From positions 1-64,000 of the forward strand of contig NZ_FOXV01000012.1 in assembly GCF_900115815.1 (NCBI RefSeq): a stretch of DNA of 64,000 nucleotides, in the 5' to 3' direction. The notes beneath the pieces are model-generated. The model had not been told where the DNA came from, ran no database searches, and saw only the letters and a list, made by a program, of their open reading frames with translations. Every line of letters begins with the position of its first letter. Positions within the stretch are counted from its first letter, which is position 1. Shown here piece by piece: positions 1 through 64,000 of this stretch. The DNA comes from Roseivivax halotolerans. Its GTDB lineage: Bacteria > Pseudomonadota > Alphaproteobacteria > Rhodobacterales > Rhodobacteraceae. A program made the translations under genes and the position numbers.

Positions 1-462
1 GCGCCTGTTCTTCTGGGGGATGCGTTAGAGGGAGAGGCGCGCGAGCTGGGCACCGTGATGGCCGGGATTGCCAAGGCGGTAGCGCGCCACGGCACACCTG
101 CTTCTCCGCCGGCCGTGCTGATATCGGGTGGAGAGACGACGGTGACAGTCGGCGATACGAAACCCGGTCGCGGTGGACGAAACACCGAGTTTTTGCTGTC
201 TCTCGCGCTCGCGCTGAATGGCCACAAAAACATTTCCGCAGTTGCCGCTGACACGGACGGCATCGACGGGACAGAGGATGCGGCTGGGGCAATTTTAGGT
301 CCAGACTTTGCAAGGGATGCGGCGCGCAAAGGCATCAATGCAAGTAGGGCGCTCGAGATGCATGACAGTTTCACGGTGTTCGACCAACTCGGCTACCTTG
401 TAACAACCGGGCCAACACTGACCAACGTAAACGATTTCCGAGCGATCGTGATACGCAGGTGA
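1..462 (+). CDS. Glycerate 2-kinase (MOFRL family), C-terminal part
   Basis: The reading frame is already open at the first base, so the 5' end lies outside the window. The visible 153 residues are the C-terminal MOFRL domain of the GckA/TtuD-type glycerate kinase family. The segments ISGGETTVTV, GRGGRNTEFLLSLA and DTDGIDGTEDAAGA are characteristic of that domain, which completes the active site for ATP-dependent phosphorylation of glycerate to 2-phosphoglycerate in glyoxylate or hydroxypyruvate use. The end sequence (TLTNVNDFRAIVI) matches a normal family C-terminus, so nothing seems missing at the 3' side. The neighbours are accessory genes and do not extend the pathway. Family assignment is confident; the exact substrate is inferred. 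Confidence 0.82.
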   Translation, partial: APVLLGDALEGEARELGTVMAGIAKAVARHGTPASPPAVLISGGETTVTVGDTKPGRGGRNTEFLLSLALALNGHKNISAVAADTDGIDGTEDAAGAILGPDFARDAARKGINASRALEMHDSFTVFDQLGYLVTTGPTLTNVNDFRAIVIRR

Positions 463-543
463 AAAAACAGTTTGCTTTGAGCGATTTGCAAAGCAGCGTG
501 ACAGCGACAGCGAATGGTGGGAGAGGGCCGTCCAGGCCCGCCC

Positions 544-1239
544 TCACCCCTCGAAAAAACGCCCCACGCCATAGGCGATCAGGGCAGCGGTCCCCCCGAT
601 CAGAATTGTTTCGGCCGCAGAGGTCCACCACCGCCGCAGCGACCACCGGCTTTTGAGAACGCCGATACCAGCGAACGTAACCGCTGTCGCCAGAACAGAG
701 GTCATGAAGGGATATGGCACCCCCACGGCGAATGGCACGAGCGGCAGAAGACCACAGCAGAGGAAGGCCAGGAAGGTGGCCACCGCATCCCGGGCGGGTG
801 TCGGTGTCGATGGCGCGTCGGTGCCGTCAACCAGAAGGCCGATCCAGGCTGATCGGCTTTGCTCGATGGCCTCCGTCGCTTGGGCAAGTGAGTCTCCGGT
901 CAGGCCACGCGCGGACAGAAGGCGTGACAGGCGCGTCCGCGCCGCGTCGGGGTCGCGCGTCACCAGCGCGGTGAACCAGGCACGCCGCCGCGCGGCATCC
1001 TCCATGTTTGCGCGCCCACCCGCATAGATGCCCGCTGCCATCGAAAACCCGTCCGCGACGACGTTGGCCGTTCCGAGGGCCAGCACCACGCTGATGGGCA
1101 GCCCCGCGCCGGCCACGCCGGCGACGATGGCGAACGCCGTCACCGTTCCGTCGATGGCGCCCAGCACCGCCTCGCGAAGATACGGCGCAGCGCCGTGATC
1201 GGCGTCCAGATCAGGCGAGGGCTCAGGGACATCTGTCAT
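544..1239 (-). CDS. VIT1/CCC1-family membrane transporter
   Basis: A 231-residue membrane protein of the VIT1/CCC1 family (vacuolar iron/manganese transporter homologues). After a short acidic N-terminus it shows the family signature REAVLGAIDGTVTAFAIVAG in the first membrane segment, then ANVVADGFSMAAGIYAG in the second. A soluble helical stretch of about 80 residues follows, then two or three more hydrophobic segments (FLAFLCCGLLPLVPFAVG, SVLATAVTFAGIGV, AETILIGGTAALIAYGVG). I chose the ATG giving MTDVPEPSP; the open frame runs further upstream, but that extension has no family similarity and lies over a divergent gene. The likely role is export or sequestration of divalent metal. The divergent neighbour is a broken cytochrome c. 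Confidence 0.8.
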   Translation of the reverse strand: MTDVPEPSPDLDADHGAAPYLREAVLGAIDGTVTAFAIVAGVAGAGLPISVVLALGTANVVADGFSMAAGIYAGGRANMEDAARRRAWFTALVTRDPDAARTRLSRLLSARGLTGDSLAQATEAIEQSRSAWIGLLVDGTDAPSTPTPARDAVATFLAFLCCGLLPLVPFAVGVPYPFMTSVLATAVTFAGIGVLKSRWSLRRWWTSAAETILIGGTAALIAYGVGRFFEG

Positions 1240-1348
1240 GCGGCTCAGTCCTATCCTTCCTGCATCGACATGGCGTTGATCCGGGTCAAAGCGTGCGATG
1301 GGCTGCGCCGGAAGGATCGAAACGACGATATAAATTGGAGGGGCACGC

Positions 1349-1740
1349 ATGGAGGGAAGAACATCGGCTTTGACGATGATGCTGGCCAGTCTGGTTTGGC
1401 CACAGGCAGCCCGGGCCTCGAGCTGTCGATAACTGCGCGCGGGGCCAAGCTGTTTCAGCAGACCTGCGCGGCCTTCCATGGTTTGGACGGCCGCGACGGG
1501 CTCGCACCGGGCCTGACGCGCATGACAATGGACGGGAGCGGCACGTTCCCCAGCATCGAGGTCCTGACCCGGATGCACGAGGGGGGCGACGCCATGCCGG
1601 CCTTCCGGGATCTCGTCCCGGGTCCGACCTTGGTGGTCGAGATAGAAGAAGGCAACGGAACCCCCGTACCCGAAGACATGATGGCGATCTGGCGGTATCT
1701 CGAGACGATCCAGCGTCCGGAACTCCAATCCCACGACTAA
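1349..1740 (+). pseudogene. Decayed mono-haem cytochrome c
   Basis: An ATG preceded by GGAGGGG (1337-1343) opens a signal peptide (MEGRTSALTMML... ending AARA) that stops after 28 codons. The mature-domain similarity continues in a different frame from about 1425: GAKLFQQT, the haem site, GLDGRDGLAPGLT, a candidate Met ligand in AMPAF, and a normal C-terminal helix (MMAIWRYLETIQ). The haem-attachment motif reads CAAFH, where CxxCH is expected; TTC for TGC is a single base change. A frameshift separating the signal peptide from the mature part, plus loss of one haem-linking cysteine, marks a dead gene. A short haem-less protein made from an internal start cannot be excluded. The intact ancestor would have been a periplasmic electron carrier. 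Confidence 0.75.
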
Positions 1741-2019
1741 GGGATTGCGTGCGAGCGCCTCGCTTCCGATCTCGCAGCTTCGGCGAATGGCTGGATCGGG
1801 TAAACTCCGCCGAGACAATCAGTATTCATGCGAAGGTCTGCTTCGGGCCGGTCGCGATGGGCTTGGCCCATGCTGCAACAGCGAGCGCACCCAAGATCGA
1901 CGCGGTCAGTTTGGGCTCCGAGCAGCCATTCGTGCAGCGCTCCCGTGGTAGCGTGGTAGGATCGCCCTGCCGACACGATGTCGGTGTTGCGGAGGATGGG
2001 GCGGACCGGAGGATCCACC

Positions 2020-2652
2020 ATGCCCACCACAAACCTTCCTGCCATCCGCCTTCGGAGACCAGCCTGGAACAGAGGCCGCATCGTCGGCCAGAAACGACCG
2101 CTTCTGCCGAAAGATGTCTGGGCCATTCGCGTGCGCCTCGAGATCGCTAACCGAATTCGGGATCTCGCCCTCTTCAACACTGCCATCGACAGCAAACTGC
2201 GAGGTTGCGATCTGATCAAGCTGAAGGTCGCCGATGTTTTCGCTGCCGGTCAGGTCAAAGAGCGCGCCTCGGTTATTCAAAGCAAGACACAGAAACCTGT
2301 CCGCTTCGAGATCACTGAGGGAACGCGGAAATCACTCCTGCGGTGGATGGACGAACCGTTGATGATCGGTTCCGAGTTCCTTTGGCCGGGACGGTTTCAC
2401 GAGCGGCTGCACATCTCGACCCGGCAATACGCACGCTTGGTCCGGGATTGGGTGAAATCGATCGGGCTGGAACCGAGTGCGTATGGAACCCATTCTATGC
2501 GCCGAACCAAGCTGGCTCAGATCTACCGCAACACTGGCAACCTGCGCGCTGTTCAGCTTTTTCTCGGTCACACTAAAATGGACAGCACCGTTCGTTACCT
2601 CGGCGTCGAACTTGAAGACGCCTTGGCAATACCTGAGCCAGTAGAAATCTGA
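2020..2652 (+). CDS. Small tyrosine recombinase (integrase), copy A
   Basis: About 210 residues, comprising essentially only the catalytic domain of the phage-integrase (tyrosine recombinase) family; an N-terminal core-binding domain is missing or very short. Catalytic residues can all be placed: Arg in SKLRGCDL, Lys in QSKTQKPVRF, the HxxR pair in THSMRRTK, the second His in FLGHTKMDST and the nucleophilic Tyr in VRYLG. I take the ATG preceded by GGAGG at 2009-2013; an ATG at 1978 is in frame but has no ribosome site. A DNA strand-exchange role is expected from the family, but its target site is unknown. It converges on its inverted twin 2.2 kb away. Confidence 0.85.
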   Translation: MPTTNLPAIRLRRPAWNRGRIVGQKRPLLPKDVWAIRVRLEIANRIRDLALFNTAIDSKLRGCDLIKLKVADVFAAGQVKERASVIQSKTQKPVRFEITEGTRKSLLRWMDEPLMIGSEFLWPGRFHERLHISTRQYARLVRDWVKSIGLEPSAYGTHSMRRTKLAQIYRNTGNLRAVQLFLGHTKMDSTVRYLGVELEDALAIPEPVEI

Positions 2653-2658
2653 AGGCTC

Positions 2659-2680
2659 GGGCCGTTTTCAAAGACGGCCC
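2659..2680 (+). terminator. Hairpin after recombinase copy A
   Basis: GGGCCGT and ACGGCCC form a 7-bp stem around an 8-base loop, 6 bases after the stop codon. No clear T-run follows, so termination strength is uncertain. The equivalent hairpin exists after copy B at the same distance, which suggests it belongs to the cassette. Confidence 0.55.
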
Positions 2681-3002
2681 ACTCCGGACCTTCGAGATGT
2701 TCGGCCTTGCTGCGCCGCGGCTTCCCCGAACCGGCCCTCCATGACATCGTGCAGCGAAATCGAAAGGTCGGAGGTCTGCTGAGCGGGACCTTCCGGACCT
2801 TCGCTGCGCATGCTCGGTTTACGCTGCGCACACGCAGTCACCCGGGAGGCAGGGCGGGGAGCAGTCGTTCGCTGCGGTATGTGCGAACTGCGGTGACGGG
2901 GGAGCAAACGCATTGGGTGCCCTGACGGCGATCAGACGAACATGATATCAGTTTGGCCCGCAGCCTGCGTCTCGGAGGCCGGCGGGATATTCCCTTTCTC
3001 GA
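2681..3002. other. Intergenic stretch without a supported gene
   Basis: About 320 bases between recombinase copy A and the AraC gene. Short open frames exist on both strands, but none shows a domain, ribosome site or codon pattern that I trust. The sequence has repeated fragments such as GACCTTC and GCTGCGC, and looks like degenerate intergenic repeat DNA. Confidence 0.4.
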
Positions 3003-3932
3003 TCACGAAGCGCCGACTTCCGCGATCGTGTCCACTTCCAACGCGCGCCGCATGTAGCGGCCGGGAGGCTCACCGACGTGGCGGCTGAAGGCCGTGCTGA
3101 ACGTGCTCGCCGATCCATAGCCGATCCGATCCGCGATGTCGGCAATCGACAACGCTCCTTCCCGCAGCAGCGACTTGGCGACGGCCATGCGCCAGGCCAG
3201 AAGATAGTCCATCGGCGTCATGCCGACGGTCCTCAGGAACCTGTCGAAAAAGGCGGAGCGCGACATTCCGACCTCCCGCGCAAGGCGGTTTGCGGTCCAG
3301 TTCCGCTTAAGATCGCCGTGCATCAGACGCAACGCCGTCACAACGCGGTCATCCGACAGCCCACGCAACAGGCTTGGCCCGGACGTAGTACCGGGCACTG
3401 ATCGCAGACCCTCGATCAACAGAATTTCGACCAGCCGCTCCAGGATCAACTCCCGCCCGACGTCGTCTCGGCCGGCCTCGTCGCCGACCAGATGCACAAG
3501 CTGCGTCAACCGCGCGGTTCCGCGGATGTGAATGACCTGCGGTAGCAGCTTCACGAGCAGGTCAGCGTCCGGGGAAGCAAATGAGAAGTAGCCGCCGAAC
3601 TGACGCATATCGGCGGGTACGCCTTTCCTGCCGTGGCGCACCTCCTGCCCGGACGGATGCAGGTCCCCGGGGGTGGCCCGGCGTCCGGTCGCGTCGGGCG
3701 ACGACATGGTGAAGGCCGGGGTCGCGGGCAGAAGAACGAAATCGCCTTCCTCCAGCAGGATCGGCGCTTCCCCCTCCACTGCGAGCAGGCAACGTCCAAG
3801 CGTCACCGCGCAGAAGCCGGGATGGCGCATGGGCGCGTAGCGGACGGCCCATTCCCCCGCTCCGGAAATCCCTTTTGAGAATACGGCCTTCGGCCGCAAG
3901 AGGCGGATGATCTGCTCAAGAGGATCGGCCAT
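3003..3932 (-). CDS. AraC-family transcriptional regulator with cupin-type sensor
   Basis: A 309-residue regulator. The N-terminal ~190 residues resemble the AraC-associated cupin domain (the segment from MADPLEQIIRLLRPKAVFSKGISGAGEWAVRYAP through EGDFVLLPATPAF), where a small ligand would bind. The C-terminal ~100 residues carry two helix-turn-helix units (WTANRLAREVGMSRSAFFDRF and LSIADIADRIGYGSASTFSTAF, as separate HTH motifs) ending in the usual PPGRYMRR. The start MADPLEQ is preferred because upstream in-frame residues do not fit the family. It is divergent from an SDR oxidoreductase with about 100 bases between them, the usual arrangement in which the regulator controls the oxidoreductase. 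Ligand unknown. Confidence 0.88.
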   Translation of the reverse strand: MADPLEQIIRLLRPKAVFSKGISGAGEWAVRYAPMRHPGFCAVTLGRCLLAVEGEAPILLEEGDFVLLPATPAFTMSSPDATGRRATPGDLHPSGQEVRHGRKGVPADMRQFGGYFSFASPDADLLVKLLPQVIHIRGTARLTQLVHLVGDEAGRDDVGRELILERLVEILLIEGLRSVPGTTSGPSLLRGLSDDRVVTALRLMHGDLKRNWTANRLAREVGMSRSAFFDRFLRTVGMTPMDYLLAWRMAVAKSLLREGALSIADIADRIGYGSASTFSTAFSRHVGEPPGRYMRRALEVDTIAEVGAS

Positions 3933-3993
3933 CCTGGACCTTCGCAAATTAAAATTGGACTTTGAGTCGATGATTGTCCGGATTTTGGCCGCT

Positions 3994-4032
3994 ATGTCAG
4001 TCTCGTCAACACAAAACACAGGAGACTGACAT
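3994..4032 (+). promoter_or_regulatory. 11-bp inverted repeat covering the SDR ribosome site and start codon
   Basis: ATGTCAGTCTC (3994-4004) and GAGACTGACAT (4022-4032) are perfect reverse complements separated by 17 bases. The right arm contains most of the GGAG ribosome site and the first two bases of the SDR start codon. In RNA the stem would hide translation initiation; in DNA the same repeat could be a regulator operator. The sequence cannot distinguish these. Confidence 0.55.
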
Positions 4033-4774
4033 GAAGACCGTCCTCATCACCGGCTGCTCCTCGGGCTACGGACTTGCAACAGCGCGCCACTTCCATGCCA
4101 AAGGCTGGACCGTCATCGCCACCATGCGTTCACCTCGCGAAGGGCTGTTCGCGCCATCCGATCGGCTCCGGCTTCTGTCGCTGGATGTGACCGACCCTGA
4201 CAGTATCCGGGCAGCGATCGAGGCCGCCGGTCCGATTGATGCCTTGGTCAACAACGCCGGAATCGGGGTCGTGGGGGCCTTCGAGGCAACGCCGATGGCG
4301 CATGTCCGAAAAGTGTTCGAAACGAATACCTTCGGCACGATGGCCATGGTTCGGGCGGCAATCCCGGGGATGCGGTCACGCGGATCGGGCGTGATTGTGA
4401 ACGTCACCTCCAGCGTGACATTGGCCCCGATGCCCCTCGCTGCGGCCTATACGGCAAGCAAGCAGGCCATCGAGGGATTTACCGGATCGCTCGCACACGA
4501 ACTCGGAGCTTTCGGCGTCCGCGCCAAGCTGGTTGAGCCCGGCTACGCCCCGACCACGCGTTTCGCCGAGAACACCGACATCGATGTCGCGGATTTGATT
4601 CCTGAAGCCTATGCCGACTTCGCGGCGCCGATCTTCGCGGCCTTCGCGACACCGGCCCTGACCACTTCGGAAAGCGATGTCGCCGAAGCGGTCTGGCTTG
4701 CGGCTCAGGACAAGACGGACCGCTTGCGCTTTCCGGCCGGTTCCGACGCGGTGGCCTTGGCGCAGGCAAGTTGA
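4031..4774 (+). CDS. Short-chain dehydrogenase/reductase
   Basis: A 247-residue classical SDR. The cofactor motif TGCSSGYG lies at residues ~7-14, the NNAG structural motif follows at ~80, the catalytic Ser is in VTSSVT, and the YTASK catalytic pair lies at ~150. The C-terminal substrate loop (GYAPTTRFAENTDIDVADL) matches SDRs that act on unknown small carbonyl substrates and gives no substrate identity. It acts in the cytoplasm with NAD(H) or NADP(H). It is divergent from a cupin-AraC regulator and enclosed by the two recombinase cassettes. An in-frame ATG upstream (at 3994) has no ribosome site; the chosen ATG has GGAG at 4021-4024. Confidence 0.88.
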   Translation: MKTVLITGCSSGYGLATARHFHAKGWTVIATMRSPREGLFAPSDRLRLLSLDVTDPDSIRAAIEAAGPIDALVNNAGIGVVGAFEATPMAHVRKVFETNTFGTMAMVRAAIPGMRSRGSGVIVNVTSSVTLAPMPLAAAYTASKQAIEGFTGSLAHELGAFGVRAKLVEPGYAPTTRFAENTDIDVADLIPEAYADFAAPIFAAFATPALTTSESDVAEAVWLAAQDKTDRLRFPAGSDAVALAQAS

Positions 4775-4812
4775 CGCGAGCTGCGCCGTTACTTCATGAA
4801 CAAACGGTGAAA

Positions 4813-4846
4813 GCCGTCATTCGCAGGGCAACCGGCGAATGACGGC
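4813..4846. terminator. 12-bp hairpin between convergent SDR and recombinase genes
   Basis: GCCGTCATTCGC and GCGAATGACGGC form a perfect 12-bp stem with a 10-base loop, 38 bases after the SDR stop. It sits between two converging genes and would work from either side. No T-run is evident. Confidence 0.6.
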
Positions 4847-4847
4847 T

Positions 4848-4873
4848 CTGGGCCGTCCGTGAAGACGGCCCAG
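4848..4873 (-). terminator. Hairpin after recombinase copy B
   Basis: CTGGGCCGTC and GACGGCCCAG form a 10-bp stem with a 6-base loop just after the stop codon of copy B. It is the counterpart of the hairpin after copy A, so it is conserved within the cassette. Confidence 0.6.
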
Positions 4874-4877
4874 CTTG

Positions 4878-5510
4878 TTACATTTCCACCGCCTCGGAAA
4901 TCGCCAGCGCATCCTCCAGCTCGACGCCGAGGTAGCGGACAGTGCTGTCCATCTTGGTATGACCCAGCAAAAGCTGAACCGCCCGCAGGTTTCCTGTCTT
5001 GCGGTAGATCTGTGCGACCTTGGTTCGCCGCATGGAATGGGTCCCGTAGGCACTCGGCTCAAGGCCGACCGAGGTCACCCAATCGCGCACAAGCCGGGCA
5101 TACTGGCGCGTTGAAATGTGCAGACGCTCGTGAAAGCGCCCGGGCCAGAGATACTCGGAACCGATCATGGCCGGATCCTGAAGCCACGCTGCGATCGACC
5201 TGCGTGTGCCCTCGGTGATCTCGAACCGCACGGGTTGCCTGGTCTTGCTCTGGTTGATTGATGTGCGCTCTTTGACCTGTCCGGCCGCAAACACGTCCGC
5301 CACCTTGAGACTGACGAGATCGCACCCGCGCAGTTTGCTGTCGATGGCAGTGTTGAAGAGGGCGAGATCCCGAATTCGGTTAGCGATCTCGAGGCGCACG
5401 CGAATGGCCCAGACATCTTTCGGCAGAAGCGGTCGTTTCTGGCCGACGATGCGGCCTCTGTTCCAGGCTGGTCTCCGAAGGCGGATGGCAGGGAGGTTTG
5501 TGGTGGGCAA
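4878..5510 (-). CDS. Small tyrosine recombinase (integrase), copy B
   Basis: A close homologue of copy A with all catalytic residues kept: Arg in SKLRGCDL, Lys in QSKTRQP, THSMRRTK, LLGHTKMDST and VRYLG. The first ~60 residues are almost identical to copy A; about 25 substitutions accumulate later (for example SIAAWLQDP against SLLRWMDEP). The start codon corresponding to the ATG of copy A is TTG here, with the same GGAGG site upstream, so copy B may be translated less efficiently. An alternative ATG 15 codons upstream lacks a ribosome site. Function as for copy A. Confidence 0.82.
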   Translation of the reverse strand: MPTTNLPAIRLRRPAWNRGRIVGQKRPLLPKDVWAIRVRLEIANRIRDLALFNTAIDSKLRGCDLVSLKVADVFAAGQVKERTSINQSKTRQPVRFEITEGTRRSIAAWLQDPAMIGSEYLWPGRFHERLHISTRQYARLVRDWVTSVGLEPSAYGTHSMRRTKVAQIYRKTGNLRAVQLLLGHTKMDSTVRYLGVELEDALAISEAVEM

Positions 5511-5674
5511 GGTGGATCCTCCGGTCCGCCCCATCCTCCGCAACACCGACATCATGTCGGCAGGACGATCCTACCACGCTACCACGGGAGCGCTGCACGA
5601 ATGGCTGCTCGGAGCCCTTCTACGGCGTTCACGGAGAAAGCTGAGAGACGGGTGACTTGTCCAAGTGCGGCCGG

Positions 5675-6580
5675 TCAAGCCATCGGCGGCGCGCTGATCT
5701 CCGACGCCAGCCGCTCGACAAACTTGTCTATTCGAAGCGAGCGCACCGCGCGGGGGTTCAGCAAAGCCACGATGTCGGCGTCTGGGAGTGACCAGTCCGG
5801 CAACACGCGCACCAGCCTGCCGGCGCGCAGATCGGCGGAAATGCTCCATTCGGACCGCTCTACGATACCGAAGCCCTCCAGCGCCCAGGCGCGCAGGACT
5901 TCGCCGTCGTTGCAGCCATAGACCGGCTGCACGCGCAGGTTCATCTCGATGCCTTCCGGGCCCGTCAGGGGCCAAAGCGTGGCGTCGGCCCGGTTCTCGC
6001 GAACCACGCCGACCCGGTGGGCAGCTACATCCTCCGGCCTCTGGGGAAGACCGAAGCGCCTGGCGTAGCCGGCCGACGCCACCAGCAGGCGACGGTTCGG
6101 CGCGAGCTTGCGCTGCGTAGTCCGCAGGTCCGGCAACCGTCCGACATGGACCAGGAGATCCCAGAGCCCATCGTTCATCGCGCCCACAGGATCTTCGCTG
6201 AGGCTGAGCATCGGGCGCAGCTCCTGGTTCTCGTCGCCGAAGCGGGCGAGAACCGGCGCGACGCGCAGCCGCCCGAAGCCGAAGGGGGCAATGACATGGA
6301 GCGGCCCCTCGATACGACCCGCCCGAGCAGCCATCTCGTCCGCGAGGCTTTCCACGTCGTCCAGGATGTCCTTTGCCCGATCAACGAGATAGGCCCCTTC
6401 GGCCGTCAGCCTGAGCTGGCCCCGCCCGCGCTCGATGAGCCGCAATCGCAAACGGTCTTCCAGCAGCGCCAGCCGTTGCGAAACCGCGGGCGGCGTCACG
6501 CCCAGACCGCGCGCCGCCGCCGCAAGGCTCGGTGCTGCGGAGAGGGCCGTAAGAAATCGGAGATCGGAGACATCAAACAT
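5675..6580 (-). CDS. LysR-family transcriptional regulator
   Basis: A 301-residue LysR protein. The N-terminal winged helix-turn-helix (LRFLTALSAAPSLAAAARGLGV then TPPAVSQRLALLEDRLRLRL) is followed by the linker helix and the periplasmic-binding-protein-like effector domain (GPLHVIAPFGFGRLRVAPVL..., LVHVGRLPD, CNDGEVLRAWALEGFGIV). It is divergent from the DSD1-like/ornithine-cyclodeaminase-like pair with 92 bases between, so those two genes are its likely targets, with an amino acid or its product as effector (inference). An ATTAAG-N6-CTTAAT palindrome overlaps its own start codon, suggesting autoregulation. Confidence 0.88.
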   Translation of the reverse strand: MFDVSDLRFLTALSAAPSLAAAARGLGVTPPAVSQRLALLEDRLRLRLIERGRGQLRLTAEGAYLVDRAKDILDDVESLADEMAARAGRIEGPLHVIAPFGFGRLRVAPVLARFGDENQELRPMLSLSEDPVGAMNDGLWDLLVHVGRLPDLRTTQRKLAPNRRLLVASAGYARRFGLPQRPEDVAAHRVGVVRENRADATLWPLTGPEGIEMNLRVQPVYGCNDGEVLRAWALEGFGIVERSEWSISADLRAGRLVRVLPDWSLPDADIVALLNPRAVRSLRIDKFVERLASEISAPPMA

Positions 6581-6596
6581 TAAGGCGCAGCTTAAT
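6579..6596. promoter_or_regulatory. Palindrome at the LysR start codon
   Basis: ATTAAG, six bases, CTTAAT: a perfect 6-bp dyad in an AT-poor neighbourhood, overlapping the start codon of the LysR gene and 77 bases upstream of the divergent enzyme gene. The position fits a LysR autoregulatory and activation site; binding is inferred. Confidence 0.45.
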
Positions 6597-6672
6597 GCGT
6601 GCTTCAGATCGTGTGAATATACCCTGAAAGGTTGCGAGGGTAGACCTCAGGCCATGCTGGAGGATTCACCCG

Positions 6673-7800
6673 ATGATAGAGCCCGCTCCGTTGAACCAGG
6701 ATGCCCTGCCCACACCCGCGCTGCTGCTGGACGAGGCGCGGATGATGCGGAACATCGCACGACTGGCCGGGCGCGCAGAGAGCCTCGGTGTCTCGCTGCG
6801 CCCCCATCTGAAGACGGCCAAATCCGTCGAGGCCGCACGTCGCCTGACCGGCGGGACGCTCGGTCCCATTACCGTCTCGACCCTCGCGGAAGCCGAAGTG
6901 TTTCACGAGGCAGGGCACGCGGATATTCTCTACGCCGTCGGCATCGCCCCGCAGAAGCTGGAGCGCGTGCAAGCGCTGCGCGCCCGCGGCTGCGACCTGA
7001 TGGTGATCCTCGACAGCGAGGCGCAGGCACAGGCCGTGGCGCGGGCGGCCGTTCCTGCGCTGATAGAGATCGAAAGCGACGGCCATCGTGGCGGGCTTCG
7101 ACCGGATGATCCGGCGCTGATCCAGATCGGGCGCATCTTGAACACAGTCGGGTGCTTGCGCGGCGTGATGACTCATGCAGGCGAAAGCTATGGCGTGCGG
7201 GGGGACGCCGCCCACGCCGCTTTCGCCGAACTGGAGCGCGAGGCCGCCGTCGCCGCAGCAGAGGCGCTGCGTGACGCGGGCCTGCCGTGCCCGGTCGTGA
7301 GTGTAGGTTCGACGCCAACTGCCCATGCCGCGCGCGATCTGACCGGCGTGACGGAGCTGCGGGCCGGGGTCTACATGTTCTTCGATCTCGTGATGGCCGG
7401 GATCGAGGTCTGCACCGTGGACGACATCGCGCTCAGCGTGCTGACGACCGTGATCGGACACCAGCCGGCCAAGGGCTGGACCATGATCGACGCCGGGTGG
7501 ATGGCCCTGTCGCGCGACCGCGGCACGGCGGCGCAGGACGTGGATCAGGGTTATGGCCTGGTCTGCGACGAGAACGGCCATGTTCTTCCCGACCTGATCG
7601 TGAGCAGCGCCAATCAGGAGCACGGGATCGTCTCGCTCCGCCCTGGCGCGGACGGGTCGGTGCCGGACTTGCCCGTGGGGACACGCCTGCGCGTCCTGCC
7701 GAACCACGCCTGCGCGACCGCCGCGCAGCATGATCGTTACAACGTGCTGCCGGTGGACGGCGGCCCTACGCAGACTTGGCACCGCTTCGGCGGCTGGTAA
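6673..7800 (+). CDS. DSD1-like PLP enzyme (D-serine/3-hydroxyaspartate dehydratase or aldolase family)
   Basis: A 375-residue fold-type III PLP enzyme. The N-terminal alanine-racemase-like barrel carries the PLP lysine in RPHLKTAKS (~residue 48). The C-terminal D-serine-dehydratase-like domain carries the zinc-binding His and Cys in LPNHACAT near the end. This family includes D-threonine aldolase, D-threo-3-hydroxyaspartate dehydratase and the beta-hydroxyaspartate aldolase BhcC; sequence alone does not separate them. A GGAGG site precedes the ATG. The next gene, 10 bases downstream, is an ornithine-cyclodeaminase-like reductase, and a LysR regulator is divergent. The pair resembles the last two enzymes of the beta-hydroxyaspartate cycle, but the first two are absent here. 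Confidence 0.8.
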   Translation: MIEPAPLNQDALPTPALLLDEARMMRNIARLAGRAESLGVSLRPHLKTAKSVEAARRLTGGTLGPITVSTLAEAEVFHEAGHADILYAVGIAPQKLERVQALRARGCDLMVILDSEAQAQAVARAAVPALIEIESDGHRGGLRPDDPALIQIGRILNTVGCLRGVMTHAGESYGVRGDAAHAAFAELEREAAVAAAEALRDAGLPCPVVSVGSTPTAHAARDLTGVTELRAGVYMFFDLVMAGIEVCTVDDIALSVLTTVIGHQPAKGWTMIDAGWMALSRDRGTAAQDVDQGYGLVCDENGHVLPDLIVSSANQEHGIVSLRPGADGSVPDLPVGTRLRVLPNHACATAAQHDRYNVLPVDGGPTQTWHRFGGW

Positions 7801-7810
7801 GGCGACCGAC

Positions 7811-8746
7811 ATGATCTTGATCACCGAGGCCGAGTCCTCCGCCATCGTCACGCCCGAACTCGCTTTCGAGGCCGTTCGGGAAGCTTTCATCGCTGCCGTC
7901 GCGCCGGGCGCCGCAAGCTTTCCGGTGGTAGTCGCCCATGGCAGCGACCCGCAGAACCGCTTCACCATCAAGTCCGCGTCTGGGGCAGATCTGGCTGGGC
8001 TGAAGGTCGGTGCCTACTTCCCGACGAACGATGCACGCGGTTTGCCACGGCACGCTTCGACCATCCTGCTGATCGATCAGTCCACGGGGCGCATCGGCGC
8101 TGTGGTCGAGGGATCGGCGGTGAACTGCTATCGCACCGCCGCGGCGGATGCGGTGGCAACGGATGCTCTCGCGCGCCAAGATGCCGAGGTTCTGACCCTG
8201 TTCGGAACGGGCCATCAGGCCGCCTTTGAGGCGCAGGCCATCGCCCGCGTCCGAGAGCTTTCTCGCCTGCTGGTGGTCGGCAGAGATGCCTCTCGCACGG
8301 AAGCCTTCGTAGAGAAGTTGCGCAGCGCCGGCTTGTCGGTCGAGGCCGCGATGGCAGAACCGGCGATCCGTGCTGCCGATATCATTGTCACCGCAACGAC
8401 GGCCACCGCGCCTCTCTTCGAGGCGGCCTGGGTCCAGCCGGGAACGCACATCTCCTCCATGGGGTCGGACTCCCAGGGCAAGCAGGAACTACCGACCGAG
8501 ATCTTTCGAGACGCCAGACTCTTCTGCGACCTGCCGGAACAGTCAGTGCGCATCGGAGAATTCCAGCACGCGGGCCCTGAGGCAACTCCGACTGCCATTG
8601 GATCGGTTCTATCCGGTGACGCGCTGGGGCGCGGGCATGCCAGCGAGATCACAATATTCGATAGCTCGGGCATCTCGCTGCAAGACTTGCATATGGCGAA
8701 GGCGATCCTCGACCATCTTTCGGGAAGCGGTGCAGCCGACAGTTAG
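7811..8746 (+). CDS. Ornithine cyclodeaminase / mu-crystallin family reductase
   Basis: A 311-residue member of the ornithine cyclodeaminase/mu-crystallin family. Visible features are the substrate-side segment NRFTIKSASGADLAGLKVGAY, the Rossmann glycine motif LFGTGHQA (~residue 124) and the later DIIVTATTATAPLF and GTHISSMGSD segments. Members include imino-acid reductases (for example iminosuccinate reductase BhcD), alanine dehydrogenases and true cyclodeaminases. The start is 10 bases after the stop of the PLP enzyme, so the two are likely co-translated. In that context an NAD(P)H-dependent reductase acting on the imino acid released by its partner is the most economical guess. Confidence 0.78.
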   Translation: MILITEAESSAIVTPELAFEAVREAFIAAVAPGAASFPVVVAHGSDPQNRFTIKSASGADLAGLKVGAYFPTNDARGLPRHASTILLIDQSTGRIGAVVEGSAVNCYRTAAADAVATDALARQDAEVLTLFGTGHQAAFEAQAIARVRELSRLLVVGRDASRTEAFVEKLRSAGLSVEAAMAEPAIRAADIIVTATTATAPLFEAAWVQPGTHISSMGSDSQGKQELPTEIFRDARLFCDLPEQSVRIGEFQHAGPEATPTAIGSVLSGDALGRGHASEITIFDSSGISLQDLHMAKAILDHLSGSGAADS

Positions 8747-9056
8747 AGGTTGTGGGCCACACCCATACCTTCGCGTGCGGCTTCGACCTGCCAACAAATA
8801 CGAATGGCAGCTACGTCCCGCACAGCTGTCACTCAACGGGCCCTCAGCGAAGGTCGGCTCTGATGAATAGCGCAATCTCGCCCCGTGTCCGCTCTGGGCT
8901 GTCACCTGCCGAATGCGCTCGCAGCGAAAGCGCGGCACCGCGAGGGCAAGCCTGGACCCTTCCCCGCCATCCGCTCCAGCCTGTCTGAACCTCCGCCTCC
9001 GGCCCCCTCAAAATCCCCCCTTCCCTTCCGCCGCGCAGACCGTTACCTTCCGCTCC
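8747..9056. other. Intergenic region upstream of the leu leader
   Basis: About 310 bases with no supported gene. Short open frames exist, but none has a plausible start or recognisable product. The leuA promoter should lie in the right-hand part; I could not identify convincing -35/-10 boxes. Confidence 0.4.
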
Positions 9057-9146
9057 ATGAGCATGACCGGCCATATCTCCGCAGCGACCGCGCCCCTCGG
9101 CGCGCTACCTGCGCTTGGCCTCCTTCTTCTGCTTACCCGCCTCTGA
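9057..9146 (+). CDS. Leucine-rich leader peptide upstream of leuA
   Basis: A 29-codon open frame ending 87 bases before leuA. It contains nine leucine codons, including five in a row (CTC CTT CTT CTG CTT) shortly before the stop; the C-terminus reads GLLLLLTRL. This is the classic layout of a transcription-attenuation leader in which ribosome stalling on scarce charged tRNA-Leu lets leuA be read. Leader peptides of this kind ahead of leuA are known in proteobacteria. There is no strong ribosome site at the first ATG; the second ATG (9063) is an alternative. The function is inferred from position and codon content. Confidence 0.65.
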   Translation: MSMTGHISAATAPLGALPALGLLLLLTRL

Positions 9147-9203
9147 GCGTGCCTTGACCGGCGCGACCGCTCAGGGGAGACAGGGATCCGCGCCGACCAA
9201 GCC
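9143..9203 (+). promoter_or_regulatory. Candidate leu attenuator (alternative stems)
   Basis: CTGAGCG (9143-9149, overlapping the leader stop) pairs with CGCTCAG (9168-9174). A competing stem pairs CGGCGCG (9159-9165) with CGCGCCG (9189-9195) and extends, with two mismatches, to CTTG/CAAG. The second stem is followed only by a short TTAA stretch. The two stems interlock and cannot easily coexist, as expected for an antiterminator/terminator pair. Which is the terminator is uncertain. Confidence 0.45.
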
Positions 9204-9233
9204 TTAAGCAGACACGAACCCACGAGACATGCC

Positions 9234-10808
9234 ATGACCACCACAGACAAAGACCGCGTGTTGATCTTCGACACGACCCTGCGCGACGGCGAGCAGAGCC
9301 CCGGCGCGACCATGACCCATGACGAGAAGCTCGAGATCGCGGAGATGCTCGACGATATGGGCGTCGACATCATCGAGGCGGGCTTCCCGATCGCCTCCGA
9401 GGGCGATTTCCGGGCGGTGAGCGAGATCGCCAAGCGCTCGAAGCAATCGGTGATCTGCGGGCTGGCGCGCGCGCAATTGCCCGATATCGACCGCTGCTGG
9501 GAGGCGGTGAAGCACGCCGAGCGCCCGCGCATCCACACCTTCATCGGCACCTCGCCCCTGCACCGCGCCATCCCGAACCTGACGATGGACGAGATGGCCG
9601 ACCGCATCCACGAGACCGTCACCCACGCGCGCAACCTCACCGACAACGTGCAATGGTCGCCGATGGACGCGACCCGTACCGAGTGGGATTACCTCAAGCG
9701 CGTCGTCGAGATCGCCATCAGCGCCGGGGCCACGACGATCAACATCCCCGACACGGTGGGCTACACCGCCCCGCGCGAGAGCGCCGATCTCATCCGCCGC
9801 CTGATCGCCGAGGTGCCGGGCGCGGACGAGGTGGTCTTCGCGACGCACTGCCACAACGATCTCGGCATGGCGACGGCGAACGCGCTGGCCGCGGTCGAAG
9901 GCGGCGCGCGGCAGATCGAGTGCACGATCAACGGGCTCGGCGAGCGTGCGGGCAACACCGCGCTCGAGGAAGTGGTCATGGCGCTCCGGACGCGCGGGGA
10001 CATCATGCCCTACGATACCGGCGTCGACACGCGGAAGATCATGCAGATCTCGCGCCGCGTCGCGACCGTCTCGGGCTTCCCCGTGCAGTTCAACAAGGCC
10101 ATCGTCGGCAAGAACGCCTTCGCCCACGAAAGCGGCATCCACCAGGACGGGATGCTGAAGAACGCCGAGACCTTCGAGATCATGCGCCCCGAGGATGTCG
10201 GCCTGGCCGCCACCAATCTCGTCATGGGCAAGCATTCGGGGCGCGCGGCGCTCCGTGCGAAGCTGAAGGATCTGGGCGTCGAGGTCGGAGACAACCAGCT
10301 CAAGGATCTCTTCGTGCGGTTCAAGGATCTCGCCGACCGCAAGAAGGAAGTTTACGACGAGGACATCCTCGCCCTCGTCACCGCCACCACCACCGACGGT
10401 CATGCCGACCGGCTGCAGCTCGTGAACATGAGCGTGACCTGCGGCACCGGCGGGCCCGCGCGCGCCGAACTCGAGATGGAGATCGACGGCAAGGAGGTCT
10501 CGGCCACCTGCGAGGGTGACGGCCCCGTGGACGCGACCTTCAAGGCCGTGCGCGAGCTGCACCCCAACGCCGCGCGTCTGCAGCTCTACCAGGTCCACGC
10601 CGTGACCGAGGGCACCGACGCACAGGCCACGGTGAGCGTGCGTCTCGAGGAGGACGGCATGATCGCGACCGGCCAATCGGCCGATACCGACACCGTCGTC
10701 GCCTCGGCCAAGGCCTATATCAACGCCCTGAACCGCCTTCTCGTGCGGCGCGACAAGGCCGGACCGGGCGCGGATCAGCGAGAGATCAGCTACAAGGATG
10801 TGAGCTGA
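9234..10808 (+). CDS. leuA: 2-isopropylmalate synthase
   Basis: A 524-residue enzyme that condenses acetyl-CoA with 2-ketoisovalerate in the first committed step of leucine biosynthesis. The N-terminal DRE-TIM barrel starts FDTTLRDGEQSPGATM, contains the metal-binding HxH region (ATHCHNDLGMATANAL, residues ~200-215) and NGLGERAGN. The LeuA regulatory domain occupies the last ~130 residues, where leucine feedback binds. Length and order match the bacterial LeuA type 1 family. The gene stands alone behind a leucine-rich leader peptide, which suggests attenuation in addition to allosteric control. Confidence 0.96.
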   Translation: MTTTDKDRVLIFDTTLRDGEQSPGATMTHDEKLEIAEMLDDMGVDIIEAGFPIASEGDFRAVSEIAKRSKQSVICGLARAQLPDIDRCWEAVKHAERPRIHTFIGTSPLHRAIPNLTMDEMADRIHETVTHARNLTDNVQWSPMDATRTEWDYLKRVVEIAISAGATTINIPDTVGYTAPRESADLIRRLIAEVPGADEVVFATHCHNDLGMATANALAAVEGGARQIECTINGLGERAGNTALEEVVMALRTRGDIMPYDTGVDTRKIMQISRRVATVSGFPVQFNKAIVGKNAFAHESGIHQDGMLKNAETFEIMRPEDVGLAATNLVMGKHSGRAALRAKLKDLGVEVGDNQLKDLFVRFKDLADRKKEVYDEDILALVTATTTDGHADRLQLVNMSVTCGTGGPARAELEMEIDGKEVSATCEGDGPVDATFKAVRELHPNAARLQLYQVHAVTEGTDAQATVSVRLEEDGMIATGQSADTDTVVASAKAYINALNRLLVRRDKAGPGADQREISYKDVS

Positions 10809-10895
10809 GCCTCGGGGTTGGGCCGGGGCCGCTGGGAAAGCGCGCTCCGGCTCATCAAACCCGGACACCCGTTAACCTTTTGTTTAGATTTGCGC

Positions 10896-10921
10896 GGCAC
10901 CCTTTCTTCAGGAAGGGTGCC
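10896..10921 (+). promoter_or_regulatory. 9-bp hairpin over the ribosome site of the MetOD1 gene
   Basis: GGCACCCTT and AAGGGTGCC form a perfect 9-bp stem with an 8-base loop, ending 5 bases before the start codon of the next gene. The purine-rich GGAAGGG that would serve as ribosome site lies at the loop and right arm, so folding would block translation. It could also act as a terminator for leuA, but no T-run follows. Confidence 0.5.
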
Positions 10922-10926
10922 CATCG

Positions 10927-11448
10927 ATGTCCCACAGTCTCGACCAATCCGTTGCCACGGGCGCAGCCTGCGATCTGAAGCGCGAGGACTTCTTCTGCGA
11001 TACGCTCGTCAACCTGGCGGGAACGCTCGAGAATTATCTCGGGATAGAGGACGCATCGACCTTCATCGCCCGCGTCGGCGGGGATATGGGCGACGCAATC
11101 GGCGCTCTTTACGTCGATAGCGACGGCGCCCTCCCCCAAGAGATCGAAGCGATCGGCGCGATCCTCATCGACCTCAAGGCGCGGATCGGGGGCCGTTTCC
11201 GAATAGAGACGATCAGCCCGACCGAACTGGTGCTGATCAACACCGCCTGCCCCTTCGCGGACCGGGTCGTCGGGCATCCCTCCCTTTGCATGATGACGAC
11301 CAGCGTGTTCGGCCGGATCGTATCGGATGCGACCGGCTATGCCCGCGTCCATATCGACGAGGCGATCGCGACGGGCCATGGCCGTTGCCGCGTCGTGGTT
11401 TCCCTTCGCCGCGAGACGTCCGATGACGGGCACGAATTCTTCGGTTGA
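10927..11448 (+). CDS. MetOD1 (methanogen output domain 1) protein
   Basis: A 173-residue soluble protein. The C-terminal half matches the methanogen output domain 1 family: a conserved CPFADRVVGHPSLCMMTTSVFG region with two cysteines, then GYARVHIDEAIATGHGRCRVVVSL. The N-terminal half is helical (DTLVNLAGTLENYLGIEDASTFIARVGGDMGDAIGALY). Domains of this type are found in sensory and signal-transduction proteins; the ligand or output is not established. Its 3' end overlaps the start of a diguanylate cyclase by 26 bases, implying translational coupling and a shared signalling role. The recognition rests on pattern memory, not on a search. Confidence 0.7.
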   Translation: MSHSLDQSVATGAACDLKREDFFCDTLVNLAGTLENYLGIEDASTFIARVGGDMGDAIGALYVDSDGALPQEIEAIGAILIDLKARIGGRFRIETISPTELVLINTACPFADRVVGHPSLCMMTTSVFGRIVSDATGYARVHIDEAIATGHGRCRVVVSLRRETSDDGHEFFG

Positions 11449-12388
11449 GCGCGCCGCGGCGCTGTTATCGCTCGAGGCCGTCTTCGCGCATGCGCCGCGG
11501 GCCATCGCCGTCTTCACCTTGTGCGGCTCGCTCGTTTACACCAATCGCCTGGGTCGCCGCGCCTTCCTCGTGACCGGGCAGGCCGGGCAACACAGATCGC
11601 GCCTCTCCGAAGACCCGACATTCGTCGCCGATCTGCGGCGGATCTCCTCGGCCTCCATTGCCTGCGCCCTGCAAATCCGGACGCCCTCGGGGCGGCTCGA
11701 GGCGATCGGATGGCGGATGCACGACGTTCCGGGTCTTCCCGCGGGCCTCATCATCCTCAAACAGGACACGGAGCAGAGCATGAGCGCACGCCTTCTCGCC
11801 GCGTCGGAATCGCGGGCGCAGGCCTCGCGAGAACTGGCGGTGATCGAGGCGGAGCGCCAGCACCTTCAGGCACAGGCGCGACGCCTGTCATATCTCGCCG
11901 CGACCGACCGGCTGACCGGCCTGCTCAATTCGGAGGAATTCGCGCGCCTGTGCCGCACTTACTTGCATGCCCCCCGCAAACGCGCAGGCACTTTCGTGTT
12001 TCTCGATTGCGACGACTTCAAGTCGATCAACGATACCTACGGACACCGGACGGGCGATATCATCCTCGCCACGTTGGGCGCGCGTCTTCGCTCCTTCGGC
12101 AGAACCGATGACCTTGTCGGCAGGCTCGGCGGCGACGAGTTCGGTATCTGGTTCGCAGGAAGCGGCGCGCGCGAAGCGGCGCGCCTGATGGACAGGCTTC
12201 GCAGCATCGTCGAAGCGCCGATACCACGTCCTGAGACGTCCGGGCTCGTCGGTCCTCGGGAAATCTCGATCACGTTCTCAATGGGCGCCGCATCGGCCCC
12301 GGTCGACGGGGCGCGCTATTCGGACCTTCTCGAGACAGCGGATGCCCGCATGTACGAAATGAAGACCACGCGCCGCCTCAGAGCATAG
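11423..12388 (+). CDS. Diguanylate cyclase (GGDEF domain)
   Basis: A 321-residue protein with a PAS-like N-terminal region (residues ~10-115, including AVFAHAPRAIAVFTLCGSLVYTN as separate hydrophobic strands), a coiled-coil linker rich in Ala, Glu and Arg (~125-160) and a C-terminal GGDEF domain. The catalytic motif is intact (RLGGDEFG, residues 234-241), as is the metal-binding FLDCDDFKSIND segment. The inhibitory I-site RxxD is present (Arg227-Asp230), so cyclic-di-GMP should feed back on the enzyme. No membrane segment is evident, so it is probably cytoplasmic. The start overlaps the upstream MetOD1 gene; the 3' end overlaps the convergent hydroxyacid dehydrogenase by 11 bases. Confidence 0.9.
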   Translation: MTGTNSSVERAAALLSLEAVFAHAPRAIAVFTLCGSLVYTNRLGRRAFLVTGQAGQHRSRLSEDPTFVADLRRISSASIACALQIRTPSGRLEAIGWRMHDVPGLPAGLIILKQDTEQSMSARLLAASESRAQASRELAVIEAERQHLQAQARRLSYLAATDRLTGLLNSEEFARLCRTYLHAPRKRAGTFVFLDCDDFKSINDTYGHRTGDIILATLGARLRSFGRTDDLVGRLGGDEFGIWFAGSGAREAARLMDRLRSIVEAPIPRPETSGLVGPREISITFSMGAASAPVDGARYSDLLETADARMYEMKTTRRLRA

Positions 12389-13364
12389 AGGGCACGACCT
12401 GGTCGGGCGGGCGATGCCCGTCCGCAAATGTTTTCACGTTGATGATGACTTTCTCGCCCATCTCGACGCGCCCCTCGCGGGTGGCAGAGCCCATATGCGG
12501 CAAGAGAACAACATTGGGCAGGTTACGCAGTTCGGGGTTCACATCGTTGCCGTGTTCGTAGACGTCGAGCCCCGCTCCTGCCAGTTCCCCGCCACGCAGC
12601 ATCCGCACCAGCGCGTTCTCGTCGATCACCTCGCCGCGCGAGGTGTTCACCACCACCGCGTCCGGCTTCATCAGCTTCAAGCGGCGGGCGTTCATCAGGT
12701 GAAAGGTCGAAGGCGTGTGCGGGCAATTGATCGACAGAATATCCATCCGCGCAACCATCTGGTCGAGGCTGTCCCAGTAGGTCGCCTCGAGCGCCTCTTC
12801 CATCTCCGGGCGCAGCCGGCGGCGGTTGTGATAGTGGATCTGCATACCGAAGGCGCGCGCCCGTTTGGCAACCGCCTGCCCGATCCGCCCCATCCCGAGA
12901 ATGCCAAGCCTGCGTCCGCCGAGACGTCCGCCCAGAAAAGCGGTCGGTGCCCAGCCCTGCCAGCCGTCCGACTGCATCGTGGCAAGGCCTTCGGGGATGC
13001 GCCGCGTCGCGGCGAGCATCAGCGCCAGGGTCATGTCAGCGGTGTCCTCGGTCACAACGCCTGGCGTGTTCGACACGAGGATACCGCGCGACCGGGCCGT
13101 ATCCACATCGATGTGATCGACGCCCGCGCCGTAATTCGCGATGAGCTTGAGCCGCTCACCGGCCTGACCGATCAGACCCGCATCGAGCCGGTCGGTGACC
13201 GTCGGCACGAGGACATCCGCCTCGCGCATGGCCTCGGCCAGCTCCGTTTTGGACATCGGCGTGTCGTCATCGCGCAGGCGGACATCGAACAGCTCGGACA
13301 GACGTGTTTCCACGACATCCGGCAGGCGTCGCGTGACGACAACACTCAGACGTTTTGAGGGCAT
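12378..13364 (-). CDS. D-2-hydroxyacid dehydrogenase (glyoxylate/hydroxypyruvate reductase type)
   Basis: A 328-residue NAD(P)-dependent dehydrogenase. The substrate-domain segment LIANYGAGVDHIDVDTARSRG is followed by the Rossmann motif GILGMGRIGQAVA. The catalytic triad is present: Arg in NTSRGEVIDE, the Glu in the NPELRNLPNV region and His in LLPHMGSAT. The best guess is reduction of glyoxylate or hydroxypyruvate. The ATG is preceded by GGGGAGG, and the longer upstream frame is rejected. The gene is divergent from an SH3-domain protein. Confidence 0.88.
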   Translation of the reverse strand: MPSKRLSVVVTRRLPDVVETRLSELFDVRLRDDDTPMSKTELAEAMREADVLVPTVTDRLDAGLIGQAGERLKLIANYGAGVDHIDVDTARSRGILVSNTPGVVTEDTADMTLALMLAATRRIPEGLATMQSDGWQGWAPTAFLGGRLGGRRLGILGMGRIGQAVAKRARAFGMQIHYHNRRRLRPEMEEALEATYWDSLDQMVARMDILSINCPHTPSTFHLMNARRLKLMKPDAVVVNTSRGEVIDENALVRMLRGGELAGAGLDVYEHGNDVNPELRNLPNVVLLPHMGSATREGRVEMGEKVIINVKTFADGHRPPDQVVPSML

Positions 13365-13465
13365 GCCCGACCTCCCCGACCTTTTCCGAACAGCCATTTC
13401 AAGGCAGAGTGTCGCAAGACCGGACGAGGCACAAGAACCCCGCCCGAAAAACTCGAGCACTGAGA

Positions 13466-13969
13466 ATGATCAAAGCGTTGAAGGGTCTTTTTCTGGCCGC
13501 CGTCCTGACGGTCGGGCCGATCGCAGCCTTGGCGGCCGAAGAGCGCGGCCCCGTGACCAATCTGCCGCTTCCCCGCTACGTCTCGTTGAAGACGGACGAA
13601 GGCAATGTGCGGCGCGGCCCCTCCCTCAGCCACAGGATCGATTGGGTCTACGTGCGTCGCGACATGCCTCTCGAGATCACCGCGGAGTTCGGACATTGGC
13701 GGCGCGTGCGCGACCGCGACGGCGCCGGCGGCTGGGTGCATTACGCACTTCTGTCGGGCGTGCGGACGGTCCTCGTCGAGCAGGACAAGCTGATGATCCG
13801 CTCCCGCCCCCGGAAGGACGCACCGATCAATGCCGAACTGAGCCTCGGCGTGATCGCCCGTCTCGGCAGCTGCGAGCCTGCCTGGTGCGAGGTTGAAGCC
13901 GGCGGCTATCGCGGCTGGGCACCCAAGACGGCACTCTGGGGCGTCGGCCCGCGCGAGATCCGCGAATAA
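13466..13969 (+). CDS. Exported SH3-domain protein
   Basis: A 167-residue protein with a signal peptide (MIKALKGLFLAAVLTV..., cleavage near ALAA). Two bacterial SH3-like repeats follow: VSLKTDEGNVRRGPSLSHRI...WRRVRDRDGAGGWVHYALLSG, and a second one around MIRSRPRKDAPINAEL...WCEVEAGGYRGWAPK. Such proteins bind peptidoglycan or peptides in the periplasm. It is a common stand-alone gene in Rhodobacteraceae, with no specific partner visible here. Confidence 0.85.
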   Translation: MIKALKGLFLAAVLTVGPIAALAAEERGPVTNLPLPRYVSLKTDEGNVRRGPSLSHRIDWVYVRRDMPLEITAEFGHWRRVRDRDGAGGWVHYALLSGVRTVLVEQDKLMIRSRPRKDAPINAELSLGVIARLGSCEPAWCEVEAGGYRGWAPKTALWGVGPREIRE

Positions 13970-14000
13970 CGCGACACGTGCGAGCCGGTGCCCTGTTGGG

Positions 14001-15065
14001 TCAGGCCGCGCGATGGGTCAGGATCGCCGCCTCCGAAGGCGTCAGCATACGGCGCGCTGGCGCGGAATAGCTCTGCGGAGCGCGCTCCACGCTCGGGATG
14101 AGCTGCGATAGCCGCGCCCTGTCGCCCGGATCGAGCGTGTCGAGCTGCGTCTCTCCCGGATGAAAGCTCTCGGATTCGACGCCATTTGCAAACAGGATCT
14201 CGTGCTGCGGCAGGAGCAGGTGAATATAGGTCACCTCTTTCGCCATCGTGTCCGCGACGATGCTCTGCCCGTCGATCAGATCGGATGCCGCGACGAGAAC
14301 CTCGTCGGAATTGAACAGAGACCGCGCCTTCGCCCCCTTGATGAGAAGCCGGTGCTGCGGCGAGACGAGAAGCGCGTCGTCGGGACGCTCCACGCCGAGC
14401 GCACCCGCGCGGATCAGCACAGGACGCAGCTTCGGAAGCGCGAAGAGGCGCGCGCCGGTCATGCGGCGGCTGCCGATCCAGCAGATCTCCTGCAGCCCAT
14501 TATCCTTGGTCTGGACGCGGTCGCCCTCGCGCAGATCCTCGACCCGCACCGCCCCGTTCTCCGCGGCGATGCGCGTGCCCTTGGTGAAGCAGATGACACC
14601 CGAACCGAGATGCGACTGCGGATCGAGCGCCGTCATGTCGATGTTATGGTGAACCACCCACAGATCTTTATGCGCCGGCGGCACCTCGTCGAGGAACATC
14701 AAGAGCGGCGGCGCGTCGCGGCCGACCTCGATCAGCGTGACGGTGTAGCTCGAGAAGCCGTCCGTCACGACAAAGCTCTGGTCCGTCAGCGGGTGATCGA
14801 CCTCGACATCCGAAAGCTCGCGCGATGTGTCCAGCGCCGCACCGACAAGGCGGCGCACCATACGCGCCGCGCGTCTGCGCAGCAGAACGTCATCCTCTGC
14901 CCGGTCGAGTTCAAGTACGGAATTCGGCCCGTCCACACGCACCGTTTCACCCCGCCAGATCCATTGCGATCCGACAGTGAGAGACGCGACCGGCGCCGCA
15001 TCCAACCCATCCACACCAGTTTGCGACCAAGAGATGACGAACGTGCCTCGATAGCCCGTTCCCAT
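14001..15065 (-). CDS. Hint-domain protein
   Basis: A 354-residue protein. The central to C-terminal half is a Hint (Hedgehog/intein) module: it starts at GVICFTKGTRI, with the nucleophilic Cys, followed by VRVEDLREGDRVQT, ICWIGSRRM, VSPQHRLLI and the LLPQHEILFANGVESESFHPG segment typical of the Hint_2 group. The N-terminal ~155 residues have no domain I recognise. Such proteins are common in roseobacters, often linked to secreted repeat proteins and possible autoprocessing. The first ATG lies two codons inside a TTG-started frame. No export signal is evident. Confidence 0.8.
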   Translation of the reverse strand: MGTGYRGTFVISWSQTGVDGLDAAPVASLTVGSQWIWRGETVRVDGPNSVLELDRAEDDVLLRRRAARMVRRLVGAALDTSRELSDVEVDHPLTDQSFVVTDGFSSYTVTLIEVGRDAPPLLMFLDEVPPAHKDLWVVHHNIDMTALDPQSHLGSGVICFTKGTRIAAENGAVRVEDLREGDRVQTKDNGLQEICWIGSRRMTGARLFALPKLRPVLIRAGALGVERPDDALLVSPQHRLLIKGAKARSLFNSDEVLVAASDLIDGQSIVADTMAKEVTYIHLLLPQHEILFANGVESESFHPGETQLDTLDPGDRARLSQLIPSVERAPQSYSAPARRMLTPSEAAILTHRAA

Positions 15066-15226
15066 TCTCAAATCTGCCTCAGTCTTTTTTTATTGCTTTA
15101 AGGTTATGCGGAAAGACTTTGTTTCCCAAAGAGAAACTTCCCGAAGCGCTGCCCGGCTTCGCATCTTTCAAGCCCGAGGTTGCGTAATAGCAACAGCGCT
15201 GCGGCGCCGCCCTCGGGCCCATTCAA

Positions 15227-16171
15227 TCAGAAATTGTACTTGATGCGAACGCCGCCGAGGAACTGCCCTTCCGGTTGTCCCTCGAATTCTTCGCTGAGAT
15301 AGGTGACGCCGTATTGCGCGCCCCAGGACTTGCCCTGCCAGTTCACACCAGCGCGCAGTCGGTGCCGGTTCTGCTCAAGTTCGGGCCCGCGATCCTCGGG
15401 CATGTAGACGCTGGACTCGACCTGCGCGACATCCGCGCCCAGAAAGAAGCTCGTGCCGACCGGATCCTTGCTGATCACCTGGTATTGCTGGCCGCTCACC
15501 GACTCCCGCACCATCAGCTCGTCCTTGCCGAAGGCACCGAAGGACATGTCGAACCCGACGCGCGCCAGTGTTTCGGCGCCCCAGCGGAGTTCGGTAAAGG
15601 GCCGCACGCGGCCCACGGTGCCAAGCTCGAACGTGCTGCCCACCTCGGCCACAAGGGTCGGGTGAAAGCCGTTTTCGATCTGCTCATCGAGGATATCCTC
15701 GCTTGGCCGGGGAATGTTGAGCAGGTCGTGCAGCGCGGTCTGAAGCTCGTCCAGACGGGTCTGCGGTCCGGTCACGACGAGGTCGCCTCCCAAAGACACC
15801 TCGGCAAGCCCGCGCTGGAAATGCGTGTGAAGACCTGCGGAAAGCGCACCGGCATAGAGCCGGTCGTCGGGATTGAAGTCTTTCAGGCTCGACGGCGCGA
15901 TGACCTGACCGTGCAGTCGCAGCTCGAGAAGCTCACCCGGCCGCGCCGGCGCCTGACCGTCCCAGCCATAGCCCCAGACGCGGCTCGACGCGATGGAGCC
16001 TGACCGCCAACGATCCTTCAGCTCGCCGGCGGAGTCGTTGATGACGAGCCGTCCGTAACCCACCCGGAGGCGCTCCTGTGCGGAGCTGGCGCTCGCGGCG
16101 AAAACGGAAAGGGCCAGCGCGCACAAGGCGGCACATGCCGGCATGCGCCGGTCCATGATCTTGAAAGGCAT
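15227..16171 (-). CDS. Lipid A deacylase, LpxR family
   Basis: A 314-residue outer-membrane protein with a signal peptide (ending SASSAQ). The mature part starts with RLRVGYGRLVINDSAGELKDRW; the Asn-Asp pair and the RWRSGS segment match the catalytic N-terminal strand region of LpxR, and AGLHTHF may supply the family histidine. Alternating beta-strand sequence ends in Phe (IKYNF), the outer-membrane barrel signature. LpxR removes the 3'-acyloxyacyl chain of lipid A. The chosen ATG has a purine-rich site upstream; an internal ATG five codons on is an alternative. No operon partner. Confidence 0.78.
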   Translation of the reverse strand: MPFKIMDRRMPACAALCALALSVFAASASSAQERLRVGYGRLVINDSAGELKDRWRSGSIASSRVWGYGWDGQAPARPGELLELRLHGQVIAPSSLKDFNPDDRLYAGALSAGLHTHFQRGLAEVSLGGDLVVTGPQTRLDELQTALHDLLNIPRPSEDILDEQIENGFHPTLVAEVGSTFELGTVGRVRPFTELRWGAETLARVGFDMSFGAFGKDELMVRESVSGQQYQVISKDPVGTSFFLGADVAQVESSVYMPEDRGPELEQNRHRLRAGVNWQGKSWGAQYGVTYLSEEFEGQPEGQFLGGVRIKYNF

Positions 16172-16296
16172 CAAACCTGCTCGCTCGTTCTTGTCTTGTT
16201 TTTTGCAAGCTTTAGCGAGCCCTTGCGTTTACGCAAACCCGCAAGACGCGCAAAACGACCAGGCGTTTCCCTTCGGCCACAGGCCGGCTGCCAAAC

Positions 16297-16680
16297 TCAG
16301 CTTTGGGCCTGGTCCGGCGCGAGCGGGCCGTCGTCTGCCTGACCTCGCGTTGCCCAGACCTTGTCTTCGGGTGGCGGAGGCGGCGTCTCGCAGGTGCCGC
16401 GATGGAGATGGACCTTGGAGACGAAATGCGCCGAGATCGGGGCCGTGACGAACAGGAACGCCATAACCAGGATTTCGTGCACGGAATCGATACCGGTCGT
16501 GAAGGAATGCAGGATCGAGGCCATGATCAGCGCCCCGATCCCAAGCGTGCCGGCCTTTGTCGGGGCGTGCAGTCGCTTCATCGGGTCGTCGAGCTTCAGA
16601 AGGCCGTAGGAGCCGACCAGCGTGAAGAGCGCACCGACAAGGAGCGCGATGGCGGAGACGATTTCGAGGATCGCTATCAT
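16297..16680 (-). CDS. phaG: Mrp/Pha cation:proton antiporter subunit G
   Basis: 127 residues with three membrane helices in the first ~95 residues; LLVGALFTLVGSYGLLKLDDPMKRLHAPTKAGTLG is the MnhG/PhaG signature. The tail (residues ~100-127) is polar and proline-rich. It is the last gene of the pha operon, and its ATG overlaps the phaF stop by four bases. The complex exchanges monovalent cations for protons across the inner membrane. Confidence 0.92.
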   Translation of the reverse strand: MIAILEIVSAIALLVGALFTLVGSYGLLKLDDPMKRLHAPTKAGTLGIGALIMASILHSFTTGIDSVHEILVMAFLFVTAPISAHFVSKVHLHRGTCETPPPPPEDKVWATRGQADDGPLAPDQAQS

Positions 16681-16961
16681 TCGATGATGTCCCCTCTCAG
16701 CTTGAAGCGCGCATAGGCGACGGTCGAGACGAAACCCAGCATCGCGAAGATCAGCGCGCCTTCGAAATAGACCTCCGATCCTTCGGCAACGCCCAAAAGC
16801 ACGATCAGGCCAATTGCGTTTATGACCATCGTGTCGAGCGCGAGGATCCGATCACCGGTATTGGGACCCTTGACCAGCCGCACCATGGCAAGGACCTGGC
16901 TCACCGCGACGGAGGCGATCGCGATAAGAAGGCACCATTCGAAGAAACTCTCAGGATTCAT
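16677..16961 (-). CDS. phaF: Mrp/Pha cation:proton antiporter subunit F
   Basis: 94 residues, three predicted helices: CLLIAIASVAVSQVLAMVRL, DTMVINAIGLIVLLGV and ALIFAMLGFVSTVAYARF. VKGPNTGDRILALDTM is the MnhF/PhaF family signature. The gene overlaps phaE by 11 bases at its start and phaG by 4 at its end, so synthesis is coupled with the rest of the complex. Confidence 0.93.
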   Translation of the reverse strand: MNPESFFEWCLLIAIASVAVSQVLAMVRLVKGPNTGDRILALDTMVINAIGLIVLLGVAEGSEVYFEGALIFAMLGFVSTVAYARFKLRGDIIE

Positions 16962-17484
16962 ATTCGAAGATCTCCTTCAGCCGGGCCTCGTAGCGGGTCT
17001 TGATCTCGTCTCTGACAGCGTTCGGGTCGTCCGCGTCGAGCGCATGAACCAGAAGGCAGTGGCCCTCGTCGGACAGATCCGCGGACACCGTGCCGGGCGT
17101 CAGCGTGATGGTGCCCGCAAGCAGCGTGATCGCCTCGGGGGTTCTGAGATCCAGCGGGATCACCACCCAGGTCGAGCGCATGTCGGAATTGCGCTTGGTC
17201 AGAACGATCCAGGCGACGCTGACATTCGCGACAAGGATGTCCCAGATCACGAGGAAGAGGTAGCTCACCATCTTGAACGGCCGGAACCCGCGCGGGACAT
17301 GCGGCCAGTAGGGATAGGTGAAGAACGGGATCAGGATGCCAAGGATCACTCCGAGGACGATCGTGCCCGGCGCGACGGAATTGGTGATGACGCACCAGAC
17401 GACGATGAGCAGCACCGTCAGGAGCGGGTGCGGAAAGACCCGGCGCATCAGCTTGGGGCGGTCCTGTGCCTGCGACTCTGCCAT
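16951..17484 (-). CDS. phaE: Mrp/Pha cation:proton antiporter subunit E
   Basis: 177 residues: a polar N-terminus, then helices around LLTVLLIVVWCVITNSV and TIVLGVILGILIPFFTY, then the MnhE signature (SYLFLVIWDILVANVSVAWIVL) and the conserved PLDLRTPEAITLLAGTITLTPGT region. The gene sits 2 bases after the phaD stop. It is a small integral subunit of the antiporter. Confidence 0.93.
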   Translation of the reverse strand: MAESQAQDRPKLMRRVFPHPLLTVLLIVVWCVITNSVAPGTIVLGVILGILIPFFTYPYWPHVPRGFRPFKMVSYLFLVIWDILVANVSVAWIVLTKRNSDMRSTWVVIPLDLRTPEAITLLAGTITLTPGTVSADLSDEGHCLLVHALDADDPNAVRDEIKTRYEARLKEIFEYES

Positions 17485-17486
17485 GC

Positions 17487-19169
17487 TCAGTTGCCTCCCT
17501 CTTCAACGGCGGGCTCCTCGGCTGCGTCCTCGCCTGCAAGCGCGCCCTCCTCGCCGCTGTGGTCGTCCTTCTTGTAGCCGAGCGCGTTGCCGCCTTCCTT
17601 GATCTCCTTGCCCTCCGTGTCGAGCACGACGGAGATGTAGGGCTCCGGCGACTGCAATTGCTGCGCCGTGGCGCGGAAGAACGCTGTGGCCGGCCCGGCA
17701 AGAGCGGTATGGACGCCGATCAGCGCGACCAATCCGCCGATCGCGACGAGCGGCAGTGCCTTCAGCGGCGCGCTCGGATAGTCGGGCTTGCTGTCGACAT
17801 TGTCCTGCTCACTGCGCGGATCGTCCTGCATCTCTCCGGCGATCTGGCGTGACTTCCAGAAGACGATGGTGCCCGCCCGCGCAAAGCCAACAACCGCGAC
17901 AAGCGAGGAGCCGAGGATGGCCGCCCAGGCCCAGACCACGAGGTCGGTCGAATAGGCCGCGTCGAGGATCAGCAGCTTGCCGATGAAGCCCGAAAGCGGC
18001 GGCAGACCGGTCATCGCGATGGCAGCGGCAAAGAAGAGACCGGCCAGCATCGCATTGCCGCGGATCGGTGTGGAGGCGTAAAGGCGCAGTCCTGCACCGC
18101 CTCTGTGGGTCAGCACGAAGTCGGCGATCATGAAGAGTGCCGCCGTCGCCAGTGTCGAATGCACGATGTAATAGAGGCCCGCGGTGATCCCTGCTTCGGT
18201 GAAGATCGAGATGGCGATCGTCACCATGCCCATCGACCCGATCACGGAGAAGGCGATCAGCCGGTCGAGCTTCCATGCGCCGAGCACCCCGATCATGCCG
18301 ATCACGAGCCCGACAAGACCAAGCGGCATCAGCCACGCCCCGTGCAGTCCCTCGAAGAGCGGCGCATCTGCGGGGAAGACCAGCGTGTAGATGCGGAGGA
18401 TCGCGTAGGCACCGACCTTGGTCATGATCGCAAAGAGCGCGGCAACGGGACCGGGCGCCTCCGAATAGGAGGACGGCAGCCAGAAATGCACCGGCGCGAT
18501 CGCCGCCTTGATGCCGAAGACGATGATCAGGAGGACGGCCGCGACACGGATGCCAGAGCTTTCATCGGGCGAGATCGCCGCCACCCGTTGGGCAAGATCG
18601 GCCATGTTGAGCGTGCCCGTCTCAGCGTAGATCGTGCCGAGCGCGAAGAGGAAAAGCGTCGAGCCCAGAAGGTTGTAGAGCACGTATTGCGTGCCCGCCT
18701 TCATCCGCTTCGCGCCTCCGCCATGGATCATCAGGCCATAGGAGGCGATGAGCAGCACTTCGAAAAAGACGAAGAGGTTGAAGACGTCGCCGGTCAGGAA
18801 CGCACCGTTGATCCCCATGAGCTGGAACTGGAACAGCGCATGGAAATGCCTTCCCCTCTCGTCCCAATTGGTGCCGATCGCATACATCAGAACCGAGAGC
18901 GACAGAACGCTCGTCAGTAGCAGCATCGTCGTCGAAAGCCGGTCGGCGACAAGAACGATACCGAACGGCGCGGCCCAGTCGCCAAGCTGGTAAAGCGTCA
19001 GCGTGCCGTCCGAGGCATTGACGAAAAGTGCCAGCGAAATGACCAGCAATGCGACCGCCCCGCCAAGAGAGACGGTGCGCTGGATATCGCGATGGAAACG
19101 CGCGGCGAGCACGATGAACGCCGCGAGCAGGCCCGGCAACAGGACGGGGGCGATGATCCAGTGGCTCAT
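17487..19169 (-). CDS. phaD: Mrp/Pha cation:proton antiporter subunit D
   Basis: 560 residues, an ND2/ND4-like proton-translocating membrane subunit with about 14 helices. Typical motifs are FNLFVFFEVLLIASYGLM, IKAAIAPVHFWLPSSYSEAPGPVAALF and LIAFSVIGSMGMVT, with conserved Lys and Glu residues in helices as in complex I antiporter subunits. The last ~70 residues are a charged soluble extension (GKEIKEGGNALGYKKDDHS...) beyond the usual family end. The ATG overlaps the phaC stop by four bases. Confidence 0.94.
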   Translation of the reverse strand: MSHWIIAPVLLPGLLAAFIVLAARFHRDIQRTVSLGGAVALLVISLALFVNASDGTLTLYQLGDWAAPFGIVLVADRLSTTMLLLTSVLSLSVLMYAIGTNWDERGRHFHALFQFQLMGINGAFLTGDVFNLFVFFEVLLIASYGLMIHGGGAKRMKAGTQYVLYNLLGSTLFLFALGTIYAETGTLNMADLAQRVAAISPDESSGIRVAAVLLIIVFGIKAAIAPVHFWLPSSYSEAPGPVAALFAIMTKVGAYAILRIYTLVFPADAPLFEGLHGAWLMPLGLVGLVIGMIGVLGAWKLDRLIAFSVIGSMGMVTIAISIFTEAGITAGLYYIVHSTLATAALFMIADFVLTHRGGAGLRLYASTPIRGNAMLAGLFFAAAIAMTGLPPLSGFIGKLLILDAAYSTDLVVWAWAAILGSSLVAVVGFARAGTIVFWKSRQIAGEMQDDPRSEQDNVDSKPDYPSAPLKALPLVAIGGLVALIGVHTALAGPATAFFRATAQQLQSPEPYISVVLDTEGKEIKEGGNALGYKKDDHSGEEGALAGEDAAEEPAVEEGGN

Positions 19170-19534
19170 TGCCCGGCCTCCTTTCCGCCGACGCGGGTCG
19201 TGTCGAGATGATCGGCGGCATCGTTCACGCGGTCATCGTCACCGGCCAGATATGCGCCGAGCGCGATCACGACGACCACAGCGGTCATGCCGAAGGAAAT
19301 GACGATCGCCGTCAGGACGAGCGCCTGGGGCAGCGGGTCGGCGTAGTTTTCCATCCCGTCGCGCAGGATCGGAGCCGCGCCGACGGTGAGCCGACCGCTC
19401 GCGAAGAGAAAGACGTTCACCGCATAGGTGAGAAGCGCGACACCGATGATGACCGGGAAGGTCCGCAATCGGGTGACAAGGTAGAGCCCCGCCGCGGTCA
19501 GGACGCCCACGGCGCTTGCAACGATCAGTTCCAT
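19166..19534 (-). CDS. phaC: Mrp/Pha cation:proton antiporter subunit C
   Basis: 122 residues, three helices, NuoK-like: VGVLTAAGLYLVTRL, IIGVALLTYAVNVFLFASGRL and the conserved DPLPQALVLTAIVISFGMTAVVVV. The start MELIVAS follows the end of phaA by one base; the longer upstream frame lies inside phaA and is rejected. The symbol denotes the pha antiporter gene and not the PHA synthase gene of the same name. Confidence 0.93.
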   Translation of the reverse strand: MELIVASAVGVLTAAGLYLVTRLRTFPVIIGVALLTYAVNVFLFASGRLTVGAAPILRDGMENYADPLPQALVLTAIVISFGMTAVVVVIALGAYLAGDDDRVNDAADHLDTTRVGGKEAGQ

Positions 19535-19535
19535 G

Positions 19536-22412
19536 TCAGGCCCCTCCCTCTGCGCGTTGGTCCCGTGAAGGGTCGATATCCATCGGATGCTCCGGATCGC
19601 GCGTATCGGACCGGCGTGCAAGTCGCGAGAAGCTCTCGAGCGAGAGCATGACCGCGCCGACCACGGCCAGGAAGACGCCCAGATCGAAGAAGAGCGCCGA
19701 GGCGACCTCGAAGGCCTCGAGACCGGGCAATTTCACGTAGCCGAAGCTCGAGGTCAGGAATTCGCGCCCGGCGAACCAGGCACCGATCCCGGTCAGACCC
19801 GCCGCCAGAACGCCAGAACCGATGATCGCATGGTAAGGGTAGCGCTGCCGGTCCGTCGCCCAGGCAAACCCCGATGCCAGGTATTGCATGACAACCGCCA
19901 CCGCGACGACGAGCCCGGCGATGAAGCCGCCGCCCGGCTGGTTGTGCCCGCGCAGGAAGATGTAGACGCCCACCATCAGAACGATCGGCATCATGACCCG
20001 CGTCAGCACGACCATCATCAGCGGATGCCTGTCGCCCGCGAGCGGCTTGTCAGGCACACGGTTCAGAAGCCGTGCACGCACCGGCCCGGACAGCAGAGCC
20101 TCGGTCAGCGCGTAGATGACGAGCGCGGCAATGCCGAGCACGATGATCTCGCCGAACGTGTCAAAGCCCCGGAAATCGACGAGGATCACGTTCACGACGT
20201 TCGTGCCGCCGCCGCCGTAATAGCTGTTTTCGAGGTGATAGGACGAGATCGGCGTCTCTACCGCCGTCCGGCGCAGGAGATGATAGCACAGCCCCCCTGC
20301 CCCGAGACCACCGAGGATCGCGACTGTTCCATCGAAGAGCCGCTGCATCGGCGTCGATTCCTTCGGGGTCCAGTCGGGCAGGAAGTTGAGCGCGAGCAAC
20401 ATCAGGATGATCGTCACCACCTCGACGGAGATCTGCGTCATCGCAAGGTCGGGCGCGGAGAAATAGGCGAAGCCGACCGACACCATCGTGCCGATGATGC
20501 CCATGAGGATGAGTGCGAGGAGGCGGTTGTGATGGGTGGCGACCAGCACGACCGTCGCCACGACCAGCATCAGCCAGCCGAGCGCAGAGGCCAGGTTCGG
20601 CCAGGCAAAGGGCAAGGCTGGCGCACCGACTTCGCCGGTCATCCAGGCATGTCCGGCCGCCGCGATGATCGCGAGCGCCAGGATCGCCGCATAGCGCGTG
20701 AATGCGCCGTCATGCAGCCCGCCCGTCAGGCCGCGCGCGAAGGAGATCGCGCCGGCGATGATGCCGTCGAAGATGGTCTTGGCCTCTGGACGCGGGGTCT
20801 TGTCCCAGCCCGCCTGCAAGCCGCGATGCAGGCCCAGCAGGATAAGACCGCCGACAACCGCGACCGCCGACATCATCAACGGGATGTTCACGCCGTGCCA
20901 GATCGCCAGGTGATAGTCCGGCACCTCCGCGACACCGCCCAAGACCGCGCCGGTCACGAACTTCACGAAGGGCTCGACGAGAAACGGCAGCACGCCGATC
21001 CCCACCACGAGCACCGTTAGGAACGCCGGCGGCAGCCACATGCCCTTGTTGGGATCATGCGGGTGCGAGGGATAATCGTCGCGCGTCTTGCCAAGGAAAG
21101 TGTGGGCGATGAAGCGGAAGGAATAGGCCGCCGAGAACAGCGCGCCGAAGGTCGCGAGCGCGGGCACCAGCCATTCCGGGCCGAAAAGCTGCGTCTCGAG
21201 AGCTTCCTTCAACATCATCTCCTTGGAGATGAAACCGTTCATGAGCGGGATGCCCGCCATCGACAATGCGGCGATGATCGCGATGGTCGCGGTGACCGGC
21301 ATCAGGTGCCGGAGCCCTCCGAGGCGACGAATGTCCCGCGTATGCGCTTCGTGATCGACGATACCCGCCGACATGAAGAGCGCCGCCTTGAAGGTCGCGT
21401 GGTTGAGAATGTGAAACACCGCCGTCAGCACACCGAACGCCGTGCCCGTACCGAGGAGCATGGTGATCAGGCCCAGATGCGAGACCGTCGAGAAGGCGAG
21501 GATCGCTTTGAGATCGTGCTTGAAGAAGGAGATCACCGCACCGAGGCACATCGTGATGAGCCCCGCCCCGGTCACGAGGTAGAACCATTCGGGCGTACCC
21601 GAAAGCGCGGGCCACAGCCGCGCCATCAGGAAGATGCCCGCCTTCACCATCGTCGCCGAGTGCAGATAGGCCGAGACCGGCGTCGGCGCCGCCATCGCGT
21701 GCGGCAGCCAGAAGTGGAACGGGAATTGCGCGGACTTCGTGAAACACCCCAAGAGGATCAGGACGAGCGCGGTCGTGTAAAGCTCCGAGGCTTGGATCGC
21801 ATCGCGCGCCGCGATGATGTCGGAAATCCGGTAGCTGCCCGCGATCTGCCCCAGGATGATCGCGCCGCCGATCATCGCAAGACCGCCCATCCCGGTCACG
21901 GCCAGGGCCATCCGCGCGCCTTGCCGGCCTTCGGGCAGGTGCTTCCAATACCCGATCAGCAGGAAGGAAGAGAGCGAGGTCAGCTCCCAGAAGATCAGCA
22001 AAAGCAGTATGTTGTCAGACAGAACGATCCCCACCATCGCGCCCTGGAAGAGCAGCAGGTAGGTGAAGAATTCGCCCATGTGATCTTCGCGCGAGAGGTA
22101 GTAGCGCCCGTAGATGATGATGAGACAGCCGATCCCGAGGATCAGCGCGGCGAAGAAGAAGCCCAAGGGATCGAGCCAAAGCTCAAGATTGAGGCCGAGG
22201 GCCGGAATCCAGTCGATCCGAGTGGTGATCGTCTGACCGCTCCAGATCTCCGGCAGGCGGGTCAGCAATCCGATCAACGCGGTCAGGGTCACGGCCAGCG
22301 TGACGCTCGCACAGGCTTTCCGACCCGCGCCATACATCAGGCCAGGCAGCAGAGCGCCAAGAAACGGCAGCGCGACGATCAAGAATAGCGACACGATGTC
22401 CCCCGGTCCCAT
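19536..22412 (-). CDS. phaA: Mrp/Pha cation:proton antiporter subunit A (fused A-B)
   Basis: 958 residues, the largest subunit. Residues ~1-650 are the ND5-like proton-pumping part (TSLSSFLLIGYWKHLPEGRQGA, FPFHFWLPHAMAAPTPVSAYLHSATMVKAG, STVSHLGLI as separate motifs). A DUF4040-like segment follows, then an MnhB-like C-terminal domain (~800-935; TRVMMPIVLMVGVYIFLRGHNQPGGGFIAGL). The A-B fusion is the normal alphaproteobacterial pha arrangement. It starts the six-gene operon; 333 bases separate it from the divergent rhodanese. A GTG six codons inside has a better-placed GGGGGA site and is a possible alternative start. Confidence 0.94.
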   Translation of the reverse strand: MGPGDIVSLFLIVALPFLGALLPGLMYGAGRKACASVTLAVTLTALIGLLTRLPEIWSGQTITTRIDWIPALGLNLELWLDPLGFFFAALILGIGCLIIIYGRYYLSREDHMGEFFTYLLLFQGAMVGIVLSDNILLLLIFWELTSLSSFLLIGYWKHLPEGRQGARMALAVTGMGGLAMIGGAIILGQIAGSYRISDIIAARDAIQASELYTTALVLILLGCFTKSAQFPFHFWLPHAMAAPTPVSAYLHSATMVKAGIFLMARLWPALSGTPEWFYLVTGAGLITMCLGAVISFFKHDLKAILAFSTVSHLGLITMLLGTGTAFGVLTAVFHILNHATFKAALFMSAGIVDHEAHTRDIRRLGGLRHLMPVTATIAIIAALSMAGIPLMNGFISKEMMLKEALETQLFGPEWLVPALATFGALFSAAYSFRFIAHTFLGKTRDDYPSHPHDPNKGMWLPPAFLTVLVVGIGVLPFLVEPFVKFVTGAVLGGVAEVPDYHLAIWHGVNIPLMMSAVAVVGGLILLGLHRGLQAGWDKTPRPEAKTIFDGIIAGAISFARGLTGGLHDGAFTRYAAILALAIIAAAGHAWMTGEVGAPALPFAWPNLASALGWLMLVVATVVLVATHHNRLLALILMGIIGTMVSVGFAYFSAPDLAMTQISVEVVTIILMLLALNFLPDWTPKESTPMQRLFDGTVAILGGLGAGGLCYHLLRRTAVETPISSYHLENSYYGGGGTNVVNVILVDFRGFDTFGEIIVLGIAALVIYALTEALLSGPVRARLLNRVPDKPLAGDRHPLMMVVLTRVMMPIVLMVGVYIFLRGHNQPGGGFIAGLVVAVAVVMQYLASGFAWATDRQRYPYHAIIGSGVLAAGLTGIGAWFAGREFLTSSFGYVKLPGLEAFEVASALFFDLGVFLAVVGAVMLSLESFSRLARRSDTRDPEHPMDIDPSRDQRAEGGA

Positions 22413-22745
22413 TTGACAGACAGTTTCCCGTTTCTGCGAAACTTTCGCACGAGCCTCAAGCGAAACAGGACAGTTTTTCCTTATCTCGCGGGAGATATGG
22501 ATCGACGTTTTCGTGAGTCACCCGAAATCGTGTCTGAAAAGAACGTCGTTTGCGAAAGCGGGGCAAGTGCGAGACGCGCGTCTGGCGCGAAGCCGTGCGA
22601 ATGGAGCGGCTTCTCCGACTTCGATGTCCGGATCGAACGCGCGTTTCCCGGCGACCCTGCCCTGCGCGGCCTGCCGGACTTGAAACCGGGCGCAATCTCG
22701 CCAATTCGCATGGAAACAGCACTCGCCCCACTCATGGAGGATCGC
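22413..22745. other. Divergent promoter region between phaA and the rhodanese gene
   Basis: 333 bases without a supported gene. An open frame continues upstream from the rhodanese, but it is not coding-like, and the rhodanese start is fixed by its signal peptide and GGAGG. A relatively AT-rich stretch at ~22430-22500 is the likely pha promoter; no motif is secure. Confidence 0.45.
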
Positions 22746-23675
22746 ATGACCCGTATCGCTCTGACTTCGACGCTCGCCCTTCTCGCCGCGCCCGCGATGG
22801 CCGCGATCGAGGGGCCGCTTGTCGCGCCCGCCGATCTTGAAGCCGAGCTCGGCTCGGACATCCAGATCCTCGACATCCGCGCCGAGGGCGAGGACGGGTT
22901 CGCGGGCGGACATATCGAAGGCGCAGTGAACGCGCCCTATGGTCTTTTCCGTGGCCCCGCCGAGAACCCCGGCCAGATCGTTCCCGCGGATCAGCTGACC
23001 GAAACCTTCCGACAGCTGGGGCTCGAGACCGATCAGCCGGTCGTCGTGACCTACCAGGGTGAAAGCGTCACCGATTTCGGCGCCGCGGCGCGCGTCTACT
23101 GGACCCTGAAGTCGAGCGGGTTCGAGGAAATCGCGATCCTCAATGGCGGTCTCACCGCCTGGACCGAGGCAGGATACGCATTGTCCACCGACGCCGTACA
23201 GCCGGAGCCCTCCGACATCACCGTCACCTGGGATGACAGCTGGACCGCGAGCGTCGAGGATGTGCAAGCCGCCATCGACGGCGAGACCGATACGACGCTC
23301 GTCGATGCGCGGCCCGAGAGCTTCTGGAACGGCCAGCAATCGCACGCTGCCGCCGCGCGGCCCGGCACGCTGCCGCAATCGCAGTATTTCGTGCATTCGA
23401 GCTGGTTCTCGGACGGCCCCACCATCATCGACGCCTCGGCGGCGCAAAGCCTCGCCGAAGAGAACGACCTTGCGGGCGCGGACGGCCTGATCTCCTTCTG
23501 CAATACCGGCCACTGGGCCGCGACCAACTGGTTCGCCCTGTCCGAACTTGCAGGCGCCGAGAATGTAAAACTCTACCCCGAAAGCATGGTCGGCTGGTCG
23601 AATGCGGGCTATGAGATGGCCAACGTTCCGGGGCCGCTTCGCAGCCTGTGGCTCAACATCAAGAACACGTTCTGA
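22746..23675 (+). CDS. Periplasmic two-domain sulfurtransferase (rhodanese)
   Basis: 309 residues with a signal peptide (MTRIALTSTLALLAAPAMA). Two rhodanese domains follow. The first (ILDIRAEGEDGFAGGHIEGAVNAPY) has no cysteine at the active-site loop (TYQGESVTDFG) and is structural. The second carries the catalytic Cys in SFCNTGHWA. The protein would move sulfane sulfur, for example from thiosulfate, in the periplasm. TGGAGGATCGC precedes the ATG. It is followed 3 bases later by a YeeE/YedE transporter, so periplasmic sulfur handling is linked to uptake. Confidence 0.9.
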   Translation: MTRIALTSTLALLAAPAMAAIEGPLVAPADLEAELGSDIQILDIRAEGEDGFAGGHIEGAVNAPYGLFRGPAENPGQIVPADQLTETFRQLGLETDQPVVVTYQGESVTDFGAAARVYWTLKSSGFEEIAILNGGLTAWTEAGYALSTDAVQPEPSDITVTWDDSWTASVEDVQAAIDGETDTTLVDARPESFWNGQQSHAAAARPGTLPQSQYFVHSSWFSDGPTIIDASAAQSLAEENDLAGADGLISFCNTGHWAATNWFALSELAGAENVKLYPESMVGWSNAGYEMANVPGPLRSLWLNIKNTF

Positions 23676-23678
23676 TCC

Positions 23679-24812
23679 ATGTCCACCGCAACGACCCCCG
23701 AGGCTGGCACGGCGCCGGCCTCCTCGCTTCTCACCCGCACCGGCCTCGTGGCCGGTGCGCTCGTTCTGGCGCTTATCGTCGCGGCCTTCGTCGGCGCGCG
23801 GTATGGCCTGCTCCTGCTGATCGGTCTCGGCTTCGGCATCGTGCTTGAAGGTTTCCGTTTCGGCTTTGCCGGGCCGTGGCGGCAGATGATCACCAAGCGC
23901 GATCCGGGCGGCACTCTGGCGCAACTGCTCTCCATCGCGCTCGTCGCCATCGTCGCGATCCCGCTTCTCGCGGATGCAGGCGGCACGCTCGTGGGCGCGC
24001 GCGCGCCAGTGGGCTTTGCCATGGTCGGCGGCGCGTTCGTCTTCGGGGCCTGCATGCAGATCGTCATGGGCTGCGGCTCGGGCACGCTGGTCAATGCCGG
24101 CAGCGGCAACCCGGTGAGCCTTCTGGCCCTGCCCTTCTTCGCCATCGGCAGCTTCGCCGGCGCCTATCACCTTCTGTGGTGGACCGAGCTGGGCACCCTG
24201 CCGCTGATCGCCTTCGACGGCACCTCGGGTCTCGTGGTGACGCTGGGGCTGCTGGCGGCGTCGGCGGGGCTGCTCCTGTTCCTCGCGGCACCCGGCACGC
24301 GGCGCATCCCGCGCCGCCTCTGGATCGCGGCGGCACTTCTCGCGGGTTTGGCGCTTCTCAACCTCGTTGTCGCGGGCCAGCCCTGGGGCGTGGTCTACGG
24401 GCTGGGCCTCTGGGCCGCGAAGGGTGCGACGGCGCTTGGCGCGGATATCAGCGCGTCGAGTTTCTGGGGCACGCCCGGCAACATGGAGCGCGTGAGCCAG
24501 AGCCTTCTGACCGACGTCACCTCGCTCACCAATCTCGGCATCATCGGCGGCGCGTTCCTCGTCGCCGTCTGGCGGAGCGGTCTCGGCCAGGGCCTTCCCG
24601 ACCTGCCGAAACGCGCCTGGGTCGCCACGGTGATCGCGGGCTTCCTCTTGGGCTATTCCTCGCGGATCGCGTTCGGGTGCAACGTGGGTGCGTTCTTCTC
24701 GGGCATCTCGACGGGTTCGCTGCACGGCTGGGCCTGGTTCGTGGCGGCCTTCGGCGGCGCGTTCGTCGGAGTGAAGCTGCGCCCGGTCCTCGGGCTGGAG
24801 GGTCGGCGATGA
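23679..24812 (+). CDS. YeeE/YedE (TsuA-type) sulfur-compound transporter
   Basis: 377 residues with about nine or ten hydrophobic helices. Conserved cysteine motifs of the YeeE/YedE family are present: GACMQIVMGCGSGTLVN near the middle and AFGCNVGAFFSGISTGS near the end. In TsuA these cysteines relay thiosulfate through the membrane. A co-directional periplasmic rhodanese directly upstream supports thiosulfate or a related sulfur compound as substrate (inference). Confidence 0.88.
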   Translation: MSTATTPEAGTAPASSLLTRTGLVAGALVLALIVAAFVGARYGLLLLIGLGFGIVLEGFRFGFAGPWRQMITKRDPGGTLAQLLSIALVAIVAIPLLADAGGTLVGARAPVGFAMVGGAFVFGACMQIVMGCGSGTLVNAGSGNPVSLLALPFFAIGSFAGAYHLLWWTELGTLPLIAFDGTSGLVVTLGLLAASAGLLLFLAAPGTRRIPRRLWIAAALLAGLALLNLVVAGQPWGVVYGLGLWAAKGATALGADISASSFWGTPGNMERVSQSLLTDVTSLTNLGIIGGAFLVAVWRSGLGQGLPDLPKRAWVATVIAGFLLGYSSRIAFGCNVGAFFSGISTGSLHGWAWFVAAFGGAFVGVKLRPVLGLEGRR

Positions 24813-24979
24813 GAACGCGCAGACTGACAGCCGGACTGACGGTGCTGTTCATCGCCGCGCTTCTGATCTTCGATCAGGCGCAAAGCGAGCCGGTGAACCG
24901 CTTCCAGCAGCCAGCGACCATCGCGCTCGGATCAGGCCAGGCGGCGGGCGGCGCGCATTGCGCGGCCCTGCCCGACTAG
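24809..24979 (+). CDS. Small exported protein of unknown function
   Basis: 56 residues. The ATG overlaps the transporter stop codon (ATGA), so the frame is very likely translated by coupling. The N-terminus is a hydrophobic signal or anchor segment (LTAGLTVLFIAALLIFDQAQS); the remaining ~30 residues are soluble, contain one cysteine (GAHCAALPD) and match nothing I know. Its position suggests an accessory role in the rhodanese-YeeE system. Confidence 0.6.
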   Translation: MRTRRLTAGLTVLFIAALLIFDQAQSEPVNRFQQPATIALGSGQAAGGAHCAALPD

Positions 24980-24983
24980 CGCT

Positions 24984-26498
24984 TCAGCCTTCGGCCACCA
25001 TCTCGGCGAAAGTGTCGAGGATCTTGTGCTTGAGGATCTTGCCCGTCGCGGCGGCGGGCAAGGCCTCCACGATGAAGATGCGAGAGGGGCGCTTGTAGCC
25101 CGTCAGCCGCTCTTTCACAAAGGACTTGAGCTCCTCCTCGGCCACAGCATACGGCTTCGTGATCTGGCAGAAGGCGAGCACATCCTCGCTGCCGCCGTCG
25201 AGCTTCTTGCCGACCACCGCCGATTGCACCACCGCCGGGTGATCGTTGAGCGCGGCCTCGACCTCGGGCGGATAGACGTTGAACCCGCCCCGGATGATCA
25301 GCTCTTTCGAGCGGCCGACGATGTGCAAGCGGCCCTCGCCGTCGATCTTGCCGAGATCGCCCGTGCGCATGAAGCCGTCCTCGGTGATCGCGGCTTCCGT
25401 CGCGGTAGGGTTTTTGTAATAGCCTTTCATGATGTGCGGGCCGCGCGTCTGCACTTCCCCAACGCCCGGCTCGTTGCCGACGCTTTCGTCGAGCCGCACC
25501 TCGACGCCGGGCAGCGGCGGTCCGACAGAGGTATCGGGATCACCCAGCACGTTCTGAGTGCCCGACACACCTGCGGTCGTCTCGGTCATGCCATAGCCGT
25601 TCTGGAGAGGAAGGCCGTAGAACGCTTCTGCCTTGCGCTTCCAAGCGGGATCGAGCGGCGCGGCCCCGGAGGACACATAGCGCAGGCGCTCGGACCCGAG
25701 CGTCTCGTGCCCGTGCTCGGCGGCATAAGCCATGAGAACGGCGTGCATCTGCGGCACGGCGGGCACCACGGTCGCCCCGCGCTTGAGCGCGTCGTAAAGC
25801 GCCTCGGCCGAGAAGCGGGTGGCCAGCTCGACGGTGCAGCCGGCCAGTGCCGAGGCCATCAGCATCGAGGCGAGCCCGAAGACATGGGTCAGCGGCAGCG
25901 CGCCATAAACGTGATCCTCGGGCATGAGCCGGCGCAGATCGCGCGAGGCACGCGCGGCGAAGATGAGGTTGCCGTGGGTCAGCATGACGCCCTTGGGCGC
26001 GCCGGTCGTCCCGGTCGTGTAGAGGATGACCGCGACCTGCTCCGCACCCGGTTCCAGCGGCTCGGGCGCGCCGCCGCGCCGCGCGGCCACGTGCAGATCG
26101 CCGACATCGGTGTGCAGCTTCTCGGCCTTGAGCGCACCTGCATGGGCCGCCGCATCCTTCGAGACATGGCTGGTGAACAGGATGACCTTCGGCTCGGCGT
26201 GATCCTCGATCCGCGAGAGCTCCGCGGACGACATGCGCGCGTTGACCGGCACCGCCCATGCATCGAGGCGGCTTGCCGCGAAGATCGTCACTGCCACGGC
26301 AAGGCAGTTCTCGGCCACGATCATCACCCGGTCACCGGGACCGACACCAAGGCCGCTCAGCACCGCGGCCATTTCCTCGGTCAGGCGCGCATAGGTCTTC
26401 CAAGATATCCGCGCAGTTCCGTCGATCACCGCAACCGCACGGGGCCGCGGCGCGGCGCTGGCGGCGATCATCTCATGCACCCGCGTGAATTCGGTCAT
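24984..26498 (-). CDS. Acyl-CoA ligase (AMP-forming)
   Basis: 504 residues of the ANL superfamily. The P-loop-like motif LYTTGTTGAPKGVMLTHGN is at ~160, the GYGMTET motif at ~300, the hinge TGDLGKIDGEGRLHIVGR at ~385-400, and the catalytic Lys sits near the end in PAAATGKILKHKI. It activates a carboxylic acid to its CoA thioester with ATP. It is the last gene of the TRAP-IclR-beta-oxidation cluster, in the position of PimA in pimeloyl-CoA operons, so a medium-chain mono- or dicarboxylic acid is a reasonable substrate guess. Confidence 0.88.
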   Translation of the reverse strand: MTEFTRVHEMIAASAAPRPRAVAVIDGTARISWKTYARLTEEMAAVLSGLGVGPGDRVMIVAENCLAVAVTIFAASRLDAWAVPVNARMSSAELSRIEDHAEPKVILFTSHVSKDAAAHAGALKAEKLHTDVGDLHVAARRGGAPEPLEPGAEQVAVILYTTGTTGAPKGVMLTHGNLIFAARASRDLRRLMPEDHVYGALPLTHVFGLASMLMASALAGCTVELATRFSAEALYDALKRGATVVPAVPQMHAVLMAYAAEHGHETLGSERLRYVSSGAAPLDPAWKRKAEAFYGLPLQNGYGMTETTAGVSGTQNVLGDPDTSVGPPLPGVEVRLDESVGNEPGVGEVQTRGPHIMKGYYKNPTATEAAITEDGFMRTGDLGKIDGEGRLHIVGRSKELIIRGGFNVYPPEVEAALNDHPAVVQSAVVGKKLDGGSEDVLAFCQITKPYAVAEEELKSFVKERLTGYKRPSRIFIVEALPAAATGKILKHKILDTFAEMVAEG

Positions 26499-26546
26499 GT
26501 GATCCCAGTCCTTTTCGCATATTCCATGAGTGGGGCTGCCACCCGG

Positions 26547-26972
26547 TCAGGCGTCGCCGCCCGTCGCCATCCGCTCGCGCGGGACACGCTTGAAGACGCC
26601 GGTGGCGGTGGCGACGAGGCGTCCGTCCGCGTCTTCGAGCCGTCCTTCGATGAAAAGCAGCGATCGCCCGCCTCCGGTCACACGGCCGGTCGCGGTGACG
26701 CGCTTGCCGATATCCGCCGGCCCGACGAAGCTCGTCGTCATTGATACCGTCAGGAACGGCGCGCGCCCGGTCTCGTCCACGGTCAGGCTGCCCGTCGCAC
26801 CCATCGCATTGTCCAGCATCATCGACACGATCCCGCCATGCAGCACGCCGTGCCGATTGGCATGCGCCTCGCTCACATCGAGATGGCAGCGGGCAGAGCC
26901 GTCCCCTTGTCCCACATCGAGCACGTAACCGATGCTGCGCTGCGCGCCGGTCTCCCCTTCGATCACCGCCAT
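26547..26972 (-). CDS. PaaI-type hotdog thioesterase
   Basis: 141 residues, a single hotdog fold. The segment ANRHGVLHGGIVSMMLDNAMG (HGGI loop, Asp) is the PaaI/YbgC-like active-site signature, and TVSMTTSFVGPADIG follows. It hydrolyses acyl-CoA thioesters in the cytoplasm and in this operon may release CoA from dead-end intermediates. The start is 3 bases after the stop of the upstream acyl-CoA dehydrogenase. Confidence 0.85.
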   Translation of the reverse strand: MAVIEGETGAQRSIGYVLDVGQGDGSARCHLDVSEAHANRHGVLHGGIVSMMLDNAMGATGSLTVDETGRAPFLTVSMTTSFVGPADIGKRVTATGRVTGGGRSLLFIEGRLEDADGRLVATATGVFKRVPRERMATGGDA

Positions 26973-26975
26973 GCT

Positions 26976-28106
26976 TCAGGCCGCGCTGAGACGGATGAAG
27001 CGTTCGAGGTGGTAATCAGTGTCGCCGAAGCGATGGTCGATCATCGTCAGCCGCTTGGCGAGATGACCAAGCGCATATTCCTGCGTCATGCCGATCCCGC
27101 CATGCATCTGGATCGCCTCTTCGGCCACCAGCCGTCCTGCGCGGCCGATCAGGTTCTTCGTCGCGCTGACATGGCGCTCGCGCTCCACACGGCCCGCGTC
27201 GAGGTGCCCCGCGAGATTGATCGCCGCCGAGCGCGCCTGCTCGATCTCGATCAGAACATCCGCCATGCGGTGCTGCAGCGCCTGAAACTTGCCGATGGGC
27301 TGGCCGAACTGCTTTCGACCCTGCAGGTAGTCGACGGTCAGCGCGCGGATCGTCTCCATCAGGCCCACCGCTTCCGAGGACAGCGCCGCGGTCGCGCGCG
27401 CAGCTGCTTTCTCAAGCGCGGGATAAGCCTGGCCTTCTTCGCCAAGGATCGCATCGGCGGGAATGGAGACGTCCGTCAGCGTCACCTCGCCCGCGCGGCC
27501 ACCTCCATTCATCGCGTAGTCGCGTATATCGACCCCGTCCGCGCTCGCGGGCACGAGGAAAAGCGAGATACCGTCCTCATCGGCCGCCGCGCCGCTTGTC
27601 CGGGCGGAGACCACGAAGGCTTCCGCGATGCCGGCATGGCCGACGACGCTCTTGCGGCCGGACAGCGTCCAGCCCGCATCGGATTTCTTCGCTTCGGTCG
27701 TCACATGCTCAAGGTCATAGCGGGCGCCGGGCTCGGTATGGGCAAAGCTCAGGATCTTGCCGCCGACGATCTCCTCGATCACCGCCTTCTGCGCGTCAGA
27801 GCCGATATCCGCGATCAGGCCGCCCGCAAGCACACCCGTCTCAAGGAGCGGCTCGAAAGCGCCCGCTCGGCCCATCTCCTCGAAGACGACGGAAAGGTCG
27901 AAGCCCGCGCCGCCGAACCCGCCATCGTCCTCGGTGAAGAGCGCGCCGATCACGCCCATTTCCGTGAGCCCGTCCCAGAGCGCGGGGATATGACCCGCCT
28001 CGCTGTCGGTCGCCTCGTTGAGCGCCTCTGGCGTCACGTTCTCGCGCAGGTAGCGGCGAAGGCCGTCCTGAAGCATCTGCCGTTCTTCGGTCAGTTCGAA
28101 ATTCAT
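26976..28106 (-). CDS. Acyl-CoA dehydrogenase, small-subunit-like
   Basis: 376 residues, acyl-CoA dehydrogenase fold with FAD. The N-terminal helical domain, middle domain (HTEPGARYDLEHVTTEAKKSDAGWTLSGRKSVVGHAG) and C-terminal domain with QPIGKFQALQHRMADVLIEIE and QMHGGIGMTQEYALGHLAKR are all present. The end of the protein does not show the YEGT segment that holds the catalytic glutamate in medium-chain enzymes. Together with the adjacent second dehydrogenase it resembles PimD/PimC-type heteromeric enzymes. Dicarboxyl-CoA oxidation is an inference. Confidence 0.87.
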   Translation of the reverse strand: MNFELTEERQMLQDGLRRYLRENVTPEALNEATDSEAGHIPALWDGLTEMGVIGALFTEDDGGFGGAGFDLSVVFEEMGRAGAFEPLLETGVLAGGLIADIGSDAQKAVIEEIVGGKILSFAHTEPGARYDLEHVTTEAKKSDAGWTLSGRKSVVGHAGIAEAFVVSARTSGAAADEDGISLFLVPASADGVDIRDYAMNGGGRAGEVTLTDVSIPADAILGEEGQAYPALEKAAARATAALSSEAVGLMETIRALTVDYLQGRKQFGQPIGKFQALQHRMADVLIEIEQARSAAINLAGHLDAGRVERERHVSATKNLIGRAGRLVAEEAIQMHGGIGMTQEYALGHLAKRLTMIDHRFGDTDYHLERFIRLSAA

Positions 28107-28140
28107 CTTGGTCCTCCTGTGGAGCCGGCGCGCGGGGCGC

Positions 28141-29337
28141 TCAGAGCTCCAGAATCGCTTTCGAGATGATCTGCCGCTGCACCTCGTTCGAGCCGCCGTA
28201 GATCGAGAGCTTGCGGTTGTTGAAATAGCTCTGCGTCGCGGGCAGCGCGTAATCGGGGCCGACGGGCTCCACGTTCGCGCCCTCGTCGAGCGCTTCGGAA
28301 ACGAAAGGCATCGCGAAGGGTCCGACCGCCTGCCGGGTCAGCGCGTTGATCTCCTGCCGGATCACCGTGCCCTTGATCTTGAGCATGGAGCTTTCCGCGC
28401 CGGGCGCATTGCCCGCGGCGGCGGCCGCGATGGTGCGCAGGTTCGTGGTCGCCATCGCCATCAGGTCGATCTCGACCTGCGCCATCTTGGCGGCGAAGAA
28501 CGGGTTCTCGATAAGCGCCTTGCCGCCGGATTTCTCGAGACCCGCGATCCGCTTGAGATTTTGCAGCGCCGCATTGGCAAAGCCGACCCCGGCGATGTTC
28601 GTGCGCTCGTGGGTCAGGAGGTACTTGGCATAGGTCCAGCCCTTGTTCTCCTCGCCGACGAGGTTCTCGACCGGCACCTTGACGTTCTCGAACCAGACCT
28701 CGTTGACCTCGGCCTCGCCGTCGATGAGCACGATGGGTCGCACCTCGACGCCGGGCGTGTCCATGTCGATCAGCAGGAAAGAGATCCCTTCCTGCGGCTT
28801 GCCCTCCTTCGAGGTCCGCACGAGGCAGAAGATCTTGTTGGCGTACTGGCCAAGCGTCGTCCAGGTCTTCTGGCCGTTGACGATGTAATGGTCCCCGTCG
28901 CGTTCGGCGCTCGTCTTGACCGAGGCAAGGTCAGAGCCCGCGCCGGGCTCCGAATAGCCCTGGCACCACCAGTCGTCGCCCGAAAGGATGCGAGGCAGGT
29001 AGTGATCCTGCTGTTCCTTGGAGCCGAACTTCATCAGGACCGGCCCCAGCATGTTGACGCCGAAGGGCACGATGCGCGGGGCGCTCGCCCGGGTGGTCTC
29101 TTCCTCGAAGATATGGCGCTGCACGGCATCCCAGCCGGTGCCGCCGAATTCCTCGGGCCAGGTCACGCCGAGCCAGCCCTTCTCGTTCAGGATGGCATGC
29201 CATTCCTCGTAATCCTCTTTCACGAGGTGCTTGCCGCCCGCGACCTTGTCCGAGAGACGCTTGGGCAGTTTCTCGTCCAGAAACGCGCGTACCTCGTCCC
29301 GGAAGGCTTTCTGTTCATCGGTATAAGTGAGGTCCAT
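28141..29337 (-). CDS. Acyl-CoA dehydrogenase, large-subunit-like
   Basis: 398 residues. It starts MDLTYTDEQKAFRDEVRAF and has the middle-domain motif CQGYSEPGAGSDLASV, the WTTLGQYANKIF segment that contacts FAD and the C-terminal LSIYGGSNEVQRQII. In medium-chain dehydrogenases the residue after this Tyr is the catalytic Glu; here it is Gly, as in PimC-like large subunits, so the base must come from elsewhere or from the partner. The longer upstream frame enters the thiolase and is rejected. It is the fourth enzyme of the cluster. Confidence 0.88.
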   Translation of the reverse strand: MDLTYTDEQKAFRDEVRAFLDEKLPKRLSDKVAGGKHLVKEDYEEWHAILNEKGWLGVTWPEEFGGTGWDAVQRHIFEEETTRASAPRIVPFGVNMLGPVLMKFGSKEQQDHYLPRILSGDDWWCQGYSEPGAGSDLASVKTSAERDGDHYIVNGQKTWTTLGQYANKIFCLVRTSKEGKPQEGISFLLIDMDTPGVEVRPIVLIDGEAEVNEVWFENVKVPVENLVGEENKGWTYAKYLLTHERTNIAGVGFANAALQNLKRIAGLEKSGGKALIENPFFAAKMAQVEIDLMAMATTNLRTIAAAAAGNAPGAESSMLKIKGTVIRQEINALTRQAVGPFAMPFVSEALDEGANVEPVGPDYALPATQSYFNNRKLSIYGGSNEVQRQIISKAILEL

Positions 29338-29348
29338 GAGATGTCTCC

Positions 29349-30527
29349 TCAGCTGAAAATCTCGAAAAGGCCGGCAGCGCCCTGGCCGCCGCCCACGCAC
29401 ATCGTCACGACGCCGAGCTTCGCACCCCGGCGACGCCCTTCGAACATCAGGTGCCCGGTCATCCGCGCGCCGGTCATGCCGAAGGGGTGGCCCACGGCGA
29501 TGGAGCCGCCGTCCACGTTCATCTTGTCGTTGTCGATGCCGAGCTTGTCGCGGCAGTAAAGCGCCTGGCTCGCAAACGCCTCGTTGAGTTCCCAAAGGTC
29601 GATATCATCGACCGAAAGCCCTTCGCGCTCCAGAAGGCGCGGCACGGCGTAGACCGGCCCGATCCCCATCTCGTCGGGCTCGCAGCCTGCGACAGCGAAA
29701 CCACGGAAGCGCCCGAGCGGGGTCAATCCCGCCTTCTCGGCCTCCTTGGCGTCCATCATCACAAGCGCCGCCGCGCCGTCCGAGAGCTGCGAGGCGTTGC
29801 CAGCGGTGATGTACTTGCCCGCGCCGCGCACCGGCTCGAGCTTCTGGAGCGCCTCGAGCGTTGTGGACGGGCGATTGCATTCATCGCGGGCGATCGTCGC
29901 CTCTTCGTGGGTGACTTCGCCCGTCTCCTTGTTCTTGACGGCCTTGGTGACGGTCATCGGCACGATTTCCTCATCGAAGCGGCCCGCCTCCTGCGCCTCG
30001 GCGGTGCGCATCTGCGACTGGTAGCCAAGCTTGTCCTGGGCCTCGCGGCTAACGCCGTAGCGATCCGCGACGATGTCGGCTGTGTCGATCATCGGTAGGT
30101 AGAGATCGGGCTTGTTCTCGAGGATCCACTCGTTCGGGGCTTCATCCGGCGGCGGCTGCACCCCCGAGATCGACTCGACGCCGCCCACGAGAACGGCTTT
30201 CGCGCCCTCCGAGGCGATCATATGCCCGCCCATAGCGATGGCCTGAAGCCCGCTCGCGCAGAAGCGGTTGACCGTGGTGCCCGCGATGGTGACCGGAAGC
30301 CCGGCACGGATCACCGCCTGCCGGGCAATGTTGCGGCCGGTGACGCCCTGCGGATAGCCGCAGCCCCAGATCGAATCCTCGATGAGCGCGGGATCGATGC
30401 CGGCGCGTTCGACCGCAGCCGCCGCGACATGGCCGGTGAGGTCCGCGCCATGCGTGATGTTGAAAGTGCCGCGCCCGGCCTTGCCGATGGCGGTGCGTGC
30501 GACGGAGACGATGACGGGATCGTTCAT
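29349..30527 (-). CDS. Acetyl-CoA C-acyltransferase (3-ketoacyl-CoA thiolase)
   Basis: 392 residues, thiolase fold. The nucleophilic Cys lies in [10 protein letters not shown] (~residue 89), the catalytic His in [10 protein letters not shown] and the second Cys in [11 protein letters not shown]. It cleaves 3-ketoacyl-CoA to acetyl-CoA and a shortened acyl-CoA. It sits 12 bases downstream of the bifunctional hydratase/dehydrogenase and corresponds to PimB in pimeloyl-CoA operons. Confidence 0.92.
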
Positions 30528-30539
30528 GATAATCCTCCC

Positions 30540-32636
30540 TCAGCCTTGATCGTTTAGGCTGGCAAAATTGGCATTGTCGGCGACGAGCCGTTCGAGAAGC
30601 GGCGCGGGTTGCCAGAAGAAATCGTCCTCCTCGGCATACTCCTTGATGTCTGACAGAAGGTCCGCGAGGCCCGCGTGATCGGCCCAGTGCATCGGCCCGC
30701 CGCGCCAGCGCGGAAAGCCGTAGCCGTAAAGGAAGGTCACATCGACATCGAGCGGGCGCTTGGCGATGCCTTCCTCGACGACGCGGGCAGCCTCGTTCAC
30801 GAGCGCGGCCATGTAGCGGCGCTGGATCTCGGCGTCGGTGAACTCGCGCGGCGCGATCCCCTGTTTCTCGCGGGCTTTGGCGACAAGCTCTTCGACCTCC
30901 GGGTCTTCCTGCCCGCCACGCTTGCCTTCCTCGTAGATGTAGTAGCCGCGCCCGGTTTTCTGGCCGAGACGCCCGAGATGGTAGAGCTCATCCGCCCAGG
31001 TCGGCACCACGTCGCGCGGATCGCGCGTCGGCTCCTTGCGCTTGCGGGTCATGTAACCGATATCGAGCCCCGCGAGATCGCCCATCTCGTAGGGGCCCAT
31101 CGGCCAGCCGAAGGCCTTCACGGCGCGGTCGACCTGGTAGGGACTCGCCCCTTGCAGGACCATCCGGTCCGCCGCCGCGCGATACTTGGCAAGGATGCGG
31201 TTGCCGATGAACCCGTCGCAGACGCCAGCGCGCACCGCCACCTTGCCGAGCTTTTTCGCCAGGGCGAAGGCCGTCGCGGTCACGTCGTTCGCAGTCTGGT
31301 CCGCAACGACCACCTCGAGCAATTTCATCACATGTGCGGGCGAGAAGAAGTGCAGCCCGATCACGTCACCGGGGCGCGAGATGCTCGCCGCGATCTCGTT
31401 CACGTCAAGATAAGAGGTGTTGGTCGCCAGGATCGCGCCTTTCTTCATCACGCGGTCGAGCTCGGCAAAGACCTGCTTCTTGACGTCCATGTCCTCGAAC
31501 ACCGCTTCGATGGCGAGGTCCGCCTCGGACAGCGCGTCATAGCCCGTCGCCGTGCGGAACCCGTCCGACAGGATGCTGTCCTTCTGCGCGTCCGAGAGCT
31601 TCCCGCGTTTCACCGCGCCTTCGAGGTTTTTCGAGATCGTCGCGCGCGCCTTGTCCGCCGAGGCCTCGTCACGTTCGATCAACGTCACATCGAGCCCGCG
31701 CGTCAGCGCCGCCGTGGCGATGCCCGCGCCCATCGTGCCGCCGCCGATGACCCCGATCCGGGCGACCTCGCGCGGGGCAACGCCCTCGATCTCGGGCAGC
31801 TTGGCGACCTTGCGCTCGATGAAGAAGGCGTGGATCAGGCCCGCGCGCTGCGGCGTCTCCATCATCTCGCGGAAGATGCGGCGTTCTTCGTCGAGCCCCT
31901 CGGCGATGTCCAAACGCGTTGCGGCCTCGACCGCGTCGATGGCGGCAAGCCGCGCGACCTCGCCTGCGGATTTCTTGCGCCAGAGCGCGCGCGCCTGCTC
32001 GAGCGCCGCCTCGTCCGTTTTCGGGCATGGCAGCGCGCCCACACGGCGCGGGCCTGCGCCTTGTCCGACCAGCTCGCGCGCATAGGCGAGACCGGCCTCG
32101 CGCGGGCTGCCCTCCCCGAGCGTGTCCGCGAGCCCCCGCGCGACCGCATCCTCGGCCGAGAGATTGCCGCCGGCAGGGATCATCTGCACCGAGGCGGCAA
32201 CGCCGATGAGACGCGGCGTCCGCTGGGTGCCGCCCGCGCCCGGAATGATGCCGAGATTGACTTCCGGCAGACCGAGCTTCGTGCCCGGCATCGCCACGCG
32301 GTAGTGACATCCCAAGGCGACTTCGAGACCGCCGCCCAGCGCCGCGCCCTGGATGGCCGCCACGACCGGCTTGCCGCAGGCCTCGATCCGGTTCACCACT
32401 TCGGGCAGCCAGGGGTCTTGCGGCGGCTTGCCGAACTCGGAGATATCCGCCCCGCCGATGAAAAGCTTACCTTCACCGAGGATCACCGCCGCATGCGCGG
32501 CCTCGTCGGCATCGAACCGCTCGATCGCGTCCCAGAGACCTTGCCGCACGGCATGGCCGAGCGCGTTCACCGGCGGGTTGGCGATGGTGATGACGGCGAT
32601 ATCTCCGTCCATCTCATAGGCGACGACGTCGCTCAT
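30540..32636 (-). CDS. Bifunctional enoyl-CoA hydratase / 3-hydroxyacyl-CoA dehydrogenase
   Basis: 698 residues. The crotonase domain occupies the first ~190 residues, with the oxyanion loop FIGGADISEF and catalytic region AALGGGLEVAL...PEVNLGIIPGAGGTQR. The NAD-binding 3-hydroxyacyl-CoA dehydrogenase domain begins at ARIGVIGGGTMGAGIA (~295), and its catalytic His is in GLHFFSPAHVMKLLE. The C-terminal dehydrogenase domain has the fold duplicated. It converts enoyl-CoA to ketoacyl-CoA and corresponds to FadJ/PimF. It directly follows the IclR gene. Confidence 0.93.
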   Translation of the reverse strand: MSDVVAYEMDGDIAVITIANPPVNALGHAVRQGLWDAIERFDADEAAHAAVILGEGKLFIGGADISEFGKPPQDPWLPEVVNRIEACGKPVVAAIQGAALGGGLEVALGCHYRVAMPGTKLGLPEVNLGIIPGAGGTQRTPRLIGVAASVQMIPAGGNLSAEDAVARGLADTLGEGSPREAGLAYARELVGQGAGPRRVGALPCPKTDEAALEQARALWRKKSAGEVARLAAIDAVEAATRLDIAEGLDEERRIFREMMETPQRAGLIHAFFIERKVAKLPEIEGVAPREVARIGVIGGGTMGAGIATAALTRGLDVTLIERDEASADKARATISKNLEGAVKRGKLSDAQKDSILSDGFRTATGYDALSEADLAIEAVFEDMDVKKQVFAELDRVMKKGAILATNTSYLDVNEIAASISRPGDVIGLHFFSPAHVMKLLEVVVADQTANDVTATAFALAKKLGKVAVRAGVCDGFIGNRILAKYRAAADRMVLQGASPYQVDRAVKAFGWPMGPYEMGDLAGLDIGYMTRKRKEPTRDPRDVVPTWADELYHLGRLGQKTGRGYYIYEEGKRGGQEDPEVEELVAKAREKQGIAPREFTDAEIQRRYMAALVNEAARVVEEGIAKRPLDVDVTFLYGYGFPRWRGGPMHWADHAGLADLLSDIKEYAEEDDFFWQPAPLLERLVADNANFASLNDQG

Positions 32637-32668
32637 GCTGCACCTCTGTAGTCTTTGCGTTTCATTAC

Positions 32669-33508
32669 CTAGCCCCGCATCGTCATTGCGGAACCCTGCC
32701 CCATGATCCGTTCGAGCTCGCCCACCGCTTCGTTCAGCTTCGGGCCGACCTCTTGCCGCATCCGTTCGATACTGAGCGCCTCGGGCATCGCCCCGCAGGT
32801 GAAGACCACGGGCTCCGAGAGATCGCGGGAATGGAAGGGCCGCGCCACGGCGTGGATATTGGCGGCGTAATACTGGTCGGGATCGGTGATCGAGAAGCCC
32901 TGCGTGATGAGCTGGCCCCAGGCGTCGCGGCGGATCTCGAGCGCGCGCTCCGGCGTCAGCCCGCCCGCGCCGGCGACGTTCGCGACGGTCTTCTCAAAGA
33001 CGTCTTCGGGCATCGCCGCGAGCAGCGCGTGCCCCGAGGATGTGCCGTTGAATGGCAAGCGATGACCGATCTCGAGCCACAGCGAAGAGATGCCGCGTGG
33101 GCGCCAGGTCTTCAGGATGAGAAGCTTCTTGTCGTCGCGCACCAGCAGCAGCGACATGGTTCCCGTCTCGTCCGCGACCCGCTGCATGATCGGCCCCGCG
33201 AGTTCCACGAAGGAAATAGACGATGTCGCGACGTTGCCGAGTGCCAGGAGTGCAGGTCCGGGCCGATAGCGGTCATGCCGGCGGGCGTGGTTGAGATAGC
33301 CAAGCGATTGCAGCGTAAAGGTCAGCCGGGAGACCGTGGATTTCGGGATTCCGGTCCGTTCCGAAATCTCCGCATTGCCGAGCCCGTCATCGGAGGCGCG
33401 GAACGCGCGCAAGACCGCGAGTCCCCGCGCCAGCGTCGTCGCAAAGCGGCGGTCGGTCTCGTCCTGCGGCAGGATGCGGATATCTTCCTCGGGTCGCATG
33501 CCGGTCAT
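32669..33508 (-). CDS. IclR-family transcriptional regulator
   Basis: 279 residues. The N-terminal winged helix (LARGLAVLRAFRAS, EISERTGIPKSTVSRLTFTLQSLGYL) precedes the IclR effector-binding domain (~100-270; GTSSGHALLAAMPEDVF and GFSITDPDQYYAANIHAVARPF). The ATG shares a TGATG with the stop codon of the TRAP large subunit, so the regulator is translated with the transporter and lies inside the operon it probably controls. The effector is likely the imported acid or its CoA ester (inference). Confidence 0.9.
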   Translation of the reverse strand: MTGMRPEEDIRILPQDETDRRFATTLARGLAVLRAFRASDDGLGNAEISERTGIPKSTVSRLTFTLQSLGYLNHARRHDRYRPGPALLALGNVATSSISFVELAGPIMQRVADETGTMSLLLVRDDKKLLILKTWRPRGISSLWLEIGHRLPFNGTSSGHALLAAMPEDVFEKTVANVAGAGGLTPERALEIRRDAWGQLITQGFSITDPDQYYAANIHAVARPFHSRDLSEPVVFTCGAMPEALSIERMRQEVGPKLNEAVGELERIMGQGSAMTMRG

Positions 33509-34845
33509 CACATCGAACTCGGGATCAGGAGCGACAGGATCGGGAACGCCATGATGAGCGCAAGCACAAGCACGTCAATGCTGAGGAAACGCAGGATGCC
33601 CGAGAAGATCCGGTCGATGGGCACATCCTTACCGACAACACCCGAGATCACGAACACATTGAGCCCGACGGGCGGTGTGATGAGGCCGATCTCCAGGAGT
33701 TTGATGACCACGACGCCGAACCAGATGAGGTCCCAGCCATAGCTTTCGACGAGCGGCACCATCAGGGGCAGCGTCAGCACCATGATCCCGATCGGATCGA
33801 GGAACATGCCGAGCACCAGGTAGATGATCGCGATCGCGACAAGCAGAAGGACCACCGACAGGTTTGCGTCCGAAACGAAGGAGACGATGTCCGAGGCAAC
33901 GCCCGTCAAGGCGATGAAGGCCACGAAGATCTTCGCGCCAGCGGCGATGATGAAGATGGACGTGGTCTGGATCACGGTCTCGCGCAGGCTTTCCCAGAGA
34001 CCCGCGAAGGTCAGCTTGCGCTGCGCGAAGCCGATGAGGATCGCTGCGGAGACACAGACCGCCGCTGCTTCGGTCGCCGTGAAGATGCCGCCATAGATGC
34101 CGCCGACGATGATCACGAAGAGCGCAACTGCCGGCCAGGCTTCAATCGCCGCGTCGAAACGCTCTCGCGCGGTGATCTTGCCGGTGAAGGCCGGAGCCGC
34201 CTCGGGCTCGCGCCAGACCCAGAAGAAGATGACGATCAGGAAGCCTGCGAGCGACAGAAGGCCGGGGATGATGCCCGCGAGAAACAGCGCCGAGATCGAG
34301 GTTTCCGTGAAAATGCCGTAAATGATGAACAGCACCGATGGCGGGATGAGCGATCCGAGCGTGCCGCCCGCGGCAACCGAGGCTGTCGCGAGCCGCTTGT
34401 CGTAGCCCATCCTCAGCATCTCGGGCGAGCAGATCCGCCCCATCGTCGAGGCGCAGGCAATGGACGAGCCGGTGATCGCCGAGAAGCCGCCACAACCGAC
34501 GACCGAGGCCATCGCCACGCCGCCGGGCACCGAGGCCAGCCAGACACGCGCCGCGTGGTAAATCTTCGTCGTGATCTCCGCGCGATAGGCGATGTGGCCC
34601 AGCGCCACGAAGAGAGGGATCATCGAAAGATCGTAGGAATGAACGAGGTCGAACGAGTTCGAGAAGACGAGGCTCGACGTCGGCGTGAACGCTCGCTCGG
34701 GCATGAAGGTGCCGGTTCGGAAGGCGAAGATCGCGAAGGTGCCGAGGCTGGCGACGCCCGCGAGCGCGAAGGCAATGGGCACGCGCAGCGCAAGCAACAC
34801 GATGACGGCGGCGAAGGCGATGAGGCCAATCGTGGTCGGATCCAT
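33508..34845 (-). CDS. TRAP transporter large membrane subunit (DctM)
   Basis: 445 residues, about 12 helices, DctM family. Recognisable motifs are GCGGFSAITGSSIACASTMGRICSPEM, GGTLGSLIPPSVLFIIYGI and LDPIGIMVLTLPLMVPL with TPPVGLNVFVI near the end. It forms the Na+-driven transport channel with DctQ. One base separates it from the small subunit, and its stop overlaps the IclR start. Confidence 0.93.
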   Translation of the reverse strand: MDPTTIGLIAFAAVIVLLALRVPIAFALAGVASLGTFAIFAFRTGTFMPERAFTPTSSLVFSNSFDLVHSYDLSMIPLFVALGHIAYRAEITTKIYHAARVWLASVPGGVAMASVVGCGGFSAITGSSIACASTMGRICSPEMLRMGYDKRLATASVAAGGTLGSLIPPSVLFIIYGIFTETSISALFLAGIIPGLLSLAGFLIVIFFWVWREPEAAPAFTGKITARERFDAAIEAWPAVALFVIIVGGIYGGIFTATEAAAVCVSAAILIGFAQRKLTFAGLWESLRETVIQTTSIFIIAAGAKIFVAFIALTGVASDIVSFVSDANLSVVLLLVAIAIIYLVLGMFLDPIGIMVLTLPLMVPLVESYGWDLIWFGVVVIKLLEIGLITPPVGLNVFVISGVVGKDVPIDRIFSGILRFLSIDVLVLALIMAFPILSLLIPSSM

Positions 34846-34846
34846 C

Positions 34847-35368
34847 TCAGGCCTCCTCGGTCTGTTCGGGGCCGTAGCCCGTATCAGCCAGAGGCTCGCC
34901 CCGGCGCATCGCGCCGATGTCGCGCCAGACCATGATCGCCAGCCGCAGCCAGCAGAAGGAGATGCCGGCGAGGAAGATCACGCGGCCCGGCCATTTCGGC
35001 AGATTGAGATCGCCGAAGAAGTATCCCCCGGAGGCAATCGTATGCGTGACCTCGCGCCAGCCGGCCCAGATGAGCGGCGCCAGCGCCAGAAGTCCGAAGA
35101 TCGAGCCGAAGACAACCAGCCCGTCCCGCACGCGCGGCGGCATCCGGTTGGAGACGAATTCCACCACGATATGCGCGCGGTTCGCGGTCGTCGCGGCCAG
35201 GGGCAGGATCACGGCGGCGACCATCAGCTCGGCCACCATGACAATCGCGTCAGGCACACCCGAATTGAAGAAGGCGCGCAGAAGGACGGTCGCGGTGATC
35301 AGCACTCCAAGGCCGAGGACGGAAATGATCGCCAAATCCACGAGAAGGCGCTCGATACGGCGCAGCAT
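34847..35368 (-). CDS. TRAP transporter small membrane subunit (DctQ)
   Basis: 173 residues with four helices, DctQ family: LLVDLAIISVLGLGVLI, AELMVAAVILPLAATTANRAHIVVEFVSNRM (the conserved His segment) and later hydrophobic stretches. The C-terminal tail after the last helix is polar. It partners the adjacent DctM subunit. A strong hairpin lies between it and the upstream binding-protein gene. Confidence 0.9.
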   Translation of the reverse strand: MLRRIERLLVDLAIISVLGLGVLITATVLLRAFFNSGVPDAIVMVAELMVAAVILPLAATTANRAHIVVEFVSNRMPPRVRDGLVVFGSIFGLLALAPLIWAGWREVTHTIASGGYFFGDLNLPKWPGRVIFLAGISFCWLRLAIMVWRDIGAMRRGEPLADTGYGPEQTEEA

Positions 35369-35400
35369 CGCGAAACCTCATGAGGAAGGGGATTGGGGGG

Positions 35401-35430
35401 GCGGCGCGCTTGCTGGGCAAGGCGCGCCGC
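35401..35430 (-). promoter_or_regulatory. Intercistronic hairpin between binding-protein and membrane-subunit genes
   Basis: GCGGCGCGC and GCGCGCCGC form a perfect 9-bp stem that continues, past one bulged base, with TTG/CAA to a short loop. No T-run follows. Such structures after a binding-protein gene often stabilise the upstream mRNA or cause partial termination, so that DctP is made in excess over DctQM. This is an inference. Confidence 0.5.
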
Positions 35431-35452
35431 GTGTTCGTCGAAGATGCGGGCC

Positions 35453-36505
35453 TTAGCCCTGCTCACGCTCCCAGGGGTAGCCCTGGCTGTCGCGCTCTTC
35501 TTCGTATTTCTCGAGAAGGCCGCGATATTCCTCGAGCATCGCCGCACCGTCGAGACCCAGGCCGGAGACCTGCTCGACCCACTCGTCGATATACTTGGAG
35601 CCCTCTTCGACGAGCTTGCTCCGCTCTTCGGCAGGCAGTTCGATGATCTCGACGCCCGCCTCGCGCATCGTCTCGATGGCGGCTTCGTTGTCGGCGGTGA
35701 TGAGACGGCCCAGCTCGTCCGACATCATGCGGCCCGCTTCGAGAAGGACGTCCTGCTGTTCGGCCGGCAGCCCGTCGAAGGATTGCTTGTTCATGAAGAT
35801 GCCAAGCGCGCCGGTCTGACCCCAGTTGAGGAGCGTGTAGCTGTCGATGACTTCCTGCTGTTTCAGCGCGGCCGTCGCGTAGGAATATGTCTGCGAGCAG
35901 TCGATGAGCCCCGTGTCGAGCCCCTGATACGCGTCGTAGATCGACATCGGCACGAGGTTCGCGCCGAAATCGCCGAACGTATCGCCGTAAGCGCCGACGC
36001 CGCGGACCTTGAGCCCTTCGATATCCTCGACCGACCGGATCGCGGTGCCCTTGCAGCCGATATGGACCGCGGAGGTGGTGAATGTGCCAAGATAGACGAG
36101 GTTCTGCGCCGCGAGGTACTCGGTGATCTGCTCGTTCGAGCGCATGATCTCGTCGGTCGCCTTCATGCCGACCCAGGCGTCGGAATTCTCGAGCGGCATG
36201 TCCGCGATGCGGTAGGGGGCCATCTCTTGCGGGAAATAGACCGCGATGATCGTGCCGAGATCGGCCACGCCGTCAGCGATGCCGGACAGCGCCGCACCCG
36301 CCTTGAAGAGCGCACCGCCCCACTGGATGTTAAGCGAAAGATCGCCACCCGACATCTCCTCGACCTGTTCTGCAAAGAAGTTGAGCGACTCGCCACGCGC
36401 GCCGCGGTTCGGGCCCGCCTCACCGACGAACAGATCTTGTGCTGTGGCGGCTCCAGCCCCACAGATCATCACGCTTGCCAGCGCAGCTTTCATGAAACGC
36501 GTCAT
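35453..36505 (-). CDS. TRAP transporter solute-binding protein (DctP family)
   Basis: 350 residues with a signal peptide (MTRFMKAALASVM..., cleavage after ATAQ). The mature part is a DctP-fold periplasmic receptor: FFAEQVEEMSGGDLSLNIQWGGALF, ADLGTIIAVYFPQEM and the signature region EDIEGLKVRGVGAYGDTFGDFGANLVPM...GLIDCSQT. The conserved Arg in KVRG usually binds the substrate carboxylate, consistent with an organic-acid ligand. It is the first gene of the large catabolic cluster. A second ATG at codon 5 is possible. Confidence 0.92.
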   Translation of the reverse strand: MTRFMKAALASVMICGAGAATAQDLFVGEAGPNRGARGESLNFFAEQVEEMSGGDLSLNIQWGGALFKAGAALSGIADGVADLGTIIAVYFPQEMAPYRIADMPLENSDAWVGMKATDEIMRSNEQITEYLAAQNLVYLGTFTTSAVHIGCKGTAIRSVEDIEGLKVRGVGAYGDTFGDFGANLVPMSIYDAYQGLDTGLIDCSQTYSYATAALKQQEVIDSYTLLNWGQTGALGIFMNKQSFDGLPAEQQDVLLEAGRMMSDELGRLITADNEAAIETMREAGVEIIELPAEERSKLVEEGSKYIDEWVEQVSGLGLDGAAMLEEYRGLLEKYEEERDSQGYPWEREQG

Positions 36506-36635
36506 AGTTTCTCCTCCCAGTTCTACTATGCGGAATTGATTTCCGCTATATGGCTACAGAAATCAAACGCCACGTCAACGGCCATCCGCGCAAAACCGCG
36601 GATGCTCTTCGCATGACTGGAAAAGTCGAGGAGGC

Positions 36636-37076
36636 TTAGCTGCCCAGCAAGGACAGGATGCGCCGAATCGCGAAGCGGTAGCCGTCCGTTCCGCAACCCG
36701 CGATCACCCCATCGGCCCGCCCGGAAATGTACGAGTGGTGGCGGAAGCTCTCGCGCTTGTGGATGTTGGAGATATGCACCTCGATCACCGGCCCTTCGAA
36801 CGCGTTGAGCGCATCGAGGATCGCGATCGAGGTATGGCTGTAAGCACCGGGATTGATGACGATCCCGTCCGCCCGGAGCCGCGCCTCGTGAATCCAGTCG
36901 ACGAGCTGGCCTTCCCAGTTCGATTGCAGCGCCTCGATCTCGGTATCGGACGTCTCCGCGATCGCCGCGCAATCGGCGGCGATGTCGGCGAGCGTCTCGC
37001 GCCCGTAGATTTCGGGCTGACGCTGGCCGAGCAGATTAAGGTTCGGCCCGTTCAGAAGATAGATCGTCTTGCCCAT
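36636..37076 (-). CDS. aroQ: 3-dehydroquinate dehydratase, type II
   Basis: 146 residues, the normal type II length. It starts [23 protein letters not shown] with the catalytic Tyr, followed by [24 protein letters not shown], and the catalytic His in [18 protein letters not shown]. It dehydrates 3-dehydroquinate in the shikimate pathway, or catabolically in quinate use. It lies 130 bases upstream of the TRAP cluster in the same direction; whether it belongs to that operon is not clear. Confidence 0.93.
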
Positions 37077-37181
37077 AGGCGGCCTCGTGCGACGCGGATG
37101 GGTCCGTTGTCGCCCGTCGCGGGGCGATCAGGCAAGACGAGCGCGCGCCTCGGGACGAGCGTTGTGGCGGAAAAACCGCCC

Positions 37182-37292
37182 TCAGTCGAAGAGGCTGGGT
37201 GTCTTGCGCCCGAATAGCCGTGCAAGCGGCCCGTTCGGCGATGTGCCGAAGCAGCAGGCCAGAACGTAGCGCAGCGGGTCGAGTTCAGTCAT
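37182..37292 (-). CDS. Small hypothetical protein (36 aa)
   Basis: A 36-codon frame from ATG to TGA reading MTELDPLRYVLACC then FGTSPNGPLARLFGRKTPSLFD. Composition is protein-like, with a Cys-Cys pair in a hydrophobic stretch and a basic C-terminal half. It lies alone in the ~390-base interval between aroQ and rpe. No ribosome site is clear, and I recognise no family. Confidence 0.45.
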   Translation of the reverse strand: MTELDPLRYVLACCFGTSPNGPLARLFGRKTPSLFD

Positions 37293-37470
37293 CGGTCATG
37301 TCCCCAAATCAGTCGATGCTTCCCTGAAAGGGGCAGTTAGACCGAAACCGTGACGTCTCCATGACATCGGCGATCATTCGCGCCCGGCGCGGCGGAGCGA
37401 CGCTCTTCCCCTCTGGGCAAGACCGTGCCAGATACGACAGCGACGACCCCAGCCGGAAAGCGCGCGCCTC
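37293..37470. other. Intergenic region upstream of rpe
   Basis: The right-hand part of the 394-base interval between aroQ and rpe. It should contain the rpe promoter; no clear boxes, repeats or RNA genes are visible. Confidence 0.35.
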
Positions 37471-38154
37471 ATGCCATTCGACCGTTCGATCAAGATCGCC
37501 CCGTCCATCCTTTCGGCCGATTTTGCCGATTTCGGCCGCGAGATTCGCGCCATCGAGGATCAGGGCGCCGATTGGGTGCATGTGGATGTGATGGACGGAC
37601 ATTTCGTGCCGAACCTCACCTTCGGCCCGCCCGCGGTGAAAGCCTTCCGTCGCCATGTGACCACGGTCATGGACGTGCACCTGATGATTGCCCCGGTCGA
37701 TCCGTATATCGATGCCTATGCCGATGCCGGTGCGGACATCCTGACCGCCCATGTGGAGGCAGGCCCGCATAGTCACCGGACGCTTCAGGCGATCCGCGCG
37801 GCGGGAATGAAGGCGGGCATCGCGCTCAACCCCGGCACCCCTGCGGAGGCCGTGGCGCATCTGCTCGATCTTGCGGACCTCGTCTGCGTGATGACGGTGA
37901 ATCCGGGCTTCGGCGGGCAGAAGTTCATCGACATGACCGCCAAGGTCCGCACCCTGCGCGAGATGATCGGCGACCGCGAGGTGCATATCGAGATCGACGG
38001 CGGCGTCGATCCGACCACCGCGCCGCTGCTGGCAAAAGCCGGGGCCGATGCGCTCGTTGCGGGTTCGGCGGTGTTCAAGGGTGGATCGGTCGACAAGCCG
38101 GATGTCTATGGACGGAACATCAAGGCGATCCGCGAGGCGGCAGAGACCGCGTGA
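37471..38154 (+). CDS. rpe: Ribulose-phosphate 3-epimerase
   Basis: 227 residues, TIM barrel. The start KIAPSILSADFADFGREI, the metal-binding VHVDVMDGHFVPNLTFGP, and later MTVNPGFGGQKF and IEIDGGVDPTT are all canonical. It interconverts ribulose 5-phosphate and xylulose 5-phosphate in the pentose phosphate pathway. Its stop overlaps the GTG start of the next gene (GTGA), the common rpe-gph pairing. Confidence 0.96.
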   Translation: MPFDRSIKIAPSILSADFADFGREIRAIEDQGADWVHVDVMDGHFVPNLTFGPPAVKAFRRHVTTVMDVHLMIAPVDPYIDAYADAGADILTAHVEAGPHSHRTLQAIRAAGMKAGIALNPGTPAEAVAHLLDLADLVCVMTVNPGFGGQKFIDMTAKVRTLREMIGDREVHIEIDGGVDPTTAPLLAKAGADALVAGSAVFKGGSVDKPDVYGRNIKAIREAAETA

Positions 38155-38783
38155 GGATCGTCTTCGATCTTGACGGCACGCTCATCGACAGCGCGCCCGA
38201 GATCCGCGGGATCGCCAACGCGCTTCTGGCCGAGGAGGCGCGCGCGCCTTTGACGCTGGAAGAGACGAAAGGGTTCATCGGCAACGGCGCCCCGGCCTTC
38301 ATCGCGCGGATGCGCGCGGCGCGGGATTTGCCCCAGGCGGCACAGGACCGCCTCTTGCACGGTTTCGAGGCTCGGTACGAGACCGCGTTCGGCCTCACGA
38401 CGCTGTATCCCGGCGTTCGCGCCGCGCTTGAGGCTCTGCGCCGGGAAGGCCACGTTCTCGCCATCTGCACCAACAAGCCGATCGGCCCCACCCTTGCCGT
38501 GCTAGCGCATCTGGGACTGGAGCCATCCTTCGACACGGTGATCGGCGGCGATAGCCTGCCGGTTCGCAAACCCGACCCCGCGCCGCTCTGGGCGGCGATG
38601 AAGGGTGAGCCGGCGGTCTATGTTGGCGACAGCGAAGTCGATGCCGAAACGGCGGCGAGAGCGGGCGTGCCGTTTCTGTTCTTCACGGAAGGCTATTGTC
38701 ATCTGCCGCGTGAGGAGATCACGGCGGCAGCGATGTTCTCCGACTTTGAGGATTTACCGCAGCTCGTCTCCGCATTCGCCTGA
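38151..38783 (+). CDS. gph: Phosphoglycolate phosphatase (HAD family)
   Basis: 210 residues, HAD fold: motif I FDLDGTLIDSAPEIRG, motif II CTNKPIG, motif III Lys in VRKPDPAPL and motif IV VGDSEVDAETA. It hydrolyses 2-phosphoglycolate. It starts with GTG overlapping the rpe stop by four bases, which explains why a good independent ribosome site is missing. The pairing with rpe supports the assignment. Confidence 0.87.
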   Translation: MRIVFDLDGTLIDSAPEIRGIANALLAEEARAPLTLEETKGFIGNGAPAFIARMRAARDLPQAAQDRLLHGFEARYETAFGLTTLYPGVRAALEALRREGHVLAICTNKPIGPTLAVLAHLGLEPSFDTVIGGDSLPVRKPDPAPLWAAMKGEPAVYVGDSEVDAETAARAGVPFLFFTEGYCHLPREEITAAAMFSDFEDLPQLVSAFA

Positions 38784-38805
38784 CGGAGCGAAGGTATCAG
38801 CGCCG

Positions 38806-38828
38806 AGCCGCGCCATCCCGTAGCGGCT
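38806..38828. terminator. Possible bidirectional hairpin between convergent genes
   Basis: AGCCGC and GCGGCT can pair around an 11-base loop in the 43-base gap between gph and the convergent thiolase. The stem is short and no T-run is present, so this is weak. Confidence 0.3.
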
Positions 38829-40038
38829 ACATCACCTCCACCGCGATCGCCGTCGCCTCGCCGCCGCCGATGCAGATCGAAGCGACCCCGCGCCGCGCCT
38901 GCCGCGCACGCATCGCGCCAAGCAGCGTCACGAGGATACGCGCACCCGAGGCTCCGATCGGGTGACCGAGCGCGACCGCGCCGCCATGCACGTTCAGTTT
39001 GTCATGCGGGATATCGAGTTCTTTCATGGACGCCATCGCGACAACGGCGAAGGCCTCGTTGATCTCGAAAAGGTCCACGTCGTCCACCGACCAGCCGGTC
39101 GCATCGAAGAGACGCCGCTTGGCGTGGATCGGCGCTGTCGTGAACCAGCCCGGCTTTCCGGCATAGGCGGCATGGCCGACGATCCGGGCCAGCGGCTCGA
39201 GGCCCAGCCGCTCCGCTTCGGACGCGCGCGCCAGAACGAGCGCCGCCGCACCGTCGTTGATCGACGAGGAAGATGCCGCGGTGATCGTGCCGTCCTTCTT
39301 GAAGGCGGGGCGCAGGCTCGGGATCTTCTCCGGGTCGATCCTGTCCGGCCCTTCATCGCGGGCGACTTCGGCACTGCCCTTGCGGCTTTTGACCTCGACT
39401 GGCGTCAGCTCCCAGTCGAAGGCGCCGCTCTCGGTGGCCCGTTTCGCGCGCGTGACGCTTTCGATGGCGTAGGCATCCTGCGCCTCGCGCGTGAACTGGT
39501 AGGCCTCGGCGCAATCCTCGCCGAATGTGCCCATGGACCGGCGTGTGCCATCGGGCGCGATGTCGTAGGCATCCTCCAGCCCGTCGAGCATCATGTGGTC
39601 CAGAACGCGCGAATGACCGATCCGCGCACCGGCGCGGCCCTGCGGCAGAAGGTACGGCGCGTTGGTCATGCTCTCCATACCGCCCGCGATGGCAATGCCG
39701 TGTGAGCCTGCGCGCATCGCGTCGACCGACTGGATCACGGCTTTCATGCCCGATCCGCACACTTTGGAGACGGTTGTGCAAGGTACCGAAACCGGCAGCC
39801 CGGCACCCAAAGCCGCTTGCCGCGCCGGCGCCTGACCGAGGCCGGCAGGCAGGACATTGCCCATCAGCACCTCGCCGACCTCGTCAGGTGCGAGCCCTGC
39901 CTGCGAGAGCGCCGCGCGGATCGCTGCGGCACCGAGCTCGGTGGCCGAGACGCCAGCGAACGCCCCCTGGAACGCGCCGAGCGGCGTGCGGGCCGCCCCG
40001 CAAATGAGAATCGGATCATCGGTGATGTCGCGTGGCAA
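38827..40038 (-). CDS. Acetyl-CoA acetyltransferase (thiolase)
   Basis: 403 residues, biosynthetic-type thiolase. The nucleophile Cys is in SKVCGSGMKA (~residue 93), His in GHPIGASGAR and the second Cys in SICIGGGEA. The specific sequence pattern (LFEINEAFAVVAM, NVHGGAVALGHPIGASG) fits AtoB/PhaA-like acetoacetyl-CoA thiolases used in acetyl-CoA condensation or short-chain ketoacyl cleavage. It stands alone with no beta-oxidation partner next to it. Confidence 0.9.
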   Translation of the reverse strand: MPRDITDDPILICGAARTPLGAFQGAFAGVSATELGAAAIRAALSQAGLAPDEVGEVLMGNVLPAGLGQAPARQAALGAGLPVSVPCTTVSKVCGSGMKAVIQSVDAMRAGSHGIAIAGGMESMTNAPYLLPQGRAGARIGHSRVLDHMMLDGLEDAYDIAPDGTRRSMGTFGEDCAEAYQFTREAQDAYAIESVTRAKRATESGAFDWELTPVEVKSRKGSAEVARDEGPDRIDPEKIPSLRPAFKKDGTITAASSSSINDGAAALVLARASEAERLGLEPLARIVGHAAYAGKPGWFTTAPIHAKRRLFDATGWSVDDVDLFEINEAFAVVAMASMKELDIPHDKLNVHGGAVALGHPIGASGARILVTLLGAMRARQARRGVASICIGGGEATAIAVEVM

Positions 40039-40239
40039 ATCAGCCTCCCAAACAAGCTCTCAGGTACTTTGGCGCAGCTTATCCGAGAGAGCAAACTGCC
40101 CTAGCGTTAAGCTCGCCCGCAAGCACGTGAATCCAAGCGTTAATAAATCGTGAATGCTGCGCCTGCATGCCGCGCCGCCATTGCGTCGTTGCCGCGTCAT
40201 GGCAGTGTTTGCTCCGGGTGACGCAGAGAAGGGCACGAA

Positions 40240-42306
40240 ATGAGCATTCCAACGCATGAGGGAATTGTCTGGAGCGACGCCCAGCCCCTGCCCGAACCCG
40301 GCGACGGCTATTCCCATTGGGAAGCCGCAACCAAGACAGAGCAACTTCGCGCTGTCATGGTCTTTGCCGAACTCCGCGAAAGCGCATCCGTGACCTCCCT
40401 CAGGGATGCGATCCTCGCGCTGCAGGCCGAACCCATGGCCCGCATGCAGGCATCCGAGCTCGATGCGCTCGATGCCGAGATTGCCGCGCTCGACGAGATG
40501 GCGCGCGGCAAGGGCAGCAGTGAGGCCGGCGACCTCTCCCCGCCGCCTCCTGCTTTTCCCTGGCCGGTCCGTGTCGCTGTCTTCTGGCTCGGAGCGCTCG
40601 ACGAGCTGCCGGACTATTGCCGGCTCATCCATGTCGGCCCGCGCGTGGCACGGCTCAACGAAGCCGACCCCCGCGACCGCGATCCGATCGCACGCCATGC
40701 CGCGACGGGGCGCGGCACGACACCGATCATCGCCGCCATCGATGACGGGATCGGTTATCTCAATGCCCGCTTCCGCCGCAGCCTGAGCGAAACCCGGATC
40801 GAGAAGATCTGGCTTCAGTCCGAGCCGCGCGGCGATACTCACGGTGTCGTGGAGCCGCTGCCGGACGTTCGGATCGGCCAAGTGCTCACCCGTCGTGACA
40901 TCGACCGGGAGCTGGCAACGGGCCTTGACGAGGATCACCTCTACCGGATGCGGAACGCCGGGCTTCTGCCGCGGGATGTGCGGCACTCGACCGATCACCG
41001 CGCGGCGCATGGAACGCATGTTCTCGACCTCGCCGCGGGCGCAGAGTGCACGGGAGACGACCCATTGCGCGATCTGCCGATCCTCGCCGTGCAATTGCCG
41101 CCCGCCGCGATCGCCGAGACCTCGGGGCGCAAGACGGAAGGTTATGTGGCCATCGGCCTGCGCTGGATCGTGACCGAAGCCATGCGCGCTTCGACGTGCG
41201 ACGGACGCCCTGTCGTCGTCAACCTGAGCCTAGGTGCGCTGGGAGGACCGGGCGACGAGACCGCTTTTCTTGCCGAGTGGTGCAGCTCTGAAATCGCGCG
41301 CTATGAACGCCTGACCGGCGGGCGGCTCCAGATCGTCGCCGCTTACGGCAATGCGCGGCTCGACCAGCTTGTCGCCCGCAAGGAGGTCTGCGCCGACGCG
41401 CCGCTCGCACTCGACTGGCGCATTCAGCCCGATGACCGCACAGCGAGCTTTCTCGAACTGCGCGCACCAGGAGGCGGTGCCGGAAAGCGCGTGTCGGTGA
41501 CCGTGCCCGACCCGCGCATCGCGCCGCTGGTGCTCGACTGGCCGGATGCGGGACAGGTGCGTCTTCTGCAGCGCGGACGGCATGTGATCGCGGCGCTCTA
41601 TTCCGTGTCCGCACCCGCGGGTGGGGCGTGCCTGGTTCTCGCCGTCGCGCCGACAGCGCGCTGGGATGACGGTGCGCTTGCCCCGGCAGGCGCCTGGAAG
41701 CTCTCGGTCGAGAGCGCGGCTTCGGCCCTCGTCACCGCCGAGGTGCTGCGAGACGACACGCCCTACGGCTTCCGCCCGCGCGGGCGGCAATCCTATCTCG
41801 ATGCGCCGGGCTGGGATTGGGATGCCGAGCTTGGAGGCAACGCCGCGCCGGCCTTCGGGAATCCGATCTCACGGCAGGGAACGGCCGTCGCCTATGCCGG
41901 CGCCACGAGCGCGATGCTGTGGTTCGTCAGCGCCGCAGGGCCGGCAACCGGTCAGCCGGGCGCCCACATCGCGTCGCGCTATTCGGCCGAAGGCATCTCA
42001 TCTCTCGGGCGTCCCGGGCAATCCGTGGGCCCGACCCTGTCCGCACGCGGCGATGACGGCGTCTTCCTGACAGGCCAGCGGGCATCGGGCGTTCTGACCG
42101 GCAGCGTCGCGCGGTTCTCGGGAACCAGCGTCGCGGCACCTCGGGTCAGCCGCGCGCTTGCCAGCCTCTGGGCGCGCCAAGGCGGCTCGGGCGATCCCGA
42201 AGCCGACCTCATGGCGATCCTCGGCGATACGCCGCCTCTGCCCCGCCCGGACCCAAGGCTGGGCCGCGGCACGCTACACGATCATCCCCATTCGCGCAGC
42301 GCCTGA
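40240..42306 (+). CDS. S8-family serine protease (subtilase), no signal peptide
   Basis: 688 residues. The catalytic triad is readable: Asp168 in AAIDDGIGY, His257 in AHGTHVLDLAAG and Ser630 in FSGTSVAAPR. An N-terminal ~150-residue region (starting MSIPTHEGIVWSDAQPLPEP) has no subtilase similarity, and about 200 residues without a recognised domain lie between the oxyanion region (IVAAYGNARLD) and the Ser. No signal peptide or membrane segment is present, unusual for a subtilase, so it is either cytoplasmic or exported by another route. Its 3' end overlaps the convergent PAP2-type gene by 25 bases. Link to its neighbours is by position only. Confidence 0.85.
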   Translation: MSIPTHEGIVWSDAQPLPEPGDGYSHWEAATKTEQLRAVMVFAELRESASVTSLRDAILALQAEPMARMQASELDALDAEIAALDEMARGKGSSEAGDLSPPPPAFPWPVRVAVFWLGALDELPDYCRLIHVGPRVARLNEADPRDRDPIARHAATGRGTTPIIAAIDDGIGYLNARFRRSLSETRIEKIWLQSEPRGDTHGVVEPLPDVRIGQVLTRRDIDRELATGLDEDHLYRMRNAGLLPRDVRHSTDHRAAHGTHVLDLAAGAECTGDDPLRDLPILAVQLPPAAIAETSGRKTEGYVAIGLRWIVTEAMRASTCDGRPVVVNLSLGALGGPGDETAFLAEWCSSEIARYERLTGGRLQIVAAYGNARLDQLVARKEVCADAPLALDWRIQPDDRTASFLELRAPGGGAGKRVSVTVPDPRIAPLVLDWPDAGQVRLLQRGRHVIAALYSVSAPAGGACLVLAVAPTARWDDGALAPAGAWKLSVESAASALVTAEVLRDDTPYGFRPRGRQSYLDAPGWDWDAELGGNAAPAFGNPISRQGTAVAYAGATSAMLWFVSAAGPATGQPGAHIASRYSAEGISSLGRPGQSVGPTLSARGDDGVFLTGQRASGVLTGSVARFSGTSVAAPRVSRALASLWARQGGSGDPEADLMAILGDTPPLPRPDPRLGRGTLHDHPHSRSA

Positions 42307-43427
42307 GCACCGATCGCACCGAGAAGCCGCGAGCGGCGTCCTTCGCTTACGGCGTTCGAGATGCTGCCCGGCACAAGCGCGCGCACCCATTCACGCCAGG
42401 CATCCAGCGTGAACCCGCCATTCCAGGAGGCGGCGTCGGGCGCGAAAGGCGCGCTCGGCGCGAAGTCATGGGTCAGGGACTCGCCGAGGATCGGACGCGC
42501 GAGCGCAAGACCGAGCATGAAGCCAAGAAGCCCGCCATAGGCGCTGTCGATGGGAAAATGCACGCCTGCCACTGTGCGATTGTCGGCGATACGCGCCGCC
42601 AGCGCGAAGGGCATTAGCGTCCATTCATCGGCCGGGGCCGGCTGACCGACCGCGGTCAGCGTCTCGATCACGCCGACAATGGCGCTCTCGTGCGGGCGGC
42701 GCCCCTTTTGCGACATGAGCGCGAGGATCGTGGCGAACGCGAAAGCCTCTGTCGCGTGGCCGCTCGGGCAGGAGCCGTGACCGGGCGTCTGGATGATCGG
42801 TTGCACTTTCGGGGAATATGCAATGGGGCGCGGCACGTCCGCGGCGAGTTTCACTGCCTGCTCGGGCTGGATCACGACGTCGTAGACACGGCCCAAAAGC
42901 TCCATCGTCCAGCGCCGCCGGGTCGCGTCGAGCTGCACTTGCGTGCCGAAGAAGGAGAGCATGTCGCCCTGTTGTAGCAGGATCTCCGGCAGCCGGTCGG
43001 ATCGCAGATCCATCGCGGTACGCAGATACGGCAATTGATGCACTCCGAGATCCTCGGCGCTCGGCGTCGGCAATGTCAGAGAGATGCCTCGCGCGGACAC
43101 GCGCGGCGCTTCGGGCGGGCCGGCGACGGAGAAAAAGCCGCTCATTTCTTGCGCGACCACCGCAGCCCGCGAGCCGGGTTGCAGGGCGCGCAGACGATCG
43201 ATCATCGTCGCGCTCGGCGCAGGCGGCACCTCGCCCTGCCCGTCCCAATATCCCATCAGGCCCTCGGCCGAGACGCCAAGCGCGCTCGAAAGAAGTGGCG
43301 AGCCGCCGCCACCGGCATGTGTGCCATGCGTGCCGTGCGTGCCGTGCGTCCCATGGGTACCGTGCGTGCCGTGGGTGCCGTGCGTCCCATGGGTTCCGTG
43401 CGTGCCATGGGTTCCTAAAATCGCCAT
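42282..43427 (-). CDS. PAP2 / vanadium-haloperoxidase-fold protein with GTH repeats
   Basis: 381 residues. Residues 5-37 are eleven consecutive Gly-Thr-His triplets, followed by AGGGGSP and a helical region. The C-terminal part holds the complete PAP2-superfamily active site: K-x6-RP (VKLAADVPRP), PSGH (221-224, in CPSGHATEAFAF) and R-x5-H-x3-D (NRTVAGVHFPID). The size and motif spacing suit vanadium-dependent haloperoxidase relatives as well as acid phosphatases; the substrate cannot be read from sequence. No signal peptide is evident. The start MAILG is chosen because upstream in-frame residues run into the shared promoter region. It is divergent from a SARP-like regulator. Confidence 0.78.
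   Translation of the reverse strand: MAILGTHGTHGTHGTHGTHGTHGTHGTHGTHGTHGTHAGGGGSPLLSSALGVSAEGLMGYWDGQGEVPPAPSATMIDRLRALQPGSRAAVVAQEMSGFFSVAGPPEAPRVSARGISLTLPTPSAEDLGVHQLPYLRTAMDLRSDRLPEILLQQGDMLSFFGTQVQLDATRRRWTMELLGRVYDVVIQPEQAVKLAADVPRPIAYSPKVQPIIQTPGHGSCPSGHATEAFAFATILALMSQKGRRPHESAIVGVIETLTAVGQPAPADEWTLMPFALAARIADNRTVAGVHFPIDSAYGGLLGFMLGLALARPILGESLTHDFAPSAPFAPDAASWNGGFTLDAWREWVRALVPGSISNAVSEGRRSRLLGAIGAQALREWG
43317..43415 (-). repeat. Eleven 9-base units encoding Gly-Thr-His
   Basis: Tandem 9-base repeats within the 5' end of the PAP2-type gene. Synonymous codons vary between units (ACC/ACG/ACA, CAT/CAC, GGA/GGC/GGG/GGT), while the protein triplet is unchanged, so the peptide rather than the DNA appears to be kept. 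Confidence 0.9.
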
Positions 43428-43493
43428 ACCGAAAAACTCCTCGCCTGAAATATGCTGGCGGAGTTTGATACCGGTTCGGCCCGGCGCGAAGAA

Positions 43494-43531
43494 AATTCGC
43501 AAAACGGGCACGAAATTCGCGAAGAATTCAC
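43494..43531 (+). promoter_or_regulatory. Direct heptamer repeats, candidate SARP operator
   Basis: AATTCGC (43494-43500), AATTCGC (43514-43520) and AATTCAC (43525-43531) are direct repeats with start-to-start spacing of 20 and 11 bases, in an AT-richer patch between the PAP2-type gene and the SARP-like gene. SARP-family activators bind direct heptamers about 11 bases (one helical turn) apart. Binding is inferred. Confidence 0.5.
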
Positions 43532-43604
43532 GCAAGCTCTCGGTGGCGCTTCCCGGAAGGCCCCGGATTTGCTAGCTTTCGTCGGGCACGGGAAGGGGAA
43601 CAGG

Positions 43605-45233
43605 GTGACCGTGAAGATCCGTTTGATCGGAGATTTCCGCGTCCTCGATGACGCGGGATCGGACGTGACGCCGAATGCGGCGCGCGCACGCGCGCTTCTG
43701 GCGATCCTGGCCCGGTCTCCCGACTGCACCCGTTCGCGTCGCTGGATCGAGCAGACGCTTTGGCCGGACCGCAGCCCGGAGCAGGCCTCGGGATCGCTCC
43801 GGCAGGTGGTCAGCCAGATCCGAAAGGCGTTCGGTCCCCTGGCGGAGGACCACCTCGTCTCGACACGCGCGGCAATCTCGCTCGTGGATTGCACGACCGA
43901 TATCGAGGTCGATCCGCGCTCCTGCCTCGATCGGCTCCGCAGCGGCGGTGATCTCCTGGAGGATGTCCGCCTCAAGGTTCCAGCCTATAAAAGCTGGCAC
44001 CGCGAGGAGAAGAGCCGCATTCTGCAGACGCTCGAACGCACGGCCGGCGCGCTGACCCTCGGCGCGGGCGCCCCGCCACTCATGGGCCGACCATTATCCA
44101 TCGAGGTCAAAGGCTTCGGCGAAAGCGCCCGCGAGACCGGTCAGTTCATCGGCGACATGCTTAGTCAGCAGATGGCGGGGCTGATCTCGGATTTCGGAAC
44201 GTTCGACACATTGGTGGATCGGAGCGCGGAGGCCAAGGCAGGCGGCCTGACCCTGGCGATCCGTGCACTGACCGTCGGTGAGGAGGTTCAGATCCTCGCC
44301 GGGCTGACCGCGCAGGATTCCGGCAAGATGGTCTGGTCCGAGACCGCGCGGCTCGATGCACGCGCAGGCGATCTTCTGGGCCAGGGCGATGTGCCGAGCC
44401 TTGTCTATCACTCCGCCGAACGGGTTCTGACGCAGATGCTCGACGCGCGGGAGGATGCCGGGCTCAGCCTCAGGATCGACGCGCTCGTCAACGCGGCGAT
44501 CGCCGCGATGTTCACCTACATGCCCGGAGAATTGCGCCGCGCCGAAGCGCTTCTTGCCGAAGCATACGCCTTGCGCCCATTGTCGCGCATCGCTGCATGG
44601 CGGAGCCTTTTGCGTCAGATCATGCTGGTGGAACGGACCGAGCAGAACCTCGAGGAGTTGCACGAGGAAGCGCGCGCCTTCGCCCACGCGGCGCTCGAGG
44701 GCAATGACGGCAACACGCTGGTGATGTCGCTCGTCGCGCAGCTGTTGGCGATCCTCGAGAACGACACGGTGGTGAGCGCGGTGCTGGCTCGCGACGCTGT
44801 GGAGGCGAGCCGGTTCAACGCCTTTGCCCATTCCGCCGCGGCGACGGTGGCCTTGCGCGCGGGCGATACGGCGGCGGCGCTCGCCGCCTCAGAACACGCC
44901 GCCCGGCTCGCGGGCCGGGCCGCCTCGGCGCATTGGTTCGACACCATCGCGGGGCTCTCGGCGATCTCGGCGGGGGATCTCGACCAGGCGGTGCGCCATT
45001 ATGAGCGCGCCCATGCCCGCGCGCCGCATTTCCGCGCCCCCATGCGGCACTTGCTGTGCCTCTACGCCGCGCAAGGCGAGGCGCAGAAATCGGCGCAGAT
45101 GGCCCGCGCCCTCAAGCGTATCGAGCCCGATTTCGACGTGCTCCGCATCCGTGAAGACGAAACCTATCCCGTCTTCACGCTGCGCCAGTCGAACCTTCTG
45201 CCGTCGCACGAGATGGCGCTCGACCTGCTGTGA
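43605..45233 (+). CDS. SARP-like winged-helix regulator with TPR domain
   Basis: 542 residues. The N-terminal ~90 residues are an OmpR/SARP-type winged helix (VKIRLIGDFRVLDDAGSDV, ARARALLAILARSPDCTRSRRWIEQTLWPDRSPEQASGSLRQVVSQIRKAF as separate helices). A middle TolB-like segment (FGTFDTLVDRSAEA, VGEEVQILAGLTAQDSGKMVWSETARLD) and a long helical TPR region (~270-520) follow, as in CadC/SARP-like integrators without a membrane anchor. I prefer the GTG preceded by GGAAGGGGAA; the frame is open further upstream but over the divergent promoter. It probably controls the PAP2-type gene and perhaps the protease beyond it. Confidence 0.75.
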   Translation: MTVKIRLIGDFRVLDDAGSDVTPNAARARALLAILARSPDCTRSRRWIEQTLWPDRSPEQASGSLRQVVSQIRKAFGPLAEDHLVSTRAAISLVDCTTDIEVDPRSCLDRLRSGGDLLEDVRLKVPAYKSWHREEKSRILQTLERTAGALTLGAGAPPLMGRPLSIEVKGFGESARETGQFIGDMLSQQMAGLISDFGTFDTLVDRSAEAKAGGLTLAIRALTVGEEVQILAGLTAQDSGKMVWSETARLDARAGDLLGQGDVPSLVYHSAERVLTQMLDAREDAGLSLRIDALVNAAIAAMFTYMPGELRRAEALLAEAYALRPLSRIAAWRSLLRQIMLVERTEQNLEELHEEARAFAHAALEGNDGNTLVMSLVAQLLAILENDTVVSAVLARDAVEASRFNAFAHSAAATVALRAGDTAAALAASEHAARLAGRAASAHWFDTIAGLSAISAGDLDQAVRHYERAHARAPHFRAPMRHLLCLYAAQGEAQKSAQMARALKRIEPDFDVLRIREDETYPVFTLRQSNLLPSHEMALDLL

Positions 45234-45236
45234 CCC

Positions 45237-46286
45237 TCAGGCGTCGACTTCAACCTTGCCGATCGGGTGCGAGCAACAGGCGAGGATATATCCCTCTTCG
45301 ATATCCTCCTCCGAGATCCCGCCGTTATGGACCATGTGGACCTCGCCCGCGGTCTTCCTGATCTTGCACGTGCCGCAGATCCCGAAGGTGCAGCCCGAGG
45401 GGATTCGCAGACCGTTCGCCCGAGAGAGCGACAGGACGGTATCGGTCTCGTGGCAAGAAACGTGCAGCCCGCTCTTCGAGAAGACCACCTCGGCCTCGGT
45501 GGCGTCCTGAGGCACGGTGTCGTCGAACTCGGGCACGTCCTCGGCCTTGGCCACGGGTGCCTCGAAGCTCTCCTGGTGGTAGTGATCCATGTCGAAGCCG
45601 AGCCCCGCAAGGCCCTCGCGCACCATCGTCATGAAGTCCTCGGGCCCGCAGCAATAGACCTCGCGTTCGAGGTAATCAGGCGCCATCAAGCCCAGCATCA
45701 GCTGGTTGAAGCGGCCGAGATACCCGGTCCAGACCTCGTAGGGCTCCTCCTCGGTGACGGCGAAGCTGAGATGCAGGCCGGGCACCCGGCTTGCCATATG
45801 AATGAGCCGCTGCCGGAAAATCAGCTCGGAGGGCCGCCGCGCGCAGGCCACGAGCCGCGCATCGGGCATGTCGCCCTTGTCGTAGAGGTAAGAGGCCATC
45901 GACATCATCGGCGTGATGCCGGAGCCCGCCGCGATGAAGAGAAACTTCTTCTCGGGGTCGTCGAGGGTGAAATGCCCTGCCGGTCCGAAGGCGCGCATCT
46001 TCATGCCCGGCCCCAGGTTGTCGAACATCCAGCGCGTGCCGATGCTGTCCGGCTGGCACTTGATCGTGACCGAGATCGTCAGCGGCCGCGAGGGCGTCGA
46101 AGACAGCGTGTAGGTGCGGTGGATCGGCCCGCCCTTCACCGGCACTTCGAGCGTGATGAACTGCCCCGGCTTGTAGCGGAACGGTTTGCCCGAGGCGGCG
46201 CGGAACGCGAATGTCTTCACGTTCGGTGCCTCGGGCACGACCATCGTGCAGATAAGCTCTTCGGTGTCGGTCCAGTATTCGGACAT
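45237..46286 (-). CDS. gbcB: Glycine betaine demethylase reductase component
   Basis: 349 residues: an FAD-binding ferredoxin-reductase domain (HRTYTLSSTPSRP for FAD, LFIAAGSGITPMMSM for NAD) followed by a C-terminal plant-type 2Fe-2S ferredoxin domain (CTFGICGTCKIRK and a later Cys in LACCSHP). It passes electrons from NAD(P)H to the Rieske oxygenase encoded 8 bases upstream. The pair matches GbcB/GbcA, which removes one methyl group from glycine betaine as formaldehyde. The start MSEYWT is chosen over a longer upstream frame that overlaps gbcA. Confidence 0.86.
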   Translation of the reverse strand: MSEYWTDTEELICTMVVPEAPNVKTFAFRAASGKPFRYKPGQFITLEVPVKGGPIHRTYTLSSTPSRPLTISVTIKCQPDSIGTRWMFDNLGPGMKMRAFGPAGHFTLDDPEKKFLFIAAGSGITPMMSMASYLYDKGDMPDARLVACARRPSELIFRQRLIHMASRVPGLHLSFAVTEEEPYEVWTGYLGRFNQLMLGLMAPDYLEREVYCCGPEDFMTMVREGLAGLGFDMDHYHQESFEAPVAKAEDVPEFDDTVPQDATEAEVVFSKSGLHVSCHETDTVLSLSRANGLRIPSGCTFGICGTCKIRKTAGEVHMVHNGGISEEDIEEGYILACCSHPIGKVEVDA

Positions 46287-46294
46287 GCCCTGCC

Positions 46295-47530
46295 TCACTC
46301 GGCCGCGTAGAGGGCGCGGCCCGTGAGCCGCGACGTCATCGTTTCGCAATACCAGTCGACGAATTGCGCGACGCCGGATTCCTGCGCTGCGCTGTAGGGG
46401 CCGGGCTCGTAGGCCGGCGAGTTGATGCCGCGCTGGTTCTCCTCGATGATCTCGCGATCCTCGTCGTTGGTGTGAATCCAGACGGTCGTCAGGCGCTCGA
46501 GGTCATAATCTTGCCCCTCGACGGCGTCCTTGTGGACGAACCACTTGGTCGTGACCTGGGTCTCCTGCGGGCCGACGGGCTTCACGGAGAACAGGATCAC
46601 CATGTCCGACAGAAAGTGGTTCCAGGTGTTGGGATAGTGGAAGAAGAGCAGCGTGCCCGCATCGCGGATCGTCACATCGCCCACCAGCTTCTCGCAGGCC
46701 TGCTTGCCGTCGAGCGTGTAGCTGACCGACGATCCCACGAGCGGCACACGGACAAAGCGCCACTGCTCGTTGGGCGCGATCGTGAATTCGGAGGGAAGGC
46801 CCGCCTTTTCGCATTTCTGCAGATGCGCCGCGATCACCGGATCGTCCTTGCCCGACCCGTCGCCCGCGATGTTGGGGTTGTCATCGAAGGTCACGCACAG
46901 CGAGGGATGGCTGCCCGAACAATGGTAGCATTCGCGGTTGTTCTCGATCACGAGCTTCCAGTTCGCCTTCTCGACGATGGTGGTCTCGTGGGCCAGCTTG
47001 CACTCGGAGAGCTTGTGCGGCCCGGCATATTTTTGCGCCATCTCAGCCATCGCGTCGAATGCGGGAGCCTCCGCGCCGAGGCAGATGAAGAGGATGCCGG
47101 CGGCCTCACGGCAATGCACGGTCTTGAGCCCGTGCTGCGAGGGGTCGAATTCCGGCCCCATGTCGCGCGCCCAGAGCAGCTTGCCGTCTAGATCGTAGGT
47201 CCATTGGTGATAGGGACAGACGAGTTTCGGCGCGGAGCCCTTGTGTGTCTTGCAGATCCGGGAGCCACGATGGCGGCAGGAATTGTGGAAGGCGCGCGCC
47301 ACGCCGTCCGCGCCACGCACGACGATGACCGAATAGGCGCCGATCTCGACCGTCATGTGGTTGCCGGTCTTGGGGATCTCGGAGCCCGCGCCGACGAGCA
47401 GCCAGTCGCGGTACCAGATCCGCTCCATGTCGACGTCGAACATCTCGGGATCGGTATAAAGCGCGCGCGGCAGCGTGTAGCCCGGCCGGCGGCTCATCAG
47501 GTGGGAGAGCATATCCGATTGTGCACTCAT
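46295..47530 (-). CDS. gbcA: Glycine betaine demethylase oxygenase (Rieske)
   Basis: 411 residues, aromatic-ring-hydroxylating-type oxygenase alpha subunit. The Rieske 2Fe-2S site is CRHRGS...CPYHQW (~residues 85-110); the mononuclear iron site includes NNRECYHCSGSHPSL (~residues 200-215). The sequence pattern (RALYTDPEMFDVDMERIWYRDWLLVG) is typical of GbcA-type betaine demethylases and not of benzoate-type enzymes. Stachydrine demethylase is the closest alternative. It sits 1 base after dgcA and 8 before gbcB. Confidence 0.86.
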   Translation of the reverse strand: MSAQSDMLSHLMSRRPGYTLPRALYTDPEMFDVDMERIWYRDWLLVGAGSEIPKTGNHMTVEIGAYSVIVVRGADGVARAFHNSCRHRGSRICKTHKGSAPKLVCPYHQWTYDLDGKLLWARDMGPEFDPSQHGLKTVHCREAAGILFICLGAEAPAFDAMAEMAQKYAGPHKLSECKLAHETTIVEKANWKLVIENNRECYHCSGSHPSLCVTFDDNPNIAGDGSGKDDPVIAAHLQKCEKAGLPSEFTIAPNEQWRFVRVPLVGSSVSYTLDGKQACEKLVGDVTIRDAGTLLFFHYPNTWNHFLSDMVILFSVKPVGPQETQVTTKWFVHKDAVEGQDYDLERLTTVWIHTNDEDREIIEENQRGINSPAYEPGPYSAAQESGVAQFVDWYCETMTSRLTGRALYAAE

Positions 47531-47531
47531 G

Positions 47532-49568
47532 TCAGATGTCCTTCACAAGACGCAGCGCGTCATAGATTGCAGCATGGGTATTGCGGGCCGAGACGGCATC
47601 GCCGATCCGGTAGAGCGTGAATGCGCCGTCCGGGTTGCGGCCCTCGGGCTGGGGACGGCCCTCGATCAGTGCGTCCTGGTCCACCGCGCCGAGATTGCGC
47701 GAGCGCGGTTTGAGGTCGAAATACAGCTCGTCCATCGGCAGCGTTCCGTGATTGACCACGACCTGATCGAAGTCGCGCGTCTCGCGGTGGGCCGAGTAAT
47801 CCGTGCCGATATGCGCGGTGAGCATGTTGCCGGTCCGGGTCACGTCCTTCAGCCGATAGGTGACGGTGAACCGCACGTCCTTGTCCTGGAGCGCGCGCAT
47901 GTATGGCACAAGGTTCATCGCCATCACGTCGGGCGCGAAGCTGCGGTCGGGCGTCATGATCTCCACATGCGCGCCAGTCTTGGCGATGACTTCCGCAGCC
48001 TGAAGGCCGGTGTGATCGCCCGCGTCATCGTAGACGAGAACGCGGGTGCCGGGCTTCACATCGCCCGCGATGATGTCCCAGGCGGAGACGACGAGATCGT
48101 TGCCGGTCTCACAGACCTCTGTATGCGGCAGGCCCCCCGTGGCGACGATCACCACGTCGGGCGACAACTCGGCCACGTCCTCGGCCTCGGCATAGGTGTT
48201 GAAACGGAAGTCCACGTCGCGCGCGGCGCATTGCGCCATGCGCCAGTCGATGATCGAGATCATCTCACGGCGACGTTCGGATTGCGCGGTTAGCCGCACC
48301 TGCCCGCCCGGATCGGGCTGGACCTCGAAGACGGTCACGGCATGGCCGCGCTCGGCGGCGACGCGCGCCGCTTCGAGCCCGGCGGGCCCCGCCCCGACGA
48401 CGGCGACCTTCTTCTTCACTTCTGCGGGCGCGATTATGTGCGGCATCGACAGCTCGCGGCCCGTGGCGGCGTTGTGAATGCAGAGCGCCTCTCCGGCGGC
48501 ATAGATCCGGTCGAGGCAGTAGGTCGCGCCGACACAGGGACGGATGTCGTCCTCGCGGTTTTCCATGATCTTGCGGACGATGAACGGGTCGGCCATGTGC
48601 GCCCGCGTCATCCCCACCATGTCGAGAAGCCCCGAGGAGACCGCATGCCGCGCGGTCGCGACGTCCGGGATCTTTGCGGCGTGGAAGGTCGGCATCCCGG
48701 TTTCCTTCCGGATCGTGCCCGCGAAGTCGATGAAGGGCGCGTTCTTCATGCCCTGAACGGGAATCACGTCGGTCAGGCCCGGGTCGGTGTCGATATGACC
48801 CTTGATGACGTTCAGAAAGTCGACCTTGCCGCTGTCTGCAAGTCGGCGAGAGATCTCGAGACCTTCCTCGACCGAGATCCCGCCCTCGAGCCGCTCATCG
48901 GCGGTATAGCGGATGCCCACGATGAAGTCCTCGCCGACACGGGCGCGGATCGCGTCGAGCACATCCCAGGTAAAGCGCAGGCGGTTGTCGAGCGAGCCGC
49001 CATAGGGACTGTCGAGCGCGTTGGTGAGCGGCGACCAGAACTGGTCCATCAGGTGCCCGTAGGCCTGAAGCTCGATCCCGTCCATGCCGCCGGCCTTCAT
49101 GCGCTCCGCCGCGTCGGCATAGTCCTCGATGATGCGCTCGATCTCCCAATCCTCGACCATCTTCGGGAAGGCGCGATGCGCCGGCTCCCGCTCGTGGCCA
49201 GGAGAGACCGCCGGCAACCAATCGCCCTTGTTCCAATGCGTGCGGCGACCGAGATGGGTGAGCTGGATCATCACCGCGCAGCCATGCTCGTGGCAGGCAT
49301 CGGTGAGATCCCGGATCCACGGCACCACCTCGTCTTTGTAGGCGAGGATATTGTTGAAGACCGGCGGGGAGTTGCGCGACACCGCCGCGGAGCCCGCGGT
49401 CATGGCAAGCGCGACGCCCGCTTTCGCGCGCACCTCGTGATAGGCGCGATAGCGTGCCTTCGGCATTCCGTCCTCGGGATAGGCCGGTTCGTGCGCGGTG
49501 GTCATGATGCGGTTCTTCAGCGTCAGGTGCTTGAGCTGATAGGGCTGCAAAAGGGGATCGTTACGCAT
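47532..49568 (-). CDS. dgcA: Dimethylglycine demethylase-type flavoprotein
   Basis: 678 residues. The N-terminal ~370 residues are an Old-Yellow-Enzyme-like FMN barrel (LKNRIMTTAHEP, MIQLTHLGRRTHW), a cysteine cluster region follows (RPCVGATYCLDRIYAAG, ALCIHN), then a C-terminal FAD/NAD dehydrogenase half (VAVVGAGPAGLEAARVAAERG). This architecture is that of 2,4-dienoyl-CoA reductase relatives, including DgcA. Its place at the head of gbcA-gbcB supports conversion of dimethylglycine to sarcosine, so the operon removes two methyl groups in sequence from betaine. DgcB is not present here. Substrate is inferred from context. Confidence 0.8.
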   Translation of the reverse strand: MRNDPLLQPYQLKHLTLKNRIMTTAHEPAYPEDGMPKARYRAYHEVRAKAGVALAMTAGSAAVSRNSPPVFNNILAYKDEVVPWIRDLTDACHEHGCAVMIQLTHLGRRTHWNKGDWLPAVSPGHEREPAHRAFPKMVEDWEIERIIEDYADAAERMKAGGMDGIELQAYGHLMDQFWSPLTNALDSPYGGSLDNRLRFTWDVLDAIRARVGEDFIVGIRYTADERLEGGISVEEGLEISRRLADSGKVDFLNVIKGHIDTDPGLTDVIPVQGMKNAPFIDFAGTIRKETGMPTFHAAKIPDVATARHAVSSGLLDMVGMTRAHMADPFIVRKIMENREDDIRPCVGATYCLDRIYAAGEALCIHNAATGRELSMPHIIAPAEVKKKVAVVGAGPAGLEAARVAAERGHAVTVFEVQPDPGGQVRLTAQSERRREMISIIDWRMAQCAARDVDFRFNTYAEAEDVAELSPDVVIVATGGLPHTEVCETGNDLVVSAWDIIAGDVKPGTRVLVYDDAGDHTGLQAAEVIAKTGAHVEIMTPDRSFAPDVMAMNLVPYMRALQDKDVRFTVTYRLKDVTRTGNMLTAHIGTDYSAHRETRDFDQVVVNHGTLPMDELYFDLKPRSRNLGAVDQDALIEGRPQPEGRNPDGAFTLYRIGDAVSARNTHAAIYDALRLVKDI

Positions 49569-49843
49569 GAGGGTATCCTGTCGGCCTTGCCGTGAGGGTC
49601 GAGCGCCCTCCGGTCTTGCAGCGACACATCGGAGAATCGCGCTCTTGCCGCGTGCCGCAAGGCGACTACGGCGGGTCTAATTGCGACCACCCGCTCAAAT
49701 CGGCGCAATAGCCCGCTATAAGCGGCTGAACGCGCGTCACGACATGCCTCATTTGCAGGCAAACCGCCCGCGCGGACGCGCCGCGTTGCACAACATCTGC
49801 CGCTTGGCTATCCGCCAGCAAAGGTCTCAGTGCGGAGTTCTCG

Positions 49844-50941
49844 ATGACCACGATCACACGGCGACATGTTCTGGCCCTCGGCGCGGCGACGGCTTTCGTT
49901 CAAGCAGCCCCGGCGCTCGGCGCGGCGCGGTTCGCACCCGGCTCACCGGAATGGCGAACATTCGAGCTGACGACACGCGTGCGCCTCGACCGCGCCGGAC
50001 GCACCGCGCAGGCCTGGATTCCGGTGCCGTCTCTCGATGCGCCGGATTGGTCACGTCCCGGCCCGACGCGATGGGACACGAACGCCCCGGAAGTCGTCTT
50101 GCGGAGGGACGCCGCGACCGGCGCGGCTTTCGTGCATGCGGTCTGGCCTGAAGGCGATGCACCGGCAACTCTCGATGTGGTCTCAACCGTCACCACGCGC
50201 GATCGCAGTGTCGATCCGGCCGGAGCCGGCGCAGACCCCTTATCGCAGGAAGAGCGCGCCCGGCATCTCGCCCCGACCGAGCTCATCCCGACCGACGGGA
50301 TCGTTGCCGAGACAGCGGCTGAGATCACGCAAGGCAAGACGGGCGATCTGGAGAAAGCGCGCGCGATCTATGACTGGGTCGTCGAGACCACGACCCGCAA
50401 CCCCGAGACTCGCGGCTGCGGACTTGGCGACGTGGCCTCGATGCTGCATTCGGGCAACCTCACCGGCAAATGCGCGGATCTCAATGCGCTCTTTGTGGGC
50501 CTGGCCCGCGCCGCCGGCCTGCCCGCACGCGATCTCTACGGCTTGCGGGTCGCGCCCTCGGCCTTCGGCTACAAGAGCCTCGGGGCAGGATCGTCCAACG
50601 TGACCGGCGCGCAGCATTGCCGCGCCGACGTCTTCATCGAGGGCGCAGGCTGGGTGCCCGCCGATCCGGCAGATGTGCGCAAGGTGATCCTCGAGGAGCC
50701 GCCGCGCGATCTCGAGCTTGGCGATCCCGAGGTGCGTGCCGTGCGCGCAGGTCTGTTCGGCGCGGCGGAAGGCAACTGGGTTCCGCTCAACGACGCCCAC
50801 GATGTCGCCTTGCCGGGCTCATCCGGCGCGCCGGTGCCGTTCCTGATGTATCCGCAGGCAGAGATCGGCGGCGTGCGACGGGATGAGCTCGACCCCGAAC
50901 GCTTTGCCTATGAGATCTTCGCCGCAGAACGGGAAGGCTAG
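49844..50941 (+). CDS. Tat-exported transglutaminase-like protein
   Basis: 365 residues. The N-terminus TRRHVLALGAATAFVQAAPALGA is a twin-arginine signal. The transglutaminase-like (papain-type) core has Cys in LTGKCADLNALFVGLARAAGLPAR, His in AQHCRADVFIEGAGWVPADP and an Asp in the same segment (DPADVR), a complete triad. A preceding helical region (LEKARAIYDWVVETT) is typical. A periplasmic peptidase or crosslinker acting on cell-envelope peptides is likely. The gene stands alone, 275 bases from dgcA and 166 from pqiA. Confidence 0.85.
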   Translation: MTTITRRHVLALGAATAFVQAAPALGAARFAPGSPEWRTFELTTRVRLDRAGRTAQAWIPVPSLDAPDWSRPGPTRWDTNAPEVVLRRDAATGAAFVHAVWPEGDAPATLDVVSTVTTRDRSVDPAGAGADPLSQEERARHLAPTELIPTDGIVAETAAEITQGKTGDLEKARAIYDWVVETTTRNPETRGCGLGDVASMLHSGNLTGKCADLNALFVGLARAAGLPARDLYGLRVAPSAFGYKSLGAGSSNVTGAQHCRADVFIEGAGWVPADPADVRKVILEEPPRDLELGDPEVRAVRAGLFGAAEGNWVPLNDAHDVALPGSSGAPVPFLMYPQAEIGGVRRDELDPERFAYEIFAAEREG

Positions 50942-51107
50942 TCCGCGCGGCTTTGCTCACTATGTCTTGAACGCGAAGGGACGGCTTTTTCGCCCGGCAG
51001 CTACGTGTCTCCACGCGGCGGGCCCGTCCCTGACCTTTCGCTCGCCCGCGTAGCCACATAGAGTGCGCCGGGTTGCGACTATCGCAGAGCGCTAGAAAGA
51101 GGAGCGC

Positions 51108-51764
51108 ATGACAACAGCCACCGCGTCAGAATACGCAGCGGCCCCGGACGTTCCGATCGAGGATCTGATGGCCTGCCCGCATTGCGACGCGCTTTACGTC
51201 GCGCGCCTGCCCGAGCCGGGCGGCCGCGCGGTCTGCCGCGATTGTCACACCGTGCTCATCTCGCCGCGCCGGAAAGCGGGCGCGCGCATCATCGCGATGA
51301 CGCTAGCGGTGATGATCCTCGTGATCTCCGCGCTGTTCTTTCCGTTTCTCGACATCAACGCGCAAGGCTTCGGCAACTCGACCTCGATCCTCGATGCCGC
51401 GTCGAGCTTCCGCTCGGGCTACATGACCTTCCTGTCGATCGTCGTCGCCGCCGCGATCATCGTCATTCCGCTGGTGCGAACGATGCTGATCGTCTACGTC
51501 CTCACGCCCGTCGTCTTCGACTTCAAACCCTGGCCGCAGGCACGGCGGGCTTTCCGTCTCAGCCAGGAGCTCAAGCCCTGGGCGATGGCGGAGATTTTCG
51601 CCATCGGGTGCGCCGTGGCTTTGGTCAAGGTCGCCGATCTGGCCAATATCGGCTTCGGCCCCGCTTTCTGGATGTTTGCCGTCCTGGTCATCCTTGTTCT
51701 GGTAAACGATAATTATTTGTGTACCTGGTCTGTATGGAAATCCCTGGAACTGGAAGAAGAGTAA
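51108..51764 (+). CDS. pqiA: Paraquat-inducible protein A, first copy
   Basis: 218 residues. A zinc-ribbon-like N-terminus (CPHCDALY, CRDC) precedes four helices of the PqiA domain (IIAMTLAVMILVISALFFPFLDIN, FLSIVVAAAIIVIPL, and later pairs). GAGGAG stands close before the ATG. In Escherichia coli one PqiA protein carries two such domains; here they are encoded by two overlapping genes. It is an inner-membrane partner of the PqiB lipid-transfer tunnel. Confidence 0.88.
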   Translation: MTTATASEYAAAPDVPIEDLMACPHCDALYVARLPEPGGRAVCRDCHTVLISPRRKAGARIIAMTLAVMILVISALFFPFLDINAQGFGNSTSILDAASSFRSGYMTFLSIVVAAAIIVIPLVRTMLIVYVLTPVVFDFKPWPQARRAFRLSQELKPWAMAEIFAIGCAVALVKVADLANIGFGPAFWMFAVLVILVLVNDNYLCTWSVWKSLELEEE

Positions 51765-52378
51765 CGGCGCGCGAGGCGGGCCTCGTGGCTTGCCGTCGCT
51801 GCGCCCGCGTCTGGCCGATGGGCCAGGAGCGCTGTTCGCGTTGCGGCAGCCGCCTTGAGTCGCGCGACCCCGCCAGCCTGCAAAAGGTCTGGGCGTGGTG
51901 GGTCGCGGGCGTGATCGCCTATATCCCCGCCAATATCTATCCAATGCTGTCGACGAATACGCTGGTCTCCTCGACCGAGAACACCATCGTGGGCGGCGCG
52001 GTCGAAATCGCGAAATACGGCTCTTACGGGGTCGCGGCGATCATTCTGATCGCGAGCGTGCTCATCCCGGTGGGCAAGTTCCTGGCGATCGCCTTTCTTG
52101 CAATCTCGGCGCGGCGCGGCTCGTCGGTGCCGGCGCGCAAACGCACCCATCTCTACGAGATCGTGGAGTTCATCGGCCGTTGGTCGATGATCGACGTCTT
52201 CGTCGTCGCGATCCTCTCATCGCTCGTGCAGCTTTCGGTCGTGGCCTCTATCCGGCCGGGCCCCGCGGCTTTCACTTTCGCGCTTTCCGTCATATTCACC
52301 ATGCTCTCCGCGCAATCCTTCGATCCGCGTCTCATCTGGGACGCGCGTTTCCGCGGAACCAAGAGGACCCGTCGCTGA
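51734..52378 (+). CDS. pqiA: Paraquat-inducible protein A, second copy
   Basis: 214 residues with its own zinc ribbon (CRRCARVWPMGQERCSRCGSRL) and a PqiA membrane domain (AYIPANIYPMLS, VGKFLAIAFLAISARRGS, and YEIVEFIGRWSMIDVFVVAIL). Its start lies inside the 3' end of the first pqiA gene (31-base overlap) and its stop is 3 bases before pqiB, so the four pqi genes are clearly one transcript. It is the second half of a two-domain PqiA in other bacteria. Confidence 0.87.
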   Translation: MEIPGTGRRVTAREAGLVACRRCARVWPMGQERCSRCGSRLESRDPASLQKVWAWWVAGVIAYIPANIYPMLSTNTLVSSTENTIVGGAVEIAKYGSYGVAAIILIASVLIPVGKFLAIAFLAISARRGSSVPARKRTHLYEIVEFIGRWSMIDVFVVAILSSLVQLSVVASIRPGPAAFTFALSVIFTMLSAQSFDPRLIWDARFRGTKRTRR

Positions 52379-52381
52379 TCC

Positions 52382-54847
52382 ATGTCTGATAACGATAACA
52401 CCGTCTCGCCCGATCCCGTCCCGCTCGAGGAGGGCAAGAAATCCGTCTGGAGCCGGATCTCCTTTATCTGGCTGATCCCGGTGATCGCGCTCGCCGTGGC
52501 CCTTGGTGCCGCCTATCGCAATTACGCCGAACAAGGCCCGCTGATCGAGATCACCTTCGACAACGCGGCCGGCGTGAAATCAGGCGAGACACTGCTGCGG
52601 TATCGCGACATCGAGGTCGGTCTCGTCGAGGACGTGCGCTTCAGCCCCGATCTTGAAAAGGTCATCGCCGAGATCCGCGTCGACAACGAAGTTGCCGATT
52701 ATATCGACGCGGAAAGCCGGTTCTGGGTCGTTCGCCCCGAAGTCTCCGCGCGCGGTGTGACAGGCCTCGATACGGTGCTGTCGGGTGTCTACATCCAGGG
52801 CGCATGGGATAGCGAGCCGAGCGGCTTCACGAGCCGGTTCGAGGGCCTCACCAGCGCGCCGCTTCTGGGCGCTGACCAGCAAGGGGTGCAGTTCACGCTG
52901 CGCTCCACCGACGGGCTGCCCGCGGCGAACACGCCGATCTATTACAAGGGCGTTCAGGTCGGCCAGGTTGCCGCTGCCGAGATCAACGCGGACGGCACGG
53001 GCGTCGTCTCGCAGGCGGTGATCTTCGAGCCGCACACGGAGCTTGTCACCACCGCGACGCGGTTCTGGGACGTCTCCGGGTTCTCCTTCTCGCTCGGCAC
53101 CTCCGGCGCACGGCTCAATTTCGACAGCTTCGCCTCGCTCATTTCCGGCGGCGTCACCTTCGAGACGATGGGCTCTGGCGGCATGCCGCTGGAAGACGGC
53201 ACGGAGTTCCAGCTATTCGGCGACGAAGACGCCGCGCGTGACGACTTCCTCGTTGAAGGCGACGGTCAGAGCGTGACGATGAGCATGGTCTTCGATCAGA
53301 ACCTCTCGGGGCTCTCGACAGGCGCGCCGGTCGAACTCGGGGGCTTGCGCGTGGGCGAAGTCTCCTCGATCACCGGCCTCGTCGATGCCGAGCGGTTCGG
53401 CGACAACGATGTGCACCTTCTGACCACCGTGCGGATCAATCCGGGACGGATCGGGCTTGGCGAAGGCGCCGAAGAGGAAGAGCTTTTCACCTACCTCGAA
53501 ACGCGGATCGCCGAAGGCATGCGCGCGCGGCTGACCAACGCCTCGCTCCTGACAGGCGGGCTGAAGGTCGTGCTGGTCGAAGTCGACGACGCCGAAGAGG
53601 CCACGCTCCTGCGCGACGCCGATCCCTATCCGCAGATCCCGACGGCACCGGCAGATGTGACCGACATCTCCAACTCGGCGCAGGGCGTCTTGCAGCGCGT
53701 CAGCGATCTTCCCATCGAGGAGGTCATGCAATCGGCGATCGGGTTCCTCAACAACGCCACGGCGCTGGTCGGCAGCCAGGCGCTGCAGGAGGCCCCCGAA
53801 GAGCTTCGCGGCATCCTCGAGGCCGTGCGCGGCGTCGCGGAGAGCGAGGACGTGCAAGGCCTGCCCGGACAAGTGTCGGGCGTCGTCGGTAACCTCGGAG
53901 AGATCTCCAACTCGCTCAACAACATCATCGCGGAGCTGGAGCGTCAGGGCATCGCGGAGACGCTCACCGCCGCGGTCGAAGACGTCGGCACCGCCGCCGA
54001 TGGCCTGCCCGGCATCGTGGAGCAGGTCGATACCCTGGTCGCCAGCGCGAACGAGGTGCCACTGACCGAGCTGACGGGCGATGCGCAGGCGCTGCTCGCC
54101 TCGATCCGGGCCTATGTCGAGGATCCTGCGACGCAGGCGATCCCGGATGAGTTGGTCGCCGCGATGACCGAGGTTCAGACCATCCTGAACGATGTCAGCG
54201 GCCTCACCGGCAACGAGACGACGCAAGGACTGCCGGATCAGGTCTCGGGCGTGATCAGCAACCTTGGCGAGATCTCCAATTCGCTCAACAACATCGTCGC
54301 CGAGCTTGAGCGCGAAGGTATCGCCGCGCAGCTCACCCAGACGATCGAGGATGTGCGCGTCGCGGCAGACGGTCTCCCGGCCCTTGTCGATCAGGCGGAC
54401 AGCATCCTGAACGAGGCCGGGGAAGTGCCGCTCGAGACGCTGGCGAACCGCACGTCGGAGCTTCTCGCCTCCGCCGAGGCGATCCTCGACCAGCAATCGA
54501 CGCGTGATCTGCCGGAGGAGCTGAACGGCACGCTCGAGGAGCTGCGCCTCACGCTCTCCGAGCTGCGCGCTGGCGGCGTCGTGGAGAACACCAACGCCAC
54601 GCTCGCCTCGGCACGGGATGCGGCCTCGGCCATCGAGGAGGCGACGCAGCTTCTGCCCGGCATCGCGACGCAGCTGCGGCAGGTGGCCAACCAGGCGGGC
54701 TCCACCCTCGGCGATTACAGCCGCGACTCCGCGTTCTCGCGCAACACGCGCGGGGCGATCCGGCAGATCGAGTCCGCCGCTGAGGCCATTGAACGGCTGG
54801 CGCGCACCATCGAACGCAATCCGAATTCGCTTATCCTGGGACGGTGA
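52382..54847 (+). CDS. pqiB: PqiB, MCE-domain lipid transport protein
   Basis: 821 residues. One N-terminal membrane helix (ISFIWLIPVIALAVALGAA, residues ~27-45) is followed by three MCE/MlaD domains (roughly 55-145, 165-255, 295-395; for example NAAGVKSGETLLRYRDIEVG). A long C-terminal helical part forms the needle in the family. That part contains a 123-residue duplication: QGLP-QVSGV--NLGEISNSLNNI recurs at residues 492 and 615. The protein bridges inner and outer membranes for phospholipid movement. Its stop overlaps a possible GTG start of pqiC. Confidence 0.92.
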   Translation: MSDNDNTVSPDPVPLEEGKKSVWSRISFIWLIPVIALAVALGAAYRNYAEQGPLIEITFDNAAGVKSGETLLRYRDIEVGLVEDVRFSPDLEKVIAEIRVDNEVADYIDAESRFWVVRPEVSARGVTGLDTVLSGVYIQGAWDSEPSGFTSRFEGLTSAPLLGADQQGVQFTLRSTDGLPAANTPIYYKGVQVGQVAAAEINADGTGVVSQAVIFEPHTELVTTATRFWDVSGFSFSLGTSGARLNFDSFASLISGGVTFETMGSGGMPLEDGTEFQLFGDEDAARDDFLVEGDGQSVTMSMVFDQNLSGLSTGAPVELGGLRVGEVSSITGLVDAERFGDNDVHLLTTVRINPGRIGLGEGAEEEELFTYLETRIAEGMRARLTNASLLTGGLKVVLVEVDDAEEATLLRDADPYPQIPTAPADVTDISNSAQGVLQRVSDLPIEEVMQSAIGFLNNATALVGSQALQEAPEELRGILEAVRGVAESEDVQGLPGQVSGVVGNLGEISNSLNNIIAELERQGIAETLTAAVEDVGTAADGLPGIVEQVDTLVASANEVPLTELTGDAQALLASIRAYVEDPATQAIPDELVAAMTEVQTILNDVSGLTGNETTQGLPDQVSGVISNLGEISNSLNNIVAELEREGIAAQLTQTIEDVRVAADGLPALVDQADSILNEAGEVPLETLANRTSELLASAEAILDQQSTRDLPEELNGTLEELRLTLSELRAGGVVENTNATLASARDAASAIEEATQLLPGIATQLRQVANQAGSTLGDYSRDSAFSRNTRGAIRQIESAAEAIERLARTIERNPNSLILGR

Positions 54848-54852
54848 CAGAC

Positions 54853-55413
54853 ATGACGATCACGACAACACGGCGCTTCGCCGCCATCGGACTTGCACTG
54901 GCCTTGGCCGCATGCGGCTCGGAAACCCGTTTCGCGAGTCCCATCGCGCCGCCCGAGGTGCGTGTGCCCTCGAGCTTCCCGAGCCTCGAAGTGGCCGAGG
55001 TGACGCTGCCGTCCTACGCCGCCGCGGAGGATATCTACCTGCGCGGTGCGGACGGGGCGATCTCGCCCGCGGGCACGCTCTGGGCAGATCTTCCGGCGCG
55101 GGCGATCACGCTGCAGCTCTCGCGGGATCTGGCGACGATCACCGGCGTGACGGTCGCGCCCGAACCCTGGCCGTTCCGCCCCTTCCCCGCCGCGCGTGTC
55201 GATGTGCGGCTTGAGGAGATGCTTGCCACGGCCGAGGGCACATTCCGCCTTGCCGGGCAGTATTTCGTCGCGCCCGAAGCGGGCGGCCGCGCTGCCTCGG
55301 GTCAGTTCGCCATCGTGGAGCCGATCGGCGGCGAAAGCGCGGCGGCGATCGCCAATGCACGCGGTCGGGCCGTGGCGCGGCTTGCGGAGGAAATCGCGCG
55401 CGAGGGCCTCTGA
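54853..55413 (+). CDS. pqiC: PqiC, outer-membrane lipoprotein
   Basis: 186 residues. A lipoprotein signal ends LALALAAC-G (lipobox Cys at ~21). The mature domain has the ABC-type transport auxiliary fold (PqiC/YmbA family): VEVAEVTLPSYA-like strands, WADLPARAITLQLSRDL and RVDVRLEEMLATAEGTFRLAGQY. It caps the PqiB tunnel at the outer membrane. A GTG three codons upstream overlapping the pqiB stop is an alternative start. Confidence 0.86.
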   Translation: MTITTTRRFAAIGLALALAACGSETRFASPIAPPEVRVPSSFPSLEVAEVTLPSYAAAEDIYLRGADGAISPAGTLWADLPARAITLQLSRDLATITGVTVAPEPWPFRPFPAARVDVRLEEMLATAEGTFRLAGQYFVAPEAGGRAASGQFAIVEPIGGESAAAIANARGRAVARLAEEIAREGL

Positions 55414-55526
55414 GCCAATCCTTGCGCCCGTTACGCCGTATCACGTTCGCGTAGGCGCGATGGACGGATAGGGGTGCGGGGTGCATTCATCGCAGCATCC
55501 TCGCACCTGAAGGTTTTGCGCCGCCC

Positions 55527-56150
55527 ATGCTCGACGCCCATATCCGTCCCCTGATCGATCCGCCGCTCAACGCGGCGGGCCGGCAGCTTGCCGGTCTCGG
55601 GATCGGGGCGAATACGGTGACGCTTCTGGGGCTTGCCATCGGACTTGTCGCCGCGGCGATGATCGCGCTCGGCGCGCCGCTCTGGGCACTTGTTCCCCTG
55701 GTTGTCTCGCGCCTCGCGGACGGTCTCGACGGAGCGGTCGCGCGGGCCAGCCACAAGACCGATTACGGCGGCTACCTCGATATCGTCTGCGACTTTCTCT
55801 TCTATGGCGCCGTGCCTTTGGCCTTCGTGATCCACGACCCGGCGGCGAATGGTCTTGCGGGAGCCTTCCTGCTCACGTCCTTCTATTTCAACGGCACATC
55901 CTTCCTCGGCTACGCCATCCTCGCCGAGAAGCGTGAAATGGAGACATCGGCCCAAGGCTCGAAGTCGCTTTACTTCTCGAACGGGCTCCTGGAAGGCACC
56001 GAAACCATAGGGTTTTTCGTGCTGATCTGCCTGTTTGAACCATTTTTCGCCCCGCTTGCGTGGATATTCGGGACGCTCTGCTTTGCCACGGGCGCGCTCA
56101 GGCTTTGGGCGGCTCAATCCATCTTCACCAACGACCGGGAGACAGAATGA
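55527..56150 (+). CDS. ynjF: CDP-alcohol phosphatidyltransferase family protein
   Basis: 207 residues with about six helices. The family catalytic motif D-G-x2-A-R-x8-G-x3-D-x3-D is complete in DGAVARASHKTDYGGYLDIV plus CDF. It transfers a phosphatidyl group to an alcohol, with unknown acceptor. Its stop overlaps the ATG of the ABC binding protein (ATGA). The same four families (YnjF, YnjB, YnjC, YnjD) are grouped in the E. coli ynj operon, which supports the symbol. Confidence 0.8.
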   Translation: MLDAHIRPLIDPPLNAAGRQLAGLGIGANTVTLLGLAIGLVAAAMIALGAPLWALVPLVVSRLADGLDGAVARASHKTDYGGYLDIVCDFLFYGAVPLAFVIHDPAANGLAGAFLLTSFYFNGTSFLGYAILAEKREMETSAQGSKSLYFSNGLLEGTETIGFFVLICLFEPFFAPLAWIFGTLCFATGALRLWAAQSIFTNDRETE

Positions 56151-57361
56151 CACATATTTCCTCCGCCCTGCCCTTCGCCCTCGCGGCGGCGCTGGCCTTG
56201 CCCGCCGCCGCGCAAGAGATCGACCCCGCCGATTGGGATGCCGTGAGCGATGCTGCGGACGGGCAAACCGTCTATTGGCATGCCTGGGGCGGCGACACCG
56301 CGACGAATGACTTCATCGCCTGGGTCGGCGAGCAGGTTGACGCTGAGTACGGCGTCACGCTTGAGCATGTGAAGCTATCCGATACCGGCGATGCGGTGAC
56401 GCGTGTCCTGTCCGAGAAGCAGGCGGGCCAGGATGAAGACGGAGCGGTCGATCTCATTTGGATCAACGGTCCCAACTTCGCCTCCATGAAAGAGGCGGAG
56501 CTGCTCTTCGGCCCGTTCGCCGAGGAGCTTCCGAATTGGCAATATGTCGATGTCGAGGGCAAGACGGTTCAGACCGACTTCACCGTGCCGACGGACGGCC
56601 TGGAAGCGCCTTGGGCGATGGCGCAAGTCGTCTTCATGTACGACACCGCCGACATGGAGGGCCCGTTGGCCTCTTCCGAGGCGATCCTCGAATGGGCGAG
56701 CGCCAATCCGGGGCGCTTCACCTATCCCCAGCCGCCCGATTTCCTGGGCTCGACCTTCCTCAAGCAGACGCTGATCGAGCTGACAGACGACAACGACACG
56801 CTGGCAACGCCGGTCGAAGAGGCGGATTTCCAGGAAGTCACCGCGCCGCTTTGGGATTATCTCGACGCGCTGACGCCGAACCTCTGGCGGCAGGGCCGCG
56901 CCTACCCGGCCTCCGGCCCGGCGCAGATCCAGCTTCTGGCCGATAACGAGATCGACCTCGCGGTGTCCTTCAGCCCCAACGAGGCCTCGCGCAACATCGC
57001 GCAGAACCAATTGCCCGACACGATCCGCACCTTCGTGCTGGAGGACGGCACGCTCGGCAATGCCTCCTTCGTGGCGATCCCGTATAATTCGGGCTCCAAG
57101 GCGGGCGCGATGGTCGTCGCGAATTACCTGATGTCGCCCGAAGCGCAGGCGCGCGCGCAGGATCCCGAGGTTCTGGGCTACAATACGGTTCTCGCGATGG
57201 ACAAGCTGAGCGAGGAGCAGCGCGCCGCCTTCGACGCGCTCGATCTCGGCATCGCGACGCTTTCGCCCGAAGAACTCGGCACCGTTCAGCCCGAGCCGCA
57301 TCCGAGCTGGATGACGCGCATCACCGAGGAATGGATCGAGCGCTACGGCGTCGTCCAATAG
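56147..57361 (+). CDS. ynjB: ABC transporter substrate-binding protein, YnjB family
   Basis: 404 residues with a signal peptide (ending PAAAQ). The mature protein is a periplasmic binding fold: YWHAWGGDTATNDFIAWVGE, VDLIWINGPNFASMKEAELLFGPF, PYNSGSKAGAMVVANYLMSPEAQ. The YWHAWGG and SPEAQ segments are typical of YnjB and of related iron/thiamine-type receptors. The ligand is unknown. The ATG overlaps the ynjF stop, and the permease follows after 7 bases. Confidence 0.83.
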   Translation: MTHISSALPFALAAALALPAAAQEIDPADWDAVSDAADGQTVYWHAWGGDTATNDFIAWVGEQVDAEYGVTLEHVKLSDTGDAVTRVLSEKQAGQDEDGAVDLIWINGPNFASMKEAELLFGPFAEELPNWQYVDVEGKTVQTDFTVPTDGLEAPWAMAQVVFMYDTADMEGPLASSEAILEWASANPGRFTYPQPPDFLGSTFLKQTLIELTDDNDTLATPVEEADFQEVTAPLWDYLDALTPNLWRQGRAYPASGPAQIQLLADNEIDLAVSFSPNEASRNIAQNQLPDTIRTFVLEDGTLGNASFVAIPYNSGSKAGAMVVANYLMSPEAQARAQDPEVLGYNTVLAMDKLSEEQRAAFDALDLGIATLSPEELGTVQPEPHPSWMTRITEEWIERYGVVQ

Positions 57362-57368
57362 GCTAAAA

Positions 57369-59078
57369 GTGCGCGGCGGCACTCCCTCCGAAGCGGGTCT
57401 TTTCGCCGCCGCGCCCGCGCTCACCATGCTGGCGATGCTTGGCCCCGTCGCAGCGGGGCTCGCAGGCACGCTTCTTCCCGCCTTCGGCTATCTGCCGGCG
57501 GCGGGGATCTCCGGGTTCTCTCTTGCGCCTTTCGTGGATCTCTTCGATTGGCCCGGCCTCGGTCAGGCGATGCGGCTGTCGGTCACGACCGGGCTTTTCG
57601 CGACCGCGCTTGCGCTGGCGGGGGTCACGCTGCTTTTCGCGGGCTGGTCGGGCACGCGCGCCTTCCGTGCGCTCGAGCGTCTCCTGTCGCCCCTTCTCTC
57701 CGTTCCGCACGCCGCGATGGCTTTCGGTCTCGCGTTCCTGATCGCGCCGTCGGGCTGGATCGCGCGCGGTCTCTCACCTTGGGCGACGGGATGGGAACGA
57801 CCACCCGACATCCTGATCGTCCAGGACTCCCTCGGCATCACGATGACACTCGGGCTCGTCGCGAAAGAGATGCCGTTCCTGCTGCTGATGGGCCTTGCCG
57901 CGATGGGCCAGAGCGATGCGGCGCGGCGGATGCGCGTGGTGCAGGCGGCCGGATACGGACGGGTGACGGGATGGTTGAAGGCCGTCTTTCCGAGCATCTA
58001 CGCGCAGATCCGGCTGCCGGTCTATGTCGTCCTCGCCTACTCCATGAGCGTCGTGGATGTCGCGCTGATCCTCGGCCCGTCGACACCCTCGCCACTATCG
58101 GTTCAGATCGTCCGCTGGATGAGCGATCCCGATCTCTCTATGCGGCTCGTGGCGTCCGCTGGCGCGCTGTTGCAGCTAGGTCTCGTCATCGGGGCGCTGG
58201 CGCTCTGGCGCGCAGGCGAGGCGCTGGTGGCTGTCCTCGGGCGGCGCTGGGTCATGCGCGGCGGGAGAGGCCGCGCGGCGGACCGGCTGTTCCGACCGCT
58301 CGGCGTCTTCGCGGGCAGCTTTTCGGCGGCCGTGATCCTTGGCGGCCTGGCCTGCCTCGCGGTCTGGTCCTTTGCCGGCTTCTGGGGCTTTCCCGACGCG
58401 CTGCCACAGGGATTTACCGCGCAGAACTGGATGCGGCACGGCCCAAGCGCGTGGGAGGCGACCGGGATCACCGCGCTCGTGGCTCTGATCGCGACCGGGA
58501 TCGCCCTTCTTCTGTCCGTGGGCTGCCTCGAGGCCGAATACCGCAGGGGCCGCGCGATCAGCCCGACCGGGCTCTGGCTGGTGTACCTGCCGCTCCTGGT
58601 GCCGCAAATCGCGTTCCTGCCGGGTCTGCAGACGCTCCTTCTGATCCTCGGTTACGGTGCGGGCACCGGGCCGGTCATCATCGGGCATCTCGTCTTCGTC
58701 CTGCCATACGTCTTCCTGTCGCTCGGCGATACGTGGCGCGCCTGGGATCCGCGGGCGGGAATCGTCGCGCGGGCGCTCGGGGCGAGCCCGCTTGGCGTTC
58801 TGCTCCGGGTCCGCCTGCCGATGCTGACGCGCCCGTTGCTGACGGCCGCCGCTGTTGGCATCGCGGTCAGCGTCGGGCAATACCTGCCGACCCTGCTGAT
58901 CGGGGGCGGCCGCGTTTCGACGCTGACCACCGAAGCCGTCGCGCTCGCCTCGGGCGGGGACCGGCGGGCCATCGGCGTCTTCGGCGTGGCGCAAACGCTG
59001 GCGGTGATGGTTCCCTTTGCGGGCGCTCTCCTGATACCTGCCGTCTTGTGGCGCAATCGGCGGGGGATGCATGGCTGA
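57369..59078 (+). CDS. ynjC: ABC transporter permease, YnjC family
   Basis: 569 residues in two homologous halves, each a binding-protein-dependent permease of ~6 helices. The EAA-type loops (QAAGYGRVTGWLKAVFPSIYAQIRLPVY in the first half; ALGASPLGVLLRVRLPML in the second) are readable. It starts with GTG, no nearer ATG having a better context. It forms the channel for YnjB cargo with the ATPase that overlaps its 3' end by 8 bases. Confidence 0.84.
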   Translation: MRGGTPSEAGLFAAAPALTMLAMLGPVAAGLAGTLLPAFGYLPAAGISGFSLAPFVDLFDWPGLGQAMRLSVTTGLFATALALAGVTLLFAGWSGTRAFRALERLLSPLLSVPHAAMAFGLAFLIAPSGWIARGLSPWATGWERPPDILIVQDSLGITMTLGLVAKEMPFLLLMGLAAMGQSDAARRMRVVQAAGYGRVTGWLKAVFPSIYAQIRLPVYVVLAYSMSVVDVALILGPSTPSPLSVQIVRWMSDPDLSMRLVASAGALLQLGLVIGALALWRAGEALVAVLGRRWVMRGGRGRAADRLFRPLGVFAGSFSAAVILGGLACLAVWSFAGFWGFPDALPQGFTAQNWMRHGPSAWEATGITALVALIATGIALLLSVGCLEAEYRRGRAISPTGLWLVYLPLLVPQIAFLPGLQTLLLILGYGAGTGPVIIGHLVFVLPYVFLSLGDTWRAWDPRAGIVARALGASPLGVLLRVRLPMLTRPLLTAAAVGIAVSVGQYLPTLLIGGGRVSTLTTEAVALASGGDRRAIGVFGVAQTLAVMVPFAGALLIPAVLWRNRRGMHG

Positions 59079-59712
59079 GGGCCTGACACTCGATAAGGTC
59101 GAGATCCTGCATGGAGACGCGCCGCTTGTCGCGCTCGACGCGCATATCGGCCCCGGCGAGGTGCTGAGCGTCATGGGGCCGTCTGGTATCGGCAAGTCGA
59201 CGCTGCTGTCGCTCGTGACCGGCACGCTCGCGCCCGCGTTCAGGCACAAGGGCCGCGTGCGGCTCGACGGGCAGGACATCACGCGCGTTGCGCCCGAGGC
59301 CCGGCGGATCGGCATTCTTTTCCAGGACGACCTCCTCTTCCCACACCTTTCGGTCGGCGAGAACCTGGCCTTCGGCCTCTCCCGCGGTGGCAGCCGGACA
59401 GAGCGTCGCGCACGGATCGAGGAGGGGCTGGCGGAGATCGGACTTGAGGGTTTCGCCAATCGCGATCCCGCGACGCTCTCGGGCGGACAGAAAGCGCGGG
59501 TCGCGCTGATGCGGATGCTGCTGGCCGAGCCGCGCGCATTATTGCTCGACGAGGCGTTCTCGGGCCTCGATGCCGAACGTCGCGACCAGATGCGCAAGCT
59601 CGTCTTCGAGCGGGCGGAGCGGTGTCGCCTCCCGGTTCTCATGGTCACCCATGATCGCGCCGATGCAGAGGCGGCGCGCGGACGGGTTGTCGAGCTCGGA
59701 GCCCGCGCGTAG
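59071..59712 (+). CDS. ynjD: ABC transporter ATPase, YnjD family
   Basis: 213 residues, one nucleotide-binding domain: Walker A GPSGIGKST, Q-loop LFQDDLLFPHLS, signature LSGGQKAR, Walker B ALLLDEAFSGLD and switch His in VTHD. It powers the YnjB/YnjC importer. The compact length and gene order ynjF-B-C-D leave little doubt about its partners. Confidence 0.88.
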   Translation: MAEGLTLDKVEILHGDAPLVALDAHIGPGEVLSVMGPSGIGKSTLLSLVTGTLAPAFRHKGRVRLDGQDITRVAPEARRIGILFQDDLLFPHLSVGENLAFGLSRGGSRTERRARIEEGLAEIGLEGFANRDPATLSGGQKARVALMRMLLAEPRALLLDEAFSGLDAERRDQMRKLVFERAERCRLPVLMVTHDRADAEAARGRVVELGARA

Positions 59713-59742
59713 CGTCTTCCGACACGACCGGAGCCTCACGCC

Positions 59743-60099
59743 ATGATCCGCAACATCGCGATCCTGCTCGCCTTTCAACTGGCCGGCGAAACGCTCGCCC
59801 GTGGCTTCGGTCTCGCGGTGCCGGGCCCGGTGATCGGCCTCGGCGGGCTGTTCGCCGCGCTCCTGTTCCTGCCGAAGCTGGCAGAGGCGATGCGGCCAAC
59901 CGCAGAGGGATTGCTGGCGCATCTGTCGCTGCTCTTCGTGCCCGCCGGCGTCGGCGTCACCGCTCACCTCGCGACCTTCGCCGAGAACGGGCTCGCGCTT
60001 GCCACGGCGCTTGTCGGCTCGACGGTGCTGGCGATCCTCGCAGGCGTCGGCGCCTTCCGTCTGACCGCGCGGCTCACCGGGGGCGATGTCGATGAATGA
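59743..60099 (+). CDS. lrgA: LrgA/CidA family protein
   Basis: 118 residues, four helices; FQLAGETLARGFGLAVPGPVIGL and LLFVPAGVGVTAHL are family motifs. LrgA/CidA proteins are holin-like inner-membrane proteins tied to murein hydrolase control or to export of small acids. Its stop overlaps the start of lrgB. Confidence 0.9.
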   Translation: MIRNIAILLAFQLAGETLARGFGLAVPGPVIGLGGLFAALLFLPKLAEAMRPTAEGLLAHLSLLFVPAGVGVTAHLATFAENGLALATALVGSTVLAILAGVGAFRLTARLTGGDVDE

Positions 60100-60808
60100 C
60101 CCGTTCGAGCTCTGGTCGTATCTCGCGCAAGAGCCCCTTCTGTGGCTCACCGTGACGCTGGTCGCTTACGTGGCAGCCGACCGGATCGCCGAGGCCGCGC
60201 ATCGCCACCCGCTCGCCAATCCCGTGCTGATCGCCATCGTGCTGATCGCGGTCGTGCTCGGCCTCAGCGGGACGCCCTACCCCACCTATTTCGAAGGCGC
60301 GCAGTTCGTGCATTTCATGCTTGGTCCGGCCACGGTTGCGCTTGCGGTCCCGCTTCACGCCAATCTCGGGCGGGTGAAGCGCACGCTTCTGCCAATGATG
60401 GTGGCGCTTGTCGCGGGATCGCTGACGGCGATCCTGTCGGCACTCGGCATCGCCTGGGCGATGGGGGTCAGGGGCGAGACGCTGCTGTCCCTTGCGCCAA
60501 AATCGGCGACCGCGCCCGTCGCGCTTGGTGTGTCGGAGGCGGTGGGCGGCGAGCCGACGCTGACGGCGGTCCTGGTGATCCTCACGGGCATCACCGGGGC
60601 CATCGTCGCAACGCCGATGCTGAACGCGCTTCGGATCACCGACTGGCGCGCGCGGGGCTTCGCCGTCGGGCTTGCCGCGCACGGGATCGGGACGGCCCAT
60701 GCGTTCCGCGTGAACTCCACGGCAGGGGCGTTCTCGGGAATCGGCATGGGCCTCAACGCGATCCTGACCGCGCTCCTGGCTCCGCTTGTCGTGGGCCTGC
60801 TCTTCTGA
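60086..60808 (+). CDS. lrgB: LrgB/CidB family membrane protein
   Basis: 240 residues, six to eight helices. Conserved LrgB segments: HPLANPVLIAIVLIAVVLG, FMLGPATVALAVPLHANL, LAPKSATAPVALGVSEAVGGEPTLTAVLVILTG and GTAHAFRVNSTAGAFSGIGMGL. It acts together with LrgA encoded just upstream, with a 14-base overlap. Its cargo here cannot be told from sequence. Confidence 0.93.
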   Translation: MSMNDPFELWSYLAQEPLLWLTVTLVAYVAADRIAEAAHRHPLANPVLIAIVLIAVVLGLSGTPYPTYFEGAQFVHFMLGPATVALAVPLHANLGRVKRTLLPMMVALVAGSLTAILSALGIAWAMGVRGETLLSLAPKSATAPVALGVSEAVGGEPTLTAVLVILTGITGAIVATPMLNALRITDWRARGFAVGLAAHGIGTAHAFRVNSTAGAFSGIGMGLNAILTALLAPLVVGLLF

Positions 60809-60815
60809 GCGACGT

Positions 60816-61244
60816 CTACTGGATCGTGATCTGGACGCGCTGGCTGTCTTCCGTCGAGCCGGGGATCTTCAGCTCATAGGTGCCGGGCTTGATCGCGACG
60901 AACTCGATTTCCATCGTGCCGGCCTCATCGAACTCGACGGATTCGATCCCGAAGGGCCGGATCTCGAGCCCGTTCACCACGACCTCGTTGACCCAGACCG
61001 CACGGAAGAACTCGGCCCCCGTCAGCGCCAGCTCGGCAGAGCCATCCGCCTCGATCTCCATCTCGTAGACCATGCCGGAATTCAGCGTGATCGGACCTTC
61101 CGCGATGGGCTCGCCAACAACGAGTTGCAACTCGGGCATCTCGCCTCTGTTGTCATTGGAAAGAATGCCGGCAAAACCATAGTTCTGTGCGAAGCCCGCG
61201 CTCGCGGTGAGGCACAGGGCCGTAGCCGTCAGAATGTGTTTCAA
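60816..61244 (-). CDS. Small exported protein of the ABC operon, TTG start
   Basis: 142 residues with a signal peptide (MKHILTATALCLTASAGFAQ). The mature part is predicted all-beta with a cupredoxin-like C-terminal strand (FVAIKPGTYELKIPGS...RVQITIQ) but lacks the usual Cys/His/Met copper ligands. The TTG start is supported by a perfect AAGGAG at 61252-61257 and overlap with the stop of the ABC ATPase gene (TTGA). It is the last gene of the ABC operon and may help capture ligand. No family function is known to me. Confidence 0.65.
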   Translation of the reverse strand: MKHILTATALCLTASAGFAQNYGFAGILSNDNRGEMPELQLVVGEPIAEGPITLNSGMVYEMEIEADGSAELALTGAEFFRAVWVNEVVVNGLEIRPFGIESVEFDEAGTMEIEFVAIKPGTYELKIPGSTEDSQRVQITIQ

Positions 61245-61864
61245 GGGTTCACTCCTTTGATGGGCACCGCATGCGGCGCGAGGGTTGCGGGACTGCCCCG
61301 CAGGCTGAGAATCCGGGTCGCAAGGCGCCGTGCCTCGGTTTCCGAATGGGTCACGAAGAGCGTCGCCGGGCGCGCCTCCTTGATGAGAGCCTCGGTCAGC
61401 GCGATCATCGTTTCGGCTGTCTCGGGATCGAGAGAGACGAACGGCTCGTCGAGGATCAGAAGCTCGGGCCGTCCGGCGAACGCACGGGCGAGCGCCAGAC
61501 GCCGCTGCTGGCCGAGGGACAGTTGGCCCGGAAAGTCGCCCGCCTTTTCAGCCAACCCCACCCTGGCGAGCGCAGCGTCGGCTTCAGCGCGTGTAAGACC
61601 CGGATGGACAAGCGTCAGGTTCTCGCGCGCGCTGCGCCACGGCAGAAGGGTCGGCTCCTGAAAGACCATCGCGATGCGGGCGGGGGTATCGACGCGGCCC
61701 GCGAATTCCTTGTCGATTCCCGCGACGATCCGCAGGAGCGTCGACTTGCCGATGCCCGAGGGGCCGGTGATCGCAACGGTCTCTGCGGGCGCCACCTCGA
61801 AGGCGACGTGCGAGAGAACCGGCAGGCGTCCGAAGCGCTTCTCTTTGATCTCGACGCGGATCAT
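61241..61864 (-). CDS. ABC transporter ATPase (NitT/TauT type)
   Basis: 207 residues: Walker A GPSGIGKST, Q-loop MVFQEPTLLPW, signature LSLGQQRRLALARA, Walker B LLILDEPFVSLD, and switch VTHSETEA. The pattern is that of nitrate/sulfonate/taurine-type importers. Its ATG overlaps the permease stop by four bases. The open frame extends further upstream into the permease and is not used. Confidence 0.88.
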   Translation of the reverse strand: MIRVEIKEKRFGRLPVLSHVAFEVAPAETVAITGPSGIGKSTLLRIVAGIDKEFAGRVDTPARIAMVFQEPTLLPWRSARENLTLVHPGLTRAEADAALARVGLAEKAGDFPGQLSLGQQRRLALARAFAGRPELLILDEPFVSLDPETAETMIALTEALIKEARPATLFVTHSETEARRLATRILSLRGSPATLAPHAVPIKGVNP

Positions 61865-62610
61865 GCCGTCCGCCAGCGGCGCACGCGCCGTTCCCAGGGT
61901 TGCAGGATCGCCCATTCCACGGCCAGCATGATCGCGATGAACGAGAGCGCGTAGACCAGCACCATCGTCACGTCGAAAAGCTGGAAATACATGTGGATCT
62001 TGAAGCCAATGCCCGACGAGCGGCCCAGAAACTCCACCACGAGGACAATCTTCCAGATCACCGCGACGCCCGATCGCGCCGCGCCAGCGATAAAGGGCGC
62101 AAGCTGGGGCAGGGTCACATGGGTGAGCCGCGTCCACCAGGACATCCGGTAGACCCGCGCCATCGCGTCAAGCTCGGGCGAGACCGCCCGTGCGCCTTCG
62201 CGTATGACCGTGGTGACATTCGGCACCTTGTTGAGCGTGACAGCGAGGATCGCCGCGGTCTCGTTGAGGCCGATCCAGAGATAGCACAGCACGATCAGAA
62301 CGAGCGCCGGCAGGTTCAGGAACACGACAAGCCAGGGATCGAGCCAACGGTTAAGCCGTTCTGACCGCCCCATCGCGAGACCGAGCGCCAGGCCCAGACC
62401 CATCGCCAGCAGAAAGGCCCAGGCGACGCGCACCAGCGTCTGACCGAGGTGGTAAAGCAGATCACCGGAGGCCAGTTCCCGCAGGAATGGCGCGATCAAT
62501 GCGCCCGGCTCCGGCAAGATCGTCGGATCGGCGGTCAGGAGCGCCGCCGCCCACCAGAACAGGATGAGGCCCGCGAGCGATATGCCGGTGACAACGCGGC
62601 TGTCGGTCAT
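61861..62610 (-). CDS. ABC transporter permease (NitT/TauT type)
   Basis: 249 residues, six helices, with a permease loop (EGARAVSPELDAMARVYRMSWWTRLTHVTLPQLAPFIAGAARSGVAVIW in the usual EAA position). The close gene order is binding protein, permease, ATPase, exported protein. The start MTDSRVV is 16 bases after the binding-protein stop. Confidence 0.89.
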   Translation of the reverse strand: MTDSRVVTGISLAGLILFWWAAALLTADPTILPEPGALIAPFLRELASGDLLYHLGQTLVRVAWAFLLAMGLGLALGLAMGRSERLNRWLDPWLVVFLNLPALVLIVLCYLWIGLNETAAILAVTLNKVPNVTTVIREGARAVSPELDAMARVYRMSWWTRLTHVTLPQLAPFIAGAARSGVAVIWKIVLVVEFLGRSSGIGFKIHMYFQLFDVTMVLVYALSFIAIMLAVEWAILQPWERRVRRWRTA

Positions 62611-62626
62611 CGGACCCGCCCCTATC

Positions 62627-63601
62627 TTACTCGACCTCGGCGAAGAGCCCGTCCGGCACGCTCGTTGCTTCGCCCACAAGCTCCGCACCGCCGAGATCGT
62701 TCATCAGCGCGAGAAACACGCTCGCGCCTTCGGGGTCGACAGGTCCGCGCTCGGGCGTGCCGGCCAGCCAATCGGCTTTCAGAAGCTCGAATTGCGCGTC
62801 CGTTGACGCGTTCATCATCGGGCGGATCGTCTCCCAGGCTGCGGGATCGCTGGCCAGAAGGTCCTTCGCATCGCGCGACGCGTCGTAGAAAGCCTGCGCC
62901 AGCCCGGGATTATCCTCAAGGAAGTCCGCCTTGAAATAATAGCCCAGGAGCGGCGTTTCGGGGTCGAGACCAAGCTCGGTCGCGGCGGTCTCGACCGAGA
63001 TGAGCTCGCGCATGCCGCCGGCCTTCATCTTCGCCAGGAAGTGCCAGAAGTTGATCGCGCCGGCATAATCGCCGCCGAGCCCGGATTTGAAGATGAGCGG
63101 CGGCGCGCCGTAGACCTGTTCGGTCTCCGCGGCGAGGTCGAGTCCGTATTCCTGCGACGCATAGGCCCTCAGGATCAGCCAGGACTTGTCGAGCGGGCCA
63201 CCGGCGATTCCGATGCTGCCCCCCGCGAGATCCTGAAGCGTCTCGGCGTTCGAGCCTTCCGGGACAACCAGGCTGCCCACGGCTTTCGAGTAGGGGACGA
63301 CGACGTAATCCTTGCCCGCCGCACGTTGCCGCGCGACCCAGATCCAGTCCGCCACGGCCATATCTGCCTCGGCGCCTTCCACCGCGACGCGGGTCGCGCC
63401 GTTATCGGCATAGCCCTGAACATCGAGGACGAAGCCATGCTTCTCGTCGAGGCCGTTCTCGGCGATCGTCGCGAGTTCCCAATTGACCGTGCCGATCTCG
63501 AGAACGGCTGCGCGGACGGTGGGCAGATCCTGAGCGAGGCTGGCCGATGCCGTAACGGTAACGGCCACCGCCGCCGCGAGGCGGGTGACGTGATAGATCA
63601 T
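62627..63601 (-). CDS. ABC transporter substrate-binding protein (NitT/TauT type)
   Basis: 324 residues with a signal peptide (ending ASLAQ). The mature part is a SsuA/TauA-like receptor: TVNWELATIAENGLDEKHGF, NGATRVAVEGAEADMAVADWIWVARQRAAGKDY, GGPLDKSWLILRAYASQEYGLDL and a C-terminal lobe. GGGAGG precedes the chosen ATG. It heads the four-gene operon. The ligand is unknown; the adjacent cytochrome c, read in the same direction, may hint at an oxidative periplasmic pathway, but that is only positional. Confidence 0.87.
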   Translation of the reverse strand: MIYHVTRLAAAVAVTVTASASLAQDLPTVRAAVLEIGTVNWELATIAENGLDEKHGFVLDVQGYADNGATRVAVEGAEADMAVADWIWVARQRAAGKDYVVVPYSKAVGSLVVPEGSNAETLQDLAGGSIGIAGGPLDKSWLILRAYASQEYGLDLAAETEQVYGAPPLIFKSGLGGDYAGAINFWHFLAKMKAGGMRELISVETAATELGLDPETPLLGYYFKADFLEDNPGLAQAFYDASRDAKDLLASDPAAWETIRPMMNASTDAQFELLKADWLAGTPERGPVDPEGASVFLALMNDLGGAELVGEATSVPDGLFAEVE

Positions 63602-63713
63602 GATGTTCCTCCCATTCCGACACTTAGCGCCGGTCTCCGCCACAGTGTGGCAGAGGGCGGGAGCCGTGGAACCGCTACTTTCGGGTGAGAGATCGGAGCG
63701 CCCATAAAGGAAA

Positions 63714-63741
63714 CGCCCGGCTGCCGAACGGCAACCGGGCG
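63714..63741 (-). terminator. Terminator after the cytochrome c gene
   Basis: CGCCCGG/CCGGGCG continues inward, past one mismatch, with TGCC/GGCA around a 4-base loop. On the minus strand it is followed by a T-rich stretch (GTTTCCTTTAT), as expected for an intrinsic terminator. It lies 24 bases after the cytochrome stop and separates that gene from the ABC operon. Confidence 0.75.
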
Positions 63742-63765
63742 CGAAAGACCTGACAGATCAGGCGC

Positions 63766-64000
63766 TTATTCGGAGGTCGTGCCATCCGCGTTGTATTGCG
63801 CGAGATAGGCGATCACATCGGCGCGCTCTTCTTCCTTGCGAAGACCGGCAAAGGACATCTTGGTGCCCGGAGCCCATTCGCGCGGGTTCTCGAGGAACGC
63901 GTTGAGGTTCTCGGGCGTCCAGACTTCGCCAGCTTCGCCCTTCTCCACCAGTGCATCTGAGTAATTGAAGTCCTCGAGCGCGGCGATCTCACGGCCGATG
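63766..64000 (-). CDS. c-type cytochrome, C-terminal part
   Basis: The gene enters from the right edge of the window, so the haem-binding CxxCH and signal peptide are not visible. The 78 residues seen are a class I cytochrome c C-terminus: the IGREIAALEDFNYSDAL segment, TPENLNAFLENPREWAPGTKM with the axial methionine, and the closing helix ERADVIAYLAQYN. A terminator follows. The probable role is periplasmic or membrane-anchored electron transfer. Confidence 0.88.
   Translation of the reverse strand, partial: IGREIAALEDFNYSDALVEKGEAGEVWTPENLNAFLENPREWAPGTKMSFAGLRKEEERADVIAYLAQYNADGTTSE

Follow-up and report, generated by a model that had tools for sequence, protein, structure and literature searches.

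A subtilase, a regulator and a PAP2-superfamily enzyme with a near-perfect N-terminal repeat array form a recurring gene module

What do a subtilisin-like protease, a regulator and a PAP2/haloperoxidase-superfamily enzyme have to do with one another, and what could be the use of the eleven identical tripeptides with which the enzyme begins? The three genes (SUB, REG and PAP below) lie in a 64,000-nt stretch of Roseivivax halotolerans DNA, which as a whole we call the window. All three were found side by side, as the initial annotation had placed them, with SUB and PAP overlapping at their 3' ends:

40138..40154, plus strand: SUB promoter element CGTTAATAAATCGTGAA, a direct repeat of 11-bp pitch, with the ATG 85 bp downstream
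40240..42306, plus strand: SUB, Csp-like S8 protease, 688 aa (Pfam Peptidase_S8 E=4.2e-12)
42282..42306, no strand: 25-bp overlap of the SUB and PAP 3' ends
42282..43427, minus strand: PAP, PAP2/haloperoxidase-superfamily enzyme, 381 aa (Pfam PAP2 E=9.9e-12)
43317..43415, minus strand: N-terminal array of PAP, (Gly-Thr-His)x11, with codons varying from unit to unit
43428..43604, no strand: divergent PAP/REG intergenic region, 177 bp
43516..43532, minus strand: PAP promoter element CGTGAATTCTTCGCGAA, second half-site degenerate, with the ATG 88 bp downstream
43605..45233, plus strand: REG, with an OmpR-type wHTH (weak Pfam match, model secondary structure), a beta-alpha domain and a TPR superhelix

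The PAP stop codon is at 42282-42284 on the minus strand, and the ATG at 43427, with GAGGAG upstream, is the likely start that would give the 381 aa; REG likely starts at the GTG at 43605, giving 542 aa to 45233. Of the 120 genomes surveyed in the family, 36 have PAP, 32 have SUB and 31 have both (hypergeometric P=2.3e-22). Both partners are near PAP in 114 of 131 loci, 113 of the 114 complete loci span no more than 3 kb, and in some genomes the module is carried on plasmids. The three genes are one recurring, mobile module, of which, as of the array, we recognised no description in the parts of the PMC literature available to us (subscription papers and preprints lie outside it). The patchy spread (36/120), the plasmid carriage and a non-homologous exchange of parts (see below) would suit a conflict or defence module, in which PAP would be a harmful phosphohydrolase or haloperoxidase that the protease frees or destroys while REG senses, but we found no convincing PADLOC match among the three window proteins (one weak, IetS to SUB at E=0.022), transcriptional control would be slow for abortive infection, and we consider this reading unlikely.

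The neighbourhoods also share a promoter signal. In 97 divergent regions, same-strand CGT[GCT]AA pairs spaced exactly 11 bp apart occur 45 times where 0.05 would be expected, and no other spacing was seen twice. Scored at no more than one mismatch and split by locus layout, the resulting element, CGTNAA-N5-CGTNAA, precedes PAP in 75 of the 92 loci whose REG is divergent and in 0 of the 22 whose REG is same-strand. It precedes SUB in 31 of 53 when SUB lies opposite the PAP strand and in 2 of 61 when the two share a strand (0.25 and 0.4 after shuffling), and REG in 4 of 114. At this stringency PAP thus lacks the element in 17 of the 92 divergent loci as well as in all 22 others, and the seven plasmid loci scanned yielded no exact copy; such modules must have some other control. 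A wide regulon was rejected, as the exact pattern occurs 134 times over 24 genomes versus 132 in the control, and 4 times versus 2 in the genome of the window itself, once before SUB and once within a transporter gene; the 24-genome result is what a regulon of only one or two promoters would give, without proving one. The initial annotation had named two outcomes that would speak against a unit, no recurrence elsewhere and no regulon link; neither was obtained, because the module recurs and the SUB and PAP promoters have a direct-repeat element in common. Recurrence and common element together rule out coincidental neighbours, and the trio look like one co-regulated unit.

Judging from these sequence patterns, we infer that REG would be the protein that binds the direct repeats. 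The initial annotation had called it SARP-like, which needs modifying: a typical SARP it is not, BTAD being unmatched, though the presumed operator has an 11-bp pitch. In the window REG, Trans_reg_C (E=4.7e-4) and TPR_19 (E=3.7e-4) both fall under the Pfam cut-offs; a weak Trans_reg_C match was present in 14 of 30 REG members, and BTAD is absent among the Pfam families listed for REG members (25 of 29). By eye, no membrane segment was seen in the REG sequence or in the elements of its structure model. The sensor half resembles TPR proteins and, faintly, the CadC periplasmic domain: a structure search gave many TPR proteins and, ranked among them, 3ly8 at E=5.4e-6 but with a TM of 0.25 and rmsd of 17, and the secondary structure of the model fits a wHTH plus a CadC-type sensor domain.

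PAP itself passes the Pfam PAP2 cut-off and contains the K-x6-RP, PSGH and R-x5-H-x3-D motifs. Residues K156, R163, S185, H187, R247, H253 and D257 (numbered after the array) are the same in all 40 homologues aligned, which bears out the full PAP2/haloperoxidase active site noted initially (K, R, S, H, R, H); the glycine of PSGH is alanine in a few homologues. A further histidine, H217 (H180 numbered after the array), seven residues ahead of the PSGH histidine, is likewise invariant in 40 of 40 and aligns with the histidine, H411, of the bromoperoxidase stretch PtHpsyPSGH (1qi9). At the same time, the overall fold is closest to small acid phosphatases (best Foldseek E=3.7e-5; best profile match 5.8e-22) and not to haloperoxidases, the first of which appears at Foldseek rank 33 with E=0.14. 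An earlier suggestion of a halogenation or phosphatase system thus stands as an alternative between the two: with an acid phosphatase-like fold and a bromoperoxidase-like catalytic-loop histidine, the present evidence fits either, and the putative reactions cannot be told apart from it. One tblastn scan confirmed at least 583 PAP relatives, the best 80 of which were looked at; plasmid records annotated at the match call the protein "phosphatase PAP2 family protein" and once "hypothetical protein". Matches in a viral structure library were for the most part weak and either unnamed or of PAP2 type; one was at E<=0.001.

SUB exceeds the Pfam Peptidase_S8 cut-off, and its D168/H257/S630 triad and oxyanion N371 are invariant in 34 of 34 sequences; judged by eye only, it has no signal peptide, in line with its initial description as a signal-less subtilase. 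In one side branch, represented by five genomes, the array-bearing PAP is adjoined by a Peptidase_A4 (above the Pfam cut-off), and no S8 protease was found in those five loci, which also show a [TA][GS]N bias. The N-terminal half of the module's TPR protein is either a wHTH or a class III cyclase, with the cyclase in all five A4 loci. With an A4 peptidase standing in for the subtilase, some link between the protease and PAP becomes likely.

The most unusual feature is the array. The window PAP begins MAIL-(GTH)11-AGGGG, and the coding pattern for (GTH)3 was found at no second place in the genome. Arrays are present in 142 of 154 PAP loci, and 131 distinct PAPs with N-terminal arrays use 76 different units of 2-6 residues; a perfect array of at least 15 aa was found in only 1 of 1570 other ORFs of at least 150 aa (window and fetched neighbourhoods). 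The unit differs between genomes, yet it is near-perfect inside each one, with 14 imperfect units among 1287 internal units of the 131 distinct arrays (98.9% perfect). It is constant at PAP identities above 85% and drifts at 65-75%, and where two PAPs occur in one genome they bear different units (7 of 7 genomes examined). Array codons, on the other hand, vary synonymously: 1786 of 3909 (46%) are not the modal one in their column, and equal codons are avoided in adjacent units (identity 0.290 versus 0.385 permuted; 0 of 2000 permutations as low). Copy number varies among Phaeobacter strains and species (NSF x5, x6 and x7), as it would if the array were a functionless by-product of slippage, but the perfection of the units, their synonymous scrambling, the avoidance of equal neighbouring codons and the near-confinement of arrays to PAP loci (142/154 versus 1/1570) speak against this; the codon statistics in particular disfavour slippage noise, which we regard as highly improbable.

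Some familiar explanations of such repeats were rejected. The GTH array has glycine at every third position, and its Pfam Collagen score is 16.3 bits against a cut-off of 27.2; a collagen triple helix is at odds with NSQ, VEA, ENW, ATM, QTQ, DAR and the 2-, 4- and 5-residue units, which lack glycine at every third place. A repeat protein of the HxsA/RiPP kind was also discarded (HxsA4 match of 33.4 bits versus a family cut-off of 55; NCBIfam E=6.4e-8), and no HxsA-type maturase was recognised by eye among the window ORFs. Nor do arrays go with REG-type regulators in general: of 40 REG-like neighbourhoods, 36 had neither PAP nor array, and the four with PAP had the array. Since unit lengths run from 2 to 6, one fixed structural period is excluded. 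In these comparisons the array behaves as if selected as a tag, for which being regular counts for more than the particular residues.

Which partner would read such a tag? By each of three metrics (p 0.027, 0.0025 and 0.0025), array composition co-varies with PAP itself, the sole partner of which this is true. With other partners controlled, co-variation was not robust with SUB (p 0.027, 1.0 and 0.015), nor with the REG mid-domain (p 0.15, 0.43 and 0.86) or TPR part (p 0.067, 0.080 and 0.13); a first indication that the mid-domain reads the array (p=0.007) was lost once the domain borders were changed and a second and third metric added. The co-variation with PAP alone would fit a homotypic assembly tag, in which identical repeats would pair (as cross-beta, a condensate or a bundle), thereby letting only like molecules co-assemble, and the protease would target something else. 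Regularity with a free choice of unit, the differing units of paralogs in 7 of 7 genomes, the G/A/Q/H/S/N-rich composition with 0.2% proline and no cysteine, and the low model confidence of PAP residues 1-39 (pLDDT <50) all fit such a tag, but some units are charged or bulky (DAR, LDA, GWE, VEA) and, with lengths of 2-6, show no obvious common chemistry, and the constant protease is not explained by assembly itself; we hold this reading to be rather doubtful. The absence of robust co-variation with parts of REG weighs instead on a peptide signal, in which the protease would chop the array into copies of one peptide sensed by the TPR half of REG as a private channel. A TPR-type protein near most loci (both partners in 114 of 131), its wHTH or cyclase N-terminal half, and perfect copies of lineage- and paralog-specific units are what such a channel would have, but (QG)n, (GGA)n and the like make poor specific signals, and we think it improbable.

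We tentatively favor, as quite possible, a module in which REG co-switches PAP and the protease, and the array is a disordered multivalent handle trimmed by that protease. REG would bind the 11-bp-pitch direct repeats and turn on both genes together on some signal; the handle would be part of PAP, to be trimmed or removed by the protease encoded beside it, and the two together might determine the place and duration of PAP activity, or how PAP assembles. Use of the handle in any register would call for regular units, and the exact unit would be free to drift provided that all units drift together. Against this reading count the spread of unit lengths from 2 to 6, the lack of robust co-variation of the array with SUB or REG, and the modules whose PAP promoter has no such element. 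A broader form of this proposal, possible but more speculative, is a private-tag system: a periodic peptide with selected regularity and an arbitrary lineage- and paralog-specific monomer, serving for self-recognition or as a register-free handle and edited by a co-regulated, exchangeable protease, in which selection may keep the protein repeat perfect and scramble the DNA repeat.

What seems to be conserved here, at the protein level, is that a short, arbitrary word is repeated perfectly, with its copies drifting in concert while the DNA repeat is scrambled. Proteins are usually conserved by sequence or bulk composition, and this unusual regime is directly testable in culturable Rhodobacterales. 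To protein biology the array poses a puzzle, and it may prove to be a molecular tag of a new kind; the possible gain is a new principle of assembly or recognition, or a novel means by which an enzyme is marked out to its partner protease. Moreover, an uncharacterised type of regulator can be given a proposed promoter element and a proposed regulon of small size.

Each part of the module resembles a known system. PAP has the PAP2 fold and K-RP-PSGH-R-H signature in common with small bacterial acid phosphatases (PDB 7f17; class A PhoN/PhoC), but differs from them by its extra histidine, N-terminal array, about 170 more residues and gene module, and no signal peptide was seen on it. With vanadium bromoperoxidases (PDB 1qi9) it has the vanadate-site residues and the extra histidine in common, although it is much shorter and the fold match is weaker (4cit E=0.14, 1qi9 E=0.93). 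The array of the window PAP is, like that of His-Xaa-Ser repeat proteins (HxsA4), a His-containing tripeptide repeat, but its unit differs in other members and it is fused to an enzyme. Csp germination proteases, intracellular processing proteases of family S8, are the nearest solved S8 proteins to SUB by profile (9sj6 1.7e-23; CspB 4i0w 3.7e-17), whereas SUB was not seen in a spore context and has about 150 N-terminal aa with no assigned domain. RRNPP proteins are peptide-sensing TPR regulators with private-channel logic, and their set of a TPR protein, a protease and a candidate peptide source parallels the module, while no Pfam match of the window REG is to an RRNPP-type family. REG has a wHTH-like N-terminus in common with CadC and SARP/OmpR-type one-component regulators but no visible membrane segment or BTAD match, and a long TPR part. 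SARPs bind direct repeats spaced 11 or 22 bp; the 11-bp spacing, described for SARP targets (PMC10936776), is also the pitch of the presumed REG operator.

The initial annotation had placed a protease, a PAP2 enzyme and a regulator side by side, the first two overlapping, and all three genes are confirmed here, with a 25-bp overlap between the convergent first pair and a 177-bp region separating the divergent second pair. The features are given below, the element being the direct repeat CGTNAA-N5-CGTNAA (17 bp, 11-bp pitch).

40240–42306, + strand: SUB, a Csp-like subtilase (S8 protease); presence confirmed
42282–43427, − strand: PAP, a PAP2-superfamily enzyme beginning MAIL-(GTH)11; presence confirmed
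43605–45233, + strand: REG, a probably soluble wHTH/TPR regulator; presence confirmed
Before SUB: element ending 85 bp upstream of the ATG
Before PAP: element ending 88 bp upstream of the ATG, second half degenerate

The start of PAP is set by a GAGGAG upstream of the ATG at 43427. PAP is the one PAP2-family match in the whole R. halotolerans genome, which has no (GTH)3 coding pattern outside the PAP array (the near-perfect N-terminal short-peptide repeat, whose repeated word is the unit). Two other gene groups were seen by eye in the window: TRAP-type transporter genes at 32669–36505 (−), with two membrane proteins, a periplasmic binding protein and an adjoining IclR-like regulator, and, at 45237–49568 (−), co-directional genes for a Rieske-type oxygenase and for ferredoxin-reductase-like and FMN/FAD dehydrogenase-like proteins, which look like a quaternary-amine degradation operon.

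The neighbourhood survey proposed in the initial annotation showed that the trio recurs. PAP matches were found in 36 of 120 same-family genomes, at 41 places, and the survey took in the neighbourhoods of 39 of the 40 that lie outside the R. halotolerans genome (the omitted one being a contig-end fragment); the window queries detected SUB in 33/39 and REG in 32/39 of these stretches, and a larger query set detected them in 34/39 and 38/39. An independent SUB search of the same 120 genomes gave 32 positives, 31 of them with PAP (P = 2.3e-22). Among distinct array-bearing PAPs, 114 of 131 had both partners, lying less than 3 kb away in 113 of the 114. The 114 loci comprise 52 arranged like the window, 36 in which REG is divergent while SUB follows the strand of PAP, 19 with REG-PAP-SUB on a single strand, and seven others. 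A contig scan confirmed at least 583 relatives, of which the best 80 are mostly from Rhodobacterales with some Rhizobiales, and a phylum sample was positive in 30 of 398 cases, including distant array-less PAP2 proteins. The module (SUB, PAP and REG) is well supported, and it also occurs on plasmids in Phaeobacter, Paracoccus, Microvirga and Paraburkholderia. On one such plasmid (Phaeobacter inhibens M647), the annotation breaks the regulator into shorter pieces and has only a short hypothetical protein where the S8 protease would stand; PAP still looks intact, as does its NSF array, which suggests decay of the module in one strain. A module in a MAG labelled Exiguobacterium profundum (L091, 6780–7130) is closest to Rhodobacterales sequences.

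A script found a tandem array near the PAP N-terminus in 142 of 154 loci (some holding the same gene fetched twice). The 12 misses include L082 and L091, which do hold arrays (NVH and GVH, the latter in a different reading frame from its PAP domain, through a pseudogene or sequence error), one locus masked at the array region (L120) and one truncated by a contig end (L095); the remaining eight (L180, L182–L188) are distant PAP2 proteins lacking SUB or REG, seven with secretion-signal-like starts by eye. De-duplication left 131 arrays with 76 different units and a median of nine copies, the unit being three residues long in 94, four in 22, two in eight, five in six and six in one, with 40% Gly, followed by A, Q, H, S and N. 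With script-chosen starts, the array begins exactly three residues from the Met in 65/131 and within 10 in 122/131. A perfect array of at least 15 aa occurred in only one of 1570 other ORFs. The array is well supported. That sole exception is (DPV)x17.7 in an 885-aa frame near a module (L050, 12951–15605, +). Two PAP2 proteins beside REG-like genes begin with short repeats, (GGGE)3-like in L287, which fits the module picture poorly, and (GGNWF)4-like in L291.

The unit turns over as PAPs diverge: it is the same in 9/9 pairs above 85% PAP identity, 13/14 at 75–85%, 21/36 at 65–75%, 12/171 at 55–65%, 25/338 at 45–55%, 21/3114 at 35–45% and 7/4171 at 25–35%. Close relatives often differ in a single residue of the unit among the changes listed (GVH/GTH, NSQ/NHQ), the window GTH corresponds to GIH in Roseivivax lentus (PAPs 74% identical), and mixed arrays occur (GNH/GNQ in L096, one GTQ in L087). 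Paralogous units differed in all seven two-PAP genomes looked at (for example GGF/NAE in G217 and GNQ/TAM in G454), a count that leaves out a weaker second match in G075 with a (GL)5.5-like stretch because its module membership is doubtful. Within arrays, only 14 of 1287 internal units were imperfect, and 120 of 131 arrays had none, strongly degenerate units being uncounted since arrays were extended outward from a perfect core and ended at units matching below 60%. The codons vary: 1786 of 3909 in the perfect cores were non-modal for their own column, and between-unit codon identity was 0.393, against an expectation of 0.461 given the codon usage of the same gene. Adjacent units shared codons at 0.290 versus 0.385 when permuted (sd 0.0067; 0/2000 permutations as low); of the 129 arrays tested, 106 fell below their own mean and 20 exceeded it. 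Our reading of the few imperfect units, varied codons and low neighbour sharing is that selection maintains the repetition at the protein level, while DNA slippage is selected against or removed by survival bias. Slippage nevertheless happens: among 11 plasmid loci of Phaeobacter (from 21 Phaeobacter records), NSF copies number five in one locus, six in eight and seven in two, and within P. inhibens six in seven loci and seven in one.

The promoter element is also well supported. In 97 divergent PAP/REG regions CGT[GCT]AA sites were enriched (188 vs 43), and same-strand pairs at 11 bp numbered 45 vs 0.05, with other spacings never seen twice. Counting the 17-bp pattern with at most one mismatch, the element lies upstream of PAP in 75 of 114 loci (shuffled 0.65), all with REG divergent (75/92, versus 0/22 with REG on the same strand), and was not found before PAP in the other 39. 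It precedes SUB in 31/53 loci where SUB is on the opposite strand from PAP (shuffled 0.25), versus 2/61 where they share a strand (shuffled 0.4), and REG in 4/114. The exact pattern showed no genome-wide enrichment. An exact match at 34306, inside a gene of the TRAP-type transporter region, is probably due to chance. We infer that REG binds these sites.

In a side branch of five genomes (L221, L222, L224, L285, L288), the gene after the array-PAP is a Peptidase_A4, above the Pfam cut-off; no S8 gene was found in these loci, and all five have a TPR protein with a class III cyclase domain where the wHTH otherwise stands. This exchange argues that the array-PAP needs a protease, rather than this particular subtilase. 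The A4-linked arrays are all [TA][GS]N repeats (TSN, TGN, TGN, NTG in L285, equivalent to TGN, and AGN); three further loci with related PAPs and S8 genes nearby have DGM (L286), LDA (L070) and DAR (L069). Protease class and unit are possibly linked, or shared ancestry may explain the pattern; co-variation of array composition with the partners was weak and unstable.

A search of PMC literature gave no recognised description of the module or array. In PAP, the K, R, S, H, R and H of the PAP2/vanadate site are invariant in 40/40, as is an extra His seven residues ahead of the PSGH His, which aligns with a bromoperoxidase His. In the predicted PAP model (mean pLDDT 86.4, residues 1–39 below 50) the closest structure is acid phosphatase 7f17. 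SUB, with triad and oxyanion Asn invariant in 34/34, is nearest to Csp germination proteases. The REG model (mean pLDDT 93.5) has wHTH, beta-alpha and TPR domains, and Foldseek matches it to TPR proteins and to the CadC periplasmic domain with TM-scores of ~0.2–0.35. PMC10936776 describes SARP target promoters as carrying direct repeats with a spacing of 11 or 22 bp.
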